From assembly GCF_900142705.1 (NCBI RefSeq), contig NZ_FRBV01000002.1, forward strand, positions 310,001 to 374,000: 64,000 nt of DNA. The letters are read 5' to 3'. The position numbers and the translations under genes are program-made. Below, one piece after another: positions 1 through 64,000 of the stretch (position 1 is the first letter of the stretch; each line of letters starts with the position of its first letter). The stretch comes from Nitrosospira sp. Nsp11. GTDB taxonomy: Bacteria > Pseudomonadota > Gammaproteobacteria > Burkholderiales > Nitrosomonadaceae. Under the pieces are notes generated by a model. It saw only the letters and a program-made list of their open reading frames with translations, was not told the origin of the DNA and searched no databases.

Positions 1-2
1 TG

Positions 3-242
3 CCCCGGACGCTGCAGGATTTCACCGCAGGTTGGCTTCAATCCATCTTACGTCATGTGCGATACCACTGGCCGGGTTTACCTCAAGTAGGCTCGCTTGA
101 TGTTCGCGCCCGAAATAGCGAGGTGCTTACGCTCCCAATATACCCCAGGACCTGGTACAAAATGAGAATGCCTGAATTATTCTTCGGCAGCTTTTTCCTC
201 AAAGCATCCAAACCCATTTATTCACGCAGTGGGTCGATGTAA
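3..242 (+). CDS. 3' end of an unidentified reading frame cut by the window edge
   Basis: The frame is open from the first complete codon to a stop at 240-242, so it may be the tail of a gene that starts before the window. The residues match no family I recognise and no domain is visible. It could equally be chance open frame in a decayed region, since the next recognisable gene is a pseudogene. Confidence 0.15.
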   Translation, partial: PRTLQDFTAGWLQSILRHVRYHWPGLPQVGSLDVRARNSEVLTLPIYPRTWYKMRMPELFFGSFFLKASKPIYSRSGSM

Positions 243-576
243 AAAAGCACGATCCAACTGATCAGCTATAGAAATTTTTGAGCCTGCTTATATCTTGAAC
301 TGAACGTTATATGGCAGCATCAAGCTTTTTATAGCCCGCGGCATTAAAAAACGCAAGATTGCCTATGTCGAACTACGACAGAGCAAGCCAACGTATAGTA
401 AATATTTCAGTACGATTCCAGAGGTTGAAAATGTCTCTTCTTCAAAATGGTTTTCTGGATTTGAATGCAGCACTACCGGGACAGAAAGGCAAAAGATTCA
501 CCGGCCCAATTTCCTTCATGTATCAGGTTACTGTCTTTGCGATCAACGGACTTATCAATTATCAGCAGGAAATGAT

Positions 577-934
577 ATGAAGGCAAAAAACCAGGGCAGA
601 ACCTGGACGGTTTTTTTGTCTTCCTACGTTTGGGTTTGACCTCGTTCGGTGGACCTATCGCGCAACTGGGATACTTTCACGACGAATTCGTCATGCGCCG
701 CGGGTGGCTTGGCGAGCGCAGTTATGCAGACCTGGTTGCTTTCTGCCAATTTCTGCCCGGTCCGGCCAGCAGCCAGGTCGGCATGGCAATCGGTCTCGCT
801 CACGCTGGAATGATCGGCGCACTTGCGGCGTGGACAGCCTTCACTTTACCATCATGAAACTTCCGAAACTTCCGCCTTGGCTAGCCGTCCTATGCAGCGG
901 CCTGGGCGGGTGGCTGTCAAGTATCACCTTCTGA
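577..934 (+). pseudogene. chromate transporter (ChrA family) relic
   Basis: ChrA proteins are inner-membrane chromate efflux carriers of roughly 400 residues. The ATG at 577 follows an AGGA ribosome site. After 14 codons the frame is lost in a T-run near 612-619 and resumes one frame over with the family signature LGLTSFGGPIAQLGYF and GEllxLVAFCQFLPGP-type residues. At about 857 the text jumps from the start of the third helix (AWTAFTLPS) to the typical last segment (LPPWLAVLCSGLGGWL), so some 300 residues are deleted. An ORF at 359-580 overlaps the start codon by 4 bases but is not recognisable. This is a dead gene with a frameshift and a large internal deletion. Confidence 0.75.
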
Positions 935-1310
935 AAACGCAAGCCAGACTGAAAGATAGCCGGGTTCGAGAAAATAATATGATGAGTTAGTGGAAGCAGT
1001 TACCTTGATCCTGAATAAATAAGCACAGAGGGTCTCCGAGTGTGCGAAACCGCACATATCTTTTACCCACAAAGGAAGTAGGATTATTACGGCTTCAGAG
1101 AGGCCTTAATGCTTGAAGCCAGAACTTTTTATTTGCACTAGGGTCGAAGGTTAGCGGGTGGAACGACGAGTTTCATCCGCAGGTAAGGTTCTTTAAATAG
1201 AGGGATGTTTCTGAAGGTGCTTGCTGGCGAAAATCGGGAGAAGTGCACTGTGGTACTCGGTCGTCAAGTTGTCAACTCTTGAATCATCTCAATTCTTAAA
1301 GGAGGTTATC
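935..1310. other. intergenic stretch
   Basis: No reading frame with coding character is visible on either strand. The last 20 bases hold the strong ribosome site AAAGGAGG of the microprotein gene that follows. I see no clear promoter. Confidence 0.5.
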
Positions 1311-1394
1311 ATGGAAATGGCAATTCTCGTAATAGGTGTAGGTGCCGTTGCTCTTTGGTTCTTTATGACCAAGGATGGTGGACGGAAAGAATAA
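1311..1394 (+). CDS. 27-residue single-pass membrane microprotein
   Basis: A 28-codon frame starts at an ATG 6 bases after a near-perfect Shine-Dalgarno sequence (AAAGGAGG, 1298-1305). Residues 3-19 are hydrophobic with glycines (MAILVIGVGAVALWFFM), followed by a short charged tail ending KDGGRKE, so the protein probably inserts as one membrane helix with the basic end in the cytoplasm. A hairpin terminator lies 70 bases downstream, so the unit looks like a complete monocistronic gene. Function is unknown. It resembles in form the small membrane stress proteins of enterobacteria, but no homology is claimed. Confidence 0.6.
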   Translation: MEMAILVIGVGAVALWFFMTKDGGRKE

Positions 1395-1464
1395 AACCGA
1401 TTAGATACTTGAGTAGAGCTACTGAAAAGAAACGTCATCTGAATTCAGGGCTAATGCTCAACCA

Positions 1465-1509
1465 GCCGGTGCTCATGCGACGCTTGTCCGGCGCACCGGC
1501 TTCTTTTTT
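1465..1509 (+). terminator. rho-independent terminator
   Basis: GCCGGTGC (1465-1472) pairs with GCACCGGC (1493-1500), followed by TTCTTTTTT. It lies downstream of the microprotein gene and probably ends its transcript. Confidence 0.7.
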
Positions 1510-2048
1510 AGGTATGTAGCTAGCGACTCGCCCTTGATACAGGCTCCCTCGAGTCTTGGGGCAACCGCCCTAAGGCAGACCCTCAGCAGAATCGTCCAAA
1601 GCAAACTCTCACACAAACTCTTCAGGCAAACCTTGGATATCTCCTGATACTCCCCGTACTCCCGTAAAACCGTAGGTTGACGGCCCCAGTGCCACCCCCA
1701 TGAATCATGAGTATAGCCAAGCCGCAAAAAGGATGGCAGTGAGGGCGGCAAAAAACAGCTCAGCAGAGATAGCAGCGGCTGTTGGCTGATCAACTGTCTG
1801 GCCCGTCGGCGCGCCGCAACTCCTGGCACTTAAGGCTTCCGAATTAACCATATCTCATCTGATACCTTCTTGGTCAACAGCTCAGGTTATGTATGCTTCC
1901 GAACAGAGTGAAGCGATTTTCCCTATTAGGATGCAGTCACTCTCTGTTGTGTTTAACTCGATTAACAGAGACAAGAACCCCGAAGACATTGGGTTTGAGG
2001 AATTATATGTCGGAGGGAAACTTTTGAGGTATCGATAATAGGAGATTC
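1510..2048. other. intergenic stretch upstream of the KGG-repeat gene
   Basis: There is no convincing gene. A 118-codon minus-strand frame at 1473-1829 is rejected. The last bases carry an AGGAG ribosome site (2040-2044) for the gene at 2049. No promoter could be fixed by eye. Confidence 0.4.
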
Positions 2049-2522
2049 ATGATGGCTTCAGATAAAGAAAAAAGTGATGACCGGAGCAGCGGCCGCGAAA
2101 GCAAACGCGGTTTTGCTTCCATGGATGAAGATAAGCAACGCGAAATAGCCAGTCAGGGTGGTAAAGCCGCTCATGAAAAGGGTACCGCACACGAGTTTGA
2201 TTCGGAAGAAGCTCGCGAGGCTGGCAGGAAGGGTGGCAAAGCGGCTCATGAGAAGGGCACCGCACACGAGTTTGATTCGGAGGAAGCTCGTGAAGCCGGC
2301 AGCAAAGGTGGCAAGGCAGCTCATGACAAGGGTACCGCCCACGAGTTTGATTCGAAGGAAGCTCGCGAAGCTGGCCGAAAAGGCGGAGAATCGCGTGGAA
2401 AAGGAAGTTCGGACGATCGTGAAAAAGGTAGCTCGGACAGCAAGAGTTCCTCTCATTCAACTCGAGGTGGAACATCAGAGCAACATGCCAAAGCCGGTAG
2501 CCAAAGCCATAAAAATAAATAG
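2049..2522 (+). CDS. KGG-repeat general stress protein (YciG/GsiB-like)
   Basis: This 157-residue, very hydrophilic protein is built from tandem copies of the KGG motif found in YciG, GsiB and related stress proteins. Residues 25-115 contain a first unit (MDEDKQREIASQGGKAA) and then repeats of about 26 residues reading HEKGTAHEFDSEEAREAG-KGGKAA. The middle copies are nearly identical, which suggests recent internal duplication. The C-terminal 40 residues are low-complexity Ser/Lys/Gly/Asp. Family members are cytoplasmic, largely unstructured and induced by starvation or osmotic stress; that role is inferred here. Two in-frame ATGs (2049, 2052) follow the AGGAG site, and either may start translation. 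Confidence 0.85.
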   Translation: MMASDKEKSDDRSSGRESKRGFASMDEDKQREIASQGGKAAHEKGTAHEFDSEEAREAGRKGGKAAHEKGTAHEFDSEEAREAGSKGGKAAHDKGTAHEFDSKEAREAGRKGGESRGKGSSDDREKGSSDSKSSSHSTRGGTSEQHAKAGSQSHKNK

Positions 2523-2568
2523 TGACCCAGAGTGATGAGGGGGAGTTGTATTGCTCACCATTACTTTT

Positions 2569-2610
2569 AATGATGTGTAGTAGTCTCGGCTGCGGCTGCT
2601 ACACATCATT
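2569..2610. repeat. long inverted repeat (hairpin)
   Basis: AATGATGTGTAG (2569-2580) is the exact reverse complement of CTACACATCATT (2599-2610). The stem extends inward by three more pairs, one of them a G-T wobble. There is no T-run on either side, so it is not a classical terminator, but it lies between the convergent ends of the KGG-repeat gene and the DUF72 group and may stop transcription both ways. Confidence 0.6.
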
Positions 2611-2784
2611 ATCGTTCCCCGGCGTTTTCTTCGCGTCCGGCCATTTCAAAGCAATTTCCTTGAGAACCATTTTTCGAATTTGGAGAATTTTCTTCTCTTC
2701 TTCTATTTTTTCGGACCACCCGGCACAGTTACACCGTAGGTTGACTCCGGCCTGGAATTCCATCGGTTGAATTTGTACGATCAA
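2599..2784 (-). CDS. possible 61-residue hypothetical protein
   Basis: The frame starts at a TTG 35 bases after the DUF72 gene on the same strand and ends inside the inverted repeat. The product has a Lys/Glu-rich middle that could form a short helix. No family is recognised. The weak start and the overlap with the hairpin make it doubtful. Confidence 0.2.
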   Translation of the reverse strand: MIVQIQPMEFQAGVNLRCNCAGWSEKIEEEKKILQIRKMVLKEIALKWPDAKKTPGNDNDV

Positions 2785-2818
2785 ATCATGAACCGCGCGC
2801 CAGCTGTGGCTTCATTCT

Positions 2819-3682
2819 TTACAGTTTCGCTATCAAGGCCTTGGCATCAAACGGCGCCCTGACTTTGATATCATTATCAAAATAGCAATAGACATCACGC
2901 ATATGAAGTTGTAACGGGGACTGCGCCGAGATGAGGTGCGCGTCCTCTGGCTGGGACCCGGCGCGCCAGGCGCGAATCCTCGCTGCCCAGCGCGCCAGCG
3001 CCTCATCGGTGTATCCGCTCGCATACAGTTTCTTGTCGCCATGCAAGCGGAGATAAAGAAAATCCGCGGTTACGTCTTCCCGGTAGGGCCATTTTCCGGC
3101 AGTGTCGGCAACGACGAACGCAATGTTGTGCTCGCGCAGCATTTGGACAAAAGTTTCGTCAATGAAACTCTCGTTCCGGATCTCGATAGCATGCCGAACG
3201 GTGCGCGTGGCATCCACGGCCAGTCGCGCACGCCCTGTCATGCGGTGCTCACGACGGCGAGCAAGGCTCAGCGCCTGTTGGGTATCGTGCGGCAAAAGCT
3301 CAAAAAAAAGCTTCATTCTTTCCGGTTCATAGCGAAAACTTGGCGGGAACTGCCAGAGGATAGGCCCAAGTTTTTCTCGAAGGTTGAATAATCCGGACGC
3401 AAAGAAGTTGGCGAGCGGGCCATGAACATCGCGCAGGCGTCGTACATGAGTAATGTAGCGGGGTCCCTTGACGCTGAAAATGAAGCCCGGAGGGGTGGCC
3501 TCATACCAATGCTGGAAGCTCTCCGGTTTCTGTAACGAGTAAAACGTTCCATTTATCTCTATGGTCGGCAGTGCCCTGGAAGCGTATTCGAGCTCTCGAT
3601 CCTGAGGAAGGCCAGAAGGATAAAAAACCCCTCGCCATGGCGGGTAGCGCCAGCCGGAAATCCCTACAAATGTCCCGCTCAC
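2819..3682 (-). CDS. DUF72 domain protein (YecE-like)
   Basis: A TIM-barrel DUF72 protein of about 287 residues. Hallmarks are GISGWRYPPWRGVFYP near the N-terminus, ALPTIEINGTFYSLQKPESF, FSVKGPRYITH, LGPILWQFPPSF, a central AIEIRNESF and a C-terminal FLYLRLHG. The biochemical role of the family is unsettled. The start is taken as GTG 3682, just after the cupin stop, which places GISGW at the usual distance from the N-terminus. A GTG at 3703 would overlap the cupin gene, and the frame stays open further upstream into other coding sequence. It is probably co-transcribed with the cupin gene. Confidence 0.8.
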   Translation of the reverse strand: MSGTFVGISGWRYPPWRGVFYPSGLPQDRELEYASRALPTIEINGTFYSLQKPESFQHWYEATPPGFIFSVKGPRYITHVRRLRDVHGPLANFFASGLFNLREKLGPILWQFPPSFRYEPERMKLFFELLPHDTQQALSLARRREHRMTGRARLAVDATRTVRHAIEIRNESFIDETFVQMLREHNIAFVVADTAGKWPYREDVTADFLYLRLHGDKKLYASGYTDEALARWAARIRAWRAGSQPEDAHLISAQSPLQLHMRDVYCYFDNDIKVRAPFDAKALIAKL

Positions 3683-3686
3683 CGTA

Positions 3687-4031
3687 CTAGGAGTCCCGCC
3701 CACGCGGCAGTTCTTCACCACTGATCGTATAAGCCGGCGGCACGTAGAAATTGAGCGTCCGGAGCAAGTCGTCACCGGTATTGCGGATTTCATGCTCATC
3801 GCCGCGTTCAATGAGCATGAGCACGTCTTGGTGCAGATCGTAGCGCTTGCCGTTCACTGTCGCAATCCCGGTTCCAGACAGTACGTACAGCCATTGATCA
3901 GCGCCACGATGACGATTTTCCGGTCCACCTTCCGTATCACCGTGCGGAAGAACCATCTCCGCTGCCTGAGAACTCTCGTTGCCAAGGACTACGCGAAATC
4001 CACTTTCGAACGCCAGGTTCTTCATTTTCAC
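3687..4031 (-). CDS. small cupin-fold protein
   Basis: This is a single-domain cupin of about 114 residues. Motif 1 is H(5)RGADQWLYVLSGTG, and motif 2 ends in GDEHEIRNTGDDLL; the histidines and glutamates are in the positions that usually bind a metal. The protein is cytoplasmic (no signal peptide). Substrate is not deducible, because cupins this small range from isomerases to binding proteins. The GTG start at 4031 sits 5 bases after AGGAGG (4037-4042); an ATG at 4025 is the alternative. It lies immediately upstream of the DUF72 gene on the same strand. Confidence 0.75.
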   Translation of the reverse strand: MKMKNLAFESGFRVVLGNESSQAAEMVLPHGDTEGGPENRHRGADQWLYVLSGTGIATVNGKRYDLHQDVLMLIERGDEHEIRNTGDDLLRTLNFYVPPAYTISGEELPRGRDS

Positions 4032-4175
4032 TTGCGCCTCCTGCATCAAAGAAATAAAGAAAAAAATTGGACAGCCCGAAAGTGACACGGTTTCGCGCGT
4101 TGTTGAGAGGATCGCGTGCGGCACACTCACCATTATGTTAGATCAAACAAGCTGCGCCTGTTTCTGGCGGGATTA

Positions 4176-4805
4176 TCAGCGCAGAAAAGGCCTTGCCAGT
4201 TTGAGATCGTCGACAAAGCGGTCATATTCCTCATCCCTGTCTCGATCGGGCACTCGCAACAAGAACGAGGGATGAACCGTAATCAGCAACGATATACCTG
4301 ATGCATATTCACGAAGTTTTCCCCGATTAGCTGTAATCGGTGTCGCGCGGCCCAGCAGTGAGCGGGTAGCTGTCGCACCCAGGGCGATAAGAAGGCGAGG
4401 GGCGACCAGTTCGATTTCGCGCCGAAGCCAGTCGTGACACGCGGCAATTTCTGCGTCGGCAGGTTTTTTGTGCATACGACGTTTCCCGCGGACTTCGAAT
4501 TTGAAGTGCTTGACGGCGTTGGTAATATAAACATCTTCTTGTGGTATCTCGACCGTTGCCAACGCCCGTGCCAGAAGTTGGCCGGCTGGACCCACGAACG
4601 GGTGGCCTGCCAGATCTTCCCGGTCGCCAGGCTGCTCGCCTACGAGCATGATCGATGCATGCGAAGGACCTTCGCCGAAAACGGTTTGGGTTGCATGCTC
4701 CCACAGTGGGCAAGCTCGACAGTCCATTGCCGCTTTACGCAGGGCTTCGATCGTGTCACCCGCCCGCTCTGCGGGATGCAACGAATTTCCTGAAGTAGCC
4801 TTCAT
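4176..4805 (-). CDS. UdgX-type uracil-DNA glycosylase
   Basis: A 209-residue member of the family 4/5 uracil-DNA glycosylase superfamily. The active-site loop is GEQPGD (56-61) followed by EDLAGHPFVGPAG, then TNAVKHF (95-101) and HPSFLL (178-183). The loop KRRMH (108-112) matches the KRRIH loop that defines UdgX, the subgroup known to form a covalent bond to the abasic site through its histidine, here His112. CxxC at 29-32 and Cys123 are candidates for the iron-sulfur ligands; a fourth Cys is not evident in this reading. It probably acts on uracil in DNA. It is transcribed away from its neighbours and has the usual length. Confidence 0.85.
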   Translation of the reverse strand: MKATSGNSLHPAERAGDTIEALRKAAMDCRACPLWEHATQTVFGEGPSHASIMLVGEQPGDREDLAGHPFVGPAGQLLARALATVEIPQEDVYITNAVKHFKFEVRGKRRMHKKPADAEIAACHDWLRREIELVAPRLLIALGATATRSLLGRATPITANRGKLREYASGISLLITVHPSFLLRVPDRDRDEEYDRFVDDLKLARPFLR

Positions 4806-5115
4806 ATAGCAGGGCCCGCGGCTTATAAATTTATTTGCCAGGAAATAAATTTATAGGTCAAATAAACCTGAAAAGCTTGGAGATTTTGGAGAAGGACAAT
4901 AAAAAAAAGCGAACTGGATTAAGCGGTACAGTACCAGCCACTGCTGCTGGCATTGCCGATAGGCAAAATATGGTGCCGGGACTAAGATGCAAGGCCGGAC
5001 CGATAAGAGACGGATGGGACTGGAGAAAAAATATTACAAGCCTAGCCAGTGTCGTTACAGATAACCATGCCGAACTAACAGGCGCAAGCGTTGTTCAAGC
5101 TCGCAGCCCCTGTTT
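4806..5115. other. intergenic stretch
   Basis: About 310 bases between the UdgX start and the end of the hybrid kinase. The longer plus-strand frames here run into kinase antisense and look like chance. An AT-rich run near 4825-4860, with the repeated word AAATTTAT/ATAAATTTAT, could hold the promoter of the UdgX gene. Confidence 0.35.
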
Positions 5116-6798
5116 TTACAGCGTTCCTTGCAAGTTTTTGGGGACATCGTCCGCAGTCAGTTCGAACCAGAACACGCTGCCTTCACCGACCGTACTTTCC
5201 ACGCCGATTTCACCTCCCATCAGCTCGATCAATTGCTTGGTCACGACGAGGCCTATGCCCGTACCCTCAACCGAACCGTCTTCCTGGCCAAGTCGATTGA
5301 ACTGCTGGAAAAGTTGCGTCAGCTTTTCAGGCGGCAATCCGGCGCCGGTATCCGTGACGCTGATACGGATACGGTGCGGTGCGGTCGCATTGCAATTTAC
5401 TTCAACTGTTCCACCTTCGCGGTTATATTTGATCGCGTTGGATAGAAGATTAATCAGCACCTGTTTCACCCGCGTTCGATCGGCTCTCACAAAGAAATGC
5501 ATATCCGCCGGCGGAAATATCAGTTGAATATTACGCTCCTGCGCTTGCGGTTCCACCATGGTCCGGCATTCCACCATGACATCCCCCATACACATGGGTT
5601 CTTGGGAAACCACGAGTTTGCCGGATTCAATTGTGGCCAGATCGAGGATTTTATTGATCAGCTCCAGCAAGTACCACCCTGCGGCATTGATCTCCTTGAG
5701 CATGGTCATCTGGGTGAACGTCGGCGGTGGCGAACTGGATTCCATCAACTGCGCGAAGCCAAGCATGACATTGAGCGGAGATCGCAACTCATGACTCATG
5801 CTGGAAAGGAAGTCGGATTTGGCGAGATTGGCCTTTTCCGCATCAGTCTTGGCTTTGGTCAGTTCCGTTTCTATCAGCTTCCGTTCAGCAATATCACGGC
5901 GCAATTCTTCGTTAACCTTTGCTAATTCATCTGTGCGCTTCGCCACCAATTCTTCGAGACGATAACGATGTTGCCGCAACTCAGCTTCCGCCAGTTTGCT
6001 CTCTGTAATATCGACGAGAATACCCTGTAGGAATAACGAACGTCCCGACTCATCCCGAACCACGCTCGCTTCATCGCGAAACCATAAAACTGATCCCTCA
6101 CGGGAAAGCAAACGGTATTCGCAGCGCAAGGGTGCGCCGGTCGCACGACTTTTTGCGCGTTCCTCGAGCATATGCCTCCGATCTTCGGCGTAAGTTCGGG
6201 CAAGAAGTATATCCGGGTCGTTCAACCATTCCTCAGCAGGAAATCCCAGTGTTTTAATCCGGGAGCTGACGTAAAGAAAGCGATTAGTGCCGTCCAGCGC
6301 AGCGATATATACTATTGCCGGAATTGTCTCCACCAGCGAACGATATTTGGCTTCCGCTTGGGCCAGCTTGTCTTCCGCCAGCTTCTTTTCCATCCTCATC
6401 CGCCGCTCGCTCAATACGCGCTGAATGATGGCGGGCAACAATTCCAGGTACTGGTGATCCATATCCTTGATAAGATAATCCCTGGCGCCGCGTTTCATGG
6501 CCTCCACCGCGATAGCGGCATTGTCCGTGCCGGTAAGCATCATGACGGGTATGGCGACATCTCCTGCCTCGTCGGTCAGGGCAGCCAGAAATTCCAGACC
6601 ATTCAGGTCCGGCAAGTGGTAGTCAAGCAAAACGCAATCCGGCTTTTGCTCGTGAGCGAGTTGCAGCCCCTCGTGGCCTGATTCGGCTTCTGAAAGCACG
6701 AAATCATAGTCCGGGTTTCGCGCGAGCGCGCGGCGGCAAGCCATGCGATCCACGGCGTCGTCTTCGACGAGGAGTACGCGAATCAGCGGTTTGATCAT
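5116..6798 (-). CDS. receiver-PAS-histidine kinase hybrid
   Basis: A 560-residue cytoplasmic signalling protein without membrane segments. Residues 5-125 form a receiver domain with acid pocket EDD (12-14) and phospho-acceptor Asp59. Residues about 150-270 form a PAS/PAC sensor (ends ILVDITESKLAE), followed by a coiled coil to about 330. The dimerisation domain carries MSHELRSP with phospho-acceptor His336. The ATPase domain has LINLLSNAIKYN, DTGAGLPP and GTGIGL. The receiver at the N-terminus suggests it is fed by the kinase at 7260-9173 in a relay. It lies 51 bases after the single-domain regulator on the same strand. The output is unknown. Confidence 0.9.
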   Translation of the reverse strand: MIKPLIRVLLVEDDAVDRMACRRALARNPDYDFVLSEAESGHEGLQLAHEQKPDCVLLDYHLPDLNGLEFLAALTDEAGDVAIPVMMLTGTDNAAIAVEAMKRGARDYLIKDMDHQYLELLPAIIQRVLSERRMRMEKKLAEDKLAQAEAKYRSLVETIPAIVYIAALDGTNRFLYVSSRIKTLGFPAEEWLNDPDILLARTYAEDRRHMLEERAKSRATGAPLRCEYRLLSREGSVLWFRDEASVVRDESGRSLFLQGILVDITESKLAEAELRQHRYRLEELVAKRTDELAKVNEELRRDIAERKLIETELTKAKTDAEKANLAKSDFLSSMSHELRSPLNVMLGFAQLMESSSPPPTFTQMTMLKEINAAGWYLLELINKILDLATIESGKLVVSQEPMCMGDVMVECRTMVEPQAQERNIQLIFPPADMHFFVRADRTRVKQVLINLLSNAIKYNREGGTVEVNCNATAPHRIRISVTDTGAGLPPEKLTQLFQQFNRLGQEDGSVEGTGIGLVVTKQLIELMGGEIGVESTVGEGSVFWFELTADDVPKNLQGTL

Positions 6799-6849
6799 AG
6801 AATAATCAGCTGATGGTAAAAATCCAAAAGTGTTTCACCGAAGTCCTCA

Positions 6850-7263
6850 TCATGGCATTTCGCTTATGGTCCAGTAGGCATCGATCGAACGCATGACTTC
6901 GACGAATTGCCGATAATCGACCGGCTTGGTCATATAGCCGGCGACCCCCATGTTGAAGCTGTTCACTTTATCCTGTTGTTCCTCCGATGTGGTCAATACC
7001 ACTACCGGAATACGCTTTAGATGGTCGTCGCGTTTCACCACCTGCAGAAACTCAATCCCGTTCATGATGGGCATGTTCAGGTCAAGCAGGATGATGCATG
7101 GTTTTTCGCTTTCCGGATCTCGAAGATAGCTTACCGCTTCCTCCCCATTCTCCAGATGCACGAGCCGATTCGTTACGTGGATTTCCTTGAGCGCGCGTAT
7201 AACCGTCATGGTATCCACTTGATCGTCTTCCACCAGGAGAATGGGTTTGTTAGTTACTTTCAC
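6850..7263 (-). CDS. single-domain CheY-like response regulator (Rcp1 type)
   Basis: A 137-residue receiver with no output domain. The acid pocket is VEDDQVD (11-17), the phospho-acceptor is Asp61 in LLDLNMPIMNG, the switch Thr is in VVLTTSEE and the conserved Lys is in TKPVD. This length and the LLDLNMPxxNG signature match the Rcp1 group that pairs with phytochrome-like kinases. Its ATG overlaps the stop of the upstream membrane kinase by four bases, so the two are translationally coupled and very probably partners. The phosphoryl group may then pass to, or compete with, the receiver of the hybrid kinase downstream. Confidence 0.9.
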   Translation of the reverse strand: MKVTNKPILLVEDDQVDTMTVIRALKEIHVTNRLVHLENGEEAVSYLRDPESEKPCIILLDLNMPIMNGIEFLQVVKRDDHLKRIPVVVLTTSEEQQDKVNSFNMGVAGYMTKPVDYRQFVEVMRSIDAYWTISEMP

Positions 7264-9173
7264 GCTGCTGTTCCTTTAGTTGAGTTATCAATTAATGACG
7301 TTTTGGGTAAGGTGAAGAAAAATGTGCTGCCCTTACCAATTGTGGACTCCAACCCGACGCTGCCGCCATACATTTCCACGATCTTTTTCACCAGGGCCAA
7401 GCCGACGCCGGTGCTTTCTATGCGGTCCCGAGGTGCGAGCGTCTGGAATAGTTGAAAGATCCTTTCGAAATGGCGTGACTCGATGCCGGGCCCGTTGTCG
7501 ACGACGCTGAATTTCCACTGCTCGCCTTCAGCGATACACGTGATGCGAATCTCGCCCCGAGGCTTATCCATGTATTTAATGGCATTCGAAATCAGGTTCT
7601 GAAGTATTTGCTGTATACGGGTTGGCTCTATGATGACAGTCGGCAAGTGATTTTCTACAGTAATGTTAATATTCGGCGGGGGGGCAAGAAGCTCAATCAC
7701 ATCTTCCACTACCTCGCCGACGTCTACCGCGACTGGTGTCTCTCTTACCCGGCCTACGCGAGAATATTGCAAAATGCCATCGATCAAGTTTCCCATGCGG
7801 TGTACCCGACTGACAAGAAGGCGCATATGCTCCCGGCCTTCGTCATCGAATTTGTCCGCGTAATCGGTGGAAAGCCAATCCGCCAGTGCGCCGATGGCTC
7901 GCAGCGGCGCCTTTAGATCGTGAGAGGCCACATAGGCGAAGCTTTTCAGTTCCTCATTGGCGCTTTCCAGGTCGGCCATTAAGCTGGCTTTCTGCTCCTC
8001 CACGAGCTTGCGTTCGCTAATGTCACGCAAAATGACCACGAACATGCGGCGCTCGCCGCCATGCATCTCGACTACGGCAATGTCCAGTGGAAACGTTGCG
8101 CCATTCTTGCGCAGCCCTGCCACTTCAGTCGTCACTCCAAACGCTTTAGAGCCCGTTTTCAAGTAATTTTCAAGATAATCGATATGCTGGTCCTGACCCT
8201 GACCCTGGGGCGGGAATAGCAGACCGATATTTTGCCCGATAATCTCGCTCTCCGGGTAATCAAAAATTCTTTCGGCAGCGGGATTGAAGGATCTGATTGC
8301 GCCCTGTTCGTCAACCGATGTAACGCCGACGATCAGGTTGTTCAATAAAGCGCGTGTATGCGCTTCACTGTCGCGGACCCGGCCGATGGTATCCACCAGA
8401 CTGTCCCGCATTTCCTTCAGCGCTTGCATGAGCTGGCCGATTTCATTTTTCGACCGGACCTGGATTTCCTGCCTTAAGTTGCCCGCGGCAACACTCCGGG
8501 CAATGTTCACTACATCTTCCAGCGGCCGGAAAATGGAGCGAATGAAAATGAGGCTGAACAACGCAGCCAACACCAGGGCCAGGACTATCGACGCAATAAG
8601 GATATTGCGAATGGTCTGGTAGCGTTTTTGTTCCTCCGTATATTTTATCTTGGTCTCATCAATTTGCAGCAAGACAAGTGCGTCAATGGTTTCGCTAACA
8701 GCTGGATAGAGAGGACGAATCTTTTCGACCAGAATCCGGTTTGCTTCGCCGATTTTATTTGCCCGCAAAGCGGCTACTGCCGGCAACACGCCTTCGGAGA
8801 TATATTTCCTGTGGTCTAAAGCGAATTTATTGGCCAGCTTACTTTCCATCGGGGTTAGGTTTGTCGCAATGTAAGCTTCCCAGGTTCTGATAATTGTCTC
8901 AATATTTTTCTCGACAGTTGCCGTCTTGTTCTCGATGATCTCGCGCGTCGGCATAACCAAAGCAGAGGTGATGGCAAGCCGGTTGTGCAGCAGAAGCGAC
9001 TCGATATGCGTCACCTGGCTCAGAGGGATGGATCTGTCAAGATAAACGGTTTTCAGGCCGCCTATCGCGCTGCTCATACCAAACAACCCAACCACTTGAA
9101 TCCCTAACACAAAAATCAGCAGGAAGGAAAGAATGAAGATCAAGCGCGATTTGATAGTCAGGTTCTTAAACAT
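7260..9173 (-). CDS. membrane sensor histidine kinase (4HB-HAMP-PAS-HisKA)
   Basis: A 637-residue inner-membrane kinase. One helix at about 10-32 and a second at about 187-212 flank a periplasmic helical domain resembling the four-helix-bundle sensors of chemoreceptors. A HAMP linker follows (about 205-260), then a PAS/PAC domain (about 275-390, ending VVILRDISERKLVEEQ). The HisKA motif SHDLKAPLRAIG has His418, and the ATPase domain has LISNAIKYM, DNGPGI and TGVGLAL. The DLKAPLR form is typical of phytochrome-type kinases that use Rcp1-like regulators, which agrees with the overlapping downstream gene. The first gene of a three-gene minus-strand operon. Confidence 0.9.
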   Translation of the reverse strand: MFKNLTIKSRLIFILSFLLIFVLGIQVVGLFGMSSAIGGLKTVYLDRSIPLSQVTHIESLLLHNRLAITSALVMPTREIIENKTATVEKNIETIIRTWEAYIATNLTPMESKLANKFALDHRKYISEGVLPAVAALRANKIGEANRILVEKIRPLYPAVSETIDALVLLQIDETKIKYTEEQKRYQTIRNILIASIVLALVLAALFSLIFIRSIFRPLEDVVNIARSVAAGNLRQEIQVRSKNEIGQLMQALKEMRDSLVDTIGRVRDSEAHTRALLNNLIVGVTSVDEQGAIRSFNPAAERIFDYPESEIIGQNIGLLFPPQGQGQDQHIDYLENYLKTGSKAFGVTTEVAGLRKNGATFPLDIAVVEMHGGERRMFVVILRDISERKLVEEQKASLMADLESANEELKSFAYVASHDLKAPLRAIGALADWLSTDYADKFDDEGREHMRLLVSRVHRMGNLIDGILQYSRVGRVRETPVAVDVGEVVEDVIELLAPPPNINITVENHLPTVIIEPTRIQQILQNLISNAIKYMDKPRGEIRITCIAEGEQWKFSVVDNGPGIESRHFERIFQLFQTLAPRDRIESTGVGLALVKKIVEMYGGSVGLESTIGKGSTFFFTLPKTSLIDNSTKGTAA

Positions 9174-9595
9174 ATTGGCTCGGATTACTCAAAATGGAAA
9201 ACATCTTTTCTTTTCGTCTTGTACCAAAGCCTTTGATATTACCCGTATGAGCCGAAAGTGAAAAACATCTTTTGATTTAATTTAACAACTCCGCATCGTT
9301 CAGTGGTTTCGACAGGGCTGAGCAGAGCCAAAATTATTATTTCAATAAAGAAAAGCGGAATCAGTCTCCAAATCTCCAATATCCTTAAATAACTCACTAA
9401 TCGGGTTGCATTGACTCATGCTGTAGCGGCTTGTCAGCCGCGACCCCACCACATGGCCTATTGAACGACGATTGCCGATATGTACAATTTCATTAGCTTT
9501 TCGTACCTCGATACACGTCTTCGTAAACGTTCGCCCTTATTATTGCGGTATCCGTAACGCCTCGCAGTCCAATCGTCTTAAAGGAGGTAACAGTC
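9174..9595. other. divergent intergenic region with a small hairpin
   Basis: This 420-base region separates the kinase operon from the CHRD gene and should carry both promoters. GCGGCT and AGCCGC at 9426-9441 form a short 6-bp hairpin with a 4-base loop and no T-run. The ribosome site TAAAGGAGG lies at 9579-9587. I could not fix promoter boxes with confidence. Confidence 0.4.
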
Positions 9596-10186
9596 ATGAA
9601 ACTCAACGCCTTATTTGTGGGAGGTCTTTTGGCGGCGGCAGTAGCCGTTCCCGCCGCCGCTGATCAGACATTTTACCAAACCAAGCTTGATGGCCCCAGC
9701 GAGGCTCCACCTAATATTTCTCCCGGTACCGGTATGGCAACGGTCAGCATAGACTCCGATCTTCGCACAATGCACATCCATGAAAGTTTTAGCGGGCTTA
9801 TGGCGGATACTACAGTTTCACATATCCATTGTTGCACTACTGCGCCCAACAACGGCACCGCAGGCGTGGCAACCGCAATCCCTACATTTCCAGATTTTCC
9901 GTCCGGCGTAAGGGAGGGCGTCTATGACCATACTTTTGATATGAAGAATGCATCGAATTATAACCCTGCTTTCATCGCGGCCAATGGAAATAACGTTGAT
10001 GGCGCATTCAATGCGCTGCTGACGGGGTTGAATACTGGCAGCGCCTATTCAAATATTCATAGCGTCATGTTTCCAATGGGCGAGATACGCGGTTTCCTCG
10101 CGCCCATACCCGAACCCGAGACTTATGCAATGCTGCTTGCCGGTCTCGCCATGATAAGTGCGGTCGCACGACGGCGGCGTGCTTGA
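9596..10186 (+). CDS. exported CHRD-domain protein with PEP-CTERM tail
   Basis: A 196-residue secreted protein. A signal peptide (MKLNALFVGGLLAAAVAVPAA, cut after AAA) is followed by a CHRD domain at about 25-165, marked by LDGPSEAPPN, the HIHESFSGL core, VSHIHCCT and a final MGEIRGFL. The C-terminus is a standard PEP-CTERM sorting signal: PEPETYAM, a hydrophobic helix, then ARRRRA. Such proteins are processed by an exosortase in exopolysaccharide-producing Gram-negatives and go to the envelope or matrix; no exosortase is in this window. The cysteine pair CC inside the domain is notable. It has a strong ribosome site and its own terminator, so it is monocistronic. Confidence 0.88.
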   Translation: MKLNALFVGGLLAAAVAVPAAADQTFYQTKLDGPSEAPPNISPGTGMATVSIDSDLRTMHIHESFSGLMADTTVSHIHCCTTAPNNGTAGVATAIPTFPDFPSGVREGVYDHTFDMKNASNYNPAFIAANGNNVDGAFNALLTGLNTGSAYSNIHSVMFPMGEIRGFLAPIPEPETYAMLLAGLAMISAVARRRRA

Positions 10187-10217
10187 CCCAACTTTGCACT
10201 TAAACTGCATATCAACA

Positions 10218-10243
10218 GGGGGCCTTCGTGCCCCCTTTTTTTT
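10218..10243 (+). terminator. rho-independent terminator of the CHRD gene
   Basis: GGGGGC and GCCCCC form a stem with loop CTTCGT (10218-10235), followed by eight T. It lies 31 bases after the CHRD gene stop. Confidence 0.85.
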
Positions 10244-10596
10244 GTACTATCAAGCCTGACTCCATGCTCGTCTACGATATTGGTTCTCGCCGGGTGGTTT
10301 ATGCCAATTCGACTAATTCCATTATCTCGTTGCATCACCTCGATTGCCGAAGCCGCTTTGTTATACCATACACCCATACCGATCCTGTGGTGTGCCTCGG
10401 GACCTATCCAGTATTGTTGAGTTCTGTAAAATCTCTGGGGCAGCGGAAACGCGCAATACGATAAAACGGAGAACAGAGGCTAAACAGAGAATCCCGCTCG
10501 TACCCGAATATCAAACATTGAGCGCCCGCTTTAAAGAATAAACCACCCAGTCTGCGCCTGTATGGACGCACATATTTCACCCATCCCCGCTAGATA
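10244..10596. other. intergenic stretch
   Basis: About 350 bases with no frame of coding character; the short frames on both strands are unlike any protein. It presumably holds the promoter of the MarC-family gene, but no clear boxes were found. Confidence 0.4.
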
Positions 10597-11232
10597 ATGC
10601 TTTCAATTTTGGCTCTAACCATCAAAAAAACCATCACGCTGTTCGTGCTGATGGGACCTGTTTCCATGATCCCGGTTTTTCTCGCCGCTACGGAGGGTTT
10701 TGATCTACCCAGCAAGGGCCGCTTTGCCAGGACTATTGGGTTGAGCGTTACGGTGGCATTGCTGGTGGCAACATTTCTGGGGATGCCTATTTTAGGATTG
10801 CTCGGCGTATCGCTGGGGGCGATGCAGGTTGGCGGAGGAGTCATTGTCTTGTTGCTGGCAATAGCAATGGTTCTTGGGAAGGAATCAACCTTTAAGGGGT
10901 CGCCCGGTATTGCTAATGAAGAGGGAGTTCGGGAAGCCGCAATCGTTCCTCTGGCTGTGCCACTGCTAGCCGGTCCGGCGGCATTCAGCTATGTCATGGG
11001 AAATAGTGCATGGCATACCTCTGTCGATCTGATTCATGTGGTGGTGCCTATCCTTATCGTAGGTATCGTGTGCTGGATAACTTTTTATATGGCTTGTCAG
11101 GCGGAAAAGAAGATTCGTCAATCTACTTTGGATGTAGTACAGCGCGTGGGAGGATTTATCCTTGCGGCGATGGCCGTAGAGATGATGGCCACAGGATTAC
11201 GTGGACTGTTTCCGATGCTTGCTCCAGCGTAG
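10597..11232 (+). CDS. MarC-family integral membrane protein
   Basis: A 211-residue protein with about six hydrophobic helices. MarC-family marks are the early MGPVSMIPVFLA, the central glycine-rich helix GGGVIVLLLAIAMVLG, the conserved IVPLAVPLLAGPAAFSYVM and the last segment RVGGFILAAMAVEMMATGL. The family was once linked to multiple antibiotic resistance, but that was not supported later, and its substrate is unknown. The length is normal. It stands alone, with a decayed DUF932 gene downstream. Confidence 0.85.
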   Translation: MLSILALTIKKTITLFVLMGPVSMIPVFLAATEGFDLPSKGRFARTIGLSVTVALLVATFLGMPILGLLGVSLGAMQVGGGVIVLLLAIAMVLGKESTFKGSPGIANEEGVREAAIVPLAVPLLAGPAAFSYVMGNSAWHTSVDLIHVVVPILIVGIVCWITFYMACQAEKKIRQSTLDVVQRVGGFILAAMAVEMMATGLRGLFPMLAPA

Positions 11233-11307
11233 TGTCAAAATTCTTATTGGATAAGATTGGATGACCTGGAAGTGTCGAGAACGTATTTACTATTGCCGAA
11301 AAATGGA

Positions 11308-11625
11308 TGACCCATATTCGGTTATGACCCCTTAGGCAGAACAGCGATCTTTGCCGAAGGCAAGCATCAAAGCCGCTCGGAGCGATACGCTTATATTCCT
11401 ACCAGCGATGTGCTGAAGGGGTTGCGCAATAAAGATTTTCAGCCGTTCATGGTGTGCCAGACGCGTGACGCGACGATAGCCGGCGCGAGTACGCCAAACA
11501 CTTGATCCGCTGCGTCACGCCAATCAAATCATCGGCAGGGAAGCCAACGAGATTATTTTGCTCAACAGCCATGATGGGCACCAGCTTTTACCAGATGCTG
11601 GCCGGTGCCTCCAGAAAAAACGAAT
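11308..11625 (+). pseudogene. DUF932 (phage/plasmid-type) protein relic
   Basis: Reading through three frames gives a run of DUF932 text: GYDPLGRTAIFAEGKHQSRS, ERYAYIPTSDVLKGLRN, FQPFMVCQTR, then after shifts SRREYAKHLIR, RHANQIIGREANEIILLN, SHDG and GTSFYQMLAG. DUF932 proteins are normally over 250 residues and are carried on plasmids and integrative elements. Only about 100 residues remain here, with at least three frameshifts and neither end intact. It marks an old insertion of mobile DNA. Confidence 0.7.
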
Positions 11626-11647
11626 AACATAGACATACGAATCCTGT

Positions 11648-13129
11648 TCAGGAAATACTATTTACGGACCTGCGATGAACAATAAAGCCCATCAAGCCCA
11701 TCAAGCCCATACCAGACAGCAACACGGACAAAGCCATCGATTCCGGCATTGCGGAGCTTAGATTCGATCCCGGCAATTCGGAGGGCAAATTTGATTCCGG
11801 AATTGCAGAGGCCAGATTCGGTTCTGGAATTGCGGAGATCATGATCGTACTGTCCACGAGACTATCCGGATGTTGCACATTCACATAGGCGACATTGGCA
11901 TCAAACTTGTCAAAATAAAGGCCGGTAGCCTCGGCCCCTATAGTGGATAGAGATGCCCAGCGCGCGACCGAGTCAGCCACGCCATCATTGTCGGTATCCC
12001 GGGCAAACCAGATGTCAGCCATCCCGGCGGGTTGGTCCTCGACAATATAAATATTCCCAGCCGCATCGATCGCCAAATTATCCGGATTGGCCAACGAGGT
12101 GCCCACCGATACGCCCGTCGACTTGTCTACGGTGTTACGGCTTACAAAGAGATTTACTTCGTTGGAATCAAGATTAATGGAGTACACCTCGTGGGTCGAC
12201 GTGGTGGCCACAAACAACATTTCATCTCCGTTTACCAAGGTTTTGATCTCTATATCCTCAGGGCGCTGGTAACCGGTACCTTTCACCATTTTCGCCGTCT
12301 CGCGGCCATCGATGGTTCCATCGGCATTCATCACCGATATCCCATCAATGGGGCCCCCCGTTGTATTAGTAATCGGAATCCATACAAAAGACCCTACTAC
12401 GTTCGCATTGTCACCTCCGTTGACCTGTAGGACGAAGGTTTGGCCGGCGAAGAAATACTCGTTACCCGTAGTGGCAGCGTGGCTGGCCGGCACATATTTA
12501 TAAATGCTGCCGCCATTAAACTCATCAATGAAATACAGGTTATTCTCTTTATCAAAGGCTAGTCCTTCATGCGCTACGCGCGGCACGATTGACCGATGGA
12601 CGAAATTGGAGTCGCCGCCGCCAGTAGCAGTTGTGGGGTTGGTCAGCTCAAATAAACGTCCTTTAGTACTCCCCTTTTCCCAAAATTCCTCTGCGGTCAG
12701 GTAGCTGTTCCAAGGTGTCCAGCGAGAGGCATCCCCCTTGGTGAAGCCTTGTGTGCCTGGCTTAACGAGGGTTTTGGTTAGTCCTGTTTTTAAATCTATA
12801 CGCTGTACTCCTGCTTCCAAAGTTTCAAAAGGGATAAACAGGTAGCGGCCTGCATCGAAGCCAGTCTCATTAGCGGTGATCATATCCCAGCCACCAGAGT
12901 TGGGCTCTCCAAGCTTGAGTTGACTTATGCGATCTGCGATCCGAACCTGCGAGAAACTCGTGGAAGAGAACGTAAATGGAGAACTCTCCGGGAGGGAGCC
13001 GGCAGCAACGCTGCCCGAGACGGGATGGAATTTGGCGAAATGCGTATCGGCAACTGTAGCTTGTGCCGTTTTAGTCATTACCAGAAGTACCAATACAAAA
13101 ATAACGCTCAGTATTTTATGCTTAAACAT
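11648..13129 (-). CDS. exported PhoX/DUF839-like protein with PEP-CTERM tail
   Basis: About 493 residues from ATG 13129; a start nine codons upstream is possible but puts residues before the signal peptide. The signal is MFKHKILSVIFVLVLLVM followed by TKTAQA. The body resembles the DUF839/PhoX beta-propeller group, with EGLAFDKENNLYFIDEFNGG, GYQRPEDIEI, ANPDNLAIDAAGNIYIVED and a calcium-like DTDNDGVAD. The C-terminus has a hydrophobic helix (LLSGMGLMGLMGFIVH) and RRS. Before it stand four 9-residue units (AIPEPNLAS, AIPESNLPS, ELPGSNLSS, AMPESMALS), an unusual multiplication of the PEP box. It is likely an envelope or extracellular protein; phosphatase activity is not proven by the sequence. 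Confidence 0.8.
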   Translation of the reverse strand: MFKHKILSVIFVLVLLVMTKTAQATVADTHFAKFHPVSGSVAAGSLPESSPFTFSSTSFSQVRIADRISQLKLGEPNSGGWDMITANETGFDAGRYLFIPFETLEAGVQRIDLKTGLTKTLVKPGTQGFTKGDASRWTPWNSYLTAEEFWEKGSTKGRLFELTNPTTATGGGDSNFVHRSIVPRVAHEGLAFDKENNLYFIDEFNGGSIYKYVPASHAATTGNEYFFAGQTFVLQVNGGDNANVVGSFVWIPITNTTGGPIDGISVMNADGTIDGRETAKMVKGTGYQRPEDIEIKTLVNGDEMLFVATTSTHEVYSINLDSNEVNLFVSRNTVDKSTGVSVGTSLANPDNLAIDAAGNIYIVEDQPAGMADIWFARDTDNDGVADSVARWASLSTIGAEATGLYFDKFDANVAYVNVQHPDSLVDSTIMISAIPEPNLASAIPESNLPSELPGSNLSSAMPESMALSVLLSGMGLMGLMGFIVHRRSVNSIS

Positions 13130-13305
13130 GGAAGCTCCGAAATTGAACAGCAGCACTGCTGAAAAGCACAGGTGCTCTCAGACTCATCCTTAGAACAATT
13201 CCGCAATATACCTTCCGGATATGACCTAACGATGACAGCGCTGCTGGAAGCATTACGGTATAGGTAACTGCGGATGCGAAGGAAAGCAGCTTGATTTTCG
13301 AAGGC

Positions 13306-13329
13306 AAAAAAAAGCCCGCGCACTGCGGG
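13306..13329 (-). terminator. minus-strand rho-independent terminator
   Basis: On the minus strand CCCGC and GCGGG (13315-13329) form a 5-bp stem followed by C and eight T. No certain minus-strand gene lies directly upstream; the nearest candidate is the weak ORF at 13853-14086. Confidence 0.6.
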
Positions 13330-13408
13330 TATAAAGCTTCATTATTTTGCATAAATACTGCAACACGCTTTCGTTAACATAGATGCTCCAATACACAACC
13401 AGGAAGCC

Positions 13409-13636
13409 ATGCCTAACTACGTCGTCTATACGAGAACCCACGCGGAACATGTCGTACGCGCAAGAAATCTTTCTACCAATTATCCCTACGATCTTTTAAA
13501 GCTCCATTTTCATGAAGCATCGCTTACCGGCTTTCCCGAGAAAACTGTATTCTGGATAAACCGTGAAGGCCCTAGCGTGGGCTTTGCGCTGTGCTCGGAC
13601 ATGCACAACCAACCGGATCAAAGTGAGCTGGAATAA
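13409..13636 (+). CDS. 75-residue hypothetical protein, paralogue of the protein at 20880-21122
   Basis: No known family is recognised. The protein is clearly related to the one encoded at 20880-21122: both start with a short strand (YVVYTRT / YAVYVRT), share N-L-S/N-YPYD, a His-Glu pair before LTGFPE / LVGFPE, and the ending VFWINREGPSVGFA / VLWKNSTGPSVGIA. The ATG follows AGGAA. The pattern of short strands around conserved aromatic and Gly/Pro residues suggests a small compact beta-rich domain, probably cytoplasmic. Similarity between two separated copies is good evidence that both are real genes. Confidence 0.65.
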   Translation: MPNYVVYTRTHAEHVVRARNLSTNYPYDLLKLHFHEASLTGFPEKTVFWINREGPSVGFALCSDMHNQPDQSELE

Positions 13637-13852
13637 GCTACTTGATAAAAGTTCAGATAAAAACGCTTGCGTTCACAAAAAAAACAACATGCTCATTACT
13701 GGAATGGGCGCCGCAACATCTGCTTTACGCTTTCGTCAAAAGAATCTTTTCTGAAGATTTTGCATGAGCAAGCTTGTTCCCTGTATCCGGAACTGGGACG
13801 GGTCCCTTACACACAATGGATCAGGCAGATCGAAACCAGGCAGCGAGCCTGC

Positions 13853-14086
13853 TCAAATGTTTGTGCCTTGAGAAGTTGGAGATCTTGCGGTAATGCGCAT
13901 TTCACGGAGCCTACGGCGAGGGAGCGTGCGAGTTTCATCTTTATAAGCCGCAAAGACCGTGCGCATGTCTAACGCCGACTTGGACTTTCCGGCAGAGCGA
14001 AGCTTTTTGTTAATACCTCTTTCCAGCAAGTGGTCAAACTCATCCGATGTATAACCGTACAGATCAATGTATCTTCGTTTCTTCAT
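13853..14086 (-). CDS. doubtful 77-residue hypothetical protein
   Basis: The frame opens with an acidic, soluble-looking part (YIDLYGYTSDEFDHLLERG) and ends in an arginine-rich tail. The ribosome site is poor. No family is recognised. It may be the remnant of a longer gene, since the flanking 13637-13852 and 14087-14351 hold nothing else recognisable. Confidence 0.25.
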   Translation of the reverse strand: MKKRRYIDLYGYTSDEFDHLLERGINKKLRSAGKSKSALDMRTVFAAYKDETRTLPRRRLREMRITARSPTSQGTNI

Positions 14087-14351
14087 AACATTTCTTTGGG
14101 ATGGAAAAACATAGCAGCAAAAAATCCTCGTTCAGGTGTGGCCGCATTTTTACAATCTTTAGGTGAGGAATATGTTCGGTACCGCACCTATCAAATCCCA
14201 TGCGACCAGACCCTTCCGCATTACTTGACAACTCGAAATAAAATCGGCGGGGGAGGGGGTTCAGGTACCAAATGGACTATTCGGGCCGTTCTTGGTCGCA
14301 ATCTGAACCCACTGATCCGTGATTTCACGCAAATCCTCAAGTGAATCGGCA

Positions 14352-15854
14352 TTAGAACGCTATTTGACTCCGGAACATGAAAGTGTTCAGGCCAGACGGC
14401 TTTCCACCGCTTGCCGTCACTAGCGGCGAATCCTTGATTTCCAGGATTTTGTCATAGTTAAACATGAAGCGAATGTTGCTGTTCACGTACCAGTTCACGG
14501 CAGCGGTAAAGTTTTTCATCTCACCTGCCCTGAAGGCGCCATCGTTCATATCTACTCCGGCGACACGTGCTGCCAACTCCCATGCGCCCCATCCTCCCTT
14601 GGAAAAACTGAAGTTCTGGGTTGGCTCCACTCTGTGAAACTTTCCTTCTTTGTAGTTGCGCGATTCCCCGGTGAGCGTCCACGCCGCTTCTCCGTACCAG
14701 CCATCGAAGCTTAGTGAATCCAGACCATTGCTGCGGCCAATCCAGCTATGGGTATATTCGCCTCCCGCACTGAACGGACCATATACGCCGCTGGCCTCCA
14801 GGCCGAGCATCTTGATGTCCTCGATATTTCCTATGGTGCTCGAATCAATCGGAAACAGGTTAGTCAGATGCGATGTTTCATGCCTGAATCTCACGCCATT
14901 AGCGGGACCGAATAGCTGGCCGCTGCCGCTCGGTTTGCGATAGTTTCCCGCCACACCTAAATGGACAACCTTTGTCTTTTCGTTAATGGGTGCAAAAGTG
15001 ACACGTGAACTGGTTCCCCAGCTTTCATCAATGCTGTTGTTATTAGGGTCGATTGACTCGCCAAAAAGTCCGACCTGTCCAGTCCAGTTTTTACCACTGT
15101 GTGACACATTTAAGCCAATGGCACGATCTACGAGCGGTGCGTTAAGCACATTCATTAATGATCTTTCCATAAACATGAGGTCGTTGGAGCTTTCCTGTAA
15201 CTCACGGCTGAAAGGCTGTTTCTGATGGCCGACGTTGACCTTTGCAAAATCCAGCCCTCTATATGAGATAAACATGTCCTTGACGCCGACACTGTTATCA
15301 GCGAAGTCGATCTGGCTCTTGAAATCCCAATCTTTAAAGAAAGTACCCGCAAACTCCAGGCGCCCCCTGCGCAACTCTGCACCATCATTGGCTTGAATTG
15401 GGGTGCCGTTCCTAAAGAAGAAATTATCATTGCTGCTATGGGTGTAATCCGTGTGGATCCGGCCCCCGATCTTGAACTTGAAATTCTTGTCTGCTGTTTC
15501 GAATTGCAAGCCGTTTTTATCCAGTTTGAGTTGCTTTTCGCTTTCTTTGACACGCTCCTCAATGGATTCAATCTTGCCGACGAGCTGTGCCCGCTCCGCC
15601 TTTTCTTTTAGTCTCGCGCTTCTGTCGCCCGACGTTGACTGGCCGGTTCTCTCTGCTTCCGACGCTGGCGTTGTATTGTTCGATGGAGCACGTTCGGCTC
15701 TCTCAAAATTACCTATAGGTTGCCGGTCAGATCCAGGCTCTCCATATATTTGCTTGGTTTTGGTATCAATATAAAGGTCAATCGCAAAAGCTCCGGACGA
15801 TGTGCTTGCTCCCAAGACGGCTGCCGCTGCCAATATAAGTTTAGAAATCTTCAA
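14352..15854 (-). CDS. phosphate-selective porin (OprO/OprP family)
   Basis: A 500-residue outer-membrane porin. A signal peptide (cut after GAFA, residue 24) is followed by a linker and a coiled coil at about 78-112 (repeated LKEKAERAQLVGKIESIEER-type text), which OprO/P proteins use for trimer formation. The barrel starts at FKFKIGGRIHTDYTH and shows family marks RRGRLEFAGTFFKDW, VNVGHQKQPFSRE and MERSL, and ends in the C-terminal phenylalanine (IAF) needed for outer-membrane assembly. With a PHO box upstream and pstS next door it should take up phosphate under starvation, although some relatives carry pyrophosphate or polyphosphate. Confidence 0.9.
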   Translation of the reverse strand: MKISKLILAAAAVLGASTSSGAFAIDLYIDTKTKQIYGEPGSDRQPIGNFERAERAPSNNTTPASEAERTGQSTSGDRSARLKEKAERAQLVGKIESIEERVKESEKQLKLDKNGLQFETADKNFKFKIGGRIHTDYTHSSNDNFFFRNGTPIQANDGAELRRGRLEFAGTFFKDWDFKSQIDFADNSVGVKDMFISYRGLDFAKVNVGHQKQPFSRELQESSNDLMFMERSLMNVLNAPLVDRAIGLNVSHSGKNWTGQVGLFGESIDPNNNSIDESWGTSSRVTFAPINEKTKVVHLGVAGNYRKPSGSGQLFGPANGVRFRHETSHLTNLFPIDSSTIGNIEDIKMLGLEASGVYGPFSAGGEYTHSWIGRSNGLDSLSFDGWYGEAAWTLTGESRNYKEGKFHRVEPTQNFSFSKGGWGAWELAARVAGVDMNDGAFRAGEMKNFTAAVNWYVNSNIRFMFNYDKILEIKDSPLVTASGGKPSGLNTFMFRSQIAF

Positions 15855-15947
15855 AGCTATGCTCCCAGTTGTGAAGTTTATGGTTATGTTTATTTGTAAA
15901 ACCGGGGCAAGAATAGGGGAAAGAGATGACCGCCTTATTAACCTTTG

Positions 15948-15965
15948 GTAACAGTTCTATGACAG
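15948..15965 (-). promoter_or_regulatory. PHO box upstream of the porin gene
   Basis: On the minus strand the 18 bases read CTGTCATAGAACTGTTAC, which matches the PhoB box (CTGTCATAWAWCTGTMAC) at nearly every position, with the two direct-repeat halves 11 bases apart. It ends 94 bases before the porin ATG, a normal position for activation by phosphorylated PhoB. Confidence 0.8.
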
Positions 15966-16435
15966 TACCAAGGGCAGCGTTGAACGATGATGACTCGATC
16001 CGAATATGGGATGGCTTTCTACAATGGCCTCGAAACCGCCATGCATGGAGTAAATGAAGGAATAGTCTCCCCACGGACTGCCAAGCTACTGGACGTTTGC
16101 CGATTGGTTGTTACGGGATGGACGGAGGAACGCCTGGCCCCGTCCCGCTTTCGGATGCGCTCCGGAAGATCACTGTGAAGAAGCCTGAACAAGACTTCTT
16201 GCACATGGAATTCCTGCCGTTATTCCATGTTGTGAGAGAATGACAATATCAAGTACACGCCGCCCGGAGGCAAAGTTGCCATCCAGTGAGAAAAAATCTC
16301 CCCGGCCGGACTCGGATCAGCATCGGATGCATGCGTTGGCATTGCTGGCAGAGAAAATAGATCAGTTATTCCAGTCTTATCATTGCCTGGGGTAGGGGGA
16401 GGGGCCCGAAGAGGGGAATGGGCCGTCCGTGATAA
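15966..16435. other. intergenic stretch
   Basis: No recognisable gene. A short plus-strand frame near 16240-16400 (MTISSTRRPEAKLP onward) has no known match. The region leads into a histidine-kinase relic and is probably decayed coding sequence. Confidence 0.35.
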
Positions 16436-16540
16436 AAACTTGTGAAAATGATGGGTGGAACTATTGGGGTGGAAAGCGCAGAAGATGCAGGCAGTACTTT
16501 TTGGATAGAATGCCGGCAGCTGAGAGCTGACCTGTTCGAG
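16436..16540 (+). pseudogene. C-terminal relic of a sensor histidine kinase
   Basis: The frame reads KLVKMMGGTIGVESAEDAG then STFWIEC, the typical last segment of a kinase ATPase domain (G3 region and final strand). Nothing of the preceding domains remains: a stop lies directly upstream at 16433-16435, and the frame runs on into unrelated sequence. Confidence 0.6.
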
Positions 16541-16686
16541 GTGGAGAACGGCCTAGCCTACCTGCTTGACCGCTTGTACTTAACCAACTACCAACAATTC
16601 CGAGTCTGCGCTATCTTCCCCCCGAGATTTAAAGGTTTAAATAGCAGTGGTTATTGGCAGTCTGCCACCTCATCATTTTCGTCGTA

Positions 16687-17685
16687 TTACAGGCTGGCCT
16701 CACGCTTGAGCAATTCATCGATCTTGAGCCCCACTTCCGATTGGCCGTTAAATACCGTGCCAAGCTTCTTCTTGTTCAGGTGCTCTAGATTAGTGGCGTA
16801 AGCTTGTGCTGGCAGCGGAAAGTATTTAACTTCGCTTACCAAAGCCGGTCCTTTTTTCATATAGAACTCCACAAACTCCTTGACTCCGGGTTTTTCCGCC
16901 GCCTTGATATTCACGTAAATAAAAATCGGGCGTGATAATGGTTGGTAGCTTCCATCCTCCACCGTTTTTATGGATGGGGTAATACCGCCTTTATCTCCAT
17001 CAACAGCGAGCGCTTTAACCTTTTTCTGATTTTCGAAGTAGTAAGCGAAGCCAAAAAACCCCAGCCCGTTTTTATCGCTCGCCACCCCCTGTACCAGCAC
17101 GTTGTCATCTTCGGAAGCGGTGAAATCGCCCCGACTCGATTTGGCCTTTCCGACGATGGCTTCAGTAAAGTAGTCAAAGGTACCAGAGTCCGCTCCTGGA
17201 CCGTAAAGCTTTATTGGCTCATCAGGCCATGCCGGGTTTACTTGATTCCATTTGGTTATTTTTCCCTGCGCGTCGGGCTCCCAAATCTTCTTTAATTCTG
17301 CGACGGTAATAACTTTAACCCAATCATTTCTTGGATTCACCACAACCGTCAACGCATCGTACGCCACTGGCATTTCAACGTATTGCACCCCGGCAGCTTT
17401 ACAATTGTCCATTTCTTTTTTCGAGATGGGGCGCGAAGCGTTGGCGATATCTATTTCACCGCGGCAAAATTTCTTGAAGCCACCACCCGTGCCTGAAATA
17501 CCAACTGTGACTTTAACGGCACCATTCTTTGCTATCTGAAAATCTTCCGCCACTGCTTCGGTAATGGGATAAACAGTGCTGGAACCGTCAATTTTTACAA
17601 TTGGATCAGCATTCACAATACTGACACCTCCAAGCAGCGCACCCAATACCACTACTACTATCTCAATATCCCGCAATTTCAGCAT
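16687..17685 (-). CDS. pstS: periplasmic phosphate-binding protein PstS
   Basis: About 332 residues from ATG 17685, which follows a GGAGA ribosome site; the frame is open 14 codons further but the signal peptide then would not be terminal. The signal ([20 protein letters not shown]) is followed by the PstS ligand region [14 protein letters not shown], the [20 protein letters not shown] loop, SRPI, and [12 protein letters not shown]. It delivers phosphate to the PstCAB transporter; no pstC, A or B gene is in this window. It resembles the SphX-type subgroup. It is transcribed in the same direction as the porin 800 bases downstream, and both probably belong to the phosphate regulon. Confidence 0.9.
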
Positions 17686-18148
17686 TTCATTCTCCGCAAG
17701 ATGGATCAGGAACCGCTTTCGTGACATCCCTGGCTATTAACTCAAGCCCCGTTGGTAACCAGGTCAGCGCCCCTGCATTAATTTATTGGTATAAGTATTT
17801 TTGCCTTGGTGCTTTTGGACCATTACGAAAATAGAAGAGGGTTTAACGCAACTCTGATATTTTCATCTGGTTATTCTCGTCTTCTTTAAGGGAAGACAAT
17901 TGGGAGAGTACTGTCCGGTCATGTCGATATCATTTCGGTTTTGTGTCTGTTTTATGACGCTGCGGATTGGCTATAAACGAGAGGCGGAGTGATGGAGGCG
18001 ATCACAGGAGAGTTCAAGCCGGCACGGCCGAAGATGCAGAGGCAATGAAAGGTGATGATGGGTCTTGATAACTTGTGGTTTTGTTCCTATCTCCTGAACT
18101 GAAGGACAGACTTGCCCTTACCGTGATCGAAAACCGATTTTTCTATTC
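17686..18148. other. intergenic stretch upstream of pstS
   Basis: About 460 bases with no gene. A weak PHO-like half (CTGACCTGGTTACC on the minus strand, near 17753-17766) is present, but the second half does not fit, so no PHO box is claimed. Promoter boxes were not resolved. Confidence 0.35.
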
Positions 18149-19390
18149 TCAATCCGGCGGAACATTCAGGCGCCTGAAGGATATTAGCAAGGCCAGATCA
18201 TAGGCGATCTTCAAAGCTCCACAAGCAATCAAAGGTGCACTCAGCAGCCCGCTGGCCAGCAAAGCGCCGGTCAAGGTTGGGCTCGCGATCGAAGCAAGGC
18301 TGCGGGATACCGCGGTGAAGCTTGCAGCGGCGGTGCGCTCAGCCGGGGTAACAACAGCCATTACATAGGCAGTACGTGTCGGCACATCCATCTGCGATAA
18401 TGCACTCCGTACGAGCAGCAGAGCGAGTGCGACCTCGAGATTGGGGGCAATTGCAGCAAAAATGAGGCACACGTTAGCAGGGATGTGAGTGAAGACCATC
18501 GTGTTGAGCAGCCCGATCCTGCGCGCGATGACTGGTGCAGCAAGCTGGGATCCGGCAGACAAGAGCCCGGCGCAGAAGAAGAATGTACCGGCCTGTCCGA
18601 GCGACAATCCAAACCGCGCAAAGAGCCAAAGCGTCAGCAGCGAGTTTCCCAACAATCCCCCAGCAAACGCATCAATGCTGAATAACATGGCAAGCTTGAA
18701 CACAATGCTGCGTGATGGCCCCAGCGGCTGTTGTAGCGGGGCAGTCTGGATCTCGATCGCCGGGAGAGTTCGATAGAGCAGCCAGACTGATCCGCCGAGT
18801 AGACCATACAGCACGAACATTGCGCGCAGGCCATCAATTAAGGAAAGGCCGGACCATGGCGCGAGCCAGGATGGGATGCCGGCGGCTAACGCGCCAACAG
18901 CGGCGCTCAGTGAGCCAATAAGCGAATAACGAGCGAACAGCGTGGTTCTTGCGTTGCCGCTAGCCGCCTGCGCCAGGCGGGCATGCTCCAACGGCAAAAA
19001 TACGCTTACATCGGCTGAACCCGGATTAAGGGTTCCTACGAATGCGACAACAAATAGAGGCCAAAACGATGAAACGCTCGCGAAGCTAAAGCCGGTAATT
19101 GCCATTAACAAGGCAGCGAACAGCAGCAGCCAACGAGTTGTCCATCTGTAGCCAATCGCACCGAGCCCCAGCATCGCCAAAGCTGATCCGGCTAACGTTG
19201 CTGTATTTAAAAAGCCTACGTCCAGCTGATCAAATCCCAACGCCAGCAGATAAGCGGGCAAAAGGACAGCAACATAGCCATCGCCAAAGGCGCGCAGCGC
19301 GCGAGCTGCCAGTAATGGAAAAGCTGTTTCAGCTACTCCCGCGGGCATGAGCAAACGGGTAAGTATCCTGTGCCCCACGCCCGCTTTCAC
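18149..19390 (-). CDS. MFS transporter
   Basis: A 413-residue protein with about 12 hydrophobic helices in two halves, as in the major facilitator superfamily. The loop between helices 2 and 3 reads GAIGYRWTTRW, and the start of the second half reads SIDAFAGGLLGNSLLTLW. Arginine-rich loops mark the cytoplasmic side. The arrangement resembles drug or sugar efflux carriers of the bacterial MFS, but the substrate cannot be named. It stands alone between pstS and the sulfate-type binding protein. Confidence 0.8.
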   Translation of the reverse strand: MKAGVGHRILTRLLMPAGVAETAFPLLAARALRAFGDGYVAVLLPAYLLALGFDQLDVGFLNTATLAGSALAMLGLGAIGYRWTTRWLLLFAALLMAITGFSFASVSSFWPLFVVAFVGTLNPGSADVSVFLPLEHARLAQAASGNARTTLFARYSLIGSLSAAVGALAAGIPSWLAPWSGLSLIDGLRAMFVLYGLLGGSVWLLYRTLPAIEIQTAPLQQPLGPSRSIVFKLAMLFSIDAFAGGLLGNSLLTLWLFARFGLSLGQAGTFFFCAGLLSAGSQLAAPVIARRIGLLNTMVFTHIPANVCLIFAAIAPNLEVALALLLVRSALSQMDVPTRTAYVMAVVTPAERTAAASFTAVSRSLASIASPTLTGALLASGLLSAPLIACGALKIAYDLALLISFRRLNVPPD

Positions 19391-19702
19391 TAATTTGCTC
19401 CTCCATCTGTGATCTATCTATAAGGTAATGCCGATTTTGTCACTGAGGATTATTCGGCGTTACATTGTGCATCAAATGCCTTTTCCTTTTTAATGGTTTT
19501 GCCAGCTGATGCTGATACTCAACACCCTGGCGTGCGAAAACCCTTTATTGCAATCGATAATATGATCATCTGAATAGATGTATTCGGCTGGGGGTACACC
19601 GAAGCCTGACGTGATGTGGACCGCTTACAATGAGGTGGGCACATTCGCTATTCGGTGACGCTCGACCTGATGCTTATGTGGTTGTGGATCGGGGAATTGC
19701 CG
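19391..19702. other. intergenic stretch
   Basis: About 310 bases with no frame of coding character on either strand. It should hold the MFS gene promoter and the 3' end of the binding-protein transcript, but no terminator hairpin stands out. Confidence 0.35.
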
Positions 19703-20845
19703 CTAATTAAGTCCCCAATTATTTTGGAGGACGAGTAAATTATCCATCGCGCTTATCTGTGAAGCGGCATCGATAGCGCCATTCATAGCGACAGAATCCG
19801 AAACATCACCGGTGATCTGGTCAAAAACACCGCCCTTGGCAAAATGTATTTTCTGGGCCTTCTGCCAGCCGCCGGACACCTCGTCAACAGTAAACAGCTC
19901 AAGGTGGGGAAAACGGTCTTCGTACCTGGCGGCCACGGACCGATCGCGGGGACGGTAATAGTGCTTGGCGGCGATATGCTGTGCCTGGGGTGTATATAGA
20001 TATTCGATGTATGAAGCCGCTAGACCGCGCGCGCCTTTCCCATGTGCGACCCCATGTGCAACCGGGTCCACTACGCTAATAACGGGTTCAGCAACTATTG
20101 ACCTAGACGGGGTAACGATTTCAAACTTATCGTTTCCGTTATTCTGAACGATCCGGTGCGCTTCATTTTCCCATGTGAGGAGTACATCGCCTATGTTGAG
20201 CAAGACAAAGGCAGTAGTGGAGCTTTCCGGCTTTTCATCCTTATAATCCACCGCCCTGGCGTTGGCAAACAATTGGCTGACAAACTCACGGGCGGTTTGT
20301 TCACTGCCGCCTGATTGCCTGATTGCATATCCCCAGGCCGCCAGATAATTCCAGCGGCCGCTTTCAGAGCGCTTTGGGTTCGGGCTAACTACTTTTATAT
20401 CAGGGCGCACGAGATCGCTCCAGTCCTGCAGTTCCTTTGGGTTGCCTTTCCGTACGAGAAACACGATGGTTGAGGTATAGGCTGAAGGATAAGGGCCAGT
20501 CTGAAAATCCTGCGCTAAAAGCCCGCGGGGGCCTGGTGCAATAAGTCGTTCCTTATCATCCAGCTTGTCTTCATCGTAGAACAGCGCGAGGGCTGGAATA
20601 TCAAGTCCATCGACCGTAATATGCACCGGCTTCCCCGACTTGCTCCGCGCCTGCTCAACCTCGATATCCAGGCCCGTTCGGGTTTTCCAATGAGAGGCGA
20701 ACGCAACATTCAAATCCTCATGTAACCGCCCTGCGGGGCCGGGTGCAGGACGACCGGGAAAATTATTCAGGGTGGCGTAGGCAGCGCCCAGGCTCACCAG
20801 CACTATAAATATACCAACAGCAAAATGAGAAGTATTGAGACTCAT
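19703..20845 (-). CDS. sulfate/thiosulfate-type periplasmic binding protein, divergent
   Basis: A 380-residue exported protein (signal MSLNTSHFAVGIFIVLVSLG, cut near AYA). It has the Sbp/CysP pattern: FASHWKTRTGLDIEVEQ, SKSGKPVHITVDGLD, a long GPYPSAYTSTIVFLVRKGNP, PNPKRSESGRWNYLAAWGYA, DVLLTWENEAHRI and a final FDQITG. The usual N-terminal NVSYDPTREL segment is missing, and the SGG(S)GKQ loop is changed to SKSGKP, so ligand choice may differ from sulfate. The C-terminus is extended by about 35 residues. No cysTWA genes accompany it. Role as the binding part of an oxyanion ABC importer is inferred. Confidence 0.75.
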   Translation of the reverse strand: MSLNTSHFAVGIFIVLVSLGAAYATLNNFPGRPAPGPAGRLHEDLNVAFASHWKTRTGLDIEVEQARSKSGKPVHITVDGLDIPALALFYDEDKLDDKERLIAPGPRGLLAQDFQTGPYPSAYTSTIVFLVRKGNPKELQDWSDLVRPDIKVVSPNPKRSESGRWNYLAAWGYAIRQSGGSEQTAREFVSQLFANARAVDYKDEKPESSTTAFVLLNIGDVLLTWENEAHRIVQNNGNDKFEIVTPSRSIVAEPVISVVDPVAHGVAHGKGARGLAASYIEYLYTPQAQHIAAKHYYRPRDRSVAARYEDRFPHLELFTVDEVSGGWQKAQKIHFAKGGVFDQITGDVSDSVAMNGAIDAASQISAMDNLLVLQNNWGLN

Positions 20846-20879
20846 CTTTCATTTCCTCCAGTTGCCCACCAGCCTTGCT

Positions 20880-21122
20880 CTAAGCAACCAATAAGGTGGG
20901 GGAGTTGCGATCAGCGTTAATGGGGGCTATCCCGACGCTGGGCCCTGTACTATTTTTCCAGAGCACTACCGATTCAGGAAAACCGACAAGCTCTTCCTCG
21001 TGCACATAGGGGGATAAAGAACCATAGGTTCCTTGCGGATCGTATGGCAGGTTGGAAATAACGTTATTCATGCGCTCGATATAGCCCTCTTGAGTCCGTA
21101 CATACACCGCGTATTCAAACAT
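20880..21122 (-). CDS. 80-residue hypothetical protein, paralogue of the protein at 13409-13636
   Basis: The ATG at 21122 follows a GGGAGT ribosome site; a longer frame to 21155 is open but would precede that site. The core YAVYVRT, NLPYD, HEEELVGFPESVVLWKN and GPSVGIA matches the protein at 13409 along its length, with an insertion of about five residues in the middle. It sits 34 bases upstream of the divergent binding-protein gene on the same strand and might be co-transcribed with it. No signal peptide; function unknown. Confidence 0.65.
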   Translation of the reverse strand: MFEYAVYVRTQEGYIERMNNVISNLPYDPQGTYGSLSPYVHEEELVGFPESVVLWKNSTGPSVGIAPINADRNSPTLLVA

Positions 21123-21704
21123 GGTCACTCCCTTAATAAGATTCGGTTTGCGCATCTTACTGTGGGTTTGTTACAGTATTTTTAAGGGGACTATCCACGG
21201 CTTTGGGGGGCTACTCACAAGAGGAGGGGATCTGCAAGAGGACAGCAAAAAGCACAAAATAAAGGTCAAGTAATATATGACCGTTGTACAAATAGTACTT
21301 TCTGCTTTTCCCCCTGTTACAAATCTCCATAAAATGACCGTTTTTCGGTGAGCGTGAAAAACGGATCGGCTAGATCCATTTCTGGCTGAAAACATCTCCT
21401 GAAACTATCTCTTGAAATTAACTCTCGGAAAGCGAACGCAAAATCGAGTTTCGGAGAGAAATTGAAAATGAAAATTGGATACGCCGGGATAGAACACGAG
21501 CATTAAATTAGCTTAAAAACTATGGCCCTTTACATGTACTACCAACATTCGATTTGATGAATTAGCTTGTAGGAAGGCGTTTGCGAGTGCTATGGTGTGG
21601 TAAAGAAGGAGTTTGACCGCTTATTCCATGATGCACGGGAGTACGAGCACAGCCGGTTTACCAAGGGCATCATTGCTGCGACCGATAAGAAGCGCGGCAA
21701 TAAC
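21123..21704. other. intergenic stretch
   Basis: A gap of 580 bases. Nothing convincing is coded. A plus-strand frame from 21597 begins KKEFDRLFHDAREYEHSRF, which looks like a protein fragment, but it runs through the csbD terminator and then antisense to csbD, so at most its first 35 residues are a relic. Confidence 0.35.
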
Positions 21705-21726
21705 AAAAAAACCCGCCGAAGCGGGT
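21705..21726 (-). terminator. rho-independent terminator downstream of csbD
   Basis: On the minus strand ACCCGC-TTCG-GCGGGT forms a stem (21711-21726) followed by seven T. It lies 27 bases after the csbD stop. Confidence 0.8.
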
Positions 21727-21753
21727 TAGAGCAGGAATGCTGGGCTGCGGAGC

Positions 21754-21938
21754 TTAAAGCCCGTCCGCTGCGTCCTTTACCGCGTCCTTGGCGTCTCCAT
21801 ATTTCTTTTGGGCTTTGCCGGAAACTTGTTTGCCGAGGCCTTTGGCTTCATGCTCTTTACTTCCTACGCCCTGCCGGCCTCTTCCCGGACTTTTCCTGCG
21901 ATGTCTTTCGCGGTTCCTTTCACTTGATCTTTATTCAT
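21754..21938 (-). pseudogene. CsbD-family stress protein, frameshifted
   Basis: From ATG 21938 the frame reads MNKDQVKGTAKDIAGKVREE, the standard CsbD start, but meets TAG after AGRA. Removing one G in the GCAGGGCGTAGG run restores VGSKEHEAKGLGKQVSGKAQ and KKYGDAKDAVKDAADGL to the stop at 21754. The span is 185 bases, one short of a multiple of three. Apart from this single shift the gene is complete, with a good terminator, so it is either recently broken or a sequencing error. CsbD-like proteins are small, soluble and stress-induced; their role is unclear. Confidence 0.8.
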
Positions 21939-22060
21939 GATCGATCTCCGGTTAAAAGCTTACGTCTGAATCGCCGTTACCAGTTGCTACTGAAACAGCA
22001 TTGGAAATCAGATCAATCTCTTTTAATGGCTGATACTGTTCGGTGTATCACATTCGAGAC

Positions 22061-22867
22061 CTAAACAGAAACGGTAGCGTTCCCCTGCTGGCTTTTGACC
22101 TGATTTGATTGATCTTTAACACGATCGAACAAGGTATAACCCGCCTTTGTGTTTTTTGCGCGATACATGGCAGCATCAGCGTTCGCCACCAATTCCAAGC
22201 TGGTCTCTCCATCATTTGGATATAGAGCAATACCGATGCTCGGTTCCACAATTAGCGTCAGATCACCAATTATTACGGGTTGCGCAACACGCTCGAACAT
22301 CTCTTCTGCAACTTTTTGAATACTCTCAAGGTCTTGCGGATTGACCAACAGATAAAGAAACTCATCGCCGCCATAGCGGCAAAGAGTATCCTCAAGACGG
22401 ACGCGCCCTTGCATACGTTGCGCTACTGCCTGTAGTACTTCGTCACCGATGACATGCCCGTAGGTGTCGTTAATCAGCTTGAAGCGATCGAGATCGATAA
22501 ACATCACCGCCAAAACCCAATCGTTCCGTCTAGCCAGAGCAATTGCCTGCTCAATGCGAACGTTGAATAACTCCCGATTGGGTATACCTGTCGCGGCATC
22601 GGGTAACGAACGTTGTTTTGCTTTCTCCATTGCCTGATTCGCGCGCGCCAATATGTCTTCAGTATCGGACAAGGTGCGTTCCGCTACAGTCAGCTTTTCC
22701 GTAATTTCCCTAAGTTTGGAGTCGCGCTTGTTGTGGTAGTCAATTTCTTGTTCCAGGGTTTTATTGACTTCATCAAGCTTGATAGCGCAGTCCTGCACCT
22801 GATTTTCCACGCGTTCGCTTTGTACTAGTGCTTTTTTTCGCTGCCGCAGAGTAATGCCTGCCTTCAT
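22061..22867 (-). CDS. GGDEF diguanylate cyclase with coiled-coil N-terminus
   Basis: A 268-residue soluble protein. Residues 15-85 form a coiled coil, and residues 90-255 a GGDEF domain with PNRELFNVRIEQA, MFIDLDRFKLINDTYGH, the intact active site YGGDEF (GGDEF 166-170) and an RxxD inhibitory site (157-160) at the normal spacing. It should make cyclic di-GMP with feedback control. In the same frame, codons upstream of the chosen ATG read V-L-T-A-S-S-K-D before a stop, text that I recall from N-termini of similar proteins, so the gene may have lost its original start when the adjacent direct repeat was formed. No sensor domain other than the coiled coil is visible. Confidence 0.8.
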   Translation of the reverse strand: MKAGITLRQRKKALVQSERVENQVQDCAIKLDEVNKTLEQEIDYHNKRDSKLREITEKLTVAERTLSDTEDILARANQAMEKAKQRSLPDAATGIPNRELFNVRIEQAIALARRNDWVLAVMFIDLDRFKLINDTYGHVIGDEVLQAVAQRMQGRVRLEDTLCRYGGDEFLYLLVNPQDLESIQKVAEEMFERVAQPVIIGDLTLIVEPSIGIALYPNDGETSLELVANADAAMYRAKNTKAGYTLFDRVKDQSNQVKSQQGNATVSV

Positions 22868-22870
22868 ATC

Positions 22871-22890
22871 TTTACTGCTGGCAGTGAGGA
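22871..22890 (+). repeat. 20-bp direct repeat, left copy
   Basis: TTTACTGCTGGCAGTGAGGA occurs here and at 24049-24068 in the same orientation. Both copies lie in resolvase coding sequence (FTAGSED). Beyond the exact match the copies differ mainly at third codon positions, so they come from two related resolvase genes rather than from one duplicated target site. Confidence 0.8.
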
Positions 22891-23152
22891 CCCACGTTCA
22901 ACCCTGATGTTTACCATGCTAAGTGCCTTCACACAGTTTGAGCGATCTCTCATCAAGGAGAGGCAGCGTGAAGGCATCGCCCTGGCAAAAGCCAAAGGAA
23001 CAGTCTACAAGGGGAGGAAACCAGCGCTCAATACAGAGAGGATTGCTCAGCTACGCGAGCAGGCTGCAACTGGGGCTAACCGGACAAAACTGGCAAAGAA
23101 GTTTGGCATAAGCAGGGAGACTCTTTACCAGTACATTCGATTGCAGAGGTAG
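22871..23152 (+). pseudogene. serine resolvase, C-terminal piece
   Basis: The frame reads FTAGSEDPRSTLMFTMLSAF, TQFERSLIKERQREGIALAKAKG, YKGRKPAL and a terminal helix-turn-helix (RTKLAKKFGISRETLYQYI). This is the E-helix and DNA-binding part of a Tn3/Hin-type serine recombinase. The catalytic serine and the N-terminal 80 or so residues are absent. The missing middle part lies 1.1 kb to the right (23946-24080) in the same orientation, so the halves are in reversed order. The first 20 bases form the left copy of a direct repeat. Confidence 0.8.
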
Positions 23153-23308
23153 CATTGGTGCCGCGACATAAATCCGTCACCCATAGCAATGGCCATACTG
23201 TGTTGCTGCACTCCTGGAGCAATGGCAGATTCCATAGTCGTTCTTTCTGGCATTAGCGGAGGCCTTGGTGTAAACGCTGGATAGTATTACTAACGAGTGG
23301 TTCTGCTA

Positions 23309-23520
23309 GTGATTAAGACTGCTGCTGATCTTCTGAAAGCGTTCACAGATGCGAAACGCGCAAAGCTTGATGGGGAAGAACTGACCCATGGCCCAACAAT
23401 CGACGCAATGTATGAAGGCCTAACAAAGGAAATGTTGATCGAAGTCTTCCCGAAGAGCTAGGACTCCGTGTCGTGCCTGGATTCGCATATTTCAACGGCG
23501 AACTTAGTGGCGAGCTCAGT
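23309..23520 (+). pseudogene. DUF6602-like protein, N-terminal piece with frameshift
   Basis: From GTG 23309 the text ADLLKAFTDAKRAKLDGEEL, THGPTIDAMYEGLTKEML ends at a stop at 23459-23461; one frame over it continues EELGLRVVPGFAYFNGELSG. This matches my memory of DUF6602 proteins, which start with a short helix, GPTIGxMYEGLT and LGLRVVxGF. Such proteins are about 250 residues; here the gene ends within 75 and runs into the opposing DUF768 gene. The family name is recalled, not checked. Confidence 0.5.
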
Positions 23521-23797
23521 CGCCATCTTCATTCTCCCGCGCAAGTTGCGACTTGAGATGATAGGCATCGATGTCAAAGTCTCTGCTGTCCGAGACCGCG
23601 GCCAGTACCAGGGGCGTAACGCGCTCGCGCTCCTCCTCGGTTTCGAAGTTTGTGAAGTTGGCCGCAGCTGCCTCGGCGAACAGTTTCTCCGACAGCCGCT
23701 TTGCCTTTACTTCATGACTCTCTATGTCGGAATTGGCGCCTGGAGGGATGTTTTCCTCGATCCATGTGTCGACCCACCTCAGGAAGCGATTGCTCAT
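23516..23797 (-). CDS. DUF768-like small protein
   Basis: A 93-residue soluble acidic protein starting FLRWVDTWIEENIP, then AKRLSEKLFAEAAAANF and a helical end. The N-terminal F-x-WV-WI-E-N-IP pattern followed by a helix rich in Ala resembles DUF768, a family known mostly from rhizobia and mobile regions. It has a full-length appearance and an intact start. Upstream (23854-23889) TTTTACCC and GGGTAAAA form an inverted repeat that could be an operator, and the same words occur upstream of the truncated integrase at 24050-24535. Confidence 0.55.
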   Translation of the reverse strand: MSNRFLRWVDTWIEENIPPGANSDIESHEVKAKRLSEKLFAEAAAANFTNFETEEERERVTPLVLAAVSDSRDFDIDAYHLKSQLARENEDGD

Positions 23798-23863
23798 GAC
23801 TGCCCACCCATCTTTTGCGTTGAGTTTGGCGCCGGTCGCCCCTCATGGGAGCATTTTACCCAT

Positions 23864-23945
23864 GATAAAATAGGTTATCAAGGGTAAAAGCTAGTAGTAA
23901 TTTTCCGGGATTTTTCGATCGTGTGATTATTGATAACCTTTTATC
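23864..23945. repeat. separated inverted repeat next to the resolvase piece
   Basis: AGGTTATCAA (23872-23881) is the exact reverse complement of TTGATAACCT (23930-23939), and the match continues outward with a 2-base gap (GATAAAAT against TTTTATC). The spacing of 48 bases directly before the resolvase piece suggests a res-like recombinase site or a transposon end. Confidence 0.5.
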
Positions 23946-24080
23946 GATAATACATTGCACATGAGTTAACGTCGAGGACATGCTCAGGCTTGTTAGGGAA
24001 ATGAATGACCGGGGAGTATCGGTTGACTTCATCAACGAAAATATGAGTTTTACTGCTGGCAGTGAGGATCCGCGTTCCAC
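23946..24080 (+). pseudogene. serine resolvase, middle piece
   Basis: The text DNTLHMS, then after a small deletion NVEDMLRLVREMNDRGVSVD, FINENMSFTAGSEDPRST matches the part of serine recombinases between the catalytic region and the E-helix. The deletion falls in the conserved (H)S-x-DRLARN segment. The frame breaks off at about 24080, where the truncated integrase starts on the other strand. Joined to the piece at 22871 through the shared repeat, it would give a nearly continuous resolvase. Confidence 0.75.
24049..24068 (+). repeat. 20-bp direct repeat, right copy
   Basis: Exact copy of 22871-22890. It overlaps the stop and last codons of the truncated integrase on the opposite strand, so that gene ends in resolvase antisense (ADPHCQQ). 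Confidence 0.8.
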
Positions 24081-24535
24081 CGCACCACGAGGGCACTCAC
24101 ATCCTTGATCGAAAGGTTGCCGAAACGCGCGTATACGTTGACACTGAATGTTTCTTCTATTTTTCTATGGGTCGACGGCGCCAGCGTGCGCTGCTTGATA
24201 TTGAGCCACTGCTCGGCGACGCACCTGAAGGTATTGGTCGCGGAAGTGGCTTTTTTCGCATTCTGTATTCGCTTGTTTTGGACCGGATCTATGCCATCAG
24301 CCACCAGTTGGCATGCAGCCTTCGCTGCTGCCCTGGCATCGGCTAGGCCCATCGTGGGATAAACGCCCAGTTGCAGCGTTTTTTCCTTGCCGTGAAGCGT
24401 GTAACGATGCTGGAAGTATTTGGAGCCGTTGGGGTGCAACAGCAGGTTCAGGCCTTTTCCATCGCGTAACTTGCGCGGCTTGTCCCCTGGCTTTGCGTTG
24501 CGTACTTCAATTGCGGATAGGAGCTCTGAGGCCAT
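24050..24535 (-). pseudogene. P4-type tyrosine integrase, N-terminal half only
   Basis: The N-terminal arm-binding domain typical of P4-like integrases is complete: LSAIEVRNAKPGDKPRKLRD, GKGLNLLLHPNGSKYFQHRY, LQLGVYPTMGLADARAAA. The core-binding domain begins (VAEQWLNIKQRTLAPSTHRK) but stops at about residue 152, and the last residues are antisense of the resolvase piece. The entire catalytic domain (R-H-R-Y residues) is missing, so it cannot recombine. It lies on the 3' side of tRNA-Leu in the same orientation, the usual place for a P4-type element using the tRNA 3' end. Confidence 0.85.
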
Positions 24536-24536
24536 G

Positions 24537-24586
24537 ACGGGTAAAATATTCTCCGGGTAAATTATTTACCCGTCTTTTTACCCGGA
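24537..24586. repeat. nested GGGTAAA inverted repeats
   Basis: ACGGGTAAAATA (24537-24548) faces TATTTACCCGT (24563-24573), and CCGGGTAAA (24553-24561) faces TTTTTACCCGG (24576-24586). They sit directly before the integrase start, as operator or arm sites would. Confidence 0.55.
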
Positions 24587-24686
24587 AGTCAACGGAGGCA
24601 AGAGGATGTCTCTGGACGCTAATTAACAAAATATTCTTGTTTATTAACGACTTTTGGACTTATTAGGACTGCTTTGGACTACGCTT

Positions 24687-24775
24687 TGGTGCCCGGAGCC
24701 GGAATCGAACCGGCATGGGCGATTAAGCCCGAGGGATTTTAAGTCCCTTGTGTCTACCAATTTCACCATCCGGGC
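24687..24775 (-). tRNA. tRNA-Leu (anticodon UAA)
   Basis: On the minus strand the gene starts GCCCGGATGGTG at 24775 and ends CTCCGGGCACCA at 24687, with the CCA encoded. The acceptor stem GCCCGGA/TCCGGGC pairs fully. The anticodon stem-loop is AGGGACTTAAAATCCCT with TAA, a long variable arm is present, and the T arm has GGTTCGATTCC. The 89 bases fit a class II tRNA. It lies between the P4-type integrase relic (3' side) and the active-looking phage integrase (5' side). Confidence 0.95.
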
Positions 24776-24796
24776 ACGTTGATTTCAATAACTTTT

Positions 24797-24815
24797 TTAC
24801 GTCAGGTTACGTCAG
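24797..24815. repeat. tandem 10-bp repeat between tRNA and integrase
   Basis: TTACGTCAG occurs at 24797-24805 and again at 24807-24815, one helical turn apart. This fits arm-type sites for integrase or excisionase in an attachment region. Confidence 0.5.
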
Positions 24816-24876
24816 TTTTGCCCATGTTTTACCAGCAAGGTTGGTACAAAAACTGGGCAATGATAAAAGCATAATG

Positions 24877-25833
24877 CTATTTCTCCCTGCGCAGCATCTT
24901 ACCCATTGCAGCAACGCCTTGCTTAAGGTGACTTGTCTCAAGATGAGAGTACAGGTCAGCCGTGATCGCAATGGTAGAGTGTCCTAACAAGTCGCGCAAG
25001 GCTACCAGATTTCCGCCTGATTGCAAGAACCAACTTGCGTATGTGTGCCGCAGGTCATGGAAGCGAACGTGATCCAGCCCAGCGGTTGCGCGCGCCTTTT
25101 CAAAATATGTCCGGAGAGTTGAGTAAGTAATATCCAATGGTAAGGGAATGGCCAGCGCTTCATCTGGTATAGGCACAAGCCGGGGCTTGCCCGACTTCGC
25201 TACTTTTATGAAGATGCAGCCATCGCGGATATGGTCAGGCATAAGGTTCAGCAATTCGGTTTCCCGTAATCCCGACATGCACGCCAGCAGGATTGCATCA
25301 GCCACCCTTGGGTGCTCGCATACCGCAGCAAGGTTTGATGCTTGTTCGGGAGTAAGGTAAATGTCGCGGCGCGCTTCGCCGGACAGAAGTTTGATTCGCT
25401 GTCCTAAACTTTGGTCTAGCCATCCCCACTGATCGTGGGCTAGATTCGCTACGCGGCGCAGGATGGCAAGGCGGCGGTTTATGGTGGCAGGTTTTAATCC
25501 GGACTTTATGCCATCTGCTTTTATCGTTTCTGCAACCTTGACGATTTCATGCAGAGGGACGCCAGAACAGTATGGTTCAATGGCCGACACTTTGCAGAGT
25601 AAATTCTGGTAACTTTTGAGTATCTTCGCCTCTCCGGTCAACCACTTTACCAACGCCTCTTCAATAGTTCTTTTTGGGGCATGCCCGAGACGGCCCGCTA
25701 CAGCATCCTTTCTGATCTTCGCTTCTAGCTGAAGCGCGTCTTGGCGCGTCGCTCCCCGTCCAAGAGAGACTTCAACGCCCCGACCTTTGATTTGTAGGCG
25801 GGCATACCAAATGTCGCCACGTTTCCGGGGCAT
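24877..25833 (-). CDS. prophage tyrosine integrase
   Basis: A complete 318-residue tyrosine recombinase. The N-terminal part (RGDIWYARLQIKGRGVEVSL) and the SAM-like core domain are followed by the catalytic domain with Arg190 (GLRETELLNL), Lys213 region, His259-x-x-Arg262 (HDLRHTYASW), His285 (LLGHSTI) and nucleophile Tyr295 (DLYSHLE). It should integrate and excise the prophage, presumably at or near the adjacent tRNA-Leu, 101 bases away. Its start overlaps the 3' end of the excisionase-like gene by 109 bases in another frame; this ATG is chosen because it gives the usual N-terminus. It is the last gene of the leftward operon. Confidence 0.93.
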   Translation of the reverse strand: MPRKRGDIWYARLQIKGRGVEVSLGRGATRQDALQLEAKIRKDAVAGRLGHAPKRTIEEALVKWLTGEAKILKSYQNLLCKVSAIEPYCSGVPLHEIVKVAETIKADGIKSGLKPATINRRLAILRRVANLAHDQWGWLDQSLGQRIKLLSGEARRDIYLTPEQASNLAAVCEHPRVADAILLACMSGLRETELLNLMPDHIRDGCIFIKVAKSGKPRLVPIPDEALAIPLPLDITYSTLRTYFEKARATAGLDHVRFHDLRHTYASWFLQSGGNLVALRDLLGHSTIAITADLYSHLETSHLKQGVAAMGKMLRREK

Positions 25834-26018
25834 ATTTCCGTTTTCTCCGTATATGTGCGCAGCCGGGAAATATAAGCGTTTAAGTCAGATTCCGCAATTA
25901 GAACCCTGCCTCGAACCCGGCAGACAGCTATTTCGCCGTCGTTGATTTCCCGCTCGAGCGTTCGCCGGGAGATTGATAACCGCTCTGCTGCTTGCGGAAT
26001 TGTTAAAAGCCGTGTCAC
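25725..26018 (-). CDS. excisionase-like helix-turn-helix protein
   Basis: A 97-residue protein. Residues 1-55 (LTIPQAAERLSISRRTLERE, then NDGEIAVCRVRGRVLI, AESDLNAYI) are a winged-helix domain of the excisionase/MerR-like type. The C-terminal 40 residues are encoded over the start of the integrase gene in another frame. Position just upstream of the integrase and fold both suggest it controls the direction of recombination. Confidence 0.75.
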   Translation of the reverse strand: MTRLLTIPQAAERLSISRRTLEREINDGEIAVCRVRGRVLIAESDLNAYISRLRTYTEKTEICPGNVATFGMPAYKSKVGALKSLLDGERRAKTRFS

Positions 26019-26019
26019 T

Positions 26020-26325
26020 TCAACCTTCCCTCAAGTGATACCGCAACTCAACCCTTCTTGCCGCATCCCTCAACTTGCTTGGCGTGCATAGTTTCATGGC
26101 CTCAATGCCGATCGCCATCATGGTTTCCAACTCCGCTCGCTCGTCGTCGCCCCATTTCATCAACTCAGCAACGCACGAGATAAGCCGCTGATCTTTCATC
26201 TTCGAGATAGATTGAGCGAGATATTCCAGATCATTCCTCGGCAAGTTACCAGCGCCTTGCAGCAACTCTTTCGCCCGAGCTGTGCAACCGTCTATGATGG
26301 TTTGTTTGTCGAGTAGAGCGCTCAC
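26020..26325 (-). CDS. phage hypothetical protein
   Basis: A 101-residue, mainly helical, charged soluble protein with two cysteines in the middle. No family is recognised. Its start overlaps the stop of the preceding gene by four bases, so it belongs to the leftward operon, and the tight packing supports it being real. Confidence 0.6.
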   Translation of the reverse strand: MSALLDKQTIIDGCTARAKELLQGAGNLPRNDLEYLAQSISKMKDQRLISCVAELMKWGDDERAELETMMAIGIEAMKLCTPSKLRDAARRVELRYHLREG

Positions 26326-26525
26326 TTCAACCGTCCCTCATCCCTAAGCCTATCCTTCAACTCGGGACCAACCTTCGGCAGCGGCATCCATGCGGCCATA
26401 CCGATCTGCCAGAGGCCTATAGTCGCGATCCCGCCAGCGTTGAGCATGAGTATCTTCGATCCCTTCGGCGGAGTCGAATCGTCTGGATGTAGCCATTCTC
26501 CGGGCGGCGCAGCGTGGTATCTCAT
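26322..26525 (-). CDS. phage hypothetical protein
   Basis: A 67-residue protein starting MRYHAAPPGEWLHPDDSTPP with a short hydrophobic strand (KILMLNAGGIATIGLW) and a charged tail. It overlaps both neighbours by four bases. The pattern GEWLHPDDSTPPKGSKILML resembles small phage proteins that carry the word IGxW, but no function is known. Confidence 0.6.
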   Translation of the reverse strand: MRYHAAPPGEWLHPDDSTPPKGSKILMLNAGGIATIGLWQIGMAAWMPLPKVGPELKDRLRDEGRLK

Positions 26526-27181
26526 TGCCCAATCCTTTTGAATTCAATTGCCCAAACGAAAGGATTGGCGTCCCAACTACCCGCGCCGTTGATGGTTTCC
26601 CATAGGATTTTGTAGCAAGCGACGGCGGACTCAAGTGTCTGGATTTCGCCAAAATAGTCGCCCACCCAATAAATGTGATCGATTTCCGAGTGGTCATGCT
26701 CTACCCCTTCGGCATAGCAGTCAGCCTCGCTTATATCCTGCAAGCGTTCGGCGCGAACGGCGGTAATTTCGAGCAGGATGCGGCTAAACTTGCGTGGCAT
26801 GAAAATAGAAGGGCGCCAGCCGCCGAGCATCTTTGCAGCGCCCTCTGGAAAATCTCCGTCAGCGCGAAAATGTATCTCGTCCGCTGTTGCGCGCAGATGA
26901 GTCTCCCGCACCCATAGCCTGTCGCCGGGTTGGCCGTAGGGACAGCGTTCCTCAATCAACCGAGCTATGTCGGTTCGGTGCTGCCACAAATGCATTCCGC
27001 CGTTTCTACGGTCAGCCTGATTTCCGGTAAGTGAATCAGTTTCTAGATAGCGCCAGCAATCATGGGTTGCCTGCACCCCATCTTTTCCGCGCAGTTTCAC
27101 AACCCGCCTCGTCTGCGTCTTGCGGCCATCAAGCAACGCTTGAACCATCGGTGCACTAAATAAAATTGGGCGTTCTTTCAT
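26522..27181 (-). CDS. ASCH-like phage protein (often called morphogenetic protein)
   Basis: A 219-residue soluble protein. The beginning ERPILFSAPMVQALLDGRKT followed by QTRRV, and LWVRETH, IFMPRKFSRILLEI and VWAIEFKRI, are the marks of a family common in phages and annotated either as ASCH-domain or morphogenetic protein. ASCH domains are thought to bind RNA or modified nucleotides. It lies in the early leftward operon, away from structural genes, so a nucleic-acid role is more likely than a part in assembly. Confidence 0.7.
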   Translation of the reverse strand: MKERPILFSAPMVQALLDGRKTQTRRVVKLRGKDGVQATHDCWRYLETDSLTGNQADRRNGGMHLWQHRTDIARLIEERCPYGQPGDRLWVRETHLRATADEIHFRADGDFPEGAAKMLGGWRPSIFMPRKFSRILLEITAVRAERLQDISEADCYAEGVEHDHSEIDHIYWVGDYFGEIQTLESAVACYKILWETINGAGSWDANPFVWAIEFKRIGQ

Positions 27182-27456
27182 GATTCCCTCGCCTTCGCTT
27201 CAGCTTTCAATGATGAGTACGAAACGCCGTCAAGCGCGCTGTCGAAGTGGAATCCTGCCGCCGTGAACAGCCGGACATTCTTGAGCGTCTCGAGTAGCAG
27301 CCAGCCATGAGCTTCGGTAAGACTCTGGCCGGTAATGGCGTTAAAAGCCTGAACAGTCGCCGCCATGCTGCGCTCACCTTCCGGCTTGTCGTAATCCCTG
27401 GCGCGCTCGTCCTGGATGCGTACAGCCGCTTTCAGGAAGTCTTGGGATGATTTCAT
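27178..27456 (-). CDS. DUF6378-like phage protein
   Basis: A 92-residue helical protein with RIQDERARDYDKPEGERSMA, AFNAITGQSLTEAHGWLLL and ETLKNVRLF, a pattern recalled from DUF6378 of phages, which is placed near MazG-type pyrophosphohydrolase folds. It overlaps ThyX and the ASCH-like gene by four bases each. A role in nucleotide metabolism fits the neighbours but is inference. Confidence 0.6.
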   Translation of the reverse strand: MKSSQDFLKAAVRIQDERARDYDKPEGERSMAATVQAFNAITGQSLTEAHGWLLLETLKNVRLFTAAGFHFDSALDGVSYSSLKAEAKARES

Positions 27457-28184
27457 ATCGCAAATCTCCGGTATTTATCGTACAACTCCATGCTGTGCGG
27501 CAAATGCTTTCGAACAAGTTGGTCGACTGCTTCAGCATATTTTTGAGTGGGGCCCTGAGCATGGCCATGATCCCGCCGTGCCAGAACGTTCATGAGATTA
27601 TGCAGATCACATTGCCATATCCAATGGGTGTAGTGGTTGACGTGTAGGAATAGGCGCGCTTGCTCCATGGCTATGCCGTTTTCGATGGCCGCTTCATACC
27701 TCGCGTAGCTGTCGCGGCAGGCGTCGTCCAACGATATTTGGAAAGCCCTTGCCTTCCCCACTTCCCCCGGATTAAAGACATCGACAGGTCGCCCGCCCTG
27801 CTTCTTATCAGTTGTTTGTAAGACGACTTCATCCAGAGTCGGGATATACCATTCCTTGGGCAATTGAACGTACCGAGCAGACGCTTCGTTCAATCGCGCC
27901 GTTCTGTGACGAACAAACTGGCGCGCGACGAAGATAGGGAGCTTCATTTCTAGCCACACCACAACTTGCTCGAAGGGACCGGTATGCCAGTTCTTCATAA
28001 GGTAGCTATCGAGGCGTAAATCTTCCTCTCTCGCACGATCCTTATCCTGTCCCTCGAATGAGAAGCGAGCTGCGTTGGCAGGGTCGGTATCGTCGGCGTC
28101 AAATGCTGCATCGGGGCGTCTGGTTGGTCCAGACATGTTCCTCAACAGAACAAAGCCATGATCGAGTACGGGGAGCTTATTCAT
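27453..28184 (-). CDS. thyX: flavin-dependent thymidylate synthase ThyX
   Basis: A 243-residue ThyX. It makes dTMP from dUMP using FAD, NADPH and methylene-tetrahydrofolate. The defining RHRx7S motif is present as RHRTARLNEAS (from residue 92) followed by ARY. HTGPFEQVVVWLEMKLP and the late HWIWQCDLHNLMNVLARR are also conserved. In the same operon are dUTPase (makes dUMP) and MazG-like proteins, so the phage carries its own thymidylate route. The start overlaps the upstream gene by eight bases. Confidence 0.93.
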   Translation of the reverse strand: MNKLPVLDHGFVLLRNMSGPTRRPDAAFDADDTDPANAARFSFEGQDKDRAREEDLRLDSYLMKNWHTGPFEQVVVWLEMKLPIFVARQFVRHRTARLNEASARYVQLPKEWYIPTLDEVVLQTTDKKQGGRPVDVFNPGEVGKARAFQISLDDACRDSYARYEAAIENGIAMEQARLFLHVNHYTHWIWQCDLHNLMNVLARRDHGHAQGPTQKYAEAVDQLVRKHLPHSMELYDKYRRFAI

Positions 28185-28533
28185 CTACTTTCCCCTCACT
28201 TTCGCTATCGACGAAGCATCGCATTGCAGCGATTAGTTGCGTATGGCCAAACTGAAAGACTCCATCTTTTTTTATTTCCATTGGAATCTCTGCATACCAT
28301 GCGCCGTTTATTCGCGGTATGGTACTTATCTTCGCCTGCTCCATGAGCGGGCCACCTTGCGCCCAATTCTCCGAAGGCTTCCACTGCGCCACATGACATC
28401 TATACCGATTCTCGTTGGCAGGATCGAACCAGACCGGGATGGCGCCCCACATCCGCTGCTGCCAGCCGAGAGCTAGGGCCACTTGATCGTTTAGCGCTTC
28501 GCCGGATAGCGCTGATACCTTGATCTTGCTCAT
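28177..28533 (-). CDS. DUF2591 (NinX-like) phage protein
   Basis: A 118-residue protein from ATG 28533, which has a GGGGGAAG ribosome site; the longer frame to 28761 would cover two other genes. The text SKIKVSALSGEALNDQVALA and ALGW, then YRCHVAQWKPSENWAQGGPL and IAAMRCFVDSESEG, is typical of DUF2591. Such proteins are common in early phage operons; function unknown. The start overlaps the stop of the 58-residue gene upstream by ATGA. Confidence 0.75.
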   Translation of the reverse strand: MSKIKVSALSGEALNDQVALALGWQQRMWGAIPVWFDPANENRYRCHVAQWKPSENWAQGGPLMEQAKISTIPRINGAWYAEIPMEIKKDGVFQFGHTQLIAAMRCFVDSESEGKVDE

Positions 28534-28706
28534 GACTTCCCCCATAAATCCATTTGTGCCGGCACGGCGAATGCCTTCTTGCGAGCGCTCGCCGCCCATT
28601 CCAACAAGGTGAAGCAGAACCCTCTTTGAGTTTGTATCCCCGCTCGCCGACGTGCCTCCTGTAGATAAACTCTGGCGCGATGTATCGCCGCCTCTCTGTC
28701 CGTCAC
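28530..28706 (-). CDS. 58-residue phage protein coupled to dUTPase
   Basis: GTG 28706 overlaps the dUTPase stop by four bases (GTGA), and the stop overlaps the next ATG by three bases (ATGA). The product starts VTDREAAIHRARVYLQEARR, then FCFTLLEWAASARKKA, and ends PAQMDLWGKS, a basic helical protein of the kind found in many phage early operons (RARVYLxEARRR...FxFTLLxWAA). It is easily missed because a longer frame runs across it. The double overlap makes it very likely real. Confidence 0.7.
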   Translation of the reverse strand: MTDREAAIHRARVYLQEARRRAGIQTQRGFCFTLLEWAASARKKAFAVPAQMDLWGKS

Positions 28707-29122
28707 GATCCGCTACTCCCAAACCCATTCTCCCCGCGCTCAGTCTCATCCAGTTCGTCAACGACTACCGGATTCCAGAGTTCGACTTTCTGGATGACGA
28801 GCTGGGCTATGCGGTCGCCAGCCTTTATTTCGAATTGCCAGCGCTTTACGGTTGTGAGCGCCACTATCAATTCACCGCGATAATCGCTATCGATCAGCCC
28901 TGCAAGTCGATCAACTCCATGCCTTATCGCCAGTCCAGAACGCGGATGAATAACGCCTGCGTATCCCGTCGGGATCGCCATCGCTACTCCTGTCTTAACC
29001 ATCGCGATCTGATTCGGCAACACAATACAATCGTCCAGAGCATACAAATCCAGTCCCGCGTCGGTCGCATTCGCCCGAGTCGGAACCTTAGCGTCGGGAT
29101 GAAGCAATTTAATTTTCAGCAT
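28703..29122 (-). CDS. dut: dUTPase
   Basis: A 139-residue trimeric-type dUTP pyrophosphatase converting dUTP to dUMP. The five motifs are visible: ATDAGLDLYAL, HPRSGLAIRHG, GLIDSDYRGEL, GDRIAQLVI and a C-terminal ERGENGFGSSG, the P-loop-like tail that closes on the substrate. It lowers uracil entry into phage DNA and feeds ThyX downstream. The start overlaps the stop of the MazG-like gene by seven bases. Confidence 0.93.
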   Translation of the reverse strand: MLKIKLLHPDAKVPTRANATDAGLDLYALDDCIVLPNQIAMVKTGVAMAIPTGYAGVIHPRSGLAIRHGVDRLAGLIDSDYRGELIVALTTVKRWQFEIKAGDRIAQLVIQKVELWNPVVVDELDETERGENGFGSSGS

Positions 29123-30081
29123 GATTTATCCTTGTTCAGTTCGGCGCGGAGGTTATCGGCAGTTGGTCCAGAGCCAAGCAGATCAAGAATCCTTAATGCT
29201 TCCGCCGCCTTCCTCAGTCCGTTGTCGGCGGGGGTGTTTGGCGACGCGACAGGCAGAGGGGAATGTTTCGGTTTTGCCGCTTGCTTTGCTCGAATCTGCT
29301 CAACCTTCTGCCAAATCCTTGCAAGCTCGACATCTCCGGATTTGTGCATGTCCAGTCCATGCGAAAGACAGAGCGCTGCTAGTGTCACCATTACCCCGCC
29401 AATCTCTTGGTGGATCATGCCCACTGGTCTGCCGTAAACATAATCAACTAACTGATGCGCCTCGTCCTGCGAGCATGCGCACGCCTGCACAAGCTCCAAT
29501 GCCTCTTCCAGAAATCTGTGATTTCGTTCCACCTTATCAGCGGAGATTTTCTCGCCGAAGCACGCCATCATCCATGGCTGCACGCGATACTGGAATGCTA
29601 CCGGCTCAACCTCTGGCGCTGGCGGTGTCCATGTAACATCTTCCGGGCGCATGGCCTTAATGCTGCCGTCACTCATCAGATAATCATTTATCCCAGTCGA
29701 GCCGCCGTAGGAATGGACGCGCGTAGCAACTGGCTCAACCTCCTGCGCTGGCGGTGTCGAGCGCAGCCTTGTCAACTCGATTAAGCAGTCTTGCAGCACA
29801 ACATCAGGATCGGTTGCCTCGACAGGAATTCGCATTGCGGCATAACCGCTTTTTATCCGCTCTATCGCAGTCTCAATGCGCTCTTCGAGCGGCATGCCGG
29901 AATCTCGCATCGCAGGGAACCGTTCAACAGCTAATTGCATTGCCACTGGCGGCGTCGGGGCGGCTGCGAGTGCCACGGAAGCTTTATTCAGAAAGCTAGT
30001 AAGTCGGGACGCCTCATGGCCGTAAAGCGCGACTTCGATTTGTCCTAGTCCGTCCTGTACATTAATTTTGACTATTTTCAT
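29116..30081 (-). CDS. phage protein with C-terminal MazG-like pyrophosphohydrolase domain
   Basis: A 321-residue protein. The first 100 residues are unrecognised, then comes a Pro/Glu linker with repeated PPAQEVEPVA / PPAPEVEPVA. Residues about 170-265 are MazG-like: RNHRFLEEALELVQACAC gives the ExxE metal motif, and MIHQEIGGVMVTLAAL gives a second motif in which the usual ExxD aspartate is replaced by glycine (EIGG), so activity may be reduced. Such domains hydrolyse non-canonical or excess NTPs. The C-terminus is another variable region. It lies next to dUTPase and ThyX. Confidence 0.65.
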   Translation of the reverse strand: MKIVKINVQDGLGQIEVALYGHEASRLTSFLNKASVALAAAPTPPVAMQLAVERFPAMRDSGMPLEERIETAIERIKSGYAAMRIPVEATDPDVVLQDCLIELTRLRSTPPAQEVEPVATRVHSYGGSTGINDYLMSDGSIKAMRPEDVTWTPPAPEVEPVAFQYRVQPWMMACFGEKISADKVERNHRFLEEALELVQACACSQDEAHQLVDYVYGRPVGMIHQEIGGVMVTLAALCLSHGLDMHKSGDVELARIWQKVEQIRAKQAAKPKHSPLPVASPNTPADNGLRKAAEALRILDLLGSGPTADNLRAELNKDKSC

Positions 30082-30422
30082 TTCGTCTCCTTCATTGCGG
30101 CGTCGATTGTTTGCACGGATAGATTGACCTCAAATCCATAAGCCTCATCGACCCTGGCTTCTAAAGCATATATTCCGCCATCAATTAGCCATTTGAGCCG
30201 CTCCGAATCTTTCTGCAACCGCTCAATCCCACATCTGCTATTCGCTGCTACATCGCATTTCTCGTGGAATAGAATAGAAACGCGCTCCACTTCGGCCTTG
30301 AGCGCGACGTTTTCATCCGTTAGCCGCCCGATCTCCGTTTTAAAAATCCCTTTGTGCAGAGCGAGGTTGTTGATTACGTCGTTATCCACCCGCTTCTCGA
30401 ACTCTCTATTTCCCATTTTCAA
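30078..30422 (-). CDS. phage hypothetical coiled-coil protein
   Basis: A 114-residue protein with a coiled coil at about 25-65 (ALHKGIFKTEIGRLTDENVA) and two cysteines. No family is recognised. It overlaps its neighbours (four bases downstream, 17 bases upstream) in the leftward operon. Confidence 0.6.
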   Translation of the reverse strand: MKMGNREFEKRVDNDVINNLALHKGIFKTEIGRLTDENVALKAEVERVSILFHEKCDVAANSRCGIERLQKDSERLKWLIDGGIYALEARVDEAYGFEVNLSVQTIDAAMKETK

Positions 30423-30879
30423 CCTCCTTCAGCCGCTTAACTTCAGCCCTGAGTTCTTCGATTTCATCTTTAGCCAGATACCATTGCAACGTACGAAAGC
30501 TGAACCCAAGCTTCTTAGCCACCGCGTCCAGGCTACGTGTTTTCAGAGCCTTTTTGACCCAATGCCGCTTCTCTTGATACCTATCCCAAGCGGAGGTCTC
30601 TACCGTTTTTCTTTGGGATTTAAACTTCAGTCTCGCGGCTTTTAGCTCGGGGATTTTCCCGATATATTGGTTTAACCAAACTACCGAGCATCCGATGAGG
30701 TCAGCTATTTCTGCGCTGGATTTGCGATCTGCAACCATCAAGCGGATCAAATCATGATTGCGTTCGCATACAGGCTGCTTGTCGATAATACGTGGCGAAA
30801 CTAACAGCCCGTCCCATGAGCCTGCCGGGATAAACTCACCCCTTTGCAAGCGCCGGACTATTTGCGTTGATTCGCTCAT
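30406..30879 (-). CDS. phage helix-turn-helix protein
   Basis: A 157-residue basic protein. Two helix-turn-helix segments are visible: SSAEIADLIGCSVVWLNQYI (about 54-73) and SLDAVAKKLGFSFRTLQWYL (about 115-134), followed by a charged coiled tail (EIEELRAEVKRLKEVENGK). It should bind DNA and may regulate the early operon in which it lies. No family name is certain. Confidence 0.65.
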   Translation of the reverse strand: MSESTQIVRRLQRGEFIPAGSWDGLLVSPRIIDKQPVCERNHDLIRLMVADRKSSAEIADLIGCSVVWLNQYIGKIPELKAARLKFKSQRKTVETSAWDRYQEKRHWVKKALKTRSLDAVAKKLGFSFRTLQWYLAKDEIEELRAEVKRLKEVENGK

Positions 30880-31085
30880 AGCTGCATTCCTTGCTTAATC
30901 GGCATATCGAGTTCGATAGTCGGAGCGCAGTCGTACGTTACGACGGATAACTGAGGCTCTGCGCTGGCCGGTTCAAACCGAACGGACAGGGCGATAACTA
31001 GCAAGATAGCCAGCACGAAAGACGCAGCGCGATCTTTGTTGATCTTGGGGCGGGCCCTGAAGTTTTTCATGTCGGTGTTCTTCAT
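30876..31085 (-). CDS. small phage membrane protein
   Basis: A 69-residue protein with basic N-terminus (KNFRARPKINKDR) and one hydrophobic helix (AASFVLAILLVIALSV), then an outward-facing tail with one Cys. It could be an anchored or exported protein. It overlaps neighbours by four bases on both sides. Function unknown. Confidence 0.55.
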   Translation of the reverse strand: MKNTDMKNFRARPKINKDRAASFVLAILLVIALSVRFEPASAEPQLSVVTYDCAPTIELDMPIKQGMQL

Positions 31086-31342
31086 TTCTTCCGGGCCTCC
31101 AGTAATGCATCCGCTTGCCTGTATGCATCTACAGCCACCGCCTCTAACTTATCTGCGAAGGTTATTGACCTATCTCCAAACGATGCGGCAAGTAGCGTCT
31201 GCATCGCCTTCGCTGCGAAATAATCCCTGAGTGTCATGCCAGGGTTATATGCGGTCGTGTAATCTCCTGAATTACCAACCTCTTCCATTCCCGGAAATGC
31301 TGCGCCGCCGTTATTTTCTATGCTCATATCGATCCCCTTCAA
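31082..31342 (-). CDS. phage conserved hypothetical protein
   Basis: An 86-residue protein (72-81 if an internal ATG is used). The pattern GGAAFPG..., [20 protein letters not shown] and a helical end with [19 protein letters not shown] is widespread in phage early regions; function unknown. It overlaps the SSB stop by four bases. Confidence 0.65.
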
Positions 31343-31773
31343 AAAGGTGTGTCGTCATCCATATCGGAAAAATCACCCTTTGGCGCGTCACCCGAAGGCT
31401 TACTCTGCTGGCGCGGCTCAGATTGCCGTGATTCGCCGCTTGGTTTATCACCCATCATCTTCATATCGCTGGCGATGATGTCCGTGGTATAGCGCTCAAC
31501 GCCCGCCTTATCAGTCCATTTGCGAGTCTCAAGCCGCCCCTCTACGTATACCGGGCGACCTTTTTTCAGGTACTCGCCGGCGATTTCAGCGAGCTTGCGA
31601 TAAAAGGTGACGCGATGCCATTCGGTTTTTTCCTGTTTTTCGCCGTTTTTATCCTTCCAATTTTCCGTGGTTGCCAAAGTGATATTGGTCACCGCGTCGC
31701 CATTTGGCATGTAACGCGTCTCAGGATCCTTGCCCAAATTGCCAATGAGTATTACCTTGTTTACTGATGCCAT
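31339..31773 (-). CDS. ssb: single-stranded DNA-binding protein
   Basis: A 144-residue SSB. The OB-fold begins [20 protein letters not shown] and carries [20 protein letters not shown] and [17 protein letters not shown] glutamine/serine-rich linker follows, and the acidic tip ends DMDDDTPF, which binds partner proteins. It protects ssDNA in phage replication and recombination together with the exonuclease and annealing protein encoded upstream. Confidence 0.93.
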
Positions 31774-31793
31774 TTAAGTTGTCCTTTTACTGG

Positions 31794-32669
31794 CTAAAAC
31801 ATGCGGTCGATGATCTCGACCAGATAGGCGGCGTTTACTTTTGCCGGGTCTTTCGCTTTCACGTCATCGATAATCTGTATAAAGTATGCAGAGTCAACGC
31901 CAGTCAACTGATCCTCTAAAACCGCTGGGTTTGTCAGGTCAAGCTCGCTTATTTGCATCATCATTTTCAGCACTTGCCCGGCATTGATAACCCATCCGCG
32001 CTTTATGAATTTACGCAGGCGCATAACCGAGCAGACGGGATATTTGCTGCCAACGTAAACCAATTCTTTTGCCAACAAAGCCTCAAGGGCCAGGGGTCTT
32101 AGGGCCAGATTGCCATCCCAGATAGACCAGTAGTTGGTGCAATGGACGAAATCGTAGTTCTCGTGGATCTCGTTCGGTTCACCGTAGAACCGCAAAACTA
32201 TTTGCATCTTGTGGGATAGGGTTATCGCGTTTGTGGAGAGGAATACAGGCCGATACTTTGGGGCGTCATCGTCAACGGCCGATAGCGCCGCCTGCTCAGC
32301 ATCGTTGTACGTGTCCTCTATTTCCCCGGTATCTTGTAGCGTGCGAGCTTCTCCGGCTGTTTCGCCTCGACGCCCAGACTCAACGACTATCCGGATGCGC
32401 CCATCGTCCTCTTCTTGAGCCTTAATCCCTGCGTTGTTGGCATCGTTGAACTTGCCAACGTAGTAATTAGCAACCGCCCAAGCGGCCTCTTTTGTTCTGA
32501 AGTAAATGTCAAAATCATTTACCGGCTCATTCAGAAGCATTGATGCAATTGCGCCTCCGGTAACAATCGTATTCGCTCCGGCCAGAGCCTTTACTTTCTC
32601 GTCCTCGATAGAGTCAAGCCAACGGCCAATTTCCTTGTTGAGCACCGCTTTAATTGTCTTTGCTCTCAT
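31794..32669 (-). CDS. phage nucleotidyltransferase-fold protein
   Basis: A 291-residue protein. TGGAIASMLLNEPVNDFDIYF (about 37-57) has the GG...DxD/DFDIY signature of the polymerase-beta nucleotidyltransferase superfamily. A helical C-terminal half includes a Cys-containing MRLRKFIKRGW. Phage members lie next to recombination genes; the substrate is unknown. The start abuts the exonuclease stop by one base. Confidence 0.6.
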   Translation of the reverse strand: MRAKTIKAVLNKEIGRWLDSIEDEKVKALAGANTIVTGGAIASMLLNEPVNDFDIYFRTKEAAWAVANYYVGKFNDANNAGIKAQEEDDGRIRIVVESGRRGETAGEARTLQDTGEIEDTYNDAEQAALSAVDDDAPKYRPVFLSTNAITLSHKMQIVLRFYGEPNEIHENYDFVHCTNYWSIWDGNLALRPLALEALLAKELVYVGSKYPVCSVMRLRKFIKRGWVINAGQVLKMMMQISELDLTNPAVLEDQLTGVDSAYFIQIIDDVKAKDPAKVNAAYLVEIIDRMF

Positions 32670-34285
32670 TACGCTCTCCTTGCTTCTGCTGGCGATTGGG
32701 TAACATCAAGGTATGAATCAATCTCCCTCATGACCGCCGAGAGTTCCGTGATGGGCGCGAATTTCTTACGGAAACACACAAGTTCATGGCGGGCGAGGGC
32801 AACGAGAGCGGAGTTGCCGGACGGACCGGATGGCGAGCTGGCGCATGCCTTTACTGGTATCGGCCTTATTAGTGACTCTACGGGCTTCGGCGCATCAACT
32901 GGCTTAATTGCTGACGCTTGCTCAGCACGCACCTTTTCTTCAGCTTTTTTTTGCTCTTCAGCCCGGATGCTCGCACGCTCTTCTTCCAACTTCTTCGCTT
33001 CGTCGGCCTTATGCTGATCGATGCGATTTTTAACCAGCATTTGGAAGTCGTCTTCGGGCTTTTGGATAATCTGCTGGAGGTCCGGAAAAAGGAGTTCGTA
33101 ACCCTTAGAGTTTTCCTTGTGCCAGGCCAACTTCGCACGAACGTCCTTCGCGACCGAGTCAGCCGCTATTTTGGCGTTTGCAATCGCGGTATTTACCGAA
33201 TCATGCAAACTGGCCAAAGTTCGCTTGTTCCTTGCGGCGGCAATAAGGTCGGGTTGTTGAACAACAAGGCGGATAGGATGAATCTCTGCATCAAGGGTGG
33301 CGATGTGATCCGCAAATGCCGTCTTCGCCTTCCTGATAATGTCTTCCTTAATCTGCTCCTTACGCGCCTTTACCATCCTCTCCAGCATCAACCGAGTCTT
33401 ACGTGCCGTATCCGCATACAGAGCAACAGTACGGCGCATCTCGTCAACGTCAGCGGCTTGCGCGAGTGCGCTGGCTTCAGCTGCCTCAAGCGCATCCTGT
33501 GCCTTCTGGAGCGTCTTTACAGCGGCTTCAGCGTTCGCGAACCCCTGATCGTCAGTCGGCTCAAGATCGAGGCCATCCACGAACTCATTCAGTTTTTGGC
33601 CGAACAGATCAAGATTGGAAATAATGCTGATCTGGCCGGAAGTCTGGATGCTCAGGGAGGGTAGTTGCATTACGGCTTCGGCTTCGGGCTTCTCGGGCCG
33701 AACTGCCGGGATGTAATCTGCGAGGTCGCGGGCGAATTGATGCCAGCCCTGAATGATGCGCTCCCTTAACTCCATGTCTGGCTCATACCAGAAGTGCTTT
33801 GCTTCCAGCAGGTTTCCTTGGTCATCCCAATTGGATGCAAGAAATAGAACCTTCTCCGCGCCGGACACAAGGCACTGTTGCTCCATTTGGATGTGATACA
33901 TTTCATCCAGATCAGCTACAGTTTGCGCGGCGCGAATAGCGTCATTCAGGCGTTTGTGCTCATAAGCAATATGCTCGAGCATCGTTAAGCCATCGAAGCT
34001 CGCTGAATGTTTGGCCTCTGTTCCTGTGACTGGATACAGCGACTCGCCGACTATTTCTTCTGCCAGCGAACGCGCAAGATTCTCGAATCTATGCCCCTCG
34101 TCGAACCGACGCTGTGTGTGCGAATCAACCTCTGGCGCAATGCCTGTATGTAATTCATGAAGAAATTCTGAGCGAGTCTTGTATTTCGACACACCCATCA
34201 TCGCCGGGGCATCGGAGGCGTTCCAGTGTGTGCGGCGGTGAGCATGCCACTCGGGCGAGCCTTGCTCTAAGTCATGAACTTGCAT
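32669..34285 (-). CDS. YqaJ-type (lambda-exonuclease-like) recombinase nuclease with long coiled-coil tail
   Basis: A 538-residue protein. The first 200 residues are YqaJ-like: GSPEWHAHRRTHWNASDAPA, MMGVSKY, RFDEGHRFENLARSLAEE, ASFDGLT, YEHKRLN and YHIQMEQQCLV, giving the usual metal-binding Asp, Glu and Lys. The rest is a long helical region (about 230-450) with heptad-like Ala/Glu/Lys runs and a Pro/Ser-rich break. It should resect double-stranded ends for recombination with the annealing protein encoded just upstream. The tail is much longer than in lambda Exo (226 residues) and resembles DUF1351-type extensions. Confidence 0.8.
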   Translation of the reverse strand: MQVHDLEQGSPEWHAHRRTHWNASDAPAMMGVSKYKTRSEFLHELHTGIAPEVDSHTQRRFDEGHRFENLARSLAEEIVGESLYPVTGTEAKHSASFDGLTMLEHIAYEHKRLNDAIRAAQTVADLDEMYHIQMEQQCLVSGAEKVLFLASNWDDQGNLLEAKHFWYEPDMELRERIIQGWHQFARDLADYIPAVRPEKPEAEAVMQLPSLSIQTSGQISIISNLDLFGQKLNEFVDGLDLEPTDDQGFANAEAAVKTLQKAQDALEAAEASALAQAADVDEMRRTVALYADTARKTRLMLERMVKARKEQIKEDIIRKAKTAFADHIATLDAEIHPIRLVVQQPDLIAAARNKRTLASLHDSVNTAIANAKIAADSVAKDVRAKLAWHKENSKGYELLFPDLQQIIQKPEDDFQMLVKNRIDQHKADEAKKLEEERASIRAEEQKKAEEKVRAEQASAIKPVDAPKPVESLIRPIPVKACASSPSGPSGNSALVALARHELVCFRKKFAPITELSAVMREIDSYLDVTQSPAEARRA

Positions 34286-34286
34286 G

Positions 34287-35333
34287 TTATTTACCCTCCT
34301 GTGCTGGCGCCCAAGATGCTATTTCTACCTTCTGCTCATCTGTCAGCGTTTCCTTGGTTTGTATGGTCGCGATAAGGGCGTTCACAGCTTTCTTGCCGGA
34401 CTGGATGACTGCTTTCCAGCCTTCTTTCCGCTTCTCGAAACTATCTGCGGTACATACAGGCTTTCCGCCGCCATTACCTGCCGGGGAATCTCCTTGCTCA
34501 GCCTTGTTCTGCATAACGCTCTGCCAACTTGCCTCTCCGTCCTTGATCGCGCCGTAGATGCCGCGGAGTGTCACGATCTGCGCAGGAGAGCATTTTTCCA
34601 GACCATGCCCCAGGTAACCGGTCAGGTCGGTAGCGGTCACGCCAATTGCCGCGAACGCATCAACGATCTTCCGGCGCTCTGCATCGGGGTCCTTGGCTGC
34701 ATCATCCAGGCGAATGCGCTTGATGATTTCCTCTGCCTCGTCGCACAGATCGCCTGGGATAATGCGCAGCCCAATGGTGCGGATGGCTTTCGAAATCAGG
34801 GCGCCGCGCTTGTTGAGCAGGTCGTCATCGGTTCCGAGAATGGTGAACGTATCCTTGCCGTAGCTGTTCTTGCGTACGCTGATATACGAGCCGTCGCTGT
34901 TCGGCTTTGCGCGCTCGACGGTCTTGGAAACCCGTACGTCCAGCGGGTAGGTGATGTTTGCCTCAAGGTCGGTAACTGATACGCGGTGAACCTCTTTAAC
35001 CTCATCCTCGAAGATCATGGTCGTTTCAACCAGAACGTTCTTCATGCAGCGAAGAGCGACCTCAACAAAGCGGATACCCAGCCCCTCCACACCGTTACCG
35101 ATAGGCTTGATGTAGTAGGCGCTCTTGTTATTGGCAAACGAAGGTCGGCGGCATTCTTTGATGAGGTCTGTCCGCACCTGATCCCAATTGCGCGGGTTGC
35201 GCATAGCCATGATGTAACGTGATTCAATCATTGCCTTGGATTGAGCCGCCACAGCGGTTGATGCTGTCTCGACGACCGCCATTGTTTGACTTGTTCCGCC
35301 AAACTCCTGGCGGGTTGATAGGGCTGTGTTCAT
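34287..35333 (-). CDS. probable phage single-strand annealing/recombination protein
   Basis: A 348-residue protein with a conserved central part: SRYIMAMRNPRNWDQVRTDL, ECRRPSFANNKSAYYIKPIG, GLGIRFVEVALRCMKNV, and DLEANITYPLDVRVSKTVER. This family is common in phages directly before YqaJ nucleases and takes the place of RecT/Erf. The annealing role is inferred from position, not from a recognised motif. The last 80 residues are variable (GNGGGKP linker and a helical tail). Confidence 0.6.
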   Translation of the reverse strand: MNTALSTRQEFGGTSQTMAVVETASTAVAAQSKAMIESRYIMAMRNPRNWDQVRTDLIKECRRPSFANNKSAYYIKPIGNGVEGLGIRFVEVALRCMKNVLVETTMIFEDEVKEVHRVSVTDLEANITYPLDVRVSKTVERAKPNSDGSYISVRKNSYGKDTFTILGTDDDLLNKRGALISKAIRTIGLRIIPGDLCDEAEEIIKRIRLDDAAKDPDAERRKIVDAFAAIGVTATDLTGYLGHGLEKCSPAQIVTLRGIYGAIKDGEASWQSVMQNKAEQGDSPAGNGGGKPVCTADSFEKRKEGWKAVIQSGKKAVNALIATIQTKETLTDEQKVEIASWAPAQEGK

Positions 35334-35360
35334 TGTTTTTCTCCTTGTTGTTTTATTCTG

Positions 35361-35543
35361 TTATTGCGGGACTTCGACTCGCACATCAACCCGCGCAAGT
35401 TCCATCTTGAAAACCATCTCAGAGTTGGCGAGATCGGTAATCACGCCGACCATCTGCCCGTCATAAGGCAACTCACTTTGAGCAAGAAGCGTCCGCGCCT
35501 TCTGCATCGCGTTTACCGCTTCGCTGATTTGTCTTGCATTCAT
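35361..35543 (-). CDS. phage hypothetical protein
   Basis: A 60-residue protein: a helical start (ARQISEAVNAMQKARTLLAQ) and a beta end (VFKMELARVDVRVEVP). No family is recognised. It lies 28 bases upstream of the annealing gene on the same strand. Confidence 0.55.
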   Translation of the reverse strand: MNARQISEAVNAMQKARTLLAQSELPYDGQMVGVITDLANSEMVFKMELARVDVRVEVPQ

Positions 35544-35558
35544 GACTGTTCCTCTAAT

Positions 35559-35831
35559 TTAATGTCTGTTCTTTGTGTGCGCGTCGGCGACTTGCCCGGA
35601 AATGCGAGTGATTTCGTTCATAACCGCATCAGCCCCATCCTGGTCTAAAGCCGCATACATACTCCCGGCAGGCGCTGCAAGCAGAGCGGCATAAAAAATT
35701 ACGCTCAATTCGGGACCCATTGCGCAACTGAGCGGATTAAGGACGTCACAGGAAAGTTGCTTGCCCAGTTCGTGGCCGAGCTTGAATACGTCCTGCTCAT
35801 TTTTTAAGTCGTAATTCTCAAGACTAATCAC
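35559..35831 (-). CDS. phage hypothetical protein
   Basis: A 90-residue protein with a hydrophobic Ala/Ser segment in the middle (ELSVIFYAALLAAPAGSMYA) and no signal peptide. No family is recognised. It overlaps the preceding gene by four bases. Confidence 0.5.
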   Translation of the reverse strand: MISLENYDLKNEQDVFKLGHELGKQLSCDVLNPLSCAMGPELSVIFYAALLAAPAGSMYAALDQDGADAVMNEITRISGQVADAHTKNRH

Positions 35832-36127
35832 TCGTTCGCCTCCTTAAATTTGCCCGCAGCCAAATCAATCGCGTCCCTGAAAGACGCATCAATCGTGCGT
35901 TGACCGTCGCAGATAATCACGTGATGGCCTATCGTTGTTTTGGTCGGCTCAACGTACTCGTACTCATCGCAATACTCGCCGAACCAGTCGAGCCGCTGCG
36001 TATCCGTCATTTCAAGCGGAGCGGGGCGCTTTTCTACCAACTCGAACCGGCTGCGCTGCGATAGAATCGTTTCATCGCTGGCCTCTGCCGCCCTCGTGTG
36101 CCAGTTGAGGGCTTCTAGAGCGCTCAC
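35828..36127 (-). CDS. phage hypothetical protein
   Basis: About 99 residues from GTG 36127, which overlaps the stop of the previous gene as GTGA; an ATG at 36163 is also open. The product is acidic, with DTQRLDWFGEYCDEYEYVEP followed by a beta region (IGHHVIICDGQRTIDASFRD). The TDxQRLDWL/F start of this core is common in phage proteins of unknown function. Confidence 0.55.
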   Translation of the reverse strand: MSALEALNWHTRAAEASDETILSQRSRFELVEKRPAPLEMTDTQRLDWFGEYCDEYEYVEPTKTTIGHHVIICDGQRTIDASFRDAIDLAAGKFKEANE

Positions 36128-36342
36128 GATTGAGCCGGCTCTGATGAGGAACCTGCATTCCAACGACGCGCCACTTCTTCAGCCAACTTTGAAGATTCGT
36201 AGCTTTCTCCAAAATGGATTGACTTGTCGCCGATGGTGAGAACCGCGCCCCCGCCATAGCCATATCCGTCGCCGCTGCCTACGGGCAAGAAGCCGACCAC
36301 AGCCACGGCCTTTTTCATCTTTTTTTCCTTTTCAGTTTCCAT
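36124..36342 (-). CDS. phage hypothetical protein
   Basis: A 72-residue protein from ATG 36342 with ribosome site GGAGGGG. The core VGFLPVGSGDGYGYGGGAVL, then SIHFGESYESSKLAEEVARR, is glycine-rich with a helical end. No family is recognised. The frame runs further upstream, but without a ribosome site. Confidence 0.55.
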   Translation of the reverse strand: METEKEKKMKKAVAVVGFLPVGSGDGYGYGGGAVLTIGDKSIHFGESYESSKLAEEVARRWNAGSSSEPAQS

Positions 36343-36461
36343 CTTCCCCTCCTGTAGTAACTGGTAGAGTGTGGCCGGCACTGACTTCTTCCGGCTTGTC
36401 GGCGTTACAAGGTACGGTTGCGACCCGTTTGTCCTATCCGACCGAGGTTCCTTCTGTCCCA

Positions 36462-36602
36462 TCAGCCTGGGCATTCACACTCTTCGGGAACGACTCTCAG
36501 GGTTCCAACAGCGATGCCTGGTAGTTGGATGTACCAGGTAGCAATGCAACGCCACCTGAAAGCCGCTTCCGAAGAAGCCTGTTTCCAGGCTAATCTTCCC
36601 AA
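36462..36602 (-). CDS. possible short phage protein with TTG start
   Basis: About 46 residues from TTG 36602, 8 bases after AGGA and overlapping the upstream gene by 13 bases. Text LAWKQASSEAAFRWRCIATW and VGTLRVVPEECE looks protein-like. Other start codons upstream in this frame would overlap the neighbour more. The call is tentative. Confidence 0.35.
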   Translation of the reverse strand: MGRLAWKQASSEAAFRWRCIATWYIQLPGIAVGTLRVVPEECECPG

Positions 36603-36907
36603 GTATCCCGATCCTGATTCGCTGCGACCGCTCCGAACAAGAGCCCTGTGGCAACCGATAGCGCGAACCATGTTCCAACGAAAAACAGTGATTCAATCAG
36701 CATGATTTTTTCCTGTTTATTTCTTAACGCAAGAATGCTTGCTCTAACTCGGTCCAGCACATCCGCGCCAGCAAGCTCCAACTTGATCTGCTTCGCCACC
36801 TGCTCGCAGACCGCTCTACTCTCGAAGTCATGAGTCATTACGCTCACAGCCTTGACTCCACCTTGAAGGTGAATGGTTGTAATTACAGCAATCAGAATCC
36901 AACTCAC
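36590..36907 (-). CDS. phage membrane protein
   Basis: About 105 residues from GTG 36907, six bases after GGAG. It begins SWILIAVITTIHLQGG, a signal or anchor helix, followed by SVMTHDFESRAVCEQVAKQI, a pattern of small exported phage proteins with one Cys. Residues about 65-90 form a second membrane helix (LFFVGTWFALSVATGLLFGA) and the end is polar. An ATG before the second helix could start a separate short product. Confidence 0.5.
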   Translation of the reverse strand: MSWILIAVITTIHLQGGVKAVSVMTHDFESRAVCEQVAKQIKLELAGADVLDRVRASILALRNKQEKIMLIESLFFVGTWFALSVATGLLFGAVAANQDRDTWED

Positions 36908-37050
36908 GGCTATCTCCTTATTCGTTGCCGTCTCTCCGGCTGTCACGCATTCCGATGGCGGCCCAAACGTGGGTTTTCGGCAGCGTTTACCTGATTCCTG
37001 TCGGCCATCCGTCCGCAGTTATAGGGGTCATGCGGCAAAGCTTCGTAGCC

Positions 37051-37218
37051 CTAGCTCCTACGCTTTCGCGTTTCGATGCATTTCAGCATCTCATCAGGGG
37101 CGCCGGATTCTTTCCGTCCGGCGTAAGTCATGCATTGGTTGCAACCCGGAGCGATTGGTAGACATTTATAGGGACCGTCTTGAACCGCCGCAAAACCATC
37201 CAGTCCCGGTAAACACAC
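37051..37218 (-). CDS. possible 55-residue cysteine-containing phage protein
   Basis: A GTG-started frame with AAGGG 10 bases upstream. It has five cysteines, four in two pairs (YKCLPIAPGCNQC and LKC), which could form a small zinc knuckle, and a basic end (ETRKRRS). It fills part of the otherwise empty 36908-37341 stretch on the operon strand. The same frame continues after the stop with protein-like text (GYEALPHDPYNCGRM), so it may be a broken longer gene. No other feature is seen in this stretch. Confidence 0.3.
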   Translation of the reverse strand: MCLPGLDGFAAVQDGPYKCLPIAPGCNQCMTYAGRKESGAPDEMLKCIETRKRRS

Positions 37219-37341
37219 TCTAAAAATGCCCTTACCGGGGCTGCCTGTCTTTCCAGGCTGTCAGCGGCTCTAATTTTCTCCGCACGCCACCGCAGTTAAG
37301 GATTGCGGCTCCTGGGACAGAAATGGGTTGAATAACGCCCC

Positions 37342-37551
37342 TTATTCCTTGCTTTGCTCATCAGTACCGGAAGCAACACTATCCGGCCACAGATGACCTT
37401 CTATTCCGCACAGTGCCTTTGCATATTCAAGGAGATCAGAGGAGGGAACTCTTGTGAGCGGCATGTCATCCCGGTAGATGACAACCTCGGTTCCTTCCTG
37501 CACGAACTGAGTTCCTTTACCTGCAACAAAATTAACAGGAGCGATATTCAT
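37342..37551 (-). CDS. first gene of the leftward early operon, hypothetical
   Basis: A 69-residue protein: beta-rich start (APVNFVAGKGTQFVQEGTEV) then a helix with LLEYAKALCGIEGHLW. No family is recognised. Its ATG shares the bases CATG (37549-37552) with the ATG of the divergent DUF1508 gene, and its ribosome site AAAAGGT lies inside that gene. It is the first leftward gene downstream of the pL-like promoter, the position of N in lambda, but it is not arginine-rich and no N-like function is claimed. Confidence 0.6.
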   Translation of the reverse strand: MNIAPVNFVAGKGTQFVQEGTEVVIYRDDMPLTRVPSSDLLEYAKALCGIEGHLWPDSVASGTDEQSKE

Positions 37552-37744
37552 GTATTTTTACCTTTTCAAAAGTGACAAAAACAGTCAGTGGTACTGGAGG
37601 CTCAACGCTGATAACCATAAAACTATTGCTGATGGATCAGAGGGTTACCACAACAAACAAGACGCTTTGCATGGCATCAACCTGGTTAAGTCGCTTGCGT
37701 CCACATCACCTATTCTCGATAGCTCGCTGAAAAGTTGGGTGTAA
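37550..37744 (+). CDS. DUF1508 (YegP-like) protein
   Basis: A 64-residue single-repeat DUF1508 protein: FYLFKSDKNSQWYWRLNADN, HKTIADGSEGYHNKQDALHG, INLVKS. The family is small, cytoplasmic and of unknown function, with the conserved W-x-W-R-L-x-A-x-N and G-x-x-x-K-x-D pattern. The ribosome site AGGAG (37538-37542) lies inside the opposite gene. It is followed by its own terminator. The pL transcript would run antisense across it. Confidence 0.75.
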   Translation: MYFYLFKSDKNSQWYWRLNADNHKTIADGSEGYHNKQDALHGINLVKSLASTSPILDSSLKSWV

Positions 37745-37767
37745 GCAAGCTCCGCCTTCTGTTCCTC

Positions 37768-37787
37768 ACCCGCTTCGGCGGGTTTTT
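37768..37787 (+). terminator. rho-independent terminator of the DUF1508 gene
   Basis: ACCCGC-TTCG-GCGGGT (37768-37783) followed by TTTT. It stands 24 bases after the DUF1508 stop. Confidence 0.75.
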
Positions 37788-37860
37788 CATTTCTGCTACA
37801 ACCTTCCCGCGCTTGACGACTCATGGAAGGCAATTCGTTTTGTTCGTGAGGCATGGGAGA

Positions 37861-37889
37861 ATCTTAGCAAACTAAGATACATGAGTCAA
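37861..37889 (-). promoter_or_regulatory. leftward early promoter (pL-like)
   Basis: On the minus strand TTGACT (37889-37884), a 17-base spacer and TAAGAT (37866-37861) form a near-ideal sigma-70 promoter. The operator at 37862-37877 covers the spacer and the -10 box; its right half-site CTAAGA overlaps the -10 box. It would drive the recombination-integration operon. Confidence 0.75.
37862..37877. promoter_or_regulatory. repressor operator OL1
   Basis: TCTTAG-CAAA-CTAAGA, a perfect palindrome with a 4-base centre. It is the same pattern as the sites before the Cro-like gene, so CI/Cro binding is inferred. Confidence 0.75.
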
Positions 37890-37895
37890 GAGAAA

Positions 37896-37911
37896 TATTA
37901 GTGCACTAAGA
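37896..37911. promoter_or_regulatory. repressor operator OL2
   Basis: TATTAG-TGCA-CTAAGA, one mismatch from the palindrome, centred 34 bases from OL1. It also covers the region just upstream of a possible rightward -10 (TACAAT, 37920-37925), so it may repress the gene at 37958 as well. Confidence 0.7.
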
Positions 37912-37957
37912 TCATTCTGCTACAATAGTCCCATGATGTTTAGAAGGGGCTTATGGG

Positions 37958-38254
37958 ATGGATCAGGAAATTGCCGAGGACAAGCAGATGCAGAAACAGG
38001 CAGTTCGATTAGTTATGATCGAATGGAAAGACAGTAGACGAGTGATTGATGGCTGGTCCGGGTTGGCCGAGATAGGAAAACAGAACTGCTGCGATTGTGT
38101 GTCAGTCGGATTTTTGATCCAGGATGACGAAAACGTGAAGGTGCTCGTGGCGAATGTCGCGGACGTGGAGTTCGATATGCAGGCGACAGCGGGAATCGTA
38201 ATACCCACTGGCGCCGTTACTGCTATAAAGCCCCTGGTTGAGCGCTTAACTTAA
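37958..38254 (+). CDS. hypothetical protein beside the leftward operators
   Basis: A 98-residue acidic protein with a short helical start, GWSGLAEIGKQNCCDCVSVG containing three cysteines (CCDC), then a beta region. The ATG is seven bases after AAGGGG. A possible promoter (TACAAT -10) is overlapped by OL2, so expression may be under CI control. No family is recognised. Confidence 0.55.
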   Translation: MDQEIAEDKQMQKQAVRLVMIEWKDSRRVIDGWSGLAEIGKQNCCDCVSVGFLIQDDENVKVLVANVADVEFDMQATAGIVIPTGAVTAIKPLVERLT

Positions 38255-38282
38255 TTGAGGTGAAATATGGAAAACAATGTAA

Positions 38283-38519
38283 TTATTGAGTGGCTTGAAG
38301 GCGCGCCAGTGACGCCTGAATGCTTGAAATCACTTTCTGGGCAATTTCGGGATGAATCGAAAACATCATTGGAGTTGGTATGGGTAGAGCCTCCACAGTC
38401 GTTGCTACCGATAACTGAAGAAGCACGCAGCCTTTCTCAAAATCAACTGCGCCACGGCTAGTCACAACATATAGCAAATCATCGCTATTTATCTTTTCAT
38501 ACGTTACATTCTGAGACAT
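38283..38519 (-). CDS. last gene of the cI-linked cassette, hypothetical
   Basis: A 78-residue protein: LLYVVTSRGAVDFEKGCVLL, a strand-rich core, then EIAQKVISSIQASLARL helix. Ribosome site GAGGGA is present. A plus-strand frame (38267-38461) with its own good ribosome site TTGAGGTGA lies fully antisense; this minus-strand gene is preferred because its composition is more protein-like, but both cannot be judged by eye. Confidence 0.5.
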   Translation of the reverse strand: MSQNVTYEKINSDDLLYVVTSRGAVDFEKGCVLLQLSVATTVEALPIPTPMMFSIHPEIAQKVISSIQASLARLQATQ

Positions 38520-38541
38520 TTTGATTCCCTCGTTCGTGAAG

Positions 38542-38600
38542 TTGTAATGCGGAATGGCCGCTCACCTGCCTACCAGGTGTGGCCGCTTCCCATATTACAA
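38542..38600. repeat. long imperfect hairpin
   Basis: TGTAAT (38543-38548) pairs with ATTACA (38594-38599), and inside CACCTG pairs with CAGGTG around CCTAC; GGAATGGCC and GGCCGCTTCC pair partly. It lies between two genes of the cI-linked cassette and may be a terminator-like or mRNA-processing structure. Confidence 0.45.
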
Positions 38601-38654
38601 ATTAAGGGAAATCATGATATTGGACTAACGTACACCAGAACTTGAGTGGGGGTA

Positions 38655-38888
38655 TTAATTCCTCTTTCCGGTCCTGGCATTCGAATGATTACCCGGCGCT
38701 ATCGTGCGCTTCCGGTTCTCCGTAGCAACATGCAGCAAATGCAGTTCTCGTCGCGCCATTTCGGTGAGCCTCAGCAACTCGTCCGTTTTAACCTTTAATT
38801 CAGATCGCTTTCCGACAGTCGGCAGCTCGCGCACTATCTTGTCGATAGCGTCCAAGTTGGCAAGGAGGCGGGTTGTTGATTCGTCCAT
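38655..38888 (-). CDS. small coiled-coil protein of the cI-linked cassette
   Basis: A 77-residue, mainly helical protein (LLANLDAIDKIVRELPTVGK, LLRLTEMARRELHLLHVA) with a basic tail (RTGKRN). No family is recognised. It starts 10 bases after the nuclease gene on the same strand. Confidence 0.55.
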   Translation of the reverse strand: MDESTTRLLANLDAIDKIVRELPTVGKRSELKVKTDELLRLTEMARRELHLLHVATENRKRTIAPGNHSNARTGKRN

Positions 38889-38897
38889 AGCGGCAGG

Positions 38898-39347
38898 TTA
38901 AACGTACTGCACTACTCGAGATAAAGTATGACGTCTCATTTTTCGGAATTCCCATGGTGGGATAGGGGAGGGCTCGGACCATAAACCGCGCTTTTCTACC
39001 TTTGCGCCATGCTCCAGAACATATAGATCGTGATCCTTGGCGTATTGCCGATATACCCAGGCCATACCTCGGCTGACCTGCTCAGCGTTGGCGTCAACGC
39101 CATCACACTTGATCCGGGCAACCGTTCGTTTATACCGATCTTTTGCTTGAGGCTTCACCTCTGCCTGTTTGCCGAAGCAAAGATCAGAAAGTGATTGCTT
39201 GGAGCGTGTGCCAAACGCCTGACGTTTCTCGGGTGCGTCAATCTCAGCGAGGCGGATCTTGATCTGCTGTTTATCCGGAGTCAAAACGGTGAGCGTATCA
39301 CCATCGGAAATGCCGATTACGGTAGCGAGGAAGGCGGCAAGGAGCAC
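38898..39347 (-). CDS. staphylococcal-nuclease-like protein (SNase domain)
   Basis: A 149-residue SNase/thermonuclease. The domain has ISDGDTLTVLTPDKQQIKIR, LAEIDAPEKRQAFGTRSKQS, AKDRYKRTVARI and WSEPSPIPPWEFR; the catalytic Arg-Glu-Arg set corresponds to R in IRLAEIDAPE, the nearby Glu and R in YKRTVA. Relatives are exported and cleave DNA and RNA with calcium. The N-terminus here (VLLAAFLA) is a very short hydrophobic stretch, so export is uncertain. The GTG start lies seven bases after the stop of the chimeric gene, so the two are likely co-expressed. Confidence 0.8.
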   Translation of the reverse strand: MLLAAFLATVIGISDGDTLTVLTPDKQQIKIRLAEIDAPEKRQAFGTRSKQSLSDLCFGKQAEVKPQAKDRYKRTVARIKCDGVDANAEQVSRGMAWVYRQYAKDHDLYVLEHGAKVEKRGLWSEPSPIPPWEFRKMRRHTLSRVVQYV

Positions 39348-39353
39348 AGTGGC

Positions 39354-40067
39354 TCACTTCTGAGAAGGTTTATCGAGTTCTCCATGAAACTCGACATAAC
39401 CAGGAAGCTCGCTTGATGGAGTGGTCGCCTCCGGCATTATTGCTCGAACCCGACGCACAACCTCTTTAAAGCGGGCATCATAGGATTTTTCAATCCATTT
39501 CGGGTTATTCCGCAAGATTTCGTCCTGTCTTAGAGCCTCATCCCATGCACCAGGATCGTTTGCCTCCCAATGAGTAATGTAGTGGTTGCGGTTTTTTGCT
39601 TGAGCAACCTGTTCTTCGACGCTTGGTTTAGTTTGAGAATTGGTCTTTGTTGTTTTCTTCCCGCACACCGCGTGGAATACGCTTTCTCCTACAGAGCCTG
39701 GCATTATTGCGGACTTGCCTTCGCTTTCGCTTTTGGGTGTGGCGCGGTCTGCAACCTTTCCTTTGCCGTCTGTTTCTGAATAAAAAACCAGTTCTTTAAG
39801 GATGCTCGTCCTTTTTGGGCAGTCTATTATCGATAGTGATTTCGTCGAGAAATACGTGATTCCAATCGCATTCTTCTGGATGTTGGCATAATTTATCAGT
39901 TGCCAAAACTCAAAACGATTTTTTTCCTTGATCATGGATGGTTCGTGTACAAAATACATATCGTCATCATAGGAACTCGTTATGTAGATCCATTCCGATG
40001 ATGGATTGCTCGACGCAGAATGCGGCCACATCATAAATATGACGAGGGCTGCCGCCACTTTTAACAT
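39354..40067 (-). CDS. exported surface-adhesin-E-like protein fused to a scaffold-derived segment
   Basis: A 237-residue protein from ATG 40067 (ribosome site GAGGGA; an upstream ATG at 40109 would bury the signal). A signal peptide MLKVAAALVIFMMWPHSASS is followed by an SA-E-like domain (about 25-136): WIYITSSYDDDMYFVHEPSM, FEFWQLINYAN, YFSTKSLSIIDC, VFYSE, IMPGSVGESVFHAVC. Residues 149-217 match the phage scaffold protein (residues 183-251 counted from 59282) at 46 of 69 positions, including THWE-NDP-AWDEA, QDEILRN and RRVRAIMP. It is the third gene after cI on the repressor strand and should be made in the lysogen. The role is unknown; interference with superinfecting phage is a hypothesis. 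Confidence 0.75.
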   Translation of the reverse strand: MLKVAAALVIFMMWPHSASSNPSSEWIYITSSYDDDMYFVHEPSMIKEKNRFEFWQLINYANIQKNAIGITYFSTKSLSIIDCPKRTSILKELVFYSETDGKGKVADRATPKSESEGKSAIMPGSVGESVFHAVCGKKTTKTNSQTKPSVEEQVAQAKNRNHYITHWEANDPGAWDEALRQDEILRNNPKWIEKSYDARFKEVVRRVRAIMPEATTPSSELPGYVEFHGELDKPSQK

Positions 40068-40101
40068 TTTTCCCTCTCTTAACGGTGAAACAATTGATAG
40101 T

Positions 40102-40362
40102 CTAGTCATTAATCGGAGACTTGCTGATTATTTGCCGCAGCAGTTTTGCCACGAGCACCAGAAGCATCCCGACTGCGAAGGTCGCATTCCTATGCAACTC
40201 TCCGGCAGTATTCGTAACGTAACTTCGTCTCGGTTTTTTATACATGGCAGCAAAGGCAATGCCTATTAGCTTCCCCATTTTTGCATCATTCAGCAGGTCC
40301 TGAAGAGCTTCGACGGTGCTATGGGATATGGTGTCGTCGGTGAGTACAAACGGGGGTTTCAT
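40102..40362 (-). CDS. conserved phage protein coupled to cI
   Basis: An 86-residue protein: STVEALQDLLNDAKMGKLIG, IAFAAMYKKPRRSYVTNTAG, ELHRNATFAVGMLLVLVAKL. This pattern (VExLxxLLxxAxxGxxIGxAFxA, G-E-x-x-RNxTFAxGM) is widespread in prophages beside repressor genes; function unknown. The ATG overlaps the cI stop by four bases, so it is translated with the repressor. Confidence 0.7.
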   Translation of the reverse strand: MKPPFVLTDDTISHSTVEALQDLLNDAKMGKLIGIAFAAMYKKPRRSYVTNTAGELHRNATFAVGMLLVLVAKLLRQIISKSPIND

Positions 40363-40874
40363 AAGTCATTCTTCCTTCTGCGTTGATTCTCCATATCGGA
40401 GACGTGCTGATAATCGGATGGCCCGTCGTAATCTATTTCCCCTTTTCTCCTGGCCGGCGCTTTATCTTTCGGGTTTCTATTTTTATTTTGTTTCGATTTT
40501 ATTGGTTGGGTTTCGTCTGTATCAGCTGAGTTTTCAGTAGGGGTTATCCCGGATTTCTTCATTAAGAAAACGCATAGATCTGAAACATGTTTCAGATCAT
40601 CTTCTTGCAGCGAATACATTGCTTCCGAGATCTGATTCATGAGCTTCTCGCTTTCAGAAAGAGCGTGATCTCCGGTTCCTTTCGACAGCCATTCAGGGCG
40701 AACGCCCAGTATCCTGGCCGCACACAAAAGGTTCTTTCCTTTTATCTCTGTTTCCGGGTTATTAAACCAATGTGAGATAGCTCCGGACGATAGACCGCAC
40801 CCCTTCCATATATCTGTTTTCTTTTTGCCTGATTTATCCAAGGCAAACTTCAGGCGTTCGGCAAGCGTTTTCAT
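40359..40874 (-). CDS. CI-like phage repressor without protease domain
   Basis: A 171-residue protein. The N-terminal 70 residues are a lambda-type HTH domain (LAERLKFALDKSGKKKTDIW, LSSGAISHWFNNPETEIKGK, NLLCAARILGVRPEWLSKG). The rest is a helical segment and a Lys/Asp-rich tail; there is no S24/LexA-like autoprotease domain, so induction cannot follow the classical RecA cleavage route. It is divergent from the Cro-like gene with three operators between. A -10-like TACTAT (40886-40881) leaves about six bases before the ATG, so the mRNA from this promoter would be leaderless, as in lambda pRM. Confidence 0.85.
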   Translation of the reverse strand: MKTLAERLKFALDKSGKKKTDIWKGCGLSSGAISHWFNNPETEIKGKNLLCAARILGVRPEWLSKGTGDHALSESEKLMNQISEAMYSLQEDDLKHVSDLCVFLMKKSGITPTENSADTDETQPIKSKQNKNRNPKDKAPARRKGEIDYDGPSDYQHVSDMENQRRRKNDL

Positions 40875-40889
40875 CTTAGTATAGTAAAC
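40874..40889. promoter_or_regulatory. repressor operator OR3-like
   Basis: TCTTAG-TATA-GTAAAC: one perfect half-site and one weak one. It overlaps the cI start codon and its -10 region, where binding would block cI synthesis. Confidence 0.55.
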
Positions 40890-40897
40890 AAAAAATA

Positions 40898-40913
40898 TCT
40901 TAGTGCGCTTGCA
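40898..40913. promoter_or_regulatory. repressor operator OR2-like
   Basis: TCTTAG-TGCG-CTTGCA: one perfect half-site and one weak one, centred 24 bases from OR3 and 23 from OR1. It overlaps the -35 box of the rightward promoter. Confidence 0.6.
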
Positions 40914-40937
40914 TCATGATTCTTAGTGTGCTAAGAT
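40909..40937 (+). promoter_or_regulatory. rightward early promoter (pR-like)
   Basis: TTGCAT (40909-40914), a 17-base spacer and TAAGAT (40932-40937). The Cro-like ATG is at 40944, only six bases after the -10 box, so transcription probably starts at or next to the A of the start codon and the transcript is leaderless. Confidence 0.7.
40921..40936. promoter_or_regulatory. repressor operator OR1-like
   Basis: TCTTAG-TGTG-CTAAGA, both half-sites perfect. It lies over the spacer and -10 box of the rightward promoter in the same phase as OL1 lies over the leftward promoter. Confidence 0.75.
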
Positions 40938-40943
40938 TTATCC

Positions 40944-41135
40944 ATGAACATTCCAGATAACGAAATCATTGATGCGCTCGGCGGCTCTTCCGCTGTTGCT
41001 GTTTTGTGCGAGGTCACTGTAGGCGCTGTGTCGCAGTGGAAGACTGATGGCATACCGAAGGCACGCCTAATGTATCTCAAAGTCATCCGCCCAGACATCT
41101 TCCTCTCCCCCTCCAAATCAAAGGAGGTGGCGTGA
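40944..41135 (+). CDS. Cro-like (YdaS-type) regulator
   Basis: A 63-residue protein: NEIIDALGGSSAVAVLCEVT, VGAVSQWKTDGIPKARLMYL, a helix-turn-helix typical of Cro/YdaS. It probably binds the same operators and shuts off cI in the lytic cycle. It is the first gene of the rightward early operon and its stop overlaps the next GTG by three bases. Confidence 0.85.
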   Translation: MNIPDNEIIDALGGSSAVAVLCEVTVGAVSQWKTDGIPKARLMYLKVIRPDIFLSPSKSKEVA

Positions 41136-41311
41136 ACGATAAAGAACGGGCAGCGCTAGAAACTGCGCGATACGAACTCGTAACGCTTGATGGTCTGACT
41201 GCGGCAGATGGTGCTGCGCCAGATAAAACCTTTGTCATAAACACCAGAAAAAGTATTGCGCTGATTGACGAAGTGCTTAACGAATCCTCAGGGGCAAATA
41301 AACATCCTTGA
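41132..41311 (+). CDS. 59-residue protein coupled to cro
   Basis: GTG 41132 is four bases after AAGGAGG and overlaps the cro stop (GTGA). The product, ALETARYELVTLDGLTAADG then KTFVINTRKSIALIDEVL, is acidic and mixed alpha/beta. No family is recognised; strong translation signals support it. Its 3' end overlaps the opposing KTSC gene by 35 bases. Confidence 0.65.
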   Translation: MNDKERAALETARYELVTLDGLTAADGAAPDKTFVINTRKSIALIDEVLNESSGANKHP

Positions 41312-41489
41312 TGTGCGCGGCGAAGTACTGACCTTTTGAATGGGATGCCATTAGACGAGCATGAATCGTATCCGGAACGCCAGAGAAGCGATAAATGCCG
41401 CCATTGATGAATTCGATTTCGAGTTTTCTGGTTTTAGGATCATAGCCCACCGCACGAATGCTGGTGGATGAAACAAAAACTCTGTCCAT
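41277..41489 (-). CDS. KTSC-domain protein
   Basis: A 70-residue protein from ATG 41489 with AGGAA before it. It has the KTSC pattern: a start with Ser (VFVSSTSIRAVGYDPKTRKL), IEFINGGIYRFSGVP, and the end FAAHIKDVYLPLRI. The family is small, cytoplasmic and of unknown function, with similarity to a domain of lysyl-tRNA synthetases. It is transcribed against the surrounding operon, so it has its own promoter. Confidence 0.8.
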   Translation of the reverse strand: MDRVFVSSTSIRAVGYDPKTRKLEIEFINGGIYRFSGVPDTIHARLMASHSKGQYFAAHIKDVYLPLRIR

Positions 41490-41597
41490 GGAGATTCCTT
41501 TTATGAAGTTTGATGTGGAACTCAAACTCTACCATAACCGGAATCTCCGCCCATTACCCGCCCGGCCGTTTCCCTCCCTCTTGTGCCGGACGGCTTT

Positions 41598-41626
41598 CCC
41601 TCTCCGCAATGGAGGGGGACTTTTTT
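41598..41626 (+). terminator. terminator-like hairpin in the rightward operon
   Basis: CCCTCTCCGC-AAT-GGAGGGGG makes a stem (about 41598-41618) followed by AC and six T, shortly before the ATG at 41639. In a lambdoid layout this is the place of tR1, where an antiterminator would be needed for read-through; none is identified. Confidence 0.5.
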
Positions 41627-41638
41627 AAGGATTGAAAC

Positions 41639-41896
41639 ATGGATGCCAAATTTGCACGATCCGGCAGAACCTCGGTGAGAGGAAAGCGTGGCGAGCGTCT
41701 GGAGTTCCAGACAGACCCCGAAACCTTGGAAATCATCAGCCTTCTTGCTGTGCGAGCCGGTATGCCCCGGTCTGAATTTATCAATGAAATCATTACAGTA
41801 TTTGCTCACGGCCAGCAGTCGATAGAGGAAGCATACATCAACAGAACGAGAATGATTGCCGGAAGAATCTCGGGACAAATTCGGGACGAACTATGA
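41639..41896 (+). CDS. phage ribbon-helix-helix-like protein
   Basis: An 85-residue basic protein: a beta strand (KRGERLEFQTDPETLEIISL) followed by helices (VRAGMPRSEFINEIITVFA). The strand-helix-helix order fits a ribbon-helix-helix DNA-binding protein. It overlaps the next start by four bases. Confidence 0.55.
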   Translation: MDAKFARSGRTSVRGKRGERLEFQTDPETLEIISLLAVRAGMPRSEFINEIITVFAHGQQSIEEAYINRTRMIAGRISGQIRDEL

Positions 41897-42204
41897 AGAC
41901 CGCCGTACAGGATAGCTCAATCGCGGCTTACCGCGCATTGCCGGTAAAGCAGTTGGCGACTCAGGCGGATCGCATCTGCAACATCGTTGAAACGCGCGGC
42001 GGTGACTGGAGCCTGTCGGAAATCCAAGCGGTTTACATCTCGATCCACGGCGGGAATATCCAAGTCGGGACCGTCTCAGCTCGCGTAAACGAATTGATCG
42101 CAGCAAAGAGGCTGGAACGCCTCGAAACGATACGCAGCTGCAAGGTTAACGAGGACCGAGGCATTCACCCGGTTCGGATTCCGGTTCAGGAATCGCTGCA
42201 ATGA
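41893..42204 (+). CDS. phage DNA-binding-like hypothetical protein
   Basis: A 103-residue protein: LPVKQLATQADRICNIVETR, DWSLSEIQAVYISIHGGNIQ, VGTVSARVNELIAAKRLER. The second half looks like a winged-helix domain often found before phage replication genes. It overlaps the helicase-methyltransferase gene by four bases. The role is unknown. Confidence 0.6.
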   Translation: MKTAVQDSSIAAYRALPVKQLATQADRICNIVETRGGDWSLSEIQAVYISIHGGNIQVGTVSARVNELIAAKRLERLETIRSCKVNEDRGIHPVRIPVQESLQ

Positions 42205-44705
42205 AGCATCAGGATTACATCGATTTCCTGAGCAAGAAAATTCCGATGGCCTCATTCGATGGCAATGAGATTGGGGATCACGAAATCCATCCGATCCTGA
42301 AGCCGCACCAACGCGCATGCGTTCAGTGGGCAGTGAAGGGCGGCAACAGGGCGCTATTTGAATCCTTCGGCTTGGGCAAATCCCTGCAACAGATCGAAAT
42401 CGTACGCCTCACCCGGCAACGCGTCGGGGGCAAAGCTCTGATCGTCTGCCCGCTTGGGGTTCGTCAAGAATTCAAACGCGACGGCGCCATGGTTGGAATA
42501 GATTTCCAATTCATTCGCCGGCCGGAAGAGATGGGGGAGGGCGATTTCTACCTCACGAACTACGAAAGCATTCGGGATGGAAAACTCGATCCTCGGCTGT
42601 TCTCTGTCGTGAGCCTGGATGAAGCCAGCGTACTGCGCAGCTACGGGAGCAAGACATATCAAGAGTTCTTGCCACTGTTCGCCGGGGTAAAGCATAAGTT
42701 CGTTGCCACAGCGACACCTTCCCCTAACCGCTACAAAGAACTGATTCACTACGCAGGCTTCCTCGGCGTTATGGACACTGGCCAGGCCTTGACCCGGTTC
42801 TTTCAGCGCGACAGCACGCAGGCTAACAACCTTACGCTCTATCCACATAAAGAAAAAGAATTCTGGATGTGGCTGAACTCGTGGGCGATCTTCCTGCAAC
42901 GTCCGTCCGATCTCGGATTCTCGGACGATGGTTACGATCAGCCTGATCTGCAGGTGACCTATCACGAAGTCCGGACTGAGGTTATTTCCGGCGGGTTCGA
43001 GAAGGATGGCCAGGGGATCATGTTCAAGGATGCCGCGCTCGGCCTACAGGCCGCCGCTACCGAAAAGCGGGATAGCCTGGATAACCGTATCGAAAAGATG
43101 ATGGAGATCATCAACGCCTCGCCCGATGCCCATTTCATTATTTGGCACGATCTGGAAGCTGAGCGTCACGCTATCCAGAAGGCGCTACCCGAAGCTGTAT
43201 CCATCTACGGATCGCAAGACCTGGAAAAGCGCGAACAGGCGATTGTCGATTTCTCGAATGGCAAATTCCAATACCTTTCAGCAAAGCCAGAGATAGCAGG
43301 ATCCGGGTGTAACTTTCAGCGCCATTGCCACAAAGCAATATTCCTCGGCATTGGCTACAAGTTCAACGATTTTATCCAAGCCATTCACCGCATTAAACGC
43401 TTCCTGCAAACCCACGCTTGCGAGATTCACATTATCCATTCCGAAGCTGAGCGGGAAATCCTCAAATCGCTGCTAATGAAGTGGAAGCAGCACGACAGCA
43501 TGGTGGCAAACATGACGGAAATCATCAAGGAACACGGCTTGAACCATCTCTCAATGGCCGACATTCTCACCCGAACCATAGGCGTCGAACGCCTGGAAGT
43601 GCGCGGAGAGCATTTCACGGTAGCGAATAACGATTGCGTCATTGAGGCGCGCCGGCAGGATGAGAACTCGGTCAGTTTGATCGTTACCTCTATCCCGTTC
43701 GCGAATCATTACGAGTACACCCCCAGCTACAACGATTTCGGGCATACCGCGAACAACGATCACTTTTGGGCGCAGATGGATTTTCTCACGCCGGAACTTC
43801 TTCGGGTATTGCAGCCCGGCCGCATGTATGCCTGCCACGTCAAAGACCGGATCCTGTTCGGTAATGTGACCGGCGCCGGCGTCCCTACTGTAAGCCCTTT
43901 TCATTGCGAAGCCATCATGCATGCGCGCAAGCACGGCTTCGACTACATGGGCATGATCACGGTGGTAACCGATGTGGTGCGCGAGAACAATCAAACATAC
44001 CGACTGGGTTGGTCTGAGCAGTGCAAGGACGGTACCAAGATGGGTGTGGGCTCGCCTGAGTATGTGTTGTTGTTCAGGAAGCCGCAGAGCGATCGGACGC
44101 GTGGATATGCAGATGTTCCGGTAACGAAGAGCAAGAGCGATTACACCCGGGCCCGGTGGCAAACGGATGCTCACGCGTTCTGGCGCTCGAGCGGTAACCG
44201 TCAATTGACCGCGGAAGAGATGGCCAGCTACGGACCAGTCAAACTCGCAAAGATGTTCACGGATTACAGCCTGCGGAACATCTACGACCATCAGTTTCAT
44301 GTGCGGATCGGGGAAGAACTGGACGCGATGTCCGCTCTGCCTTCTACCTTCATGAGCCTGGCGCCCGGCAGCCATCATCAGGACGTTTGGCATGACGTAA
44401 ACCGCATGATCACGCTCAATGGCGCTCAGACTCAGCGAGGCCTACAGAATCACGTATGCCCCTTACAGTTCGATATTGTTGACCGGTTGATAGAACGGTA
44501 CTCCAACAAAGGCGAGGTCGTCTACGACCCGTTTGGCGGCTTAATGACCGTTCCTTACCGGGCAATAAAACTCGGCAGGAAAGGCCGCGCAAGCGAACTC
44601 AACACATCCTATTTCTTTGATGGGGTTCAGTACCTAAAAACCATCGAGAAAGAAATGTCGATGCCTGATCTGTTCGCATTCGAGCAAGAGGAGGCGATAG
44701 CGTGA
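42201..44705 (+). CDS. SNF2-type helicase fused to DNA methyltransferase
   Basis: An 834-residue two-part protein. The first 440 residues are a SNF2-like helicase: Walker A GLGKS (57-61), DEAS at 140-143, TATPSPNRYKELIHYAGFLG and a late QAIHRIKRF motif VI. Residues about 470-830 form an N4/N6 amino methyltransferase: SIPF at 497-500 stands where (S/D)PPY is usual, and DPFGG (776-780) followed by LGRKGRASELN is the AdoMet-binding motif. Such fusions exist in phages and in P1 DarB, where they protect DNA from restriction. The SIPF variant seems to be shared by phage relatives as far as I recall. Substrate base is not certain. Confidence 0.8.
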   Translation: MKHQDYIDFLSKKIPMASFDGNEIGDHEIHPILKPHQRACVQWAVKGGNRALFESFGLGKSLQQIEIVRLTRQRVGGKALIVCPLGVRQEFKRDGAMVGIDFQFIRRPEEMGEGDFYLTNYESIRDGKLDPRLFSVVSLDEASVLRSYGSKTYQEFLPLFAGVKHKFVATATPSPNRYKELIHYAGFLGVMDTGQALTRFFQRDSTQANNLTLYPHKEKEFWMWLNSWAIFLQRPSDLGFSDDGYDQPDLQVTYHEVRTEVISGGFEKDGQGIMFKDAALGLQAAATEKRDSLDNRIEKMMEIINASPDAHFIIWHDLEAERHAIQKALPEAVSIYGSQDLEKREQAIVDFSNGKFQYLSAKPEIAGSGCNFQRHCHKAIFLGIGYKFNDFIQAIHRIKRFLQTHACEIHIIHSEAEREILKSLLMKWKQHDSMVANMTEIIKEHGLNHLSMADILTRTIGVERLEVRGEHFTVANNDCVIEARRQDENSVSLIVTSIPFANHYEYTPSYNDFGHTANNDHFWAQMDFLTPELLRVLQPGRMYACHVKDRILFGNVTGAGVPTVSPFHCEAIMHARKHGFDYMGMITVVTDVVRENNQTYRLGWSEQCKDGTKMGVGSPEYVLLFRKPQSDRTRGYADVPVTKSKSDYTRARWQTDAHAFWRSSGNRQLTAEEMASYGPVKLAKMFTDYSLRNIYDHQFHVRIGEELDAMSALPSTFMSLAPGSHHQDVWHDVNRMITLNGAQTQRGLQNHVCPLQFDIVDRLIERYSNKGEVVYDPFGGLMTVPYRAIKLGRKGRASELNTSYFFDGVQYLKTIEKEMSMPDLFAFEQEEAIA

Positions 44706-44749
44706 GCCAAAATTTACAAACCATAAAGAAAGACAAGGTGGAGGTTTAG
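44702..44749 (+). CDS. possible 15-residue leader peptide
   Basis: GTG 44702 overlaps the stop of the large gene (GTGA) and follows GAGGAGG; the product is lysine-rich (QNLQTIKKDKVEV). It ends two bases before the ATG of the replication gene, so it may serve only to carry ribosomes across the gap. Confidence 0.25.
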   Translation: MSQNLQTIKKDKVEV

Positions 44750-44750
44750 C

Positions 44751-45590
44751 ATGGCTCGTGCCAGAAATATTAAGCCATCGTTTTTTCAGAATGATGTTCT
44801 CGGAGAGTTACCGCCCCTAGATCGGCTCGCCTTTATCGGAATGTGGACGATAGCCGATTTTAAGGGATGTCTTGAGCATAGGCCGAAGAGACTGAAAGCC
44901 CAACTTCTGCCTTACGACGACTGCGACTTTGAAGTAATCGCGAATAATCTGGATAAATCTGGATTTGTACGGATTTACTCTGTGCAAGGTCAACGCTACA
45001 TCAAGATTATCAATTTCGTTAAGCATCAGAACCCGCATAAGAATGAGAAGGAAGCGGGCAGCGAGATACCTGATCTTGATGAAAATGACAATACAATCAA
45101 CGCGGTAGGTGGACTCGCGATTAATCGCGATAAAAACGGAACTGCTCCGGCTGATTCCCCCTTCCTGAATCCCTCTTCCTTGATTCCTGATTCCCCTTCC
45201 CTTAATCCCGATTCACTGAATCCCTCAAACCCTAAAAAACCAAAAGCAGATGCACCGCGAGGATCGCGGTTGCCTGCTGACTGGATGTTGCCGAAGTCCT
45301 GGGGGGAATGGGCAGCGAAAAACCGTAAGGATTTATCCGTTCTGGACATCCGGGAAATAGGAGCTTCGTTTAAAGACCACTGGATTGCACAACCTGGGCG
45401 GCAAGGGGTAAAGGCGGATTGGGAAGCTACTTGGCGTAACTGGATCCGGAAAGAGCGGGTTAAGCCTGTCATTTCCTTTGCAGACAGAAAGGCCAAAGAA
45501 AAGGCGGATGCCGAGGCTGCTGTTGATGCCTGGGCTAATGGCGTTCCGGTTGGCTCCACCTACATCGAAGGAGAATTCGGCCGTGCGTGA
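44751..45590 (+). CDS. phage replication initiator (lambda O-like role)
   Basis: A 279-residue protein. The N-terminal 110 residues are a winged-helix region (RNIKPSFFQNDVLGELPPLD, RLAFIGMWTIADFKGCLEHR, RYIKIINFVKHQNPHKNEKE). A linker at about 130-165 is repetitive (LNPSSLIPDSPSLNPDSLNP) and its DNA contains iterons. The C-terminal part (LPADWMLPKSWGEWAAKNRK, ADWEATWRNWIRKE) is the domain found in phage O-like proteins. The order initiator, then loader-like gene matches lambda O-P. It should bind the iterons and start phage replication. Confidence 0.75.
   Translation: MARARNIKPSFFQNDVLGELPPLDRLAFIGMWTIADFKGCLEHRPKRLKAQLLPYDDCDFEVIANNLDKSGFVRIYSVQGQRYIKIINFVKHQNPHKNEKEAGSEIPDLDENDNTINAVGGLAINRDKNGTAPADSPFLNPSSLIPDSPSLNPDSLNPSNPKKPKADAPRGSRLPADWMLPKSWGEWAAKNRKDLSVLDIREIGASFKDHWIAQPGRQGVKADWEATWRNWIRKERVKPVISFADRKAKEKADAEAAVDAWANGVPVGSTYIEGEFGRA
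45152..45230. repeat. iterons inside the replication gene (putative origin)
   Basis: Six tandem units of 7-15 bases share TGAWTCCC: 45152-45165, 45166-45179, 45181-45187, 45188-45201, 45202-45216 and 45217-45230. The units TGATTCCCCCTTCC and TGAATCCCTCTTCC are nearly identical. As in lambda, the origin would lie within the initiator gene. Confidence 0.65.
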
Positions 45591-46245
45591 TAACGACAAA
45601 CAGCATTTTGCGAAACTGATGATCGCGACCATGGCGGTTTATGACAAACCGGTCAATCCTGACGTGATCGGGATCTGGTGGAACGCGCTTTCCGAGCATG
45701 AATTCCCGGACGTGAGGGATGCGTTTTCTGCCCACATCAAGCGCGGTGAATTTGCGCCACGACCAGCAAGCATTATTTCAATCCTGAACGAAATGCGCCC
45801 GGATGGCAGGCCTTCTGCAGATGAAGCGTGGGCGATGATCCCGCGAGACGAGGATGCGAGCGTCGTTATGACTGAGGAAATGGCAGAGGCGCTACACATT
45901 GCGCGCCCACTGCTTGATACCGGAGACCAGATAGCGGCTCGCATGGCATTTAAGGCGGCATATGAGCGGCTAACCGAAGCGAATAGAAATTCTGGCGTCA
46001 AACCAAAGTGGTTCCCATCGCTAGGCCATGACAAGCAGGGCAGGGATGCCGCGATAAATGAGGCTGTACGGCTCGGCAGATTGGGGTCGGAACATGCCAA
46101 AAGTCTCGCCGTAAATCAAGACACGCTTATGGCGCTTGAGGATAAAAGCGGTGTGTCAATGGAGCAGGCGAAGGCGAATATCGCGAAGATTAAAGCCATG
46201 CTGACCTCTAAAGTGGCGCAGAACGTCGATACAGAGGTTGCATGA
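45583..46245 (+). CDS. phage replication protein P-like
   Basis: About 220 residues from GTG 45583, which overlaps the stop of the O-like gene and has AAGGAG upstream; an open frame further upstream has no such site. The text KLMIATMAVYDKPVNPDVIG, IWWNALSEHEFPDVRDAFSA, PASIISILNEMRPDGRPSAD is that of phage P-like/DnaB-loader-associated proteins. The C-terminal part is helical. It probably recruits the host replicative helicase; the loader role is inferred from position. Confidence 0.65.
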   Translation: MRDNDKQHFAKLMIATMAVYDKPVNPDVIGIWWNALSEHEFPDVRDAFSAHIKRGEFAPRPASIISILNEMRPDGRPSADEAWAMIPRDEDASVVMTEEMAEALHIARPLLDTGDQIAARMAFKAAYERLTEANRNSGVKPKWFPSLGHDKQGRDAAINEAVRLGRLGSEHAKSLAVNQDTLMALEDKSGVSMEQAKANIAKIKAMLTSKVAQNVDTEVA

Positions 46246-47552
46246 TTTACGGCTCCGTCTGCTCCGGAATAGAAGCGGCCAGCGCGGCCTGGCATCCGCT
46301 TGGTTGGAAAGCCGCCTTCTTTTCCGAGATAGAAAAATTCCCATGCTCGGTACTTGACCATCACTACCCGACAGTCCCGAACCTGGGCGACATGACAAAG
46401 TTTAAGGAGTGGCCTGATGCAATCATCAATGTCCTTGTGGGAGGAACCCCTTGTCAATCATTCAGTATCGCCGGACTCAGAAAAGGACTGGATGATCCGC
46501 GTGGCAACCTCATGCTTACCTATCTTGCCATTGCTGCAAGGTATCGCCCCCGCTTCTTGGTATGGGAGAACGTCCCCGGCGTACTGTCCAGTAACGGAGG
46601 AAGGGATTTTGGAACCTTCCTTGGAGGGTTGGGGCAACTCGGGTATGGGTTCGCCTACCGCGTTCTTGACGCTCAGCACTTTGGAGTTCCCCAGCGGCGC
46701 CGTCGCGTCTTCGTTGTCGGATGTCTTGGAGACTGGAGACGTGCCGCAGCGGTACTTTTTGAGCGCCACAGCCTGTCGGGGAATCCTGCGCCGAGCAGAG
46801 AAAAGGGGAAAGGATTTGCCCACGACACTGCGCCATGCCTTACAAGCAGTGGCCGGGGCGTCGAGCGATCAGGCGACACAAGAGGACAAGACCCGGTTAT
46901 AGCGGTGGCTGGGCCGCTCACCACAAGGCCATACGCTGATAACGCATCGCAAGAATATAACCTCATCGCTCATTCCCTACGCGGCGAAGGCTTTGACGCA
47001 AGCAAGGATGGAACGGGGCGCGGTACGCCGCTGGTTCCGGTAGCAATTCAAAACGCCACTCGCGGCAAGAGTCAGAACGGCCTCGGCATCGGTGGCGATG
47101 TAATGTTCACGCTGGATCAGGGCTCGCAGCATGCCATCGCCTTCGACTGCAAAGCATCCGGGCAGAATGGATTCGGGGTGGGAAACGTTGCTTCAACTCT
47201 GCGAAGCATGGGGCATGCCAATTCGCATCAAAACGGCGGAGGACATCAAGCGGTTTGTTTTGCTCAAAACACAAGGGACGAGGTTCGTGAAATGGCGGTT
47301 GTAGGCGCCCTTGCCGCACAACCAGGTATGAAGCAAACCAGTTACATAAGACAGTCAATGCAAGTACGCCGCCTTACCCCGCGGGAATGCGCCCGATTGC
47401 AGGGATTCCCTGATGACTACCTGGACATCCTCCACAACGGAAAGCCTGCAGCCGATGGACCGAAGTACAAGGCATTGGGTAACTCTATGGCTGTTCCTTG
47501 CATGGCTTGGATAGGCGAGCGCATCGCCATGGTTAATCGGATAGAGGCGTGA
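46242..47552 (+). CDS. C5-cytosine DNA methyltransferase
   Basis: A 436-residue Dcm-family enzyme. Motif I is GSVCSGIEAASAAW (4-17), the catalytic motif IV is GGTPCQSFS with Cys71, motif VI is ENVPG (109-113), motif VIII is QRRRRVF (151-157), and the last motifs are LTPRECARLQGFPDDYL and ALGNSMAVPC. The target-recognition region between about 170 and 390 is long and rich in Gly/Asn/Gln. It methylates cytosine in an unknown sequence; no partner endonuclease is seen, so it probably shields phage DNA from host restriction. It overlaps the preceding stop by four bases. Confidence 0.9.
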   Translation: MIYGSVCSGIEAASAAWHPLGWKAAFFSEIEKFPCSVLDHHYPTVPNLGDMTKFKEWPDAIINVLVGGTPCQSFSIAGLRKGLDDPRGNLMLTYLAIAARYRPRFLVWENVPGVLSSNGGRDFGTFLGGLGQLGYGFAYRVLDAQHFGVPQRRRRVFVVGCLGDWRRAAAVLFERHSLSGNPAPSREKGKGFAHDTAPCLTSSGRGVERSGDTRGQDPVIAVAGPLTTRPYADNASQEYNLIAHSLRGEGFDASKDGTGRGTPLVPVAIQNATRGKSQNGLGIGGDVMFTLDQGSQHAIAFDCKASGQNGFGVGNVASTLRSMGHANSHQNGGGHQAVCFAQNTRDEVREMAVVGALAAQPGMKQTSYIRQSMQVRRLTPRECARLQGFPDDYLDILHNGKPAADGPKYKALGNSMAVPCMAWIGERIAMVNRIEA

Positions 47553-47560
47553 AATGGTAA

Positions 47561-47755
47561 CGAATCTCCGACTACGCAATAACCAACGGACGGGAATTCA
47601 GCGGCCCGAAAGACGCATATCGGCACGGTACTCACATTATCAGCAGGAATGGAAATCGGTACGCGCTATATCAAGGGGATCAGATGATCGCAGTTCGCGG
47701 ATCGGCGGAAGAGTTGAAACGAATGGTGAAGGAGGTGGCAAATGTTGGGATGTAA
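47561..47755 (+). CDS. protein-like frame without a standard start codon
   Basis: The frame ISDYAITNGREFSGPKDAYR, HGTHIISRNGNRYALYQGDQ, MIAVRGSAEELKRMVKEVAN is strongly protein-like and ends just after the next gene's ATG. Directly upstream the frame is closed by TAA (47558-47560) and no ATG, GTG or TTG precedes the core. An ATG at 47554 lies one frame away. Either a single-base shift broke the start or a rare start codon is used. Confidence 0.45.
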   Translation, partial: RISDYAITNGREFSGPKDAYRHGTHIISRNGNRYALYQGDQMIAVRGSAEELKRMVKEVANVGM

Positions 47756-48017
47756 GCCTAATGATCTAGCAATGGTGCTGCGAGGGCCCTATTCAGGTCA
47801 TTTTGTAACGGTTAAGGAATTTATTGGGACTAGCTTGTTGTGGCGCCCCGTGAATACGGCTTATGAATTGTGGGACAGGTTGTGGAAAGTGGATGCCCCC
47901 ACTATCCCTTTAAACGGTTTTAGGGTGAACTGCATTCCAGACGAATATCTCTTCCCCATCCGCCCCGGCGACCTGAAAGAAGTTGAGGAAACGGAGAAGG
48001 AGATTGAGAGTGTCTGA
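47742..48017 (+). CDS. phage hypothetical protein
   Basis: A 91-residue protein with AAGGAGG directly before the ATG. It has a beta-rich core (DLAMVLRGPYSGHFVTVKEF, WRPVNTAYELWDRLW, NCIPDEYLFPIRPGD) and an acidic tail. A small SH3-like fold is likely from the pattern. Function unknown. Confidence 0.6.
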   Translation: MLGCKPNDLAMVLRGPYSGHFVTVKEFIGTSLLWRPVNTAYELWDRLWKVDAPTIPLNGFRVNCIPDEYLFPIRPGDLKEVEETEKEIESV

Positions 48018-48177
48018 TTTTCAGAAGGGAATTGTTTTTGTGTTGCTCGCGATAGCCGGATGTACCTTTTCGTTTGCTGTGGGCGTAAATACTACGAAAG
48101 GTGTGGTTGCTTCTGATTGTGCGGATTACGGCGCAGTCAAGCTCAACGGCAAATTGTACGAGTGCAAGCTGAAATGA
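48010..48177 (+). CDS. small phage membrane protein
   Basis: About 55 residues from GTG 48010, eight bases after GGAG and overlapping the previous stop. One hydrophobic segment (GIVFVLLAIAGCTFSFAVGV) with a possible lipobox-like AGC and a cysteine-bearing tail (DCADYGAVKLNGKLYECKLK). It ends on the start codon of rusA. Function unknown. Confidence 0.55.
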   Translation: MSDFQKGIVFVLLAIAGCTFSFAVGVNTTKGVVASDCADYGAVKLNGKLYECKLK

Positions 48178-48593
48178 CTGAAATTGCCTTCACTATCCCC
48201 GGTACGCCCATTGCCAAGGGCCGTCCACGTTTCGCCCGCCGCGGAAACTACGTCACGGCCTACACTCCCAAAAAGACAGCAAATTACGAAAGCCTTGTGC
48301 GGATATACGCGTCCCAGGCAATGCAGGGAGTCTCTGTAATCGATGGCGCTGTATCGGTCTCGATATGCCTGTATGTCGCCCCGCCCGCCAGTTGGCCTAA
48401 GAAAAAGAGGCTGAGCGCGCTCAATGGCGAGATTTACCCGACAAGCCGCCCTGATGCCGAGAACATAGCTAAGGCCATCAATGACGCTTGCAATGCATTG
48501 GTCTGGGCTGATGACAGCCAGATCGTTGATCAGTTTGTCAGTAAACGGTATTCAGAGAGCGCTCGGGCTGTTGTGCAGGTGAGGGCGCTATGA
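48174..48593 (+). CDS. rusA: RusA-family Holliday junction resolvase
   Basis: A 139-residue protein from ATG 48174 (ATGA overlap with the previous stop). RusA marks are FTIPGTPIAKGRPRFARRGN, SICLYVAPPASWPKKKR, and the catalytic set RPDAENIAKAINDACNALVW followed by ADDSQIVDQ, which holds the three conserved aspartates. It cuts four-way junctions during phage recombination and before packaging. It overlaps the next gene by four bases. Confidence 0.9.
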   Translation: MTEIAFTIPGTPIAKGRPRFARRGNYVTAYTPKKTANYESLVRIYASQAMQGVSVIDGAVSVSICLYVAPPASWPKKKRLSALNGEIYPTSRPDAENIAKAINDACNALVWADDSQIVDQFVSKRYSESARAVVQVRAL

Positions 48594-49078
48594 GCCTTCC
48601 TGCTAAACAGCCAAGCAAGAAGAAAAAGCGCGTAATGCTCCGCGTCATCAAAGGTGGACTCATCCCAGCTGATCCTTGGGCCGCTTCCGAATTGCGCCAG
48701 AAGGGTTACAAGGTCGGCGATGTTCTTGGCGCCGATCTCAGCAAGTTGCGCAATCCAAAATTTAACGGACTGGTTCACCGGATCGGCCAGTTGTGCGTAA
48801 GGAATATCGGGGAATTCAAGTACAGCGATGCGCATGACGTGCTGAAGAGGCTGCAGCTCGAGGCGAATATTGCTTGTGATGAGGTAGCAATAAGGCTGCC
48901 AGGCTACGGCATGGCGTTTCACCGGGTGCCGCGGAGCCTGAGTTTCGACTCGATGGACGAGGGCGTCTTTCACCAGACAGCGAAGGCATTTTGTTCGTAC
49001 ATCGCGGAGACGTACTGGTCGGACATGGATGCAGAGCAGATTGAGGAAATGGCCGAATCTTTCGTGGACGAGACGTGA
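48590..49078 (+). CDS. DUF1367-like phage protein
   Basis: A 162-residue protein. After a basic start (KQPSKKKKRVMLRVIKGG) the pattern LIPADPWAASELRQKGYKVG, DVLGADLSKLRNPKFNGLVH and CDEVAIRLPGYGMAFHRVPR is that of DUF1367, a family located in ninR-like regions of lambdoid phages. The C-terminal helix is acidic. Function unknown. Confidence 0.6.
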   Translation: MSLPAKQPSKKKKRVMLRVIKGGLIPADPWAASELRQKGYKVGDVLGADLSKLRNPKFNGLVHRIGQLCVRNIGEFKYSDAHDVLKRLQLEANIACDEVAIRLPGYGMAFHRVPRSLSFDSMDEGVFHQTAKAFCSYIAETYWSDMDAEQIEEMAESFVDET

Positions 49079-49374
49079 GCAAGATAACCGAATCAGCCAG
49101 GAACGAAGATTGCCAAATCCGGATCCCGGGCATCTGCAATTTCAACCCTGAGACAACCGTATGGTGCCATGGCAACGGATCAGCAGCAGGGAAGGGGATG
49201 TGGATGAAGGCAAATGACATCCTCGGCGCCTATGGCTGCAGCTCATGCCATGACGTGTACGACCGTCGCGCGCCTGTTCCGGAAGGGATGACGTACATGG
49301 AAGTGAAACTATATTTCTTGGAGGGCTTGATGCGGTCTTTGTTGATCTTGATAAAAAAGGGGCTGGTGAAATGA
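49075..49374 (+). CDS. YbcO-like nuclease family protein (DUF1364)
   Basis: A 99-residue protein starting at a GTG that overlaps the previous stop. ARNEDCQIRIPGICNFNPET, TVWCHGNG and AYGCSSCHDVYDRR give the Cys and His set of DUF1364/YbcO, a small zinc-type HNH-like nuclease family of lambdoid phages. Together with RusA it makes two recombination or junction nucleases side by side. Confidence 0.75.
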   Translation: MSKITESARNEDCQIRIPGICNFNPETTVWCHGNGSAAGKGMWMKANDILGAYGCSSCHDVYDRRAPVPEGMTYMEVKLYFLEGLMRSLLILIKKGLVK

Positions 49375-49571
49375 TCGGAAAAGGAAAGTTGGCCTTAGCA
49401 GCTGCATTTGGTTTATCAGCGACAAGCATTTTTGATCCAATGATTGCAAAAAATGACGGCATTGCACGGCTCGGCTCAGGCCCTTCCGGATCACCCAAGC
49501 GCAACCAAGAGCGATCCATCAAGCGCCAGGCTCAGCGTTCCCGAGTGATTAACAGGATGCGTGGCCGATGA
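49371..49571 (+). CDS. phage hypothetical protein
   Basis: A 66-residue basic protein with a hydrophobic start (KLALAAAFGLSATSIF) and an arginine-rich end (NQERSIKRQAQRSRVINRMR). It overlaps both neighbours by four bases. No family is recognised. Confidence 0.5.
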   Translation: MIGKGKLALAAAFGLSATSIFDPMIAKNDGIARLGSGPSGSPKRNQERSIKRQAQRSRVINRMRGR

Positions 49572-49768
49572 AATTCCCCGCGATCCTCGAAGGGTGGAGA
49601 TACGGAAACCCAGAAAACATCATGGATGGTGTGATCGCGCTAAACCGCCGACATGAGCAACAGGCCGAGAAACCCAAGTCAGTACGCAAAGACGATTACT
49701 ACCGCCAGAGTAGATCGATAAAAATAAAAGAGATAGTCAAGAGGGCTAAGAACGGAGGATTTAAATGA
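49568..49768 (+). CDS. phage hypothetical protein
   Basis: A 66-residue basic protein (AILEGWRYGNPENIMDGVIA, then KSVRKDDYYRQSRSIKIKEI). Four-base overlaps on both sides place it in the same transcript. No family is recognised. Confidence 0.5.
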   Translation: MKFPAILEGWRYGNPENIMDGVIALNRRHEQQAEKPKSVRKDDYYRQSRSIKIKEIVKRAKNGGFK

Positions 49769-50262
49769 TATTTCGCAGCCCGGAGCATGCCCTGAAGTGG
49801 GCGTATGAAACAACGAGCAGACCGATCGTTAAAATCTCATCCGTTAACGCGATGCGTGGGGCCTCAGGCTCGAATAACGATGAGTTGACTGCTCATGATA
49901 AGCACGCGCAGGCTGCGTTCATCCTGGCCCTTTGTGAGCGTGTTTTGACCTCGCTGCACATGGCTTATGTCCAAGCTCAGTTCGGGCGTGACCGGAGCGG
50001 ATTTGACTTGCTGGTGCGGCACATGGCAACCAACTTCGGGACCGGTATACATAGTCGCCGAGGTATCGAGCAAATTATCCGATCGTACTGTGGCGAGAAG
50101 GGCGGTTTGCGCGAGATTAAGAAATCAATGTCTACCGGATTACTGAAAGCCGCGTCGTTTCGTAACAGGGGGTATGACGCGCTGGATGCCATTCACGCAC
50201 AGGCAATGAGCGTTTTGTGGGATGAGATGCAGGGCAGGATGTTGCTGGCTGCCGGGGCGTAA
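49765..50262 (+). CDS. candidate late-gene regulator (Q-like position)
   Basis: A 165-residue, helical, basic protein with a start resembling antitermination-region proteins (FRSPEHALKWAYETTSRPIV) and later HMATNFGTGIHSRRGIEQII, YCGEKGGLREIKKSMSTGLL. It is the last gene of the rightward early operon and is followed at once by a promoter and two terminators before the late genes, which is the place of lambda Q. No Q family motif or zinc cluster is recognised, so this is a call from context. Confidence 0.5.
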   Translation: MIFRSPEHALKWAYETTSRPIVKISSVNAMRGASGSNNDELTAHDKHAQAAFILALCERVLTSLHMAYVQAQFGRDRSGFDLLVRHMATNFGTGIHSRRGIEQIIRSYCGEKGGLREIKKSMSTGLLKAASFRNRGYDALDAIHAQAMSVLWDEMQGRMLLAAGA

Positions 50263-50304
50263 ACAGGGAATATAAAATATTTTAACCTCTTTCAAAACAA
50301 TTGC

Positions 50305-50333
50305 TTGACTCCTTCAGGTACATGATTTATCAT
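50305..50333 (+). promoter_or_regulatory. late promoter (pR'-like)
   Basis: TTGACT (50305-50310), a 17-base spacer and TATCAT (50328-50333) form a strong sigma-70 promoter in the empty interval before the late genes. The transcript would meet two terminators within 140 bases. Confidence 0.7.
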
Positions 50334-50376
50334 TAATCCCTAGTATCGAGTTTTATTCTCTACCACCTTATATCTT

Positions 50377-50395
50377 GTTAACCCACTGGGTTAAC
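50377..50395. repeat. perfect 9+1+9 palindrome in the late leader
   Basis: GTTAACCCA and TGGGTTAAC flank a single C. It lies between the late promoter and the first terminator and could be a protein-binding site or a hairpin that pauses polymerase. Confidence 0.65.
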
Positions 50396-50402
50396 TAAAC
50401 GG

Positions 50403-50430
50403 AACCCACCCCTAACCCGGTGGGTTTTTC
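50403..50430 (+). terminator. late leader terminator 1 (tR'-like)
   Basis: AACCCACC and GGTGGGTT pair around CCTAACCC, followed by TTT. It is about 70 bases downstream of the late promoter. Confidence 0.7.
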
Positions 50431-50437
50431 ATTTCTG

Positions 50438-50464
50438 GCCTGCCAATTTCGGCGGGCTTTTTTT
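50438..50464 (+). terminator. late leader terminator 2
   Basis: GCC-T-GCC and GGC-G-GGC form a stem around AATTTC, followed by seven T. It sits directly before the first late ATG at 50465, so late genes need antitermination. Confidence 0.7.
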
Positions 50465-50815
50465 ATGGACGAAAACAAAATGAACTCCAGGGGCGGAATG
50501 GCAGATTTGCGTGCAACGAAGATTCGGGTGGATAGCGGTCTTAACGAAGAGGCCGTAATGCGGGAAAAATGCAGCGGCCGCGTATTGGAGAGTCTAGATC
50601 ATCAGGCCCAGCGGCTCGAAATGCTCGTCACCAGTTTGGAGCAAGCTTTCTTTGGCGTGCTTCGGCCTGATTCTGTATCCAACGGCAGCGTTAACGGATC
50701 TGAGCCGGCGTTGTCGCCTATGCCAGAGTTTCTGGAACAACTCAATCAGCGCATTAATTCCATCGACTCAAGTCTGGGCCGTATCCAGTCCATGATCCAT
50801 CGCAGCGAACTGTAA
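50465..50815 (+). CDS. first late gene, coiled-coil hypothetical protein
   Basis: A 116-residue protein from ATG 50465 (or 50480). After a basic start it is helical, with VLESLDHQAQRLEMLVTSLE and a second helix near the end (EQLNQRINSIDSSLGRIQSM) separated by a Ser/Gly-rich stretch. The place just before the spanins is often held by lysis or packaging accessory genes. No family is recognised, and neither an obvious holin nor an endolysin is found in the window. Confidence 0.55.
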   Translation: MDENKMNSRGGMADLRATKIRVDSGLNEEAVMREKCSGRVLESLDHQAQRLEMLVTSLEQAFFGVLRPDSVSNGSVNGSEPALSPMPEFLEQLNQRINSIDSSLGRIQSMIHRSEL

Positions 50816-50822
50816 TCCAGCA

Positions 50823-51215
50823 ATGGGACTGATCCTTGCATTCCTCGCTGTCTTTGCCGTCGGGAACATTTCAGGCGGGGTCATCATGCATTGGAAGAGC
50901 GGCGCCGAGGTTGCGCTGGCTGTGTCTGATAAAGAGAAGGTGGAATCGCGTAACTCAATACTTGAAGCCGCCAATGGTAACTGCGCCACTGACATCGAAG
51001 GTGTGCGGCAAGGCGTGAAAGTGATCACAGATGCCGTGAGTGAGCGCGAAAAGGCGGCAAGCGCCGCAATGCGTGATGCCCAGGCGCTGGTCGCGAAGCA
51101 CAAGGCTGCGGCTGTAGCTATCAAAGCGCTGCCTGTAGTTCCTCAAGCCGAGCAGTGCGAGGCAATTGAACGGGAGCAGATCGAATATGTGGCGGCACGA
51201 CATGCGGCTGAATAG
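50823..51215 (+). CDS. Rz-like inner-membrane spanin
   Basis: A 130-residue protein: one N-terminal membrane helix (LILAFLAVFAVGNISGGVIM) and a long periplasmic coiled coil (VRQGVKVITDAVSEREKAAS, QALVAKHKAAAVAIKAL). This is the layout of i-spanins, which with the outer-membrane lipoprotein span the periplasm and fuse the membranes at lysis. The partner gene overlaps its 3' end in another frame. Confidence 0.7.
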   Translation: MGLILAFLAVFAVGNISGGVIMHWKSGAEVALAVSDKEKVESRNSILEAANGNCATDIEGVRQGVKVITDAVSEREKAASAAMRDAQALVAKHKAAAVAIKALPVVPQAEQCEAIEREQIEYVAARHAAE

Positions 51216-51468
51216 CGCAATCTTGGCTTTAGCGCTTGCCGGGTGCGCAGGAAAGCCAATCATTGAGACAAAGATTGTAGACAGACCAGTCCCGGTCTTT
51301 TGCGAAGTCACGCTTCCTGCTGAATGCAAAGACGCCTACGCAGTTGACAAAGTGTCCACCAAAGACGACATGCTGACATTGAATAGAGCGCTCAGATCAG
51401 AAATATACGAACGTTCCGCGTGCGAGGTAATGCTACGTGCCGCAGTGAAAGGTTGTAATAAGCAGTGA
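51187..51468 (+). CDS. Rz1-like outer-membrane spanin lipoprotein
   Basis: About 93 residues from ATG 51187 (51202 also possible). The signal sequence ends in the lipobox LALAGC, so the mature protein starts with a lipidated Cys; the rest contains several Pro and four Cys (VPVFCEVTLPAECKD). It overlaps the Rz-like gene by 29 bases in a different frame, a common spanin arrangement. Longer than lambda Rz1. Confidence 0.7.
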   Translation: MWRHDMRLNSAILALALAGCAGKPIIETKIVDRPVPVFCEVTLPAECKDAYAVDKVSTKDDMLTLNRALRSEIYERSACEVMLRAAVKGCNKQ

Positions 51469-51857
51469 GCGTACCGAAGGACTGCGGTTTCGTCGTTCAC
51501 GACGCTGGGCACTTTTACACGCTCGGCGCTCTTGATGGGTATCAAACTCAGTATCTGCGGTTCGTGAAACGGTTTGATAGGGATGATCCCTCGAAGTATC
51601 CAGGTAATAAGGGCGCGTACTCTGGTACGACGTTGCAAATAGTTCTCCGTGTCCTTCTCAACCGCGTCAAATATCTCCAAGGGCAAAAGTGGTGTGTCGA
51701 GAACGTCATGATCCGACTCTGCTTGATGCTGGCGATATGGTTGCTGGAGTTTCGTGCCGCACGTCGTCATGGTCGCGGTTATTGGCATGGGTTGGATTTC
51801 GCCTCGCATCAGCATCTGTGTGAGCAATGCGGGCATACAGTCTGTGAGCACTCATGA
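51465..51857 (+). CDS. conserved phage protein upstream of terminase
   Basis: A 130-residue protein starting at GTG (overlap with the previous stop). It contains GYQTQYLRFVKRFDRDDPSK YPGN-type text, TTLQIVLRVLLNRVKYLQGQ, a hydrophobic segment (RLCLMLAIWLLEFRAARRHG) and a C-terminal CEQCGHTVCEH that could bind zinc. The same pattern occurs before terminase genes in related phages as far as I recall. Function unknown. Confidence 0.6.
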   Translation: MSVPKDCGFVVHDAGHFYTLGALDGYQTQYLRFVKRFDRDDPSKYPGNKGAYSGTTLQIVLRVLLNRVKYLQGQKWCVENVMIRLCLMLAIWLLEFRAARRHGRGYWHGLDFASHQHLCEQCGHTVCEHS

Positions 51858-52375
51858 GCGAAGTAAAGAAACCGGCAGTTAAATCCGTTCGCAAGCCCGC
51901 GCCGAAGAAGCCCGCCAAAAGGAAAGTAGGCGCACCAACGATCAAGACGCCGGCTTTACTGGAAAAGATTTGTACCGGCATCGCAATGGGCGTATCAGCC
52001 CGCGCAATGTGCCTTGAACTGAAAATAAGCCAACGAGTTCTCTGGAATTGGCTAGCGAGCGATGAAGAGTTCATGCAGCAATACGCGCGCGCGAAAGAGC
52101 GCTGTGCTGATGTCTACGCCGAGGAAATCATTGAGATTGCCGACGACAACCGTTTTGACATCCGCGTTAAAGATGATGGCTCCGAAGTAACGGATAACGA
52201 GGTTGTGCAGCGTTCCCGGCTGCGAGTTGATGCGCGTAAATGGTACGCCTCAAAGTTGGCGCCGAAGAAGTACGGGGATCGCGTTGTGAACGAACATGAA
52301 GGTGGCGATCCCGACAAGCCGCTTCTCTCGAAAATCGAGATTTCATTCGTTCCAACTCAAAAGCCTCAATCGTAG
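51854..52375 (+). CDS. terminase small subunit
   Basis: A 173-residue protein. After a Lys/Pro-rich tail it has a helix-turn-helix (LLEKICTGIAMGVSARAMCL, SQRVLWNWLASDEEFMQQYA) and the family segment ARAKERCADVYAEEIIEIAD, RSRLRVDARKWYASKLAPKK YGDR. It recognises the packaging start and recruits the large subunit encoded 670 bases downstream. Confidence 0.85.
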   Translation: MSEVKKPAVKSVRKPAPKKPAKRKVGAPTIKTPALLEKICTGIAMGVSARAMCLELKISQRVLWNWLASDEEFMQQYARAKERCADVYAEEIIEIADDNRFDIRVKDDGSEVTDNEVVQRSRLRVDARKWYASKLAPKKYGDRVVNEHEGGDPDKPLLSKIEISFVPTQKPQS

Positions 52376-52425
52376 AGGCGATATGAGCGATTTAAATTGG
52401 GGTGGCAATACCTAAGCATGCAATC

Positions 52426-52472
52426 TTTTCCACAAAATCTGTGGATAACTACGGTATGCACCCGGTGGATAA
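52426..52472. promoter_or_regulatory. cluster of DnaA-box-like sequences
   Basis: TTTTCCACA (52426-52434), TGTGGATAA (52440-52448, the reverse of the consensus TTATCCACA) and GGTGGATAA (52464-52472). The first two face each other. They lie in the short gap after the small terminase gene. Confidence 0.5.
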
Positions 52473-52532
52473 CGTTAACCAGACGCCCTGTTCATGCGGG
52501 TTTTTATATTTAGATTAAAAATTAATCAAGAA

Positions 52533-52847
52533 ATGACACCAGAACAATTTTGCTATTGGCTACAAGGCCGAGCCGAGATGCAGCCGGATAATCCGCCAAG
52601 CGCGGAAGAGTGGAAGATTATTGCGGATCATCTGCAGTTGGTATTTCGGAAAGTGGATCAGGTCAAGAAAACGGATCAAGTTTCGTCATTAGTGCGTCCA
52701 TCAGTTTTAGAGCAACTTGTTAAAGCCAATGAGCGTATTTGCCGGGAACGCTTGCAACAACACCCATTAAGCGGAGTGGCGGGGCAACCGCAGTGCGGGA
52801 CAAGTCAAGATACACAGTTCGGGCGCAATCAATCTAGCGTTTGCTGA
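52533..52847 (+). CDS. phage conserved hypothetical protein
   Basis: About 104 residues from ATG 52533. The start MTPEQFCYWLQGRAEMQPDN, then SAEEWKIIADHLQLVFRKV, is a widespread family of small phage proteins; function unknown. The C-terminal half is variable. It ends on the start codon of the next gene. Confidence 0.65.
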   Translation: MTPEQFCYWLQGRAEMQPDNPPSAEEWKIIADHLQLVFRKVDQVKKTDQVSSLVRPSVLEQLVKANERICRERLQQHPLSGVAGQPQCGTSQDTQFGRNQSSVC

Positions 52848-53056
52848 TGACCGTCAAATACATCATCGCATGGCCTATTGGCTGGACTCTTTACTGGCTC
52901 GGCCATGCCGCATCGAAAGTCCTTGAGGCTTCCTGGGGTGATAAATACGAGTGGTGGGCAGACATTTTTTATCCGCTATATAACCGCCTCATGATCTGGT
53001 CTTACTTGTTGAGCGATTGGGCTCAACTCGGGATATGGGGCGATGACCGCACATAG
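52847..53056 (+). CDS. small phage membrane-associated protein
   Basis: A 69-residue, tryptophan-rich protein (IIAWPIGWTLYWLGHAASKV, WWADIFYPLYNRLMIWSYLL) with two amphipathic or membrane segments. It overlaps the large terminase gene by 14 bases. Function unknown; a role in lysis cannot be excluded because no holin is identified elsewhere. Confidence 0.55.
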   Translation: MTVKYIIAWPIGWTLYWLGHAASKVLEASWGDKYEWWADIFYPLYNRLMIWSYLLSDWAQLGIWGDDRT

Positions 53057-54296
53057 AGCCGAATTTCCCGAGAAACTCGAGTTCCTGTTTCACCCGGCGA
53101 GATATAAGTGCCTCTACGGTGGTCGTGGCGGCGCGAAGTCCTGGGGCGTAGCCAGAGCATTACTGATTCAAGCCGCGGCTTCACCCTTGCGCATCTTGTG
53201 CGCCAGAGAGTTCCAGAACTCCATAGTTGAGTCTGTGCATCACCTGCTGCAGTCTCAGATTTCATCGCTCAAGTTGGATTCGTTCTACGAGATACAGAAC
53301 GCCACGATCAAGGGCGCGAATGGATCTGAGTTCGTATTTGCTGGCCTACGCAACAACGTTACCAAGATCAAATCATTTGAGGGTATTGATCGGGTTTGGG
53401 TCGAAGAGGCGCAAACGGTCAGCAAGTCGAGTTGGGATACCTTGATCCCGACTATCCGCAAAGACGGCTCGGAAATATGGCTCACGTACAACCCAGAGTT
53501 GGAGACAGACGAGACGCATCAGCGGTTTGTGGTCAAGCCACAACCAGATTCAGTCGTGGTTAAGATTAATTGGGACGATAACCCCTGGTTCCCCGAGACG
53601 CTGCGAAAAGAGAAGGATTCGCTGAAAGAACGTGATCCCGACGCTTATCAGAACGTCTGGCAAGGAAATTGCCGGGTAACGCTCGATGGAGCGATTTACG
53701 CGAAGGAACTACGCCAGGCGCAGGAAGAGGGAAGGATCAGGAATGTACCTTATGACTCTACGAAGCAAGTTCACACGTTTTTTGACTTGGGTTGGGCGGA
53801 TAACACGAGTATATGGTTCGCGCAAACGATCGGTGGCGAATTCAGGCTTATCGACTTCTACACGAACAGCCAACAATCAATCCAGCACTACGTTGCCGTG
53901 TTACAAAATCGGGGTTACATCTACGGGACAGATTACTTGCCACATGACGCACGAGCCCGATCTCTCGCTACCGGAAGAAGCGTGGAAGAGATTATGACTT
54001 CTGTTGGCCGCAAGGTTCAGATAGTACCGAATCTCTCTGTGTTTGACGGCATCAACGCTGCCAGGACCGTTTTCAACAGGTGCTACTTTGACGAGCAGAA
54101 ATGCTCAGAAGGATTACAGAGCTTGAGGCGATATAGATACGACGTTGATCCGGATTCGAAGCAATTCAGTGGTCGGCCGTTGCATGATTTCCATAGCCAC
54201 GCAGCTGATGCTTTTCGCTATTTCGCTGTGGCGATTGAAGAAGATAAGCCTGCATCGAGCGCAAGGGGCATTCGGATGGGGGGATGGAGAGCGTGA
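53043..54296 (+). CDS. terminase large subunit (PBSX/Terminase_3 type)
   Basis: A 417-residue packaging motor. The ATPase has Walker A GGRGGAKS (26-33), an Arg-finger region ILCAREFQNSIVESV, and Walker B/Glu WVEEAQ. The nuclease domain has DLGWADNTSIWF, YLPHDARARS and a final HDFHSHAADAFRYFA with the metal-binding aspartates. It cuts and pumps DNA through the portal encoded next. Confidence 0.92.
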   Translation: MTAHRAEFPEKLEFLFHPARYKCLYGGRGGAKSWGVARALLIQAAASPLRILCAREFQNSIVESVHHLLQSQISSLKLDSFYEIQNATIKGANGSEFVFAGLRNNVTKIKSFEGIDRVWVEEAQTVSKSSWDTLIPTIRKDGSEIWLTYNPELETDETHQRFVVKPQPDSVVVKINWDDNPWFPETLRKEKDSLKERDPDAYQNVWQGNCRVTLDGAIYAKELRQAQEEGRIRNVPYDSTKQVHTFFDLGWADNTSIWFAQTIGGEFRLIDFYTNSQQSIQHYVAVLQNRGYIYGTDYLPHDARARSLATGRSVEEIMTSVGRKVQIVPNLSVFDGINAARTVFNRCYFDEQKCSEGLQSLRRYRYDVDPDSKQFSGRPLHDFHSHAADAFRYFAVAIEEDKPASSARGIRMGGWRA

Positions 54297-54466
54297 TTTA
54301 TATCGCACTAGCCATTGTTTGCTTGCCTATATGGGCTGTCGTAATCGCTGAGCGGATCGCTATCTATTACGTATGGCGCGAGTTCGATTGCCACTACCGT
54401 ACTGACCATCGGTTTCGTGGGCTGCACGGATGGGTGGTTGCGATGTTGAGGGGGCGCAATCTATGA
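54293..54466 (+). CDS. small phage membrane protein
   Basis: About 57 residues from GTG 54293, which overlaps the terminase stop (GTGA); an ATG at 54284 is also open. One N-terminal membrane helix (IYIALAIVCLPIWAVVIAER) and a basic, His/Arg-rich tail. It overlaps the portal start by four bases. Function unknown. Confidence 0.55.
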   Translation: MIYIALAIVCLPIWAVVIAERIAIYYVWREFDCHYRTDHRFRGLHGWVVAMLRGRNL

Positions 54467-56511
54467 CAGCTGAAGCTCCAATCAAATCGGATATATCGAT
54501 CGAGGCGTACGACAAGATATGCCGCGATATAAGAAACGCTCCCAAGTGGCGGGTCGACTCGGATACCGATTGCGATTACTACGATGGAATGCAGACCAGC
54601 AAGGATGTTATTGAGCGACTGAAGCAAGCCGGCATACCTCCGCAAGACAGCAACCTGATCAAGCCGACGATCAATGCCGTATTAGGCCTTGAGGCTCGTT
54701 CACGCACCGATTACAAGGTTACCTCAGACGACGAGCAGCAAGCCGAGATAGCCGAAGGCTTGTCCGCCAAGATCAAAGAGGTAGAAACCGAGTCACGCGC
54801 CGATCGGGCAATGTCCGACGCCTACTCGAGCATGATCCGCGCCGGTATTGGCTGGGTTGAGGTGTCCCGCGAGTTCGATCCGCTCAAGTATCCCTATCGG
54901 GTGCGTGAAGTCCATAGAAACGAAATCCACTGGGACTGGACAGCCAAGGAACCTGACCTATCCGACGCCCGTTACCTCCGCCGTGATAAGTGGGTTGACC
55001 GCGAGCAGGCCTTGAAGATGTTTCCGGATGAGGTTGCGATCATTCAGAACTCATGGAATCGCTGGACCTCGCTTGATGTGTACGATGGTGCCGATACCAA
55101 CATGGCCAGGGCGTACGAGGTCGAGCAGACTTGGGGCAAGAATCAAGAGGATTATCTGAATCACTCTTCCGGCATGATTCGCCTATCAGAGTTGTGGTAT
55201 CGGCATTACGAAGATTCGCACGTCCTGGCGCTGCCTACCGGCCAATCCATTGAGTACATCGAGGATAGGCTAGACCATCAAGCCGCCGTCGCTCAAGGGC
55301 TGGTGCAGGTCCAAAAAGCGTTATTGCCTCGAGTGCGCGTATCAATCTGGCTTGGGCCGCACAAACTTATGGACGTGCCAACACCGCTTCCGCACACCAA
55401 TTTCCCTTACGTTCCATTCTGGTGTTTCCGCAAGGATAGAAGCCGGACGCCCTACGGCCTAATACGCGACATGCGGGGGCCGCAGGATCAGATTATCGAC
55501 TTGGATATTCTGCTCTACGAGGTCCTGAATTCGGTAAAAGTCGAGGTGGACAATGACGCGCTGGATCTGAGCCAGAATTCATATCAGGAAGTCGCGCAGA
55601 ACATGCAGTCACTGCGTTCAATGACCGTATTGAACGCACAGAGACGGAGCGCGAACGGCTTTAAAGTTACCCGGGAACATGCTCTTGCTCAGCAAGTGTT
55701 CCAGCTCATGCAACAGCGTGAAAGCCGCATTGAGTCGGTTGGCGGCATATACCGAGCAATGTTGGGTGCATCGACTCAAGCCACCAGTGGCGTCGCCATT
55801 AATAACCTGGTTGAACAAGGATCAACTGTTTTAGCTGAGCCCAATGATAACTTCCGTTACGCCCGCCGTATCGTTGGCGAGCAGCTTATCGCTTTTGTGA
55901 AGCAGGATATGCTGGGCAGGCCAACTCAGGTTGCGGTTCAGCAAGGTAATAAACAAAAAGTCGTTTACTTTAACAGGCAGATCATGACCGATTCCGGGCC
56001 TGCGGTAGAAAACGACATAGCGGCCGCGCAGGTGAAGGTGGTGCTGGAAGATATACCGGCTACCCCGACTTACCGCGCACAGCAGTTGCAATCCTTTAGT
56101 CAGATGGTTACTGCCGCGCCACCTCAGTTCCAGGCTGTGCTATATCCGGCCATGCTCGAGCTATCTGATGTGCCGAACCGGCATGAGTTGGCCGATCAGT
56201 TGCGGATGATGGCGGGCACTGGTGGGGCTGATGAGCAAGTGCAGAAACTCCAGCAGCAGGCACAACAGGCCATGCAAGAGCAGCAAGCCCAGTTCCAGGC
56301 ACAGATGGAGCAGATGGGGCAGGTAGTACAGGGATTGCAAGCTCAACTTGCGGAATCCAAGCAAGCTATTGATGACAAGTCTCGCGAGCTTGACCTTAAA
56401 GAGCGCGATTTGGACATTAAGGCGGAGAAGGTCGAGATAGATGCTCAACTTGCGGCAGAGAAGTTATCGCTTGAACACGTCAATAAAGCGTTATCTGAAA
56501 GGACAATCTAA
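54463..56511 (+). CDS. P22-type portal protein
   Basis: A 682-residue protein from ATG 54463 (ATGA overlap). It has the P22 portal pattern: RDIRNAPKWRVDSDTDCDYY, LIKPTINAVLGLEARSRTDY, FDPLKYPYRVREVHRNEIHW, PFWCFRKDRSRTPYGLIRDM and RGPQDQIIDLDILLYEV. The last 130 residues are a glutamine-rich coiled coil (KLQQQAQQAMQEQQAQFQAQ), comparable to the barrel region of P22. It forms the dodecameric DNA channel at one capsid vertex. The P22-type portal with an N4-type capsid points to a podovirus of the Bcep22 kind. Confidence 0.88.
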   Translation: MTAEAPIKSDISIEAYDKICRDIRNAPKWRVDSDTDCDYYDGMQTSKDVIERLKQAGIPPQDSNLIKPTINAVLGLEARSRTDYKVTSDDEQQAEIAEGLSAKIKEVETESRADRAMSDAYSSMIRAGIGWVEVSREFDPLKYPYRVREVHRNEIHWDWTAKEPDLSDARYLRRDKWVDREQALKMFPDEVAIIQNSWNRWTSLDVYDGADTNMARAYEVEQTWGKNQEDYLNHSSGMIRLSELWYRHYEDSHVLALPTGQSIEYIEDRLDHQAAVAQGLVQVQKALLPRVRVSIWLGPHKLMDVPTPLPHTNFPYVPFWCFRKDRSRTPYGLIRDMRGPQDQIIDLDILLYEVLNSVKVEVDNDALDLSQNSYQEVAQNMQSLRSMTVLNAQRRSANGFKVTREHALAQQVFQLMQQRESRIESVGGIYRAMLGASTQATSGVAINNLVEQGSTVLAEPNDNFRYARRIVGEQLIAFVKQDMLGRPTQVAVQQGNKQKVVYFNRQIMTDSGPAVENDIAAAQVKVVLEDIPATPTYRAQQLQSFSQMVTAAPPQFQAVLYPAMLELSDVPNRHELADQLRMMAGTGGADEQVQKLQQQAQQAMQEQQAQFQAQMEQMGQVVQGLQAQLAESKQAIDDKSRELDLKERDLDIKAEKVEIDAQLAAEKLSLEHVNKALSERTI

Positions 56512-57086
56512 TGATTCGATTTCTAAACGATGAAACTGTGGCAGGCCATAGGCACGGCAAAGGTACGATCGCACTATTCGATTCCGCAACTGAAGCCGCG
56601 CTTATAACGGCGGGTGACGCTGAAGATTATCCGGCAGTCGTTCAGCCGGTTGAAGTGCTGTCGAGTTCCGCTGTTGCTGTATCGTGCGCATCGACTGCTG
56701 CAGATGAAGTTTTGGCCTCGTTTACGATTCGGGCGGGCATATTCGGTGTCAACAGCATCCTTCAGATCGAACCACTTTGGACACACACGAATAGCGCGAA
56801 TAACAAGCTCCTGAAGGTCAAGGTAGGCGGCTCTACAATCTACACAGCCACACGCACCACGACAGCGAAGGAAGCGCCTTTGATCGTTCTGGCGAACCGG
56901 AATAGCCTTTCTGCACAGATTCAGCCATACGATAACACTTATGTAACGGCTGGCTCGGGCGCCCCTGCTACGTACGCAATAGACTTTTCCGCGGCGGTTG
57001 ATGTTGAGATAACTGGCCAACGGGCAAACGGGGTTGATACGCTGGCATTGCAGTATTTCCGCGCATTGCACTTCGTGGGCGCCTAA
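56511..57086 (+). CDS. phage structural-type hypothetical protein
   Basis: A 191-residue beta-rich protein: VEVLSSSAVAVSCASTAADE, FTIRAGIFGVNSILQIEPLW, LLKVKVGGSTIYTATRTTTA and a final AVDVEITGQRANGVDTLALQ. The pattern resembles domains of capsid decoration or tail-spike head-binding proteins. It lies between portal and the beta-helix gene and stops one base before that start, so the two may work together. Confidence 0.55.
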   Translation: MIRFLNDETVAGHRHGKGTIALFDSATEAALITAGDAEDYPAVVQPVEVLSSSAVAVSCASTAADEVLASFTIRAGIFGVNSILQIEPLWTHTNSANNKLLKVKVGGSTIYTATRTTTAKEAPLIVLANRNSLSAQIQPYDNTYVTAGSGAPATYAIDFSAAVDVEITGQRANGVDTLALQYFRALHFVGA

Positions 57087-58694
57087 ATGACCGCCTGGTA
57101 CGTCCGGCCCGACACGAGCCACTCAGCCACGCGCGACGGCACAACGTATGCAACAGCATGGGGTGGATGGTCGGAGATAGTATGGGGAGCGTCGGGCGTA
57201 TATGGAGTGAATGACGACACCTTGTATGTATGCGGCGCCCACGCTTACGCAGCCATTATTGCCGTCGGGGCGCACCTCGGGACAGCGGCGCATAGAGCGA
57301 CCATTCGCGGAGACTATGCCGCTGATCTCGGCAGCATTACATTCTCCGCAGGCACTTACAACCTGACTTGTGCGCGGAACTATACAACGATCAGCAATCT
57401 GCGAATCAATGCCGGCGACTACGGTTGCATCGTCTTGGGTAATGTCGCGCTGACAGGCGTGTGGATACTCAACAACTATTTGAACGCGAGCGGCGCATCC
57501 ACAGGCGGCCTGCTGCGTATGCAGAGCTTCGATACATGGAACTATGTCAATACGGTTATAGATAACAATGATTTCGTGGGGGGGTCTGGCTCGGTTGGTG
57601 GCGGTGGAATAACTTGGTGGGCCACATCAACTACCGCCGTAACCTTCGTCAATAATATCAAGATAAGCAATAACAGATTTACGCGGGTGTCTGCGGCGCG
57701 CGCGGTCATTGTCCTTATCGCCTCCACTGGCTTGCCTTCTGACACTCCCTCCGGCTGCAAATTGCTCGACGTGCAAGTCTACGGCAATACCTTTGCTAAT
57801 TGCTTTGCGGCAACGATGGAGATATACGCCAATATCTCAGGTCGTAATACAGGAGTCAGGATTTGCGACAACGTGATTCGGGATCAGTCAGAAATCGGTG
57901 GATTGGGCGGAGGGATAGTTCTTGGCGGCTTCGCTCAATCGCTCACCAGCGGCTTCGGCTCCAACATCGTGACGCGCAATCAGGCTTACGAACTGTATGG
58001 AATAAGCGGTTTCGTAAACCTGTTCTACGGCACTTACAGGGTATTTAACAACTTTGCTGATGGTATTGGCACGTCCACTATCGACGGCAATGGCGTCTTG
58101 TTTGACCACGGCTGCGATAACTGCGAGGCATTCTGCAACGAATTCCACAATATTCGCGGCACTGGCGCGGAGGGTTATTACAGCGGCGGCTTTGGCATAT
58201 TGGTGCTTGATGCTACCAACTGCAAAGCCTACGGCAACGTGGTAGATGGATGCGTTACCGGGGTCGCATTCGGCAACAAGGACGGCGGGCAGTCGGCAAA
58301 TGTATTTAACAATAGCTTCCTCAATTGTTCGCAAGCAGGCGCATACCTCGTTGGCGGCGCTGAGATCACAAACAACCTTGTGCGCAATAATATTTTTACA
58401 GCCACACGCAGTGCAGCTTCGGCAGTGAAAAATAGTGCAGCCGCATGGACGGGCGAGTCCGGCAATTGCTACCACGGCTTCGGATCTACCCAAGGGCATA
58501 CGTTGCATGCCTCAACCACTGACGTTGACCCTGAACTGGATGCTGATTACCGGCCGCGCTGCGCTACTTTAAAACGCGCAGGAACATATTTTGGCGGCAA
58601 GGATTTTAGCGGTAAGCCTTTTTATAACCCGCCGAATATCGGAGCGGTGGATGATGTAACGACGACGCCGAGATACGCATTAATACATAAATAA
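57087..58694 (+). CDS. right-handed beta-helix protein (tailspike-like)
   Basis: A 535-residue protein. An N-terminal part (AWYVRPDTSHSATRDGTTYA TAWGGW) is followed by about twelve coils rich in Asn and Gly with recurring N-N-x-F and G-N-x-x (ISNLRINAGDYGCIVLGN, VWILNNYLNAS, IKISNNRFTRV, YGNTFANCFAA, AYGNVVDGCVTGVAFGN, VRNNIFTAT). This is the parallel beta-helix fold of pectate lyases and phage tailspikes, which bind or cut surface polysaccharide. Catalytic residues cannot be assigned. It lies in the head block, followed by its own terminator, which is unusual for a tailspike. Confidence 0.7.
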   Translation: MTAWYVRPDTSHSATRDGTTYATAWGGWSEIVWGASGVYGVNDDTLYVCGAHAYAAIIAVGAHLGTAAHRATIRGDYAADLGSITFSAGTYNLTCARNYTTISNLRINAGDYGCIVLGNVALTGVWILNNYLNASGASTGGLLRMQSFDTWNYVNTVIDNNDFVGGSGSVGGGGITWWATSTTAVTFVNNIKISNNRFTRVSAARAVIVLIASTGLPSDTPSGCKLLDVQVYGNTFANCFAATMEIYANISGRNTGVRICDNVIRDQSEIGGLGGGIVLGGFAQSLTSGFGSNIVTRNQAYELYGISGFVNLFYGTYRVFNNFADGIGTSTIDGNGVLFDHGCDNCEAFCNEFHNIRGTGAEGYYSGGFGILVLDATNCKAYGNVVDGCVTGVAFGNKDGGQSANVFNNSFLNCSQAGAYLVGGAEITNNLVRNNIFTATRSAASAVKNSAAAWTGESGNCYHGFGSTQGHTLHASTTDVDPELDADYRPRCATLKRAGTYFGGKDFSGKPFYNPPNIGAVDDVTTTPRYALIHK

Positions 58695-58715
58695 TCTTTC
58701 CAAACAAAACACTAG

Positions 58716-58736
58716 GCCGCCTTGAGCGGCTTTTTT
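58716..58736 (+). terminator. rho-independent terminator after the beta-helix gene
   Basis: GCCGC-CTTGA-GCGGC followed by six T (58716-58736). Confidence 0.85.
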
Positions 58737-58805
58737 ATTGCCCACGATTTGCAGAAAACGCTAAGGCTCCGGGCGTGACGGAGCCACATTAAGGAGAAAG
58801 CAAAG

Positions 58806-59132
58806 ATGAACGACGCACAGTTAGAGCAGTTAATCGCGGCAACGCCTAACGAGAAAGTGACGAAAGAGAGTATTGAGGCGCGAATTGAGAAAGTGGATTA
58901 CATGATTCTGCCTAATTCGACAGTGACAGTCTGCAACATTACTTTGGAGAACGGTTTTTCGGTGCGCGGCGAGTCTGCCTGTGTGGATGCTCGCAATTTC
59001 GACATGGAGATCGGCAGGCAGATTGCCTACCGCGATTCGTTCAACAGACTCTGGCAGTTGGAAGGCTATCTGCTGGCTGAGCGCCGGCATCAACTGCTGA
59101 AACGTACTTTTGAAGAAAAGTCACTGGCGTAA
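58806..59132 (+). CDS. Gp49-like phage protein (N4 Gp49/Sf6 gene 66 family)
   Basis: A 108-residue protein with a GGAGA ribosome site. The core VTVCNITLENGFSVRGESAC, VDARNFDMEIGRQIAYRDSF and NRLWQLEGYLLAERRHQLL is the signature of the N4 Gp49/Sf6 gp66 family. Function unknown; it is often near structural genes. It stands between two terminators and may form a unit of its own. Confidence 0.8.
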   Translation: MNDAQLEQLIAATPNEKVTKESIEARIEKVDYMILPNSTVTVCNITLENGFSVRGESACVDARNFDMEIGRQIAYRDSFNRLWQLEGYLLAERRHQLLKRTFEEKSLA

Positions 59133-59137
59133 CAGGA

Positions 59138-59157
59138 GCGGGGGCGAAAGCCCCTTT
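59138..59157 (+). terminator. terminator-like hairpin
   Basis: GGGGC-GAAA-GCCCC followed by TTTCT, six bases after the Gp49-like gene. The tetraloop makes it stable. 59158-59296 holds no gene. Confidence 0.6.
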
Positions 59158-59296
59158 CTGCGTTCATGGAGACGAACTCCCTTTACCGGCAAGGTAAATG
59201 AAGTTTGTTTTCTCAAACCGCGCTAACGGCGATACCGCAGTTTTTATCAACCCCGAAAGGGCGCGCTCACTGCGTTAAGAAGTGGAGATGAAGGCA

Positions 59297-60250
59297 ATGG
59301 AAGTAGATCAGCTTACGGATGAGCAAATTGCAAACCTTACGCCGGAACAAATCGAAGAGTTGGAGAACGACCCCAGCAAAGTCGACGAAATTCTCGGCAA
59401 GCAAGCGGCAAAGGATGAGTCCAAACCGGAAGTGAAAAGCGTGGCTAACGACGCGGACAAAGAAGAGCCGGTCGTTCTGAATAAGAGCGGCAAGGGGATT
59501 ATTCCTTACGAGAAGCACAAGGAATTGCGAGTGGAGAATTCAGCGTTGCGTGAACAACTGCAGTCTGCCCAAGCGGAAAACGCGAAGGCAACCGAGAAGT
59601 TGGAATCGCTGCTGAAGGCTAGGGAAGCGGCCACGACCGGCAAGGATGAGGCGAATGCAGATGATGCCATAGCCAAGCATCTGGCCACGCTCAAGAACGA
59701 TATGCCCGAACTCCACGAAGTAATTACCTCTGTCCTCAAAGGAAGTCGTGAGCAAGGCGAAAAGCTGAACGAAACGCTGCAAGAGCTGAAGCGCGAGAAG
59801 GAGGAATCCGACCGCGTTAAGCAATTGAGCGTTGCCGAGCAAGTCGCTGAAGCCAAGGACAATAACCCTGACTTGACACATTGGGAGAGCAACGATCCGG
59901 AAGCTTGGGACGAAGCCATGAAGCAGGACGAGATTCTTCGGAATACCAGCAAATGGGCCGGAAAGCCCTACGCTGAGCGGTTCGAGGAAGTAGCCCGCCG
60001 AGTGCGCGCCATTATGCCTGACGCCTCTGCACCAAAGAAAGCAGATGAGCCGGAGCAGACCAAGGCTAAGGCGAAAGCCAAGCTAGACGCTGCGCCGGCA
60101 CGGAAACCTACAACCCTTTCGGATATTCAAGGTGGCGCGCCTGTTTCTGAAGGTGACGAGATCGCGAATCTGAAGCCGCATGAACTTACGGCCAGGCTCA
60201 TGAAAATGTCGCCACAGAAAGCTGCCGCCATGAGAGCCGAATTAGACTAA
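59297..60250 (+). CDS. capsid scaffold-like protein
   Basis: About 317 residues, acidic and almost wholly helical, directly before the capsid gene, as expected for a scaffold. It has TDEQIANLTPEQIEELENDP at the start, a coiled coil at about 75-115 (KHKELRVENSALREQLQSAQ), a second near 160, and a basic C-terminal part (TKAKAKAKLDAAPARK). The segment 59828-60034 (SVAEQVAEAK through VRRAIMP-type text) recurs in the exported protein at 39354-40067. The start is ambiguous: GTG 59282, ATG 59288 and ATG 59297 are in frame; the last lies nine bases after GGAG and is preferred. Confidence 0.75.
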   Translation: MEVDQLTDEQIANLTPEQIEELENDPSKVDEILGKQAAKDESKPEVKSVANDADKEEPVVLNKSGKGIIPYEKHKELRVENSALREQLQSAQAENAKATEKLESLLKAREAATTGKDEANADDAIAKHLATLKNDMPELHEVITSVLKGSREQGEKLNETLQELKREKEESDRVKQLSVAEQVAEAKDNNPDLTHWESNDPEAWDEAMKQDEILRNTSKWAGKPYAERFEEVARRVRAIMPDASAPKKADEPEQTKAKAKAKLDAAPARKPTTLSDIQGGAPVSEGDEIANLKPHELTARLMKMSPQKAAAMRAELD

Positions 60251-60262
60251 GGAAATACTGAA

Positions 60263-61534
60263 ATGGCTGAAACAAATGTAGCAAGTGGCAGTTCGATTGC
60301 CATTAAACACTATAGCGCGGCACTTTTCGCCAATACGCTGAAAGGCGCGTCTGCAATTGAAAACCTCGTCGGTCCTGTCGAGCCCAATTCCGCGATGGAA
60401 AAGGTGGCAGGCCAGACTGAACCGGGGATGCCGATCGTTCGCATCGATAACCTGATGAAGTCGGCGGGCGACATCGTTTCGCTGGATCTGGTTGATACGA
60501 TCAGCGGCGAACCTCTCATGGGCGATGTCAACCGTGAAGGCAAGGGTGACGCGCTTTCCTTCTCTTCGATGGAAATCAAGATCAACCTTTCCAGTAAAGT
60601 GATCGATGCGGGCGGCAGTATGAGCCAACAACGCACGAAGCACCAGTTGCGTGAAATTGCTCTTGCCCAGTTGTCCGGCTACTTCCCGCGGCTGGATAAC
60701 CAGGAAACTCTGGTGCACCTTGCTGGCGCGCGCGGTTCGCAGACCGGCTCCGATTGGACGATTCCCGTTCAATCGAGCGCCAAGTTTACGGACATCATGG
60801 TCAATGCGGTAAAGGCCCCGACCTATAACCGCCATTTCGTGGTGAACGGCGCGGGCTTGACCGCTGGCGGGCAGCAACTCAATTCCATCGCCTCTACCGA
60901 TCAACTGAAACTGGTTCATCTTGACCTGCTCCGCAAGCGCCTGGATGACATGGACCAGCCTTTACAATCGGTGAAGCTCGCCGGTGATCGCGCTGCTCAG
61001 ACCTCCAAAATGTGGGTATTCCTTGCCACGCCCAATCAGTACTCGGTATTGCTGAGCGAAGGCTCGCTGCGCGCATTTCAGCAAAACGCCGTGAACCGTG
61101 CTGCGTATCTCGATAGCCGTCATCCGCTGTTCGCCGGTGAAGTCGGCATGTGGAATGGCATTCTGGTGATCAAGAATGAGCGGGCAATCCGCTTCATGCC
61201 CGGCGAGAACACCAGTATCGTTACTGCCGCGAATGCGCCGACCGCTACCGAAACCAGCCAGGCTGTAAGTGGTTCGCTGACCGCCGGTTACGCTGTCGAA
61301 CGCGGCCTGTTGCTCGGTGCGCAAGCCCTGGGTGTCGCCTACGGCAAGACTAAGGTTTCCGGTATGCAGTTCGGCTGGAAAGAGCACTGGTACAACTTCG
61401 AGAGCAATCTGGAGGTCATGGGTGAGAAAGTGTGCGGCAAGAGCAAGGTGCGCTTCTCGGTCGATGACGGTACCGGTTCCAAGGTTCCTACCGACTTCGG
61501 CGTGATCGCGGTTGACTCTGCGGTTCCTCTCTAA
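60263..61534 (+). CDS. major capsid protein (N4 type)
   Basis: A 423-residue protein of the N4 gp56-like/DUF4043 capsid family: IAIKHYSAALFANTLKGAS, LMGDVNREGKGDALSFSSME, INLSSKVIDAGGSMSQQRTK, LAGARGSQTG, SKMWVFLATPNQYSVLLSEG, HPLFAGEVGMWNGILVIKNE, GWKEHWYNFESNLEV and a final TDFGVIAVD. HK97-like fold is inferred. It starts 12 bases after the scaffold stop and is followed by a ribosome site AAAGGAG for the next gene. Confidence 0.88.
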   Translation: MAETNVASGSSIAIKHYSAALFANTLKGASAIENLVGPVEPNSAMEKVAGQTEPGMPIVRIDNLMKSAGDIVSLDLVDTISGEPLMGDVNREGKGDALSFSSMEIKINLSSKVIDAGGSMSQQRTKHQLREIALAQLSGYFPRLDNQETLVHLAGARGSQTGSDWTIPVQSSAKFTDIMVNAVKAPTYNRHFVVNGAGLTAGGQQLNSIASTDQLKLVHLDLLRKRLDDMDQPLQSVKLAGDRAAQTSKMWVFLATPNQYSVLLSEGSLRAFQQNAVNRAAYLDSRHPLFAGEVGMWNGILVIKNERAIRFMPGENTSIVTAANAPTATETSQAVSGSLTAGYAVERGLLLGAQALGVAYGKTKVSGMQFGWKEHWYNFESNLEVMGEKVCGKSKVRFSVDDGTGSKVPTDFGVIAVDSAVPL

Positions 61535-61598
61535 CCAGTAATGACATGGCGGGGCTGGTATAGCCCCCTAGTCCCTTAATTCGAAAGGAGTTTTATCA

Positions 61599-62042
61599 AT
61601 GCCTGCAACCTATAGTGCAGTAGATTTGAATACCAAAGCCCGGCACATGGGCGGTTACGGCAATGCCGTGATTCACCATGGCTCGGTTACGCCCACTACT
61701 GGAGCGGTTGGCGATGTCTACCGTCCGGTCCGGATACCGGCTGGCACGCTGCTGACAGACCTGTCTTTTGTTACCGGCGATCTGGACACCGGAACCGGCA
61801 CAATCTCCGCGAAAGTTGGGTATGCGCCTGTCGATTCAGATGGACCGGCTGCGGTTGATGATTATTTTGCCGCAACCGCCACAACCCTGTTGGCGGCCGC
61901 TGGGCGCAAGGAGATGTCTTTTCAGCCCATCAAGTTTGAGAAGGACGTGTTTATCACCGTCACTTTGACGATTGCTGCTAACGCTTTCGCTGCTGTTGCG
62001 GTGACGGCGATTGCCAAAGGTATCGGCGAAGGCGTCAAGTAA
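61599..62042 (+). CDS. capsid-accessory-like protein
   Basis: A 147-residue beta-rich protein (VGDVYRPVRIPAGTLLTDLS, GTGTISAKVGYAPVDSDGP, DVFITVTLTIAANAFAAVAV). Position directly after the capsid and composition (Thr/Val/Ala) fit a decoration protein, but no family is recognised. A good ribosome site AAAGGAG lies before the ATG. Confidence 0.6.
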   Translation: MPATYSAVDLNTKARHMGGYGNAVIHHGSVTPTTGAVGDVYRPVRIPAGTLLTDLSFVTGDLDTGTGTISAKVGYAPVDSDGPAAVDDYFAATATTLLAAAGRKEMSFQPIKFEKDVFITVTLTIAANAFAAVAVTAIAKGIGEGVK

Positions 62043-62065
62043 GTTTTACCTGGGGCTGTTATTGG

Positions 62066-62091
62066 GGCGCTCTTCGGGGCGCCTTTTTTTT
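62066..62091 (+). terminator. rho-independent terminator in the structural block
   Basis: GGCGC (62066-62070) pairs with GCGCC (62079-62083), followed by eight T. It separates the capsid group from the connector genes. Confidence 0.7.
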
Positions 62092-62100
62092 GGAGCAAAG

Positions 62101-62484
62101 ATGCCACAAGTTAAATATACCGCTGCCGGTATCAAGACCGACAGCATACGCGGCGTTGGCTTGAGATGGGAGCCGGGGCAGGTGCGCAATGTGACGGCAG
62201 AGGTTGCGGAAAGACTGCTGGTCTATACCGATACGTGGGCAGAAGTAAAAGAATCGCCTGTAGGGGCTGAGAACGCGCCTAGCGACGAGATTGGATTGGT
62301 TCAGGACGAGAAGCCAGCCGAAGAGCCACTACCAGTCGTCAACTTCCACGCCATGGACAAGAAAGCCCTGCTCGAATTCGCTGAGACGAAATACGGCGAG
62401 AAGTTCGACAAGCGCAAAAGTGAAATCGATCTGCGGCACAGAGTGATTGACCTTGCCGCGAAACATGCGATGGAAGCCGAGTAA
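62101..62484 (+). CDS. phage structural-region hypothetical protein
   Basis: A 127-residue protein from ATG 62101 with TGGAG upstream. A beta start (QVKYTAAGIKTDSIRGVGLR, WEPGQVRNVTAEVAERLLVY) is followed by an acidic linker and a C-terminal helical LEM/SAP-like piece (MDKKALLEFAETKYGEKFDK). The first half resembles small head-completion proteins. It overlaps the next start by one base. Confidence 0.55.
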   Translation: MPQVKYTAAGIKTDSIRGVGLRWEPGQVRNVTAEVAERLLVYTDTWAEVKESPVGAENAPSDEIGLVQDEKPAEEPLPVVNFHAMDKKALLEFAETKYGEKFDKRKSEIDLRHRVIDLAAKHAMEAE

Positions 62485-62816
62485 TGGCCTTCACTTATCA
62501 ATCGGTCGTTGACCTTGCTCGGATACCACTGAATGACGCGGACGGCGCGCGATATACCGACGAGACGCTGCTTGCGTTCGTCAATCATGGGCTGCTCGTC
62601 GTGGTCAAGCGTAGGCCGGATTTGTTCGTTGGTAACTTTTCCAACCTGCCGACTGGCGAGAAGACGCTGACTGATGCGTTCCCGCTGCCGGCTGAATACA
62701 TTCAGTTGATTGCCGATTACGTTACTTTCCGGGCCGAGAGTGCCGACGATGAGCATGTAAATTCAGGTCGGGCCGCCGCATTCGCTAACCTCTTTGGCGC
62801 AGAGGCTCCGGCATGA
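62484..62816 (+). CDS. head-tail adaptor-like protein (DUF6682 type)
   Basis: A 110-residue helical protein: LARIPLNDADGARYTDETLL, AFVNHGLLVVVKRRPDLFVG and LPAEYIQLIADYVTFRAESA DDEH. This is the pattern of DUF6682/gp6-like adaptors that sit under the portal ring. It overlaps the next gene by four bases. Confidence 0.7.
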   Translation: MAFTYQSVVDLARIPLNDADGARYTDETLLAFVNHGLLVVVKRRPDLFVGNFSNLPTGEKTLTDAFPLPAEYIQLIADYVTFRAESADDEHVNSGRAAAFANLFGAEAPA

Positions 62817-63439
62817 TCGCCCCATGGATTCAGTTCATGGATTACGTTTTACCAGACGTTCCGGGCTGCCCTATTCCCGCTGCCAACATCGCAATTCGCC
62901 AAGCCACTATTGCCTTCTGCGAACAGTCTCTAGCCTATAAAGCCACCCATCCAGATATAGCGGTTGTCGCCGGTACAGCCGAATATGACTTTGTTCCGCC
63001 TGATGAAACAGTAGTGCACGTCATCACCTACGCAGCATTCAACGGTGACGAGCTTCAGTCCCGCGTGGGCGAATACGGAATAAGCAATCCTGACTGGCGC
63101 TCGGAAGAAGGAACACCCAAGTACATCTTTGGCGGTATGACTTCGTTGATGCTTATTCCGGCGCCTGATGTCGATGGCACGTTGATCATGACGGTCGCGC
63201 TAAAGCCCTCGCCTGACGCTACCGGGATAGATGGTTCCATATTCAACGAATTCAGGGAGGCGATCATACACGGCGCCCTGTCTCGACTGATGCTGTCGCC
63301 TAAAAAGCCATATTCGAACCCTTCGCTTGCCACCTATCACAATCAGCAATTCACCATTATGACCGGACAAGCCGGGACGCGGACTGCGCGCAGTTTTACC
63401 AGAGCGCCGTTGCAGACATCTATTTTGAGACGAGGATAG
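62813..63439 (+). CDS. head-tail connector or tail-tube-like protein
   Basis: A 208-residue protein with IRQATIAFCEQSLAYKATHP, GTAEYDFVPPDETVVHVITY, IFGGMTSLMLIPAPDVDGTL and IIHGALSRLMLSPKKPYSNP, the layout of podovirus connector/tail-completion proteins (a helical start, then a long beta barrel with PxP loops). The next gene starts four bases after its stop. Confidence 0.6.
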   Translation: MIAPWIQFMDYVLPDVPGCPIPAANIAIRQATIAFCEQSLAYKATHPDIAVVAGTAEYDFVPPDETVVHVITYAAFNGDELQSRVGEYGISNPDWRSEEGTPKYIFGGMTSLMLIPAPDVDGTLIMTVALKPSPDATGIDGSIFNEFREAIIHGALSRLMLSPKKPYSNPSLATYHNQQFTIMTGQAGTRTARSFTRAPLQTSILRRG

Positions 63440-63443
63440 GACC

Positions 63444-64000
63444 TTGAATAAATTTAGTAATTTTGGGAAAGCTATAGTCGGCTCAGCCCCATCTGGCACG
63501 AGCGGGCTAAGCTTCACCGTCGAGGCTGGCAAGGGACTGCTCTTTCCGGCATTGGCCGCTGGAGATTACTTCTATGGCACATTCAAGGATGCCTCGGGCA
63601 ATCGTGAGGTCGTGAAGATCGATGCGCGAAACAGTGACGCGATGACGATAGCCGTAGGCGGGCGCGGACTGGATGGAACGACTGCAAGAACATGGAACGC
63701 TGGTGATTACTTTGTGGCCAGCCTGACCAATATCGCACTACAGGAAACGCTGTCGAATGCCAATTTGGTGGCGTTGGGGGCGCTTTCTTCTGCCGCCGAC
63801 AAACTGCCGTACTTCACGGGATCGGGCGCGGCGGCACTGGCTGGCTTGACTGCCGCTGCCCGGACGCTTCTGGATGATACGGACATGGCCGCGATGCGGG
63901 CGACCCTCGGCATCTATGAAATTCCGACCGGCACGGTCATGTCATTTTTTCAAGCCGCTGCACCGACCGGCTGGACGCAGTTAACGACGCATAACAATAA
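63444..64000 (+). CDS. tail-fibre-like protein, cut by the window end
   Basis: An open frame from TTG 63444 with GGA just upstream runs to the last base. It reads NKFSNFGKAIVGSAPSGTSG, FPALAAGDYFYGTFKDASGN, a Gly-rich region, an AALAGLTAAARTLLDDTDMA AMRATLG repeat-like helix, and then PTGTVMSFFQAAAPTGWTQ, the conserved start of phage collar/fibre C-terminal domains. It probably continues for tens to hundreds of residues beyond the window. It should be a tail or fibre component. Confidence 0.7.
   Translation, partial: MNKFSNFGKAIVGSAPSGTSGLSFTVEAGKGLLFPALAAGDYFYGTFKDASGNREVVKIDARNSDAMTIAVGGRGLDGTTARTWNAGDYFVASLTNIALQETLSNANLVALGALSSAADKLPYFTGSGAAALAGLTAAARTLLDDTDMAAMRATLGIYEIPTGTVMSFFQAAAPTGWTQLTTHNN

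Follow-up and report, generated by a model that had tools for sequence, protein, structure and literature searches.

Lysogens of phage P22 block the function of ejection proteins via SieA, a prophage-expressed protein of the inner membrane which acts on P22-type phages, for which an action on the ejection-protein conduit has been proposed, and whose description reports, in its abstract, no copy of a virion part (PMC10883804). Another exported prophage protein, the lipoprotein Ltp of Streptococcus phage TP-J34, contains a repeat domain and excludes phages by contacting the delivered tape measure protein (PMC3952083). The scaffold of P22, gp8, has been described as consisting of a base (residues 58-84 and 163-245), a column, a C-loop and a coat-binding hook (268-303), and has been proposed to dock the ejection proteins, the proposed site being the end of the column and not the base (PMC12005531).

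In this paper, we analyse P0001, a mosaic protein of 237 residues encoded by a prophage of Nitrosospira sp. Nsp11 at 39354..40067 on the minus strand of a stretch of 64,000 nucleotides (hereafter the window, whose coordinates are used unless another locus is named). The host of this dormant virus is a soil ammonia-oxidising bacterium. Like SieA, P0001 is proposed here to be made by the prophage, to reside in the envelope and to act on P22-type phages; however, it looks soluble and exported, and carries virion-derived pieces. It shares with Ltp its apparent export, whereas it has no cysteine near the end of the signal peptide. The fold of its N-terminal domain is that of the Haemophilus protein E (Adhesin_E), to which P0001 adds phage-derived pieces. 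The scaffold-like protein of the window, for its part, has the portal-scaffold-coat gene order and a probable helical base domain in common with P22 gp8, while P0001 differs from gp8 in having a base-like module only, with no column or hook. The reading that we favour, to which we give a probability of about 0.35, is that P0001 would be expressed in lysogens as an envelope protein that hinders the entry of related P22-type phages.

Composition of P0001 and its place in the prophage

The P0001 gene has a good ribosome-binding site before its ATG at 40067, and an alternative in-frame start is possible at 40109. About the first 20 residues (40008..40067, minus strand) form a probable signal peptide, as judged by eye and by a hydropathy peak of 2.87, in agreement with the first-pass annotation, which had called the product a signal-peptide protein with an SA-E-like N-terminal domain. 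The latter assignment is borne out as well: residues 26-136 (39660..39992, minus strand) match the Adhesin_E (SA-E) family PF16747 with an E-value of 7.1e-17 and 62.1 bits, above the curated cut-off of 23.7, and a Foldseek search with the predicted structure returned nine matches at E<=0.001, all of them entries of Haemophilus (H. influenzae) protein E, two being a chimera with PilA. The prediction itself (21 aligned rows, mean pLDDT 76.0, pTM 0.52) contains two confident domains joined by a loose linker and followed by a disordered tail. The first cysteine of P0001 is residue 83, so that a lipobox cysteine is absent, and cysteines 83 and 135 align with cysteines in all seven SA-E-only proteins compared. 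Two other SA-E proteins, in genomes G005 and G012, carry no scaffold piece. PADLOC returned no match for P0001, nor for the 278-aa protein described below.

The second confident domain is a helical piece at residues 149-217 (39417..39623, minus strand; pLDDT 77-95 in ten-residue blocks over 151-220), and it resembles residues 183-251 (59828..60034, plus strand) of a scaffold-like protein of 322 aa encoded at 59282..60250 on the plus strand (phrog_479, E 1.1e-55), between the portal and coat genes. On aligning the translations we recovered the ungapped match of 46 of 69 positions reported in the first-pass annotation; the best local alignment of the two proteins, in which the piece is extended with gaps, scores 251 against a best of 79 among 1000 shuffles, and the P0001 segment alone matches phrog_479 at 3.9e-16. 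One phage family is thus matched specifically, and the notion that the shared piece is a generic helix was discarded. The last 18 residues of P0001 (39357..39410, minus strand), predicted to be disordered, resemble the peptide with which giant ejection-type proteins begin.

The prophage has at its left end, beside a tRNA-Leu gene (24687-24775), a phage integrase gene (24877..25833, minus strand; PF00589, E 9.3e-21), and its virion genes include a P22-type portal (54430..56511, plus strand; PF16510, E 9.1e-110) and the coat protein (60263..61534, plus strand; PF13252, E 2e-150). P0001 lies on the repressor side. On the minus strand, and separated by small gaps, are found in order a cI-like repressor gene (40359..40874; matches to HTH_3, just under the cut-off, and to phrog_4), an 86-aa gene overlapping it (40102..40362), P0001, an SNase-type nuclease gene 6 bases past the P0001 stop (38898..39347; PF00565, E 1e-21) and a 77-aa gene (38655..38888), while a P22-type Cro-like gene diverges from them (40944..41135, plus strand; P22_Cro PF14549, E 4.2e-08). 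An 85-aa homologue of the 86-aa gene occupies the corresponding position in the Nv4 prophage (score 172, shuffle maximum 49), where the nuclease gene is 85% identical to that of the window, and a partial homologue of the 77-aa gene (44% over 36 residues) follows a damaged copy of P0001 in Nitrosovibrio tenuis Nv1.

The first-pass annotation had placed P0001 on the cI transcript. The common strand, the short gaps and the gene order make co-transcription with the cI-like gene plausible; a consensus scan, which gave 3 promoter-like sites (5.8 expected) and 13 terminator-like sites (5.1 expected), leaves it unsettled, because the minus strand has a weak promoter-like site and a terminator-like site within the cI-like gene, and another terminator-like site (40058-40039) at the start of P0001. 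SNase-type nuclease genes at E<=1e-10 are found in 22 of the 23 genomes of the genus, and some of them, by eye and among the matches listed, adjoin small exported proteins. To the right of the prophage, just beyond the phage genes, Type I-E-like cas genes (matches to Cas3, Cse1 and Cas1) are located at C24:396267-404281 (L107) of the same genome.

Sources of the scaffold segment and the terminal peptide

The scaffold-like protein has several features expected of a P22-type scaffold, namely a position between portal and coat, a mostly helical model and C-terminal helices, of which three are predicted at 290-321; with this full-length model, whose pTM is 0.26, Foldseek returned nothing and hence no match to gp8. 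Across 26 aligned scaffold-like proteins, the segment 183-251 has 31 of the 66 invariant columns and the segment 61-100 has 17, with mean identities to the window protein of 0.80 and 0.82, respectively, so the shared piece is one of the two best conserved stretches. From the order of the parts and the structure prediction, it is probably the counterpart of the second part of the base in the P22 scaffold. In remote phages the segment is kept between portal and coat, with base-segment matches at about 35-44% identity at 20 loci, at which no column or hook was matched at E<=1e-3. P0001 has neither the column nor the coat-binding hook of a P22-type scaffold: it lacks the C-terminal helices predicted to bind the coat, and only residues 149-217 match the scaffold ungapped.

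The suggestion that the piece derives from the phage's own scaffold did not hold. Scaffolds at other Nitrosospira loci match it equally well or better, the closest (49/69) being that of the resident locus of N. multiformis Nl7, and in a tree that also includes the 26 scaffold-like proteins, the three fused copies cluster together and apart from the scaffold of this phage, with support of 0.83 and 0.76 for a segment that is short. Identical codons are used at 17 of the 46 identical residues. This codon divergence, the tree grouping and the better match elsewhere rule out a recent copy of the phage's own scaffold, and the P0001 piece represents an older lineage.

The claim that the fusion is real and old is upheld, and the fusion occurs beyond this prophage, with two relatives among the 23 genomes of the genus, both damaged. 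The copy in Nitrosovibrio tenuis Nv1 is truncated at the 5' end and misses the start of the SA-E part, and that in N. multiformis Nl18 is frameshifted, with no SA-E part seen; a P0001-like terminal peptide ends the Nl18 copy and is absent from the Nv1 copy. A wide distribution of the fusion was not observed: neither the 50,697 phage records nor the 72,556 plasmid records contain a match to P0001 at E<=0.01. A genome contig search returned none, and a viral contig search returned one contig with a protein identical to P0001, both searches reaching close relatives only and possibly leaving out records near the genome of origin. A match of 30 residues on contig C15 of the same genome was set aside as a small remnant or chance. 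As two of the three copies of the scaffold piece are damaged, the gene is dispensable in Nv1 and Nl18, a point against the block on entry proposed below.

These data bear on the idea that P0001 is an accidental mosaic of little or no function, in which recombination or deletion in decaying prophages fused an SA-E gene with fragments of structural genes. Virion-gene debris at several places, the damage to two of the three fused copies, and branches in the fused lineage that are longer than those of the scaffolds are all in its favour; however, P0001 still has an open frame despite large divergence, with the signal peptide and the two cysteines in place and a confidently predicted fold, and its comparison with the Nv1 copy gives a dN of 0.27 with a dS too large to estimate. 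We regard such an accident as rather unlikely.

The last 18 residues match the N-termini of giant proteins, or their remnants, at three loci in related prophages, namely a 926-aa ORF in Nv1, a broken copy in Nv4 and a remnant in genome G006, with scores of 61-78, where shuffles reached at most 38-40. In the window phage itself, the giant protein (2227 aa, with an LPD38 domain) has a different N-terminal peptide. We infer the ejection-type nature of these giant proteins from their position after the virion genes. As the proteins from which the two borrowed pieces derive are expected inside procapsids, a location likewise deduced for the giant protein, the pieces might load the SA-E domain into heads for delivery as virion cargo; yet P0001 is on the repressor side, away from the late genes, and has an apparent export signal, and we give this possibility very little weight.

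Some further observations concern the surroundings of the giant genes. To the right of the window, at C24:384846-385370 (L106:14847-15371), a protein of 174 aa has a probable signal peptide and DYGEFFADKYGG, and no Pfam match; by eye, DYGEFFADKYGG resembles peptides at the N-terminus of the giant protein that this phage encodes. Similar lipoproteins with an MLPGR motif are encoded beside the Nv1 giant ejection-type gene (L121:10451-10912) and in the Nv4 repressor operon region (L163:9872-10270), and from these lipoproteins, compared by eye, cargo may move between the giant-gene side and the repressor operon region.

Exported virion pieces and the entry of related phages

In the Nv4 sister prophage the order is a cI-like gene, the 85-aa gene, a 100-aa exported protein, a lipoprotein, a 255-aa exported protein and the nuclease, with export and lipoprotein signals read by eye. 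The 255-aa protein (L163:10284-11048), which thus takes the place of P0001, combines a probable signal peptide with a virion-protein piece: a blastp search of 283 sequences matched it to the virion protein of its own phage at 2e-18 and to a 579-aa protein of the window phage at 2e-12. The virion protein behind the piece is different from the scaffold. Across the 23 genomes there is one more intact exported relative, a 278-aa protein of N. multiformis Nl7 (L214:8692-9525; 1e-36), which is located near integrase, CHC2 zinc-finger and DUF3631 genes, with the Zorya genes ZorA, ZorB and ZorC about 4 kb on. All three stand-alone pieces judged intact, i.e. P0001 and the 255-aa and 278-aa proteins, have a probable signal peptide. 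The coat protein gave 25 matches in 22 of the 23 genomes, with no stand-alone piece among them. Stand-alone pieces of a 404-aa virion protein (G008:C11, G015:C1 and G022:C1) were rejected as decayed and lacking a signal peptide by eye, and the other two weak hits of the 255-aa protein (G015:C3 and G019:C19) looked decayed.

A comparable exported virion piece at the matching place in a sister prophage speaks against an accidental origin of P0001. It also bears on lysogenic conversion by an SA-E surface protein, in which the scaffold module would do no more than dimerise or stabilise that protein; the Adhesin_E fold of P0001 and the dimerisation of the P22 base domains (PMC12005531) would suit such a role, but it leaves unexplained both the ejection-type peptide and the different virion piece in Nv4, and we consider it improbable.

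The first-pass annotation had suggested that the piece acts against the assembly or the entry of related phages. Action against related phages is strengthened by the Nv4 prophage and by the neighbourhood of the 278-aa protein, while capsid assembly is disfavoured as the target because of the apparent export signal, the SA-E cysteine pair and the absence of predicted coat-binding helices. The same features count against interference in the cytoplasm, whereby an unexported fraction of P0001 would poison the lattices that scaffolds form in co-infecting phages or in the resident cluster described below. That the module is probably the lattice-forming, portal-contacting base domain and that related scaffold genes occur in 23 of 23 genomes would favour it, and we hold it to be quite improbable.

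A block on entry, our preferred reading, starts from what is observed, namely the composition and position of P0001, the second exported virion piece at the matching place in Nv4 and the neighbourhood of the 278-aa relative. The signal peptide would direct P0001 of the lysogen to the periplasm, where the SA-E domain would fold, and the base-domain module and the giant-ejection-like peptide would be exposed there. Once the ejection proteins of a related phage enter the periplasm, the borrowed pieces of P0001 might bind them or replace a partner, and the DNA conduit of the incoming phage would fail. The weak point is the scaffold piece. To our knowledge, ejection of the scaffold has not been described, so its periplasmic partner is a conjecture, and because of this missing partner we keep the block on entry at the probability given above, with the accidental mosaic as its closest competitor. 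Also against a block on entry, the docking site proposed for P22 is the end of the column and not the base, P0001 and the 278-aa protein have no PADLOC match, damaged virion-gene pieces without signal peptides exist elsewhere in these genomes, the second kind of exported piece comprises one prophage protein and one relative that may have a single origin, and a terminator-like site is found at the start of P0001.

In a more general and distinctly doubtful form, prophages of this group would assemble a class of exclusion proteins out of components found inside their own particles, such as the scaffold base and ejection proteins, provided with export signals and placed on the repressor transcript, as periplasmic decoys against related phages or resident particles resembling gene transfer agents, and integrating islands would have acquired the same device. 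If true, phages would re-use pieces of the head interior as exclusion proteins, a simple route to inhibitors fitted to close competitors, and the composition of P0001 would be a clue to contacts between scaffold and ejection-protein parts. In the titles and abstract openings of the open-licence literature, we found no report of exported virion pieces of this kind for Nitrosospira or Nitrosomonas.

A resident structural cluster in Nitrosospira

A P22-like structural cluster of about 22 kb was observed at G000:C33:43000-62900 (L104) and at loci L080-L105. Scaffold-like genes occur in all 23 genomes of the genus and coat genes in 22 of them, the genome without a coat match being 80% complete. Among the 10 loci whose flanks were compared, nine each share host genes on both sides with that in G006. 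For G006, G007, G011, G013, G019, G020 and G021, the cluster has no integrase within 100 kb among the matches listed, which also omit the integrase of the window itself. Titles and abstract openings in the open-licence literature contain no report of a gene transfer agent in Nitrosospira or Nitrosomonas, and the word prophage is absent from the available text of the N. briensis C-128 genome paper (PMC4964001).

A tree built from coat, portal and terminase at 21 resident loci has 11 of 18 splits in common with rpoB, compared with a mean of 0.18 and a maximum of 3 in 1000 label shuffles; two rpoB splits with support >=0.9 are missing from it. The flanks of the 10 loci and this tree of 21 genomes are those expected of vertical inheritance at a fixed site, which makes the cluster a candidate gene transfer agent of Nitrosospira and raises the question of whether ammonia oxidisers possess gene transfer agents. 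The three phage-type copies, i.e. those of the window, of G005 C38 and of Nv4, form a clade of their own.
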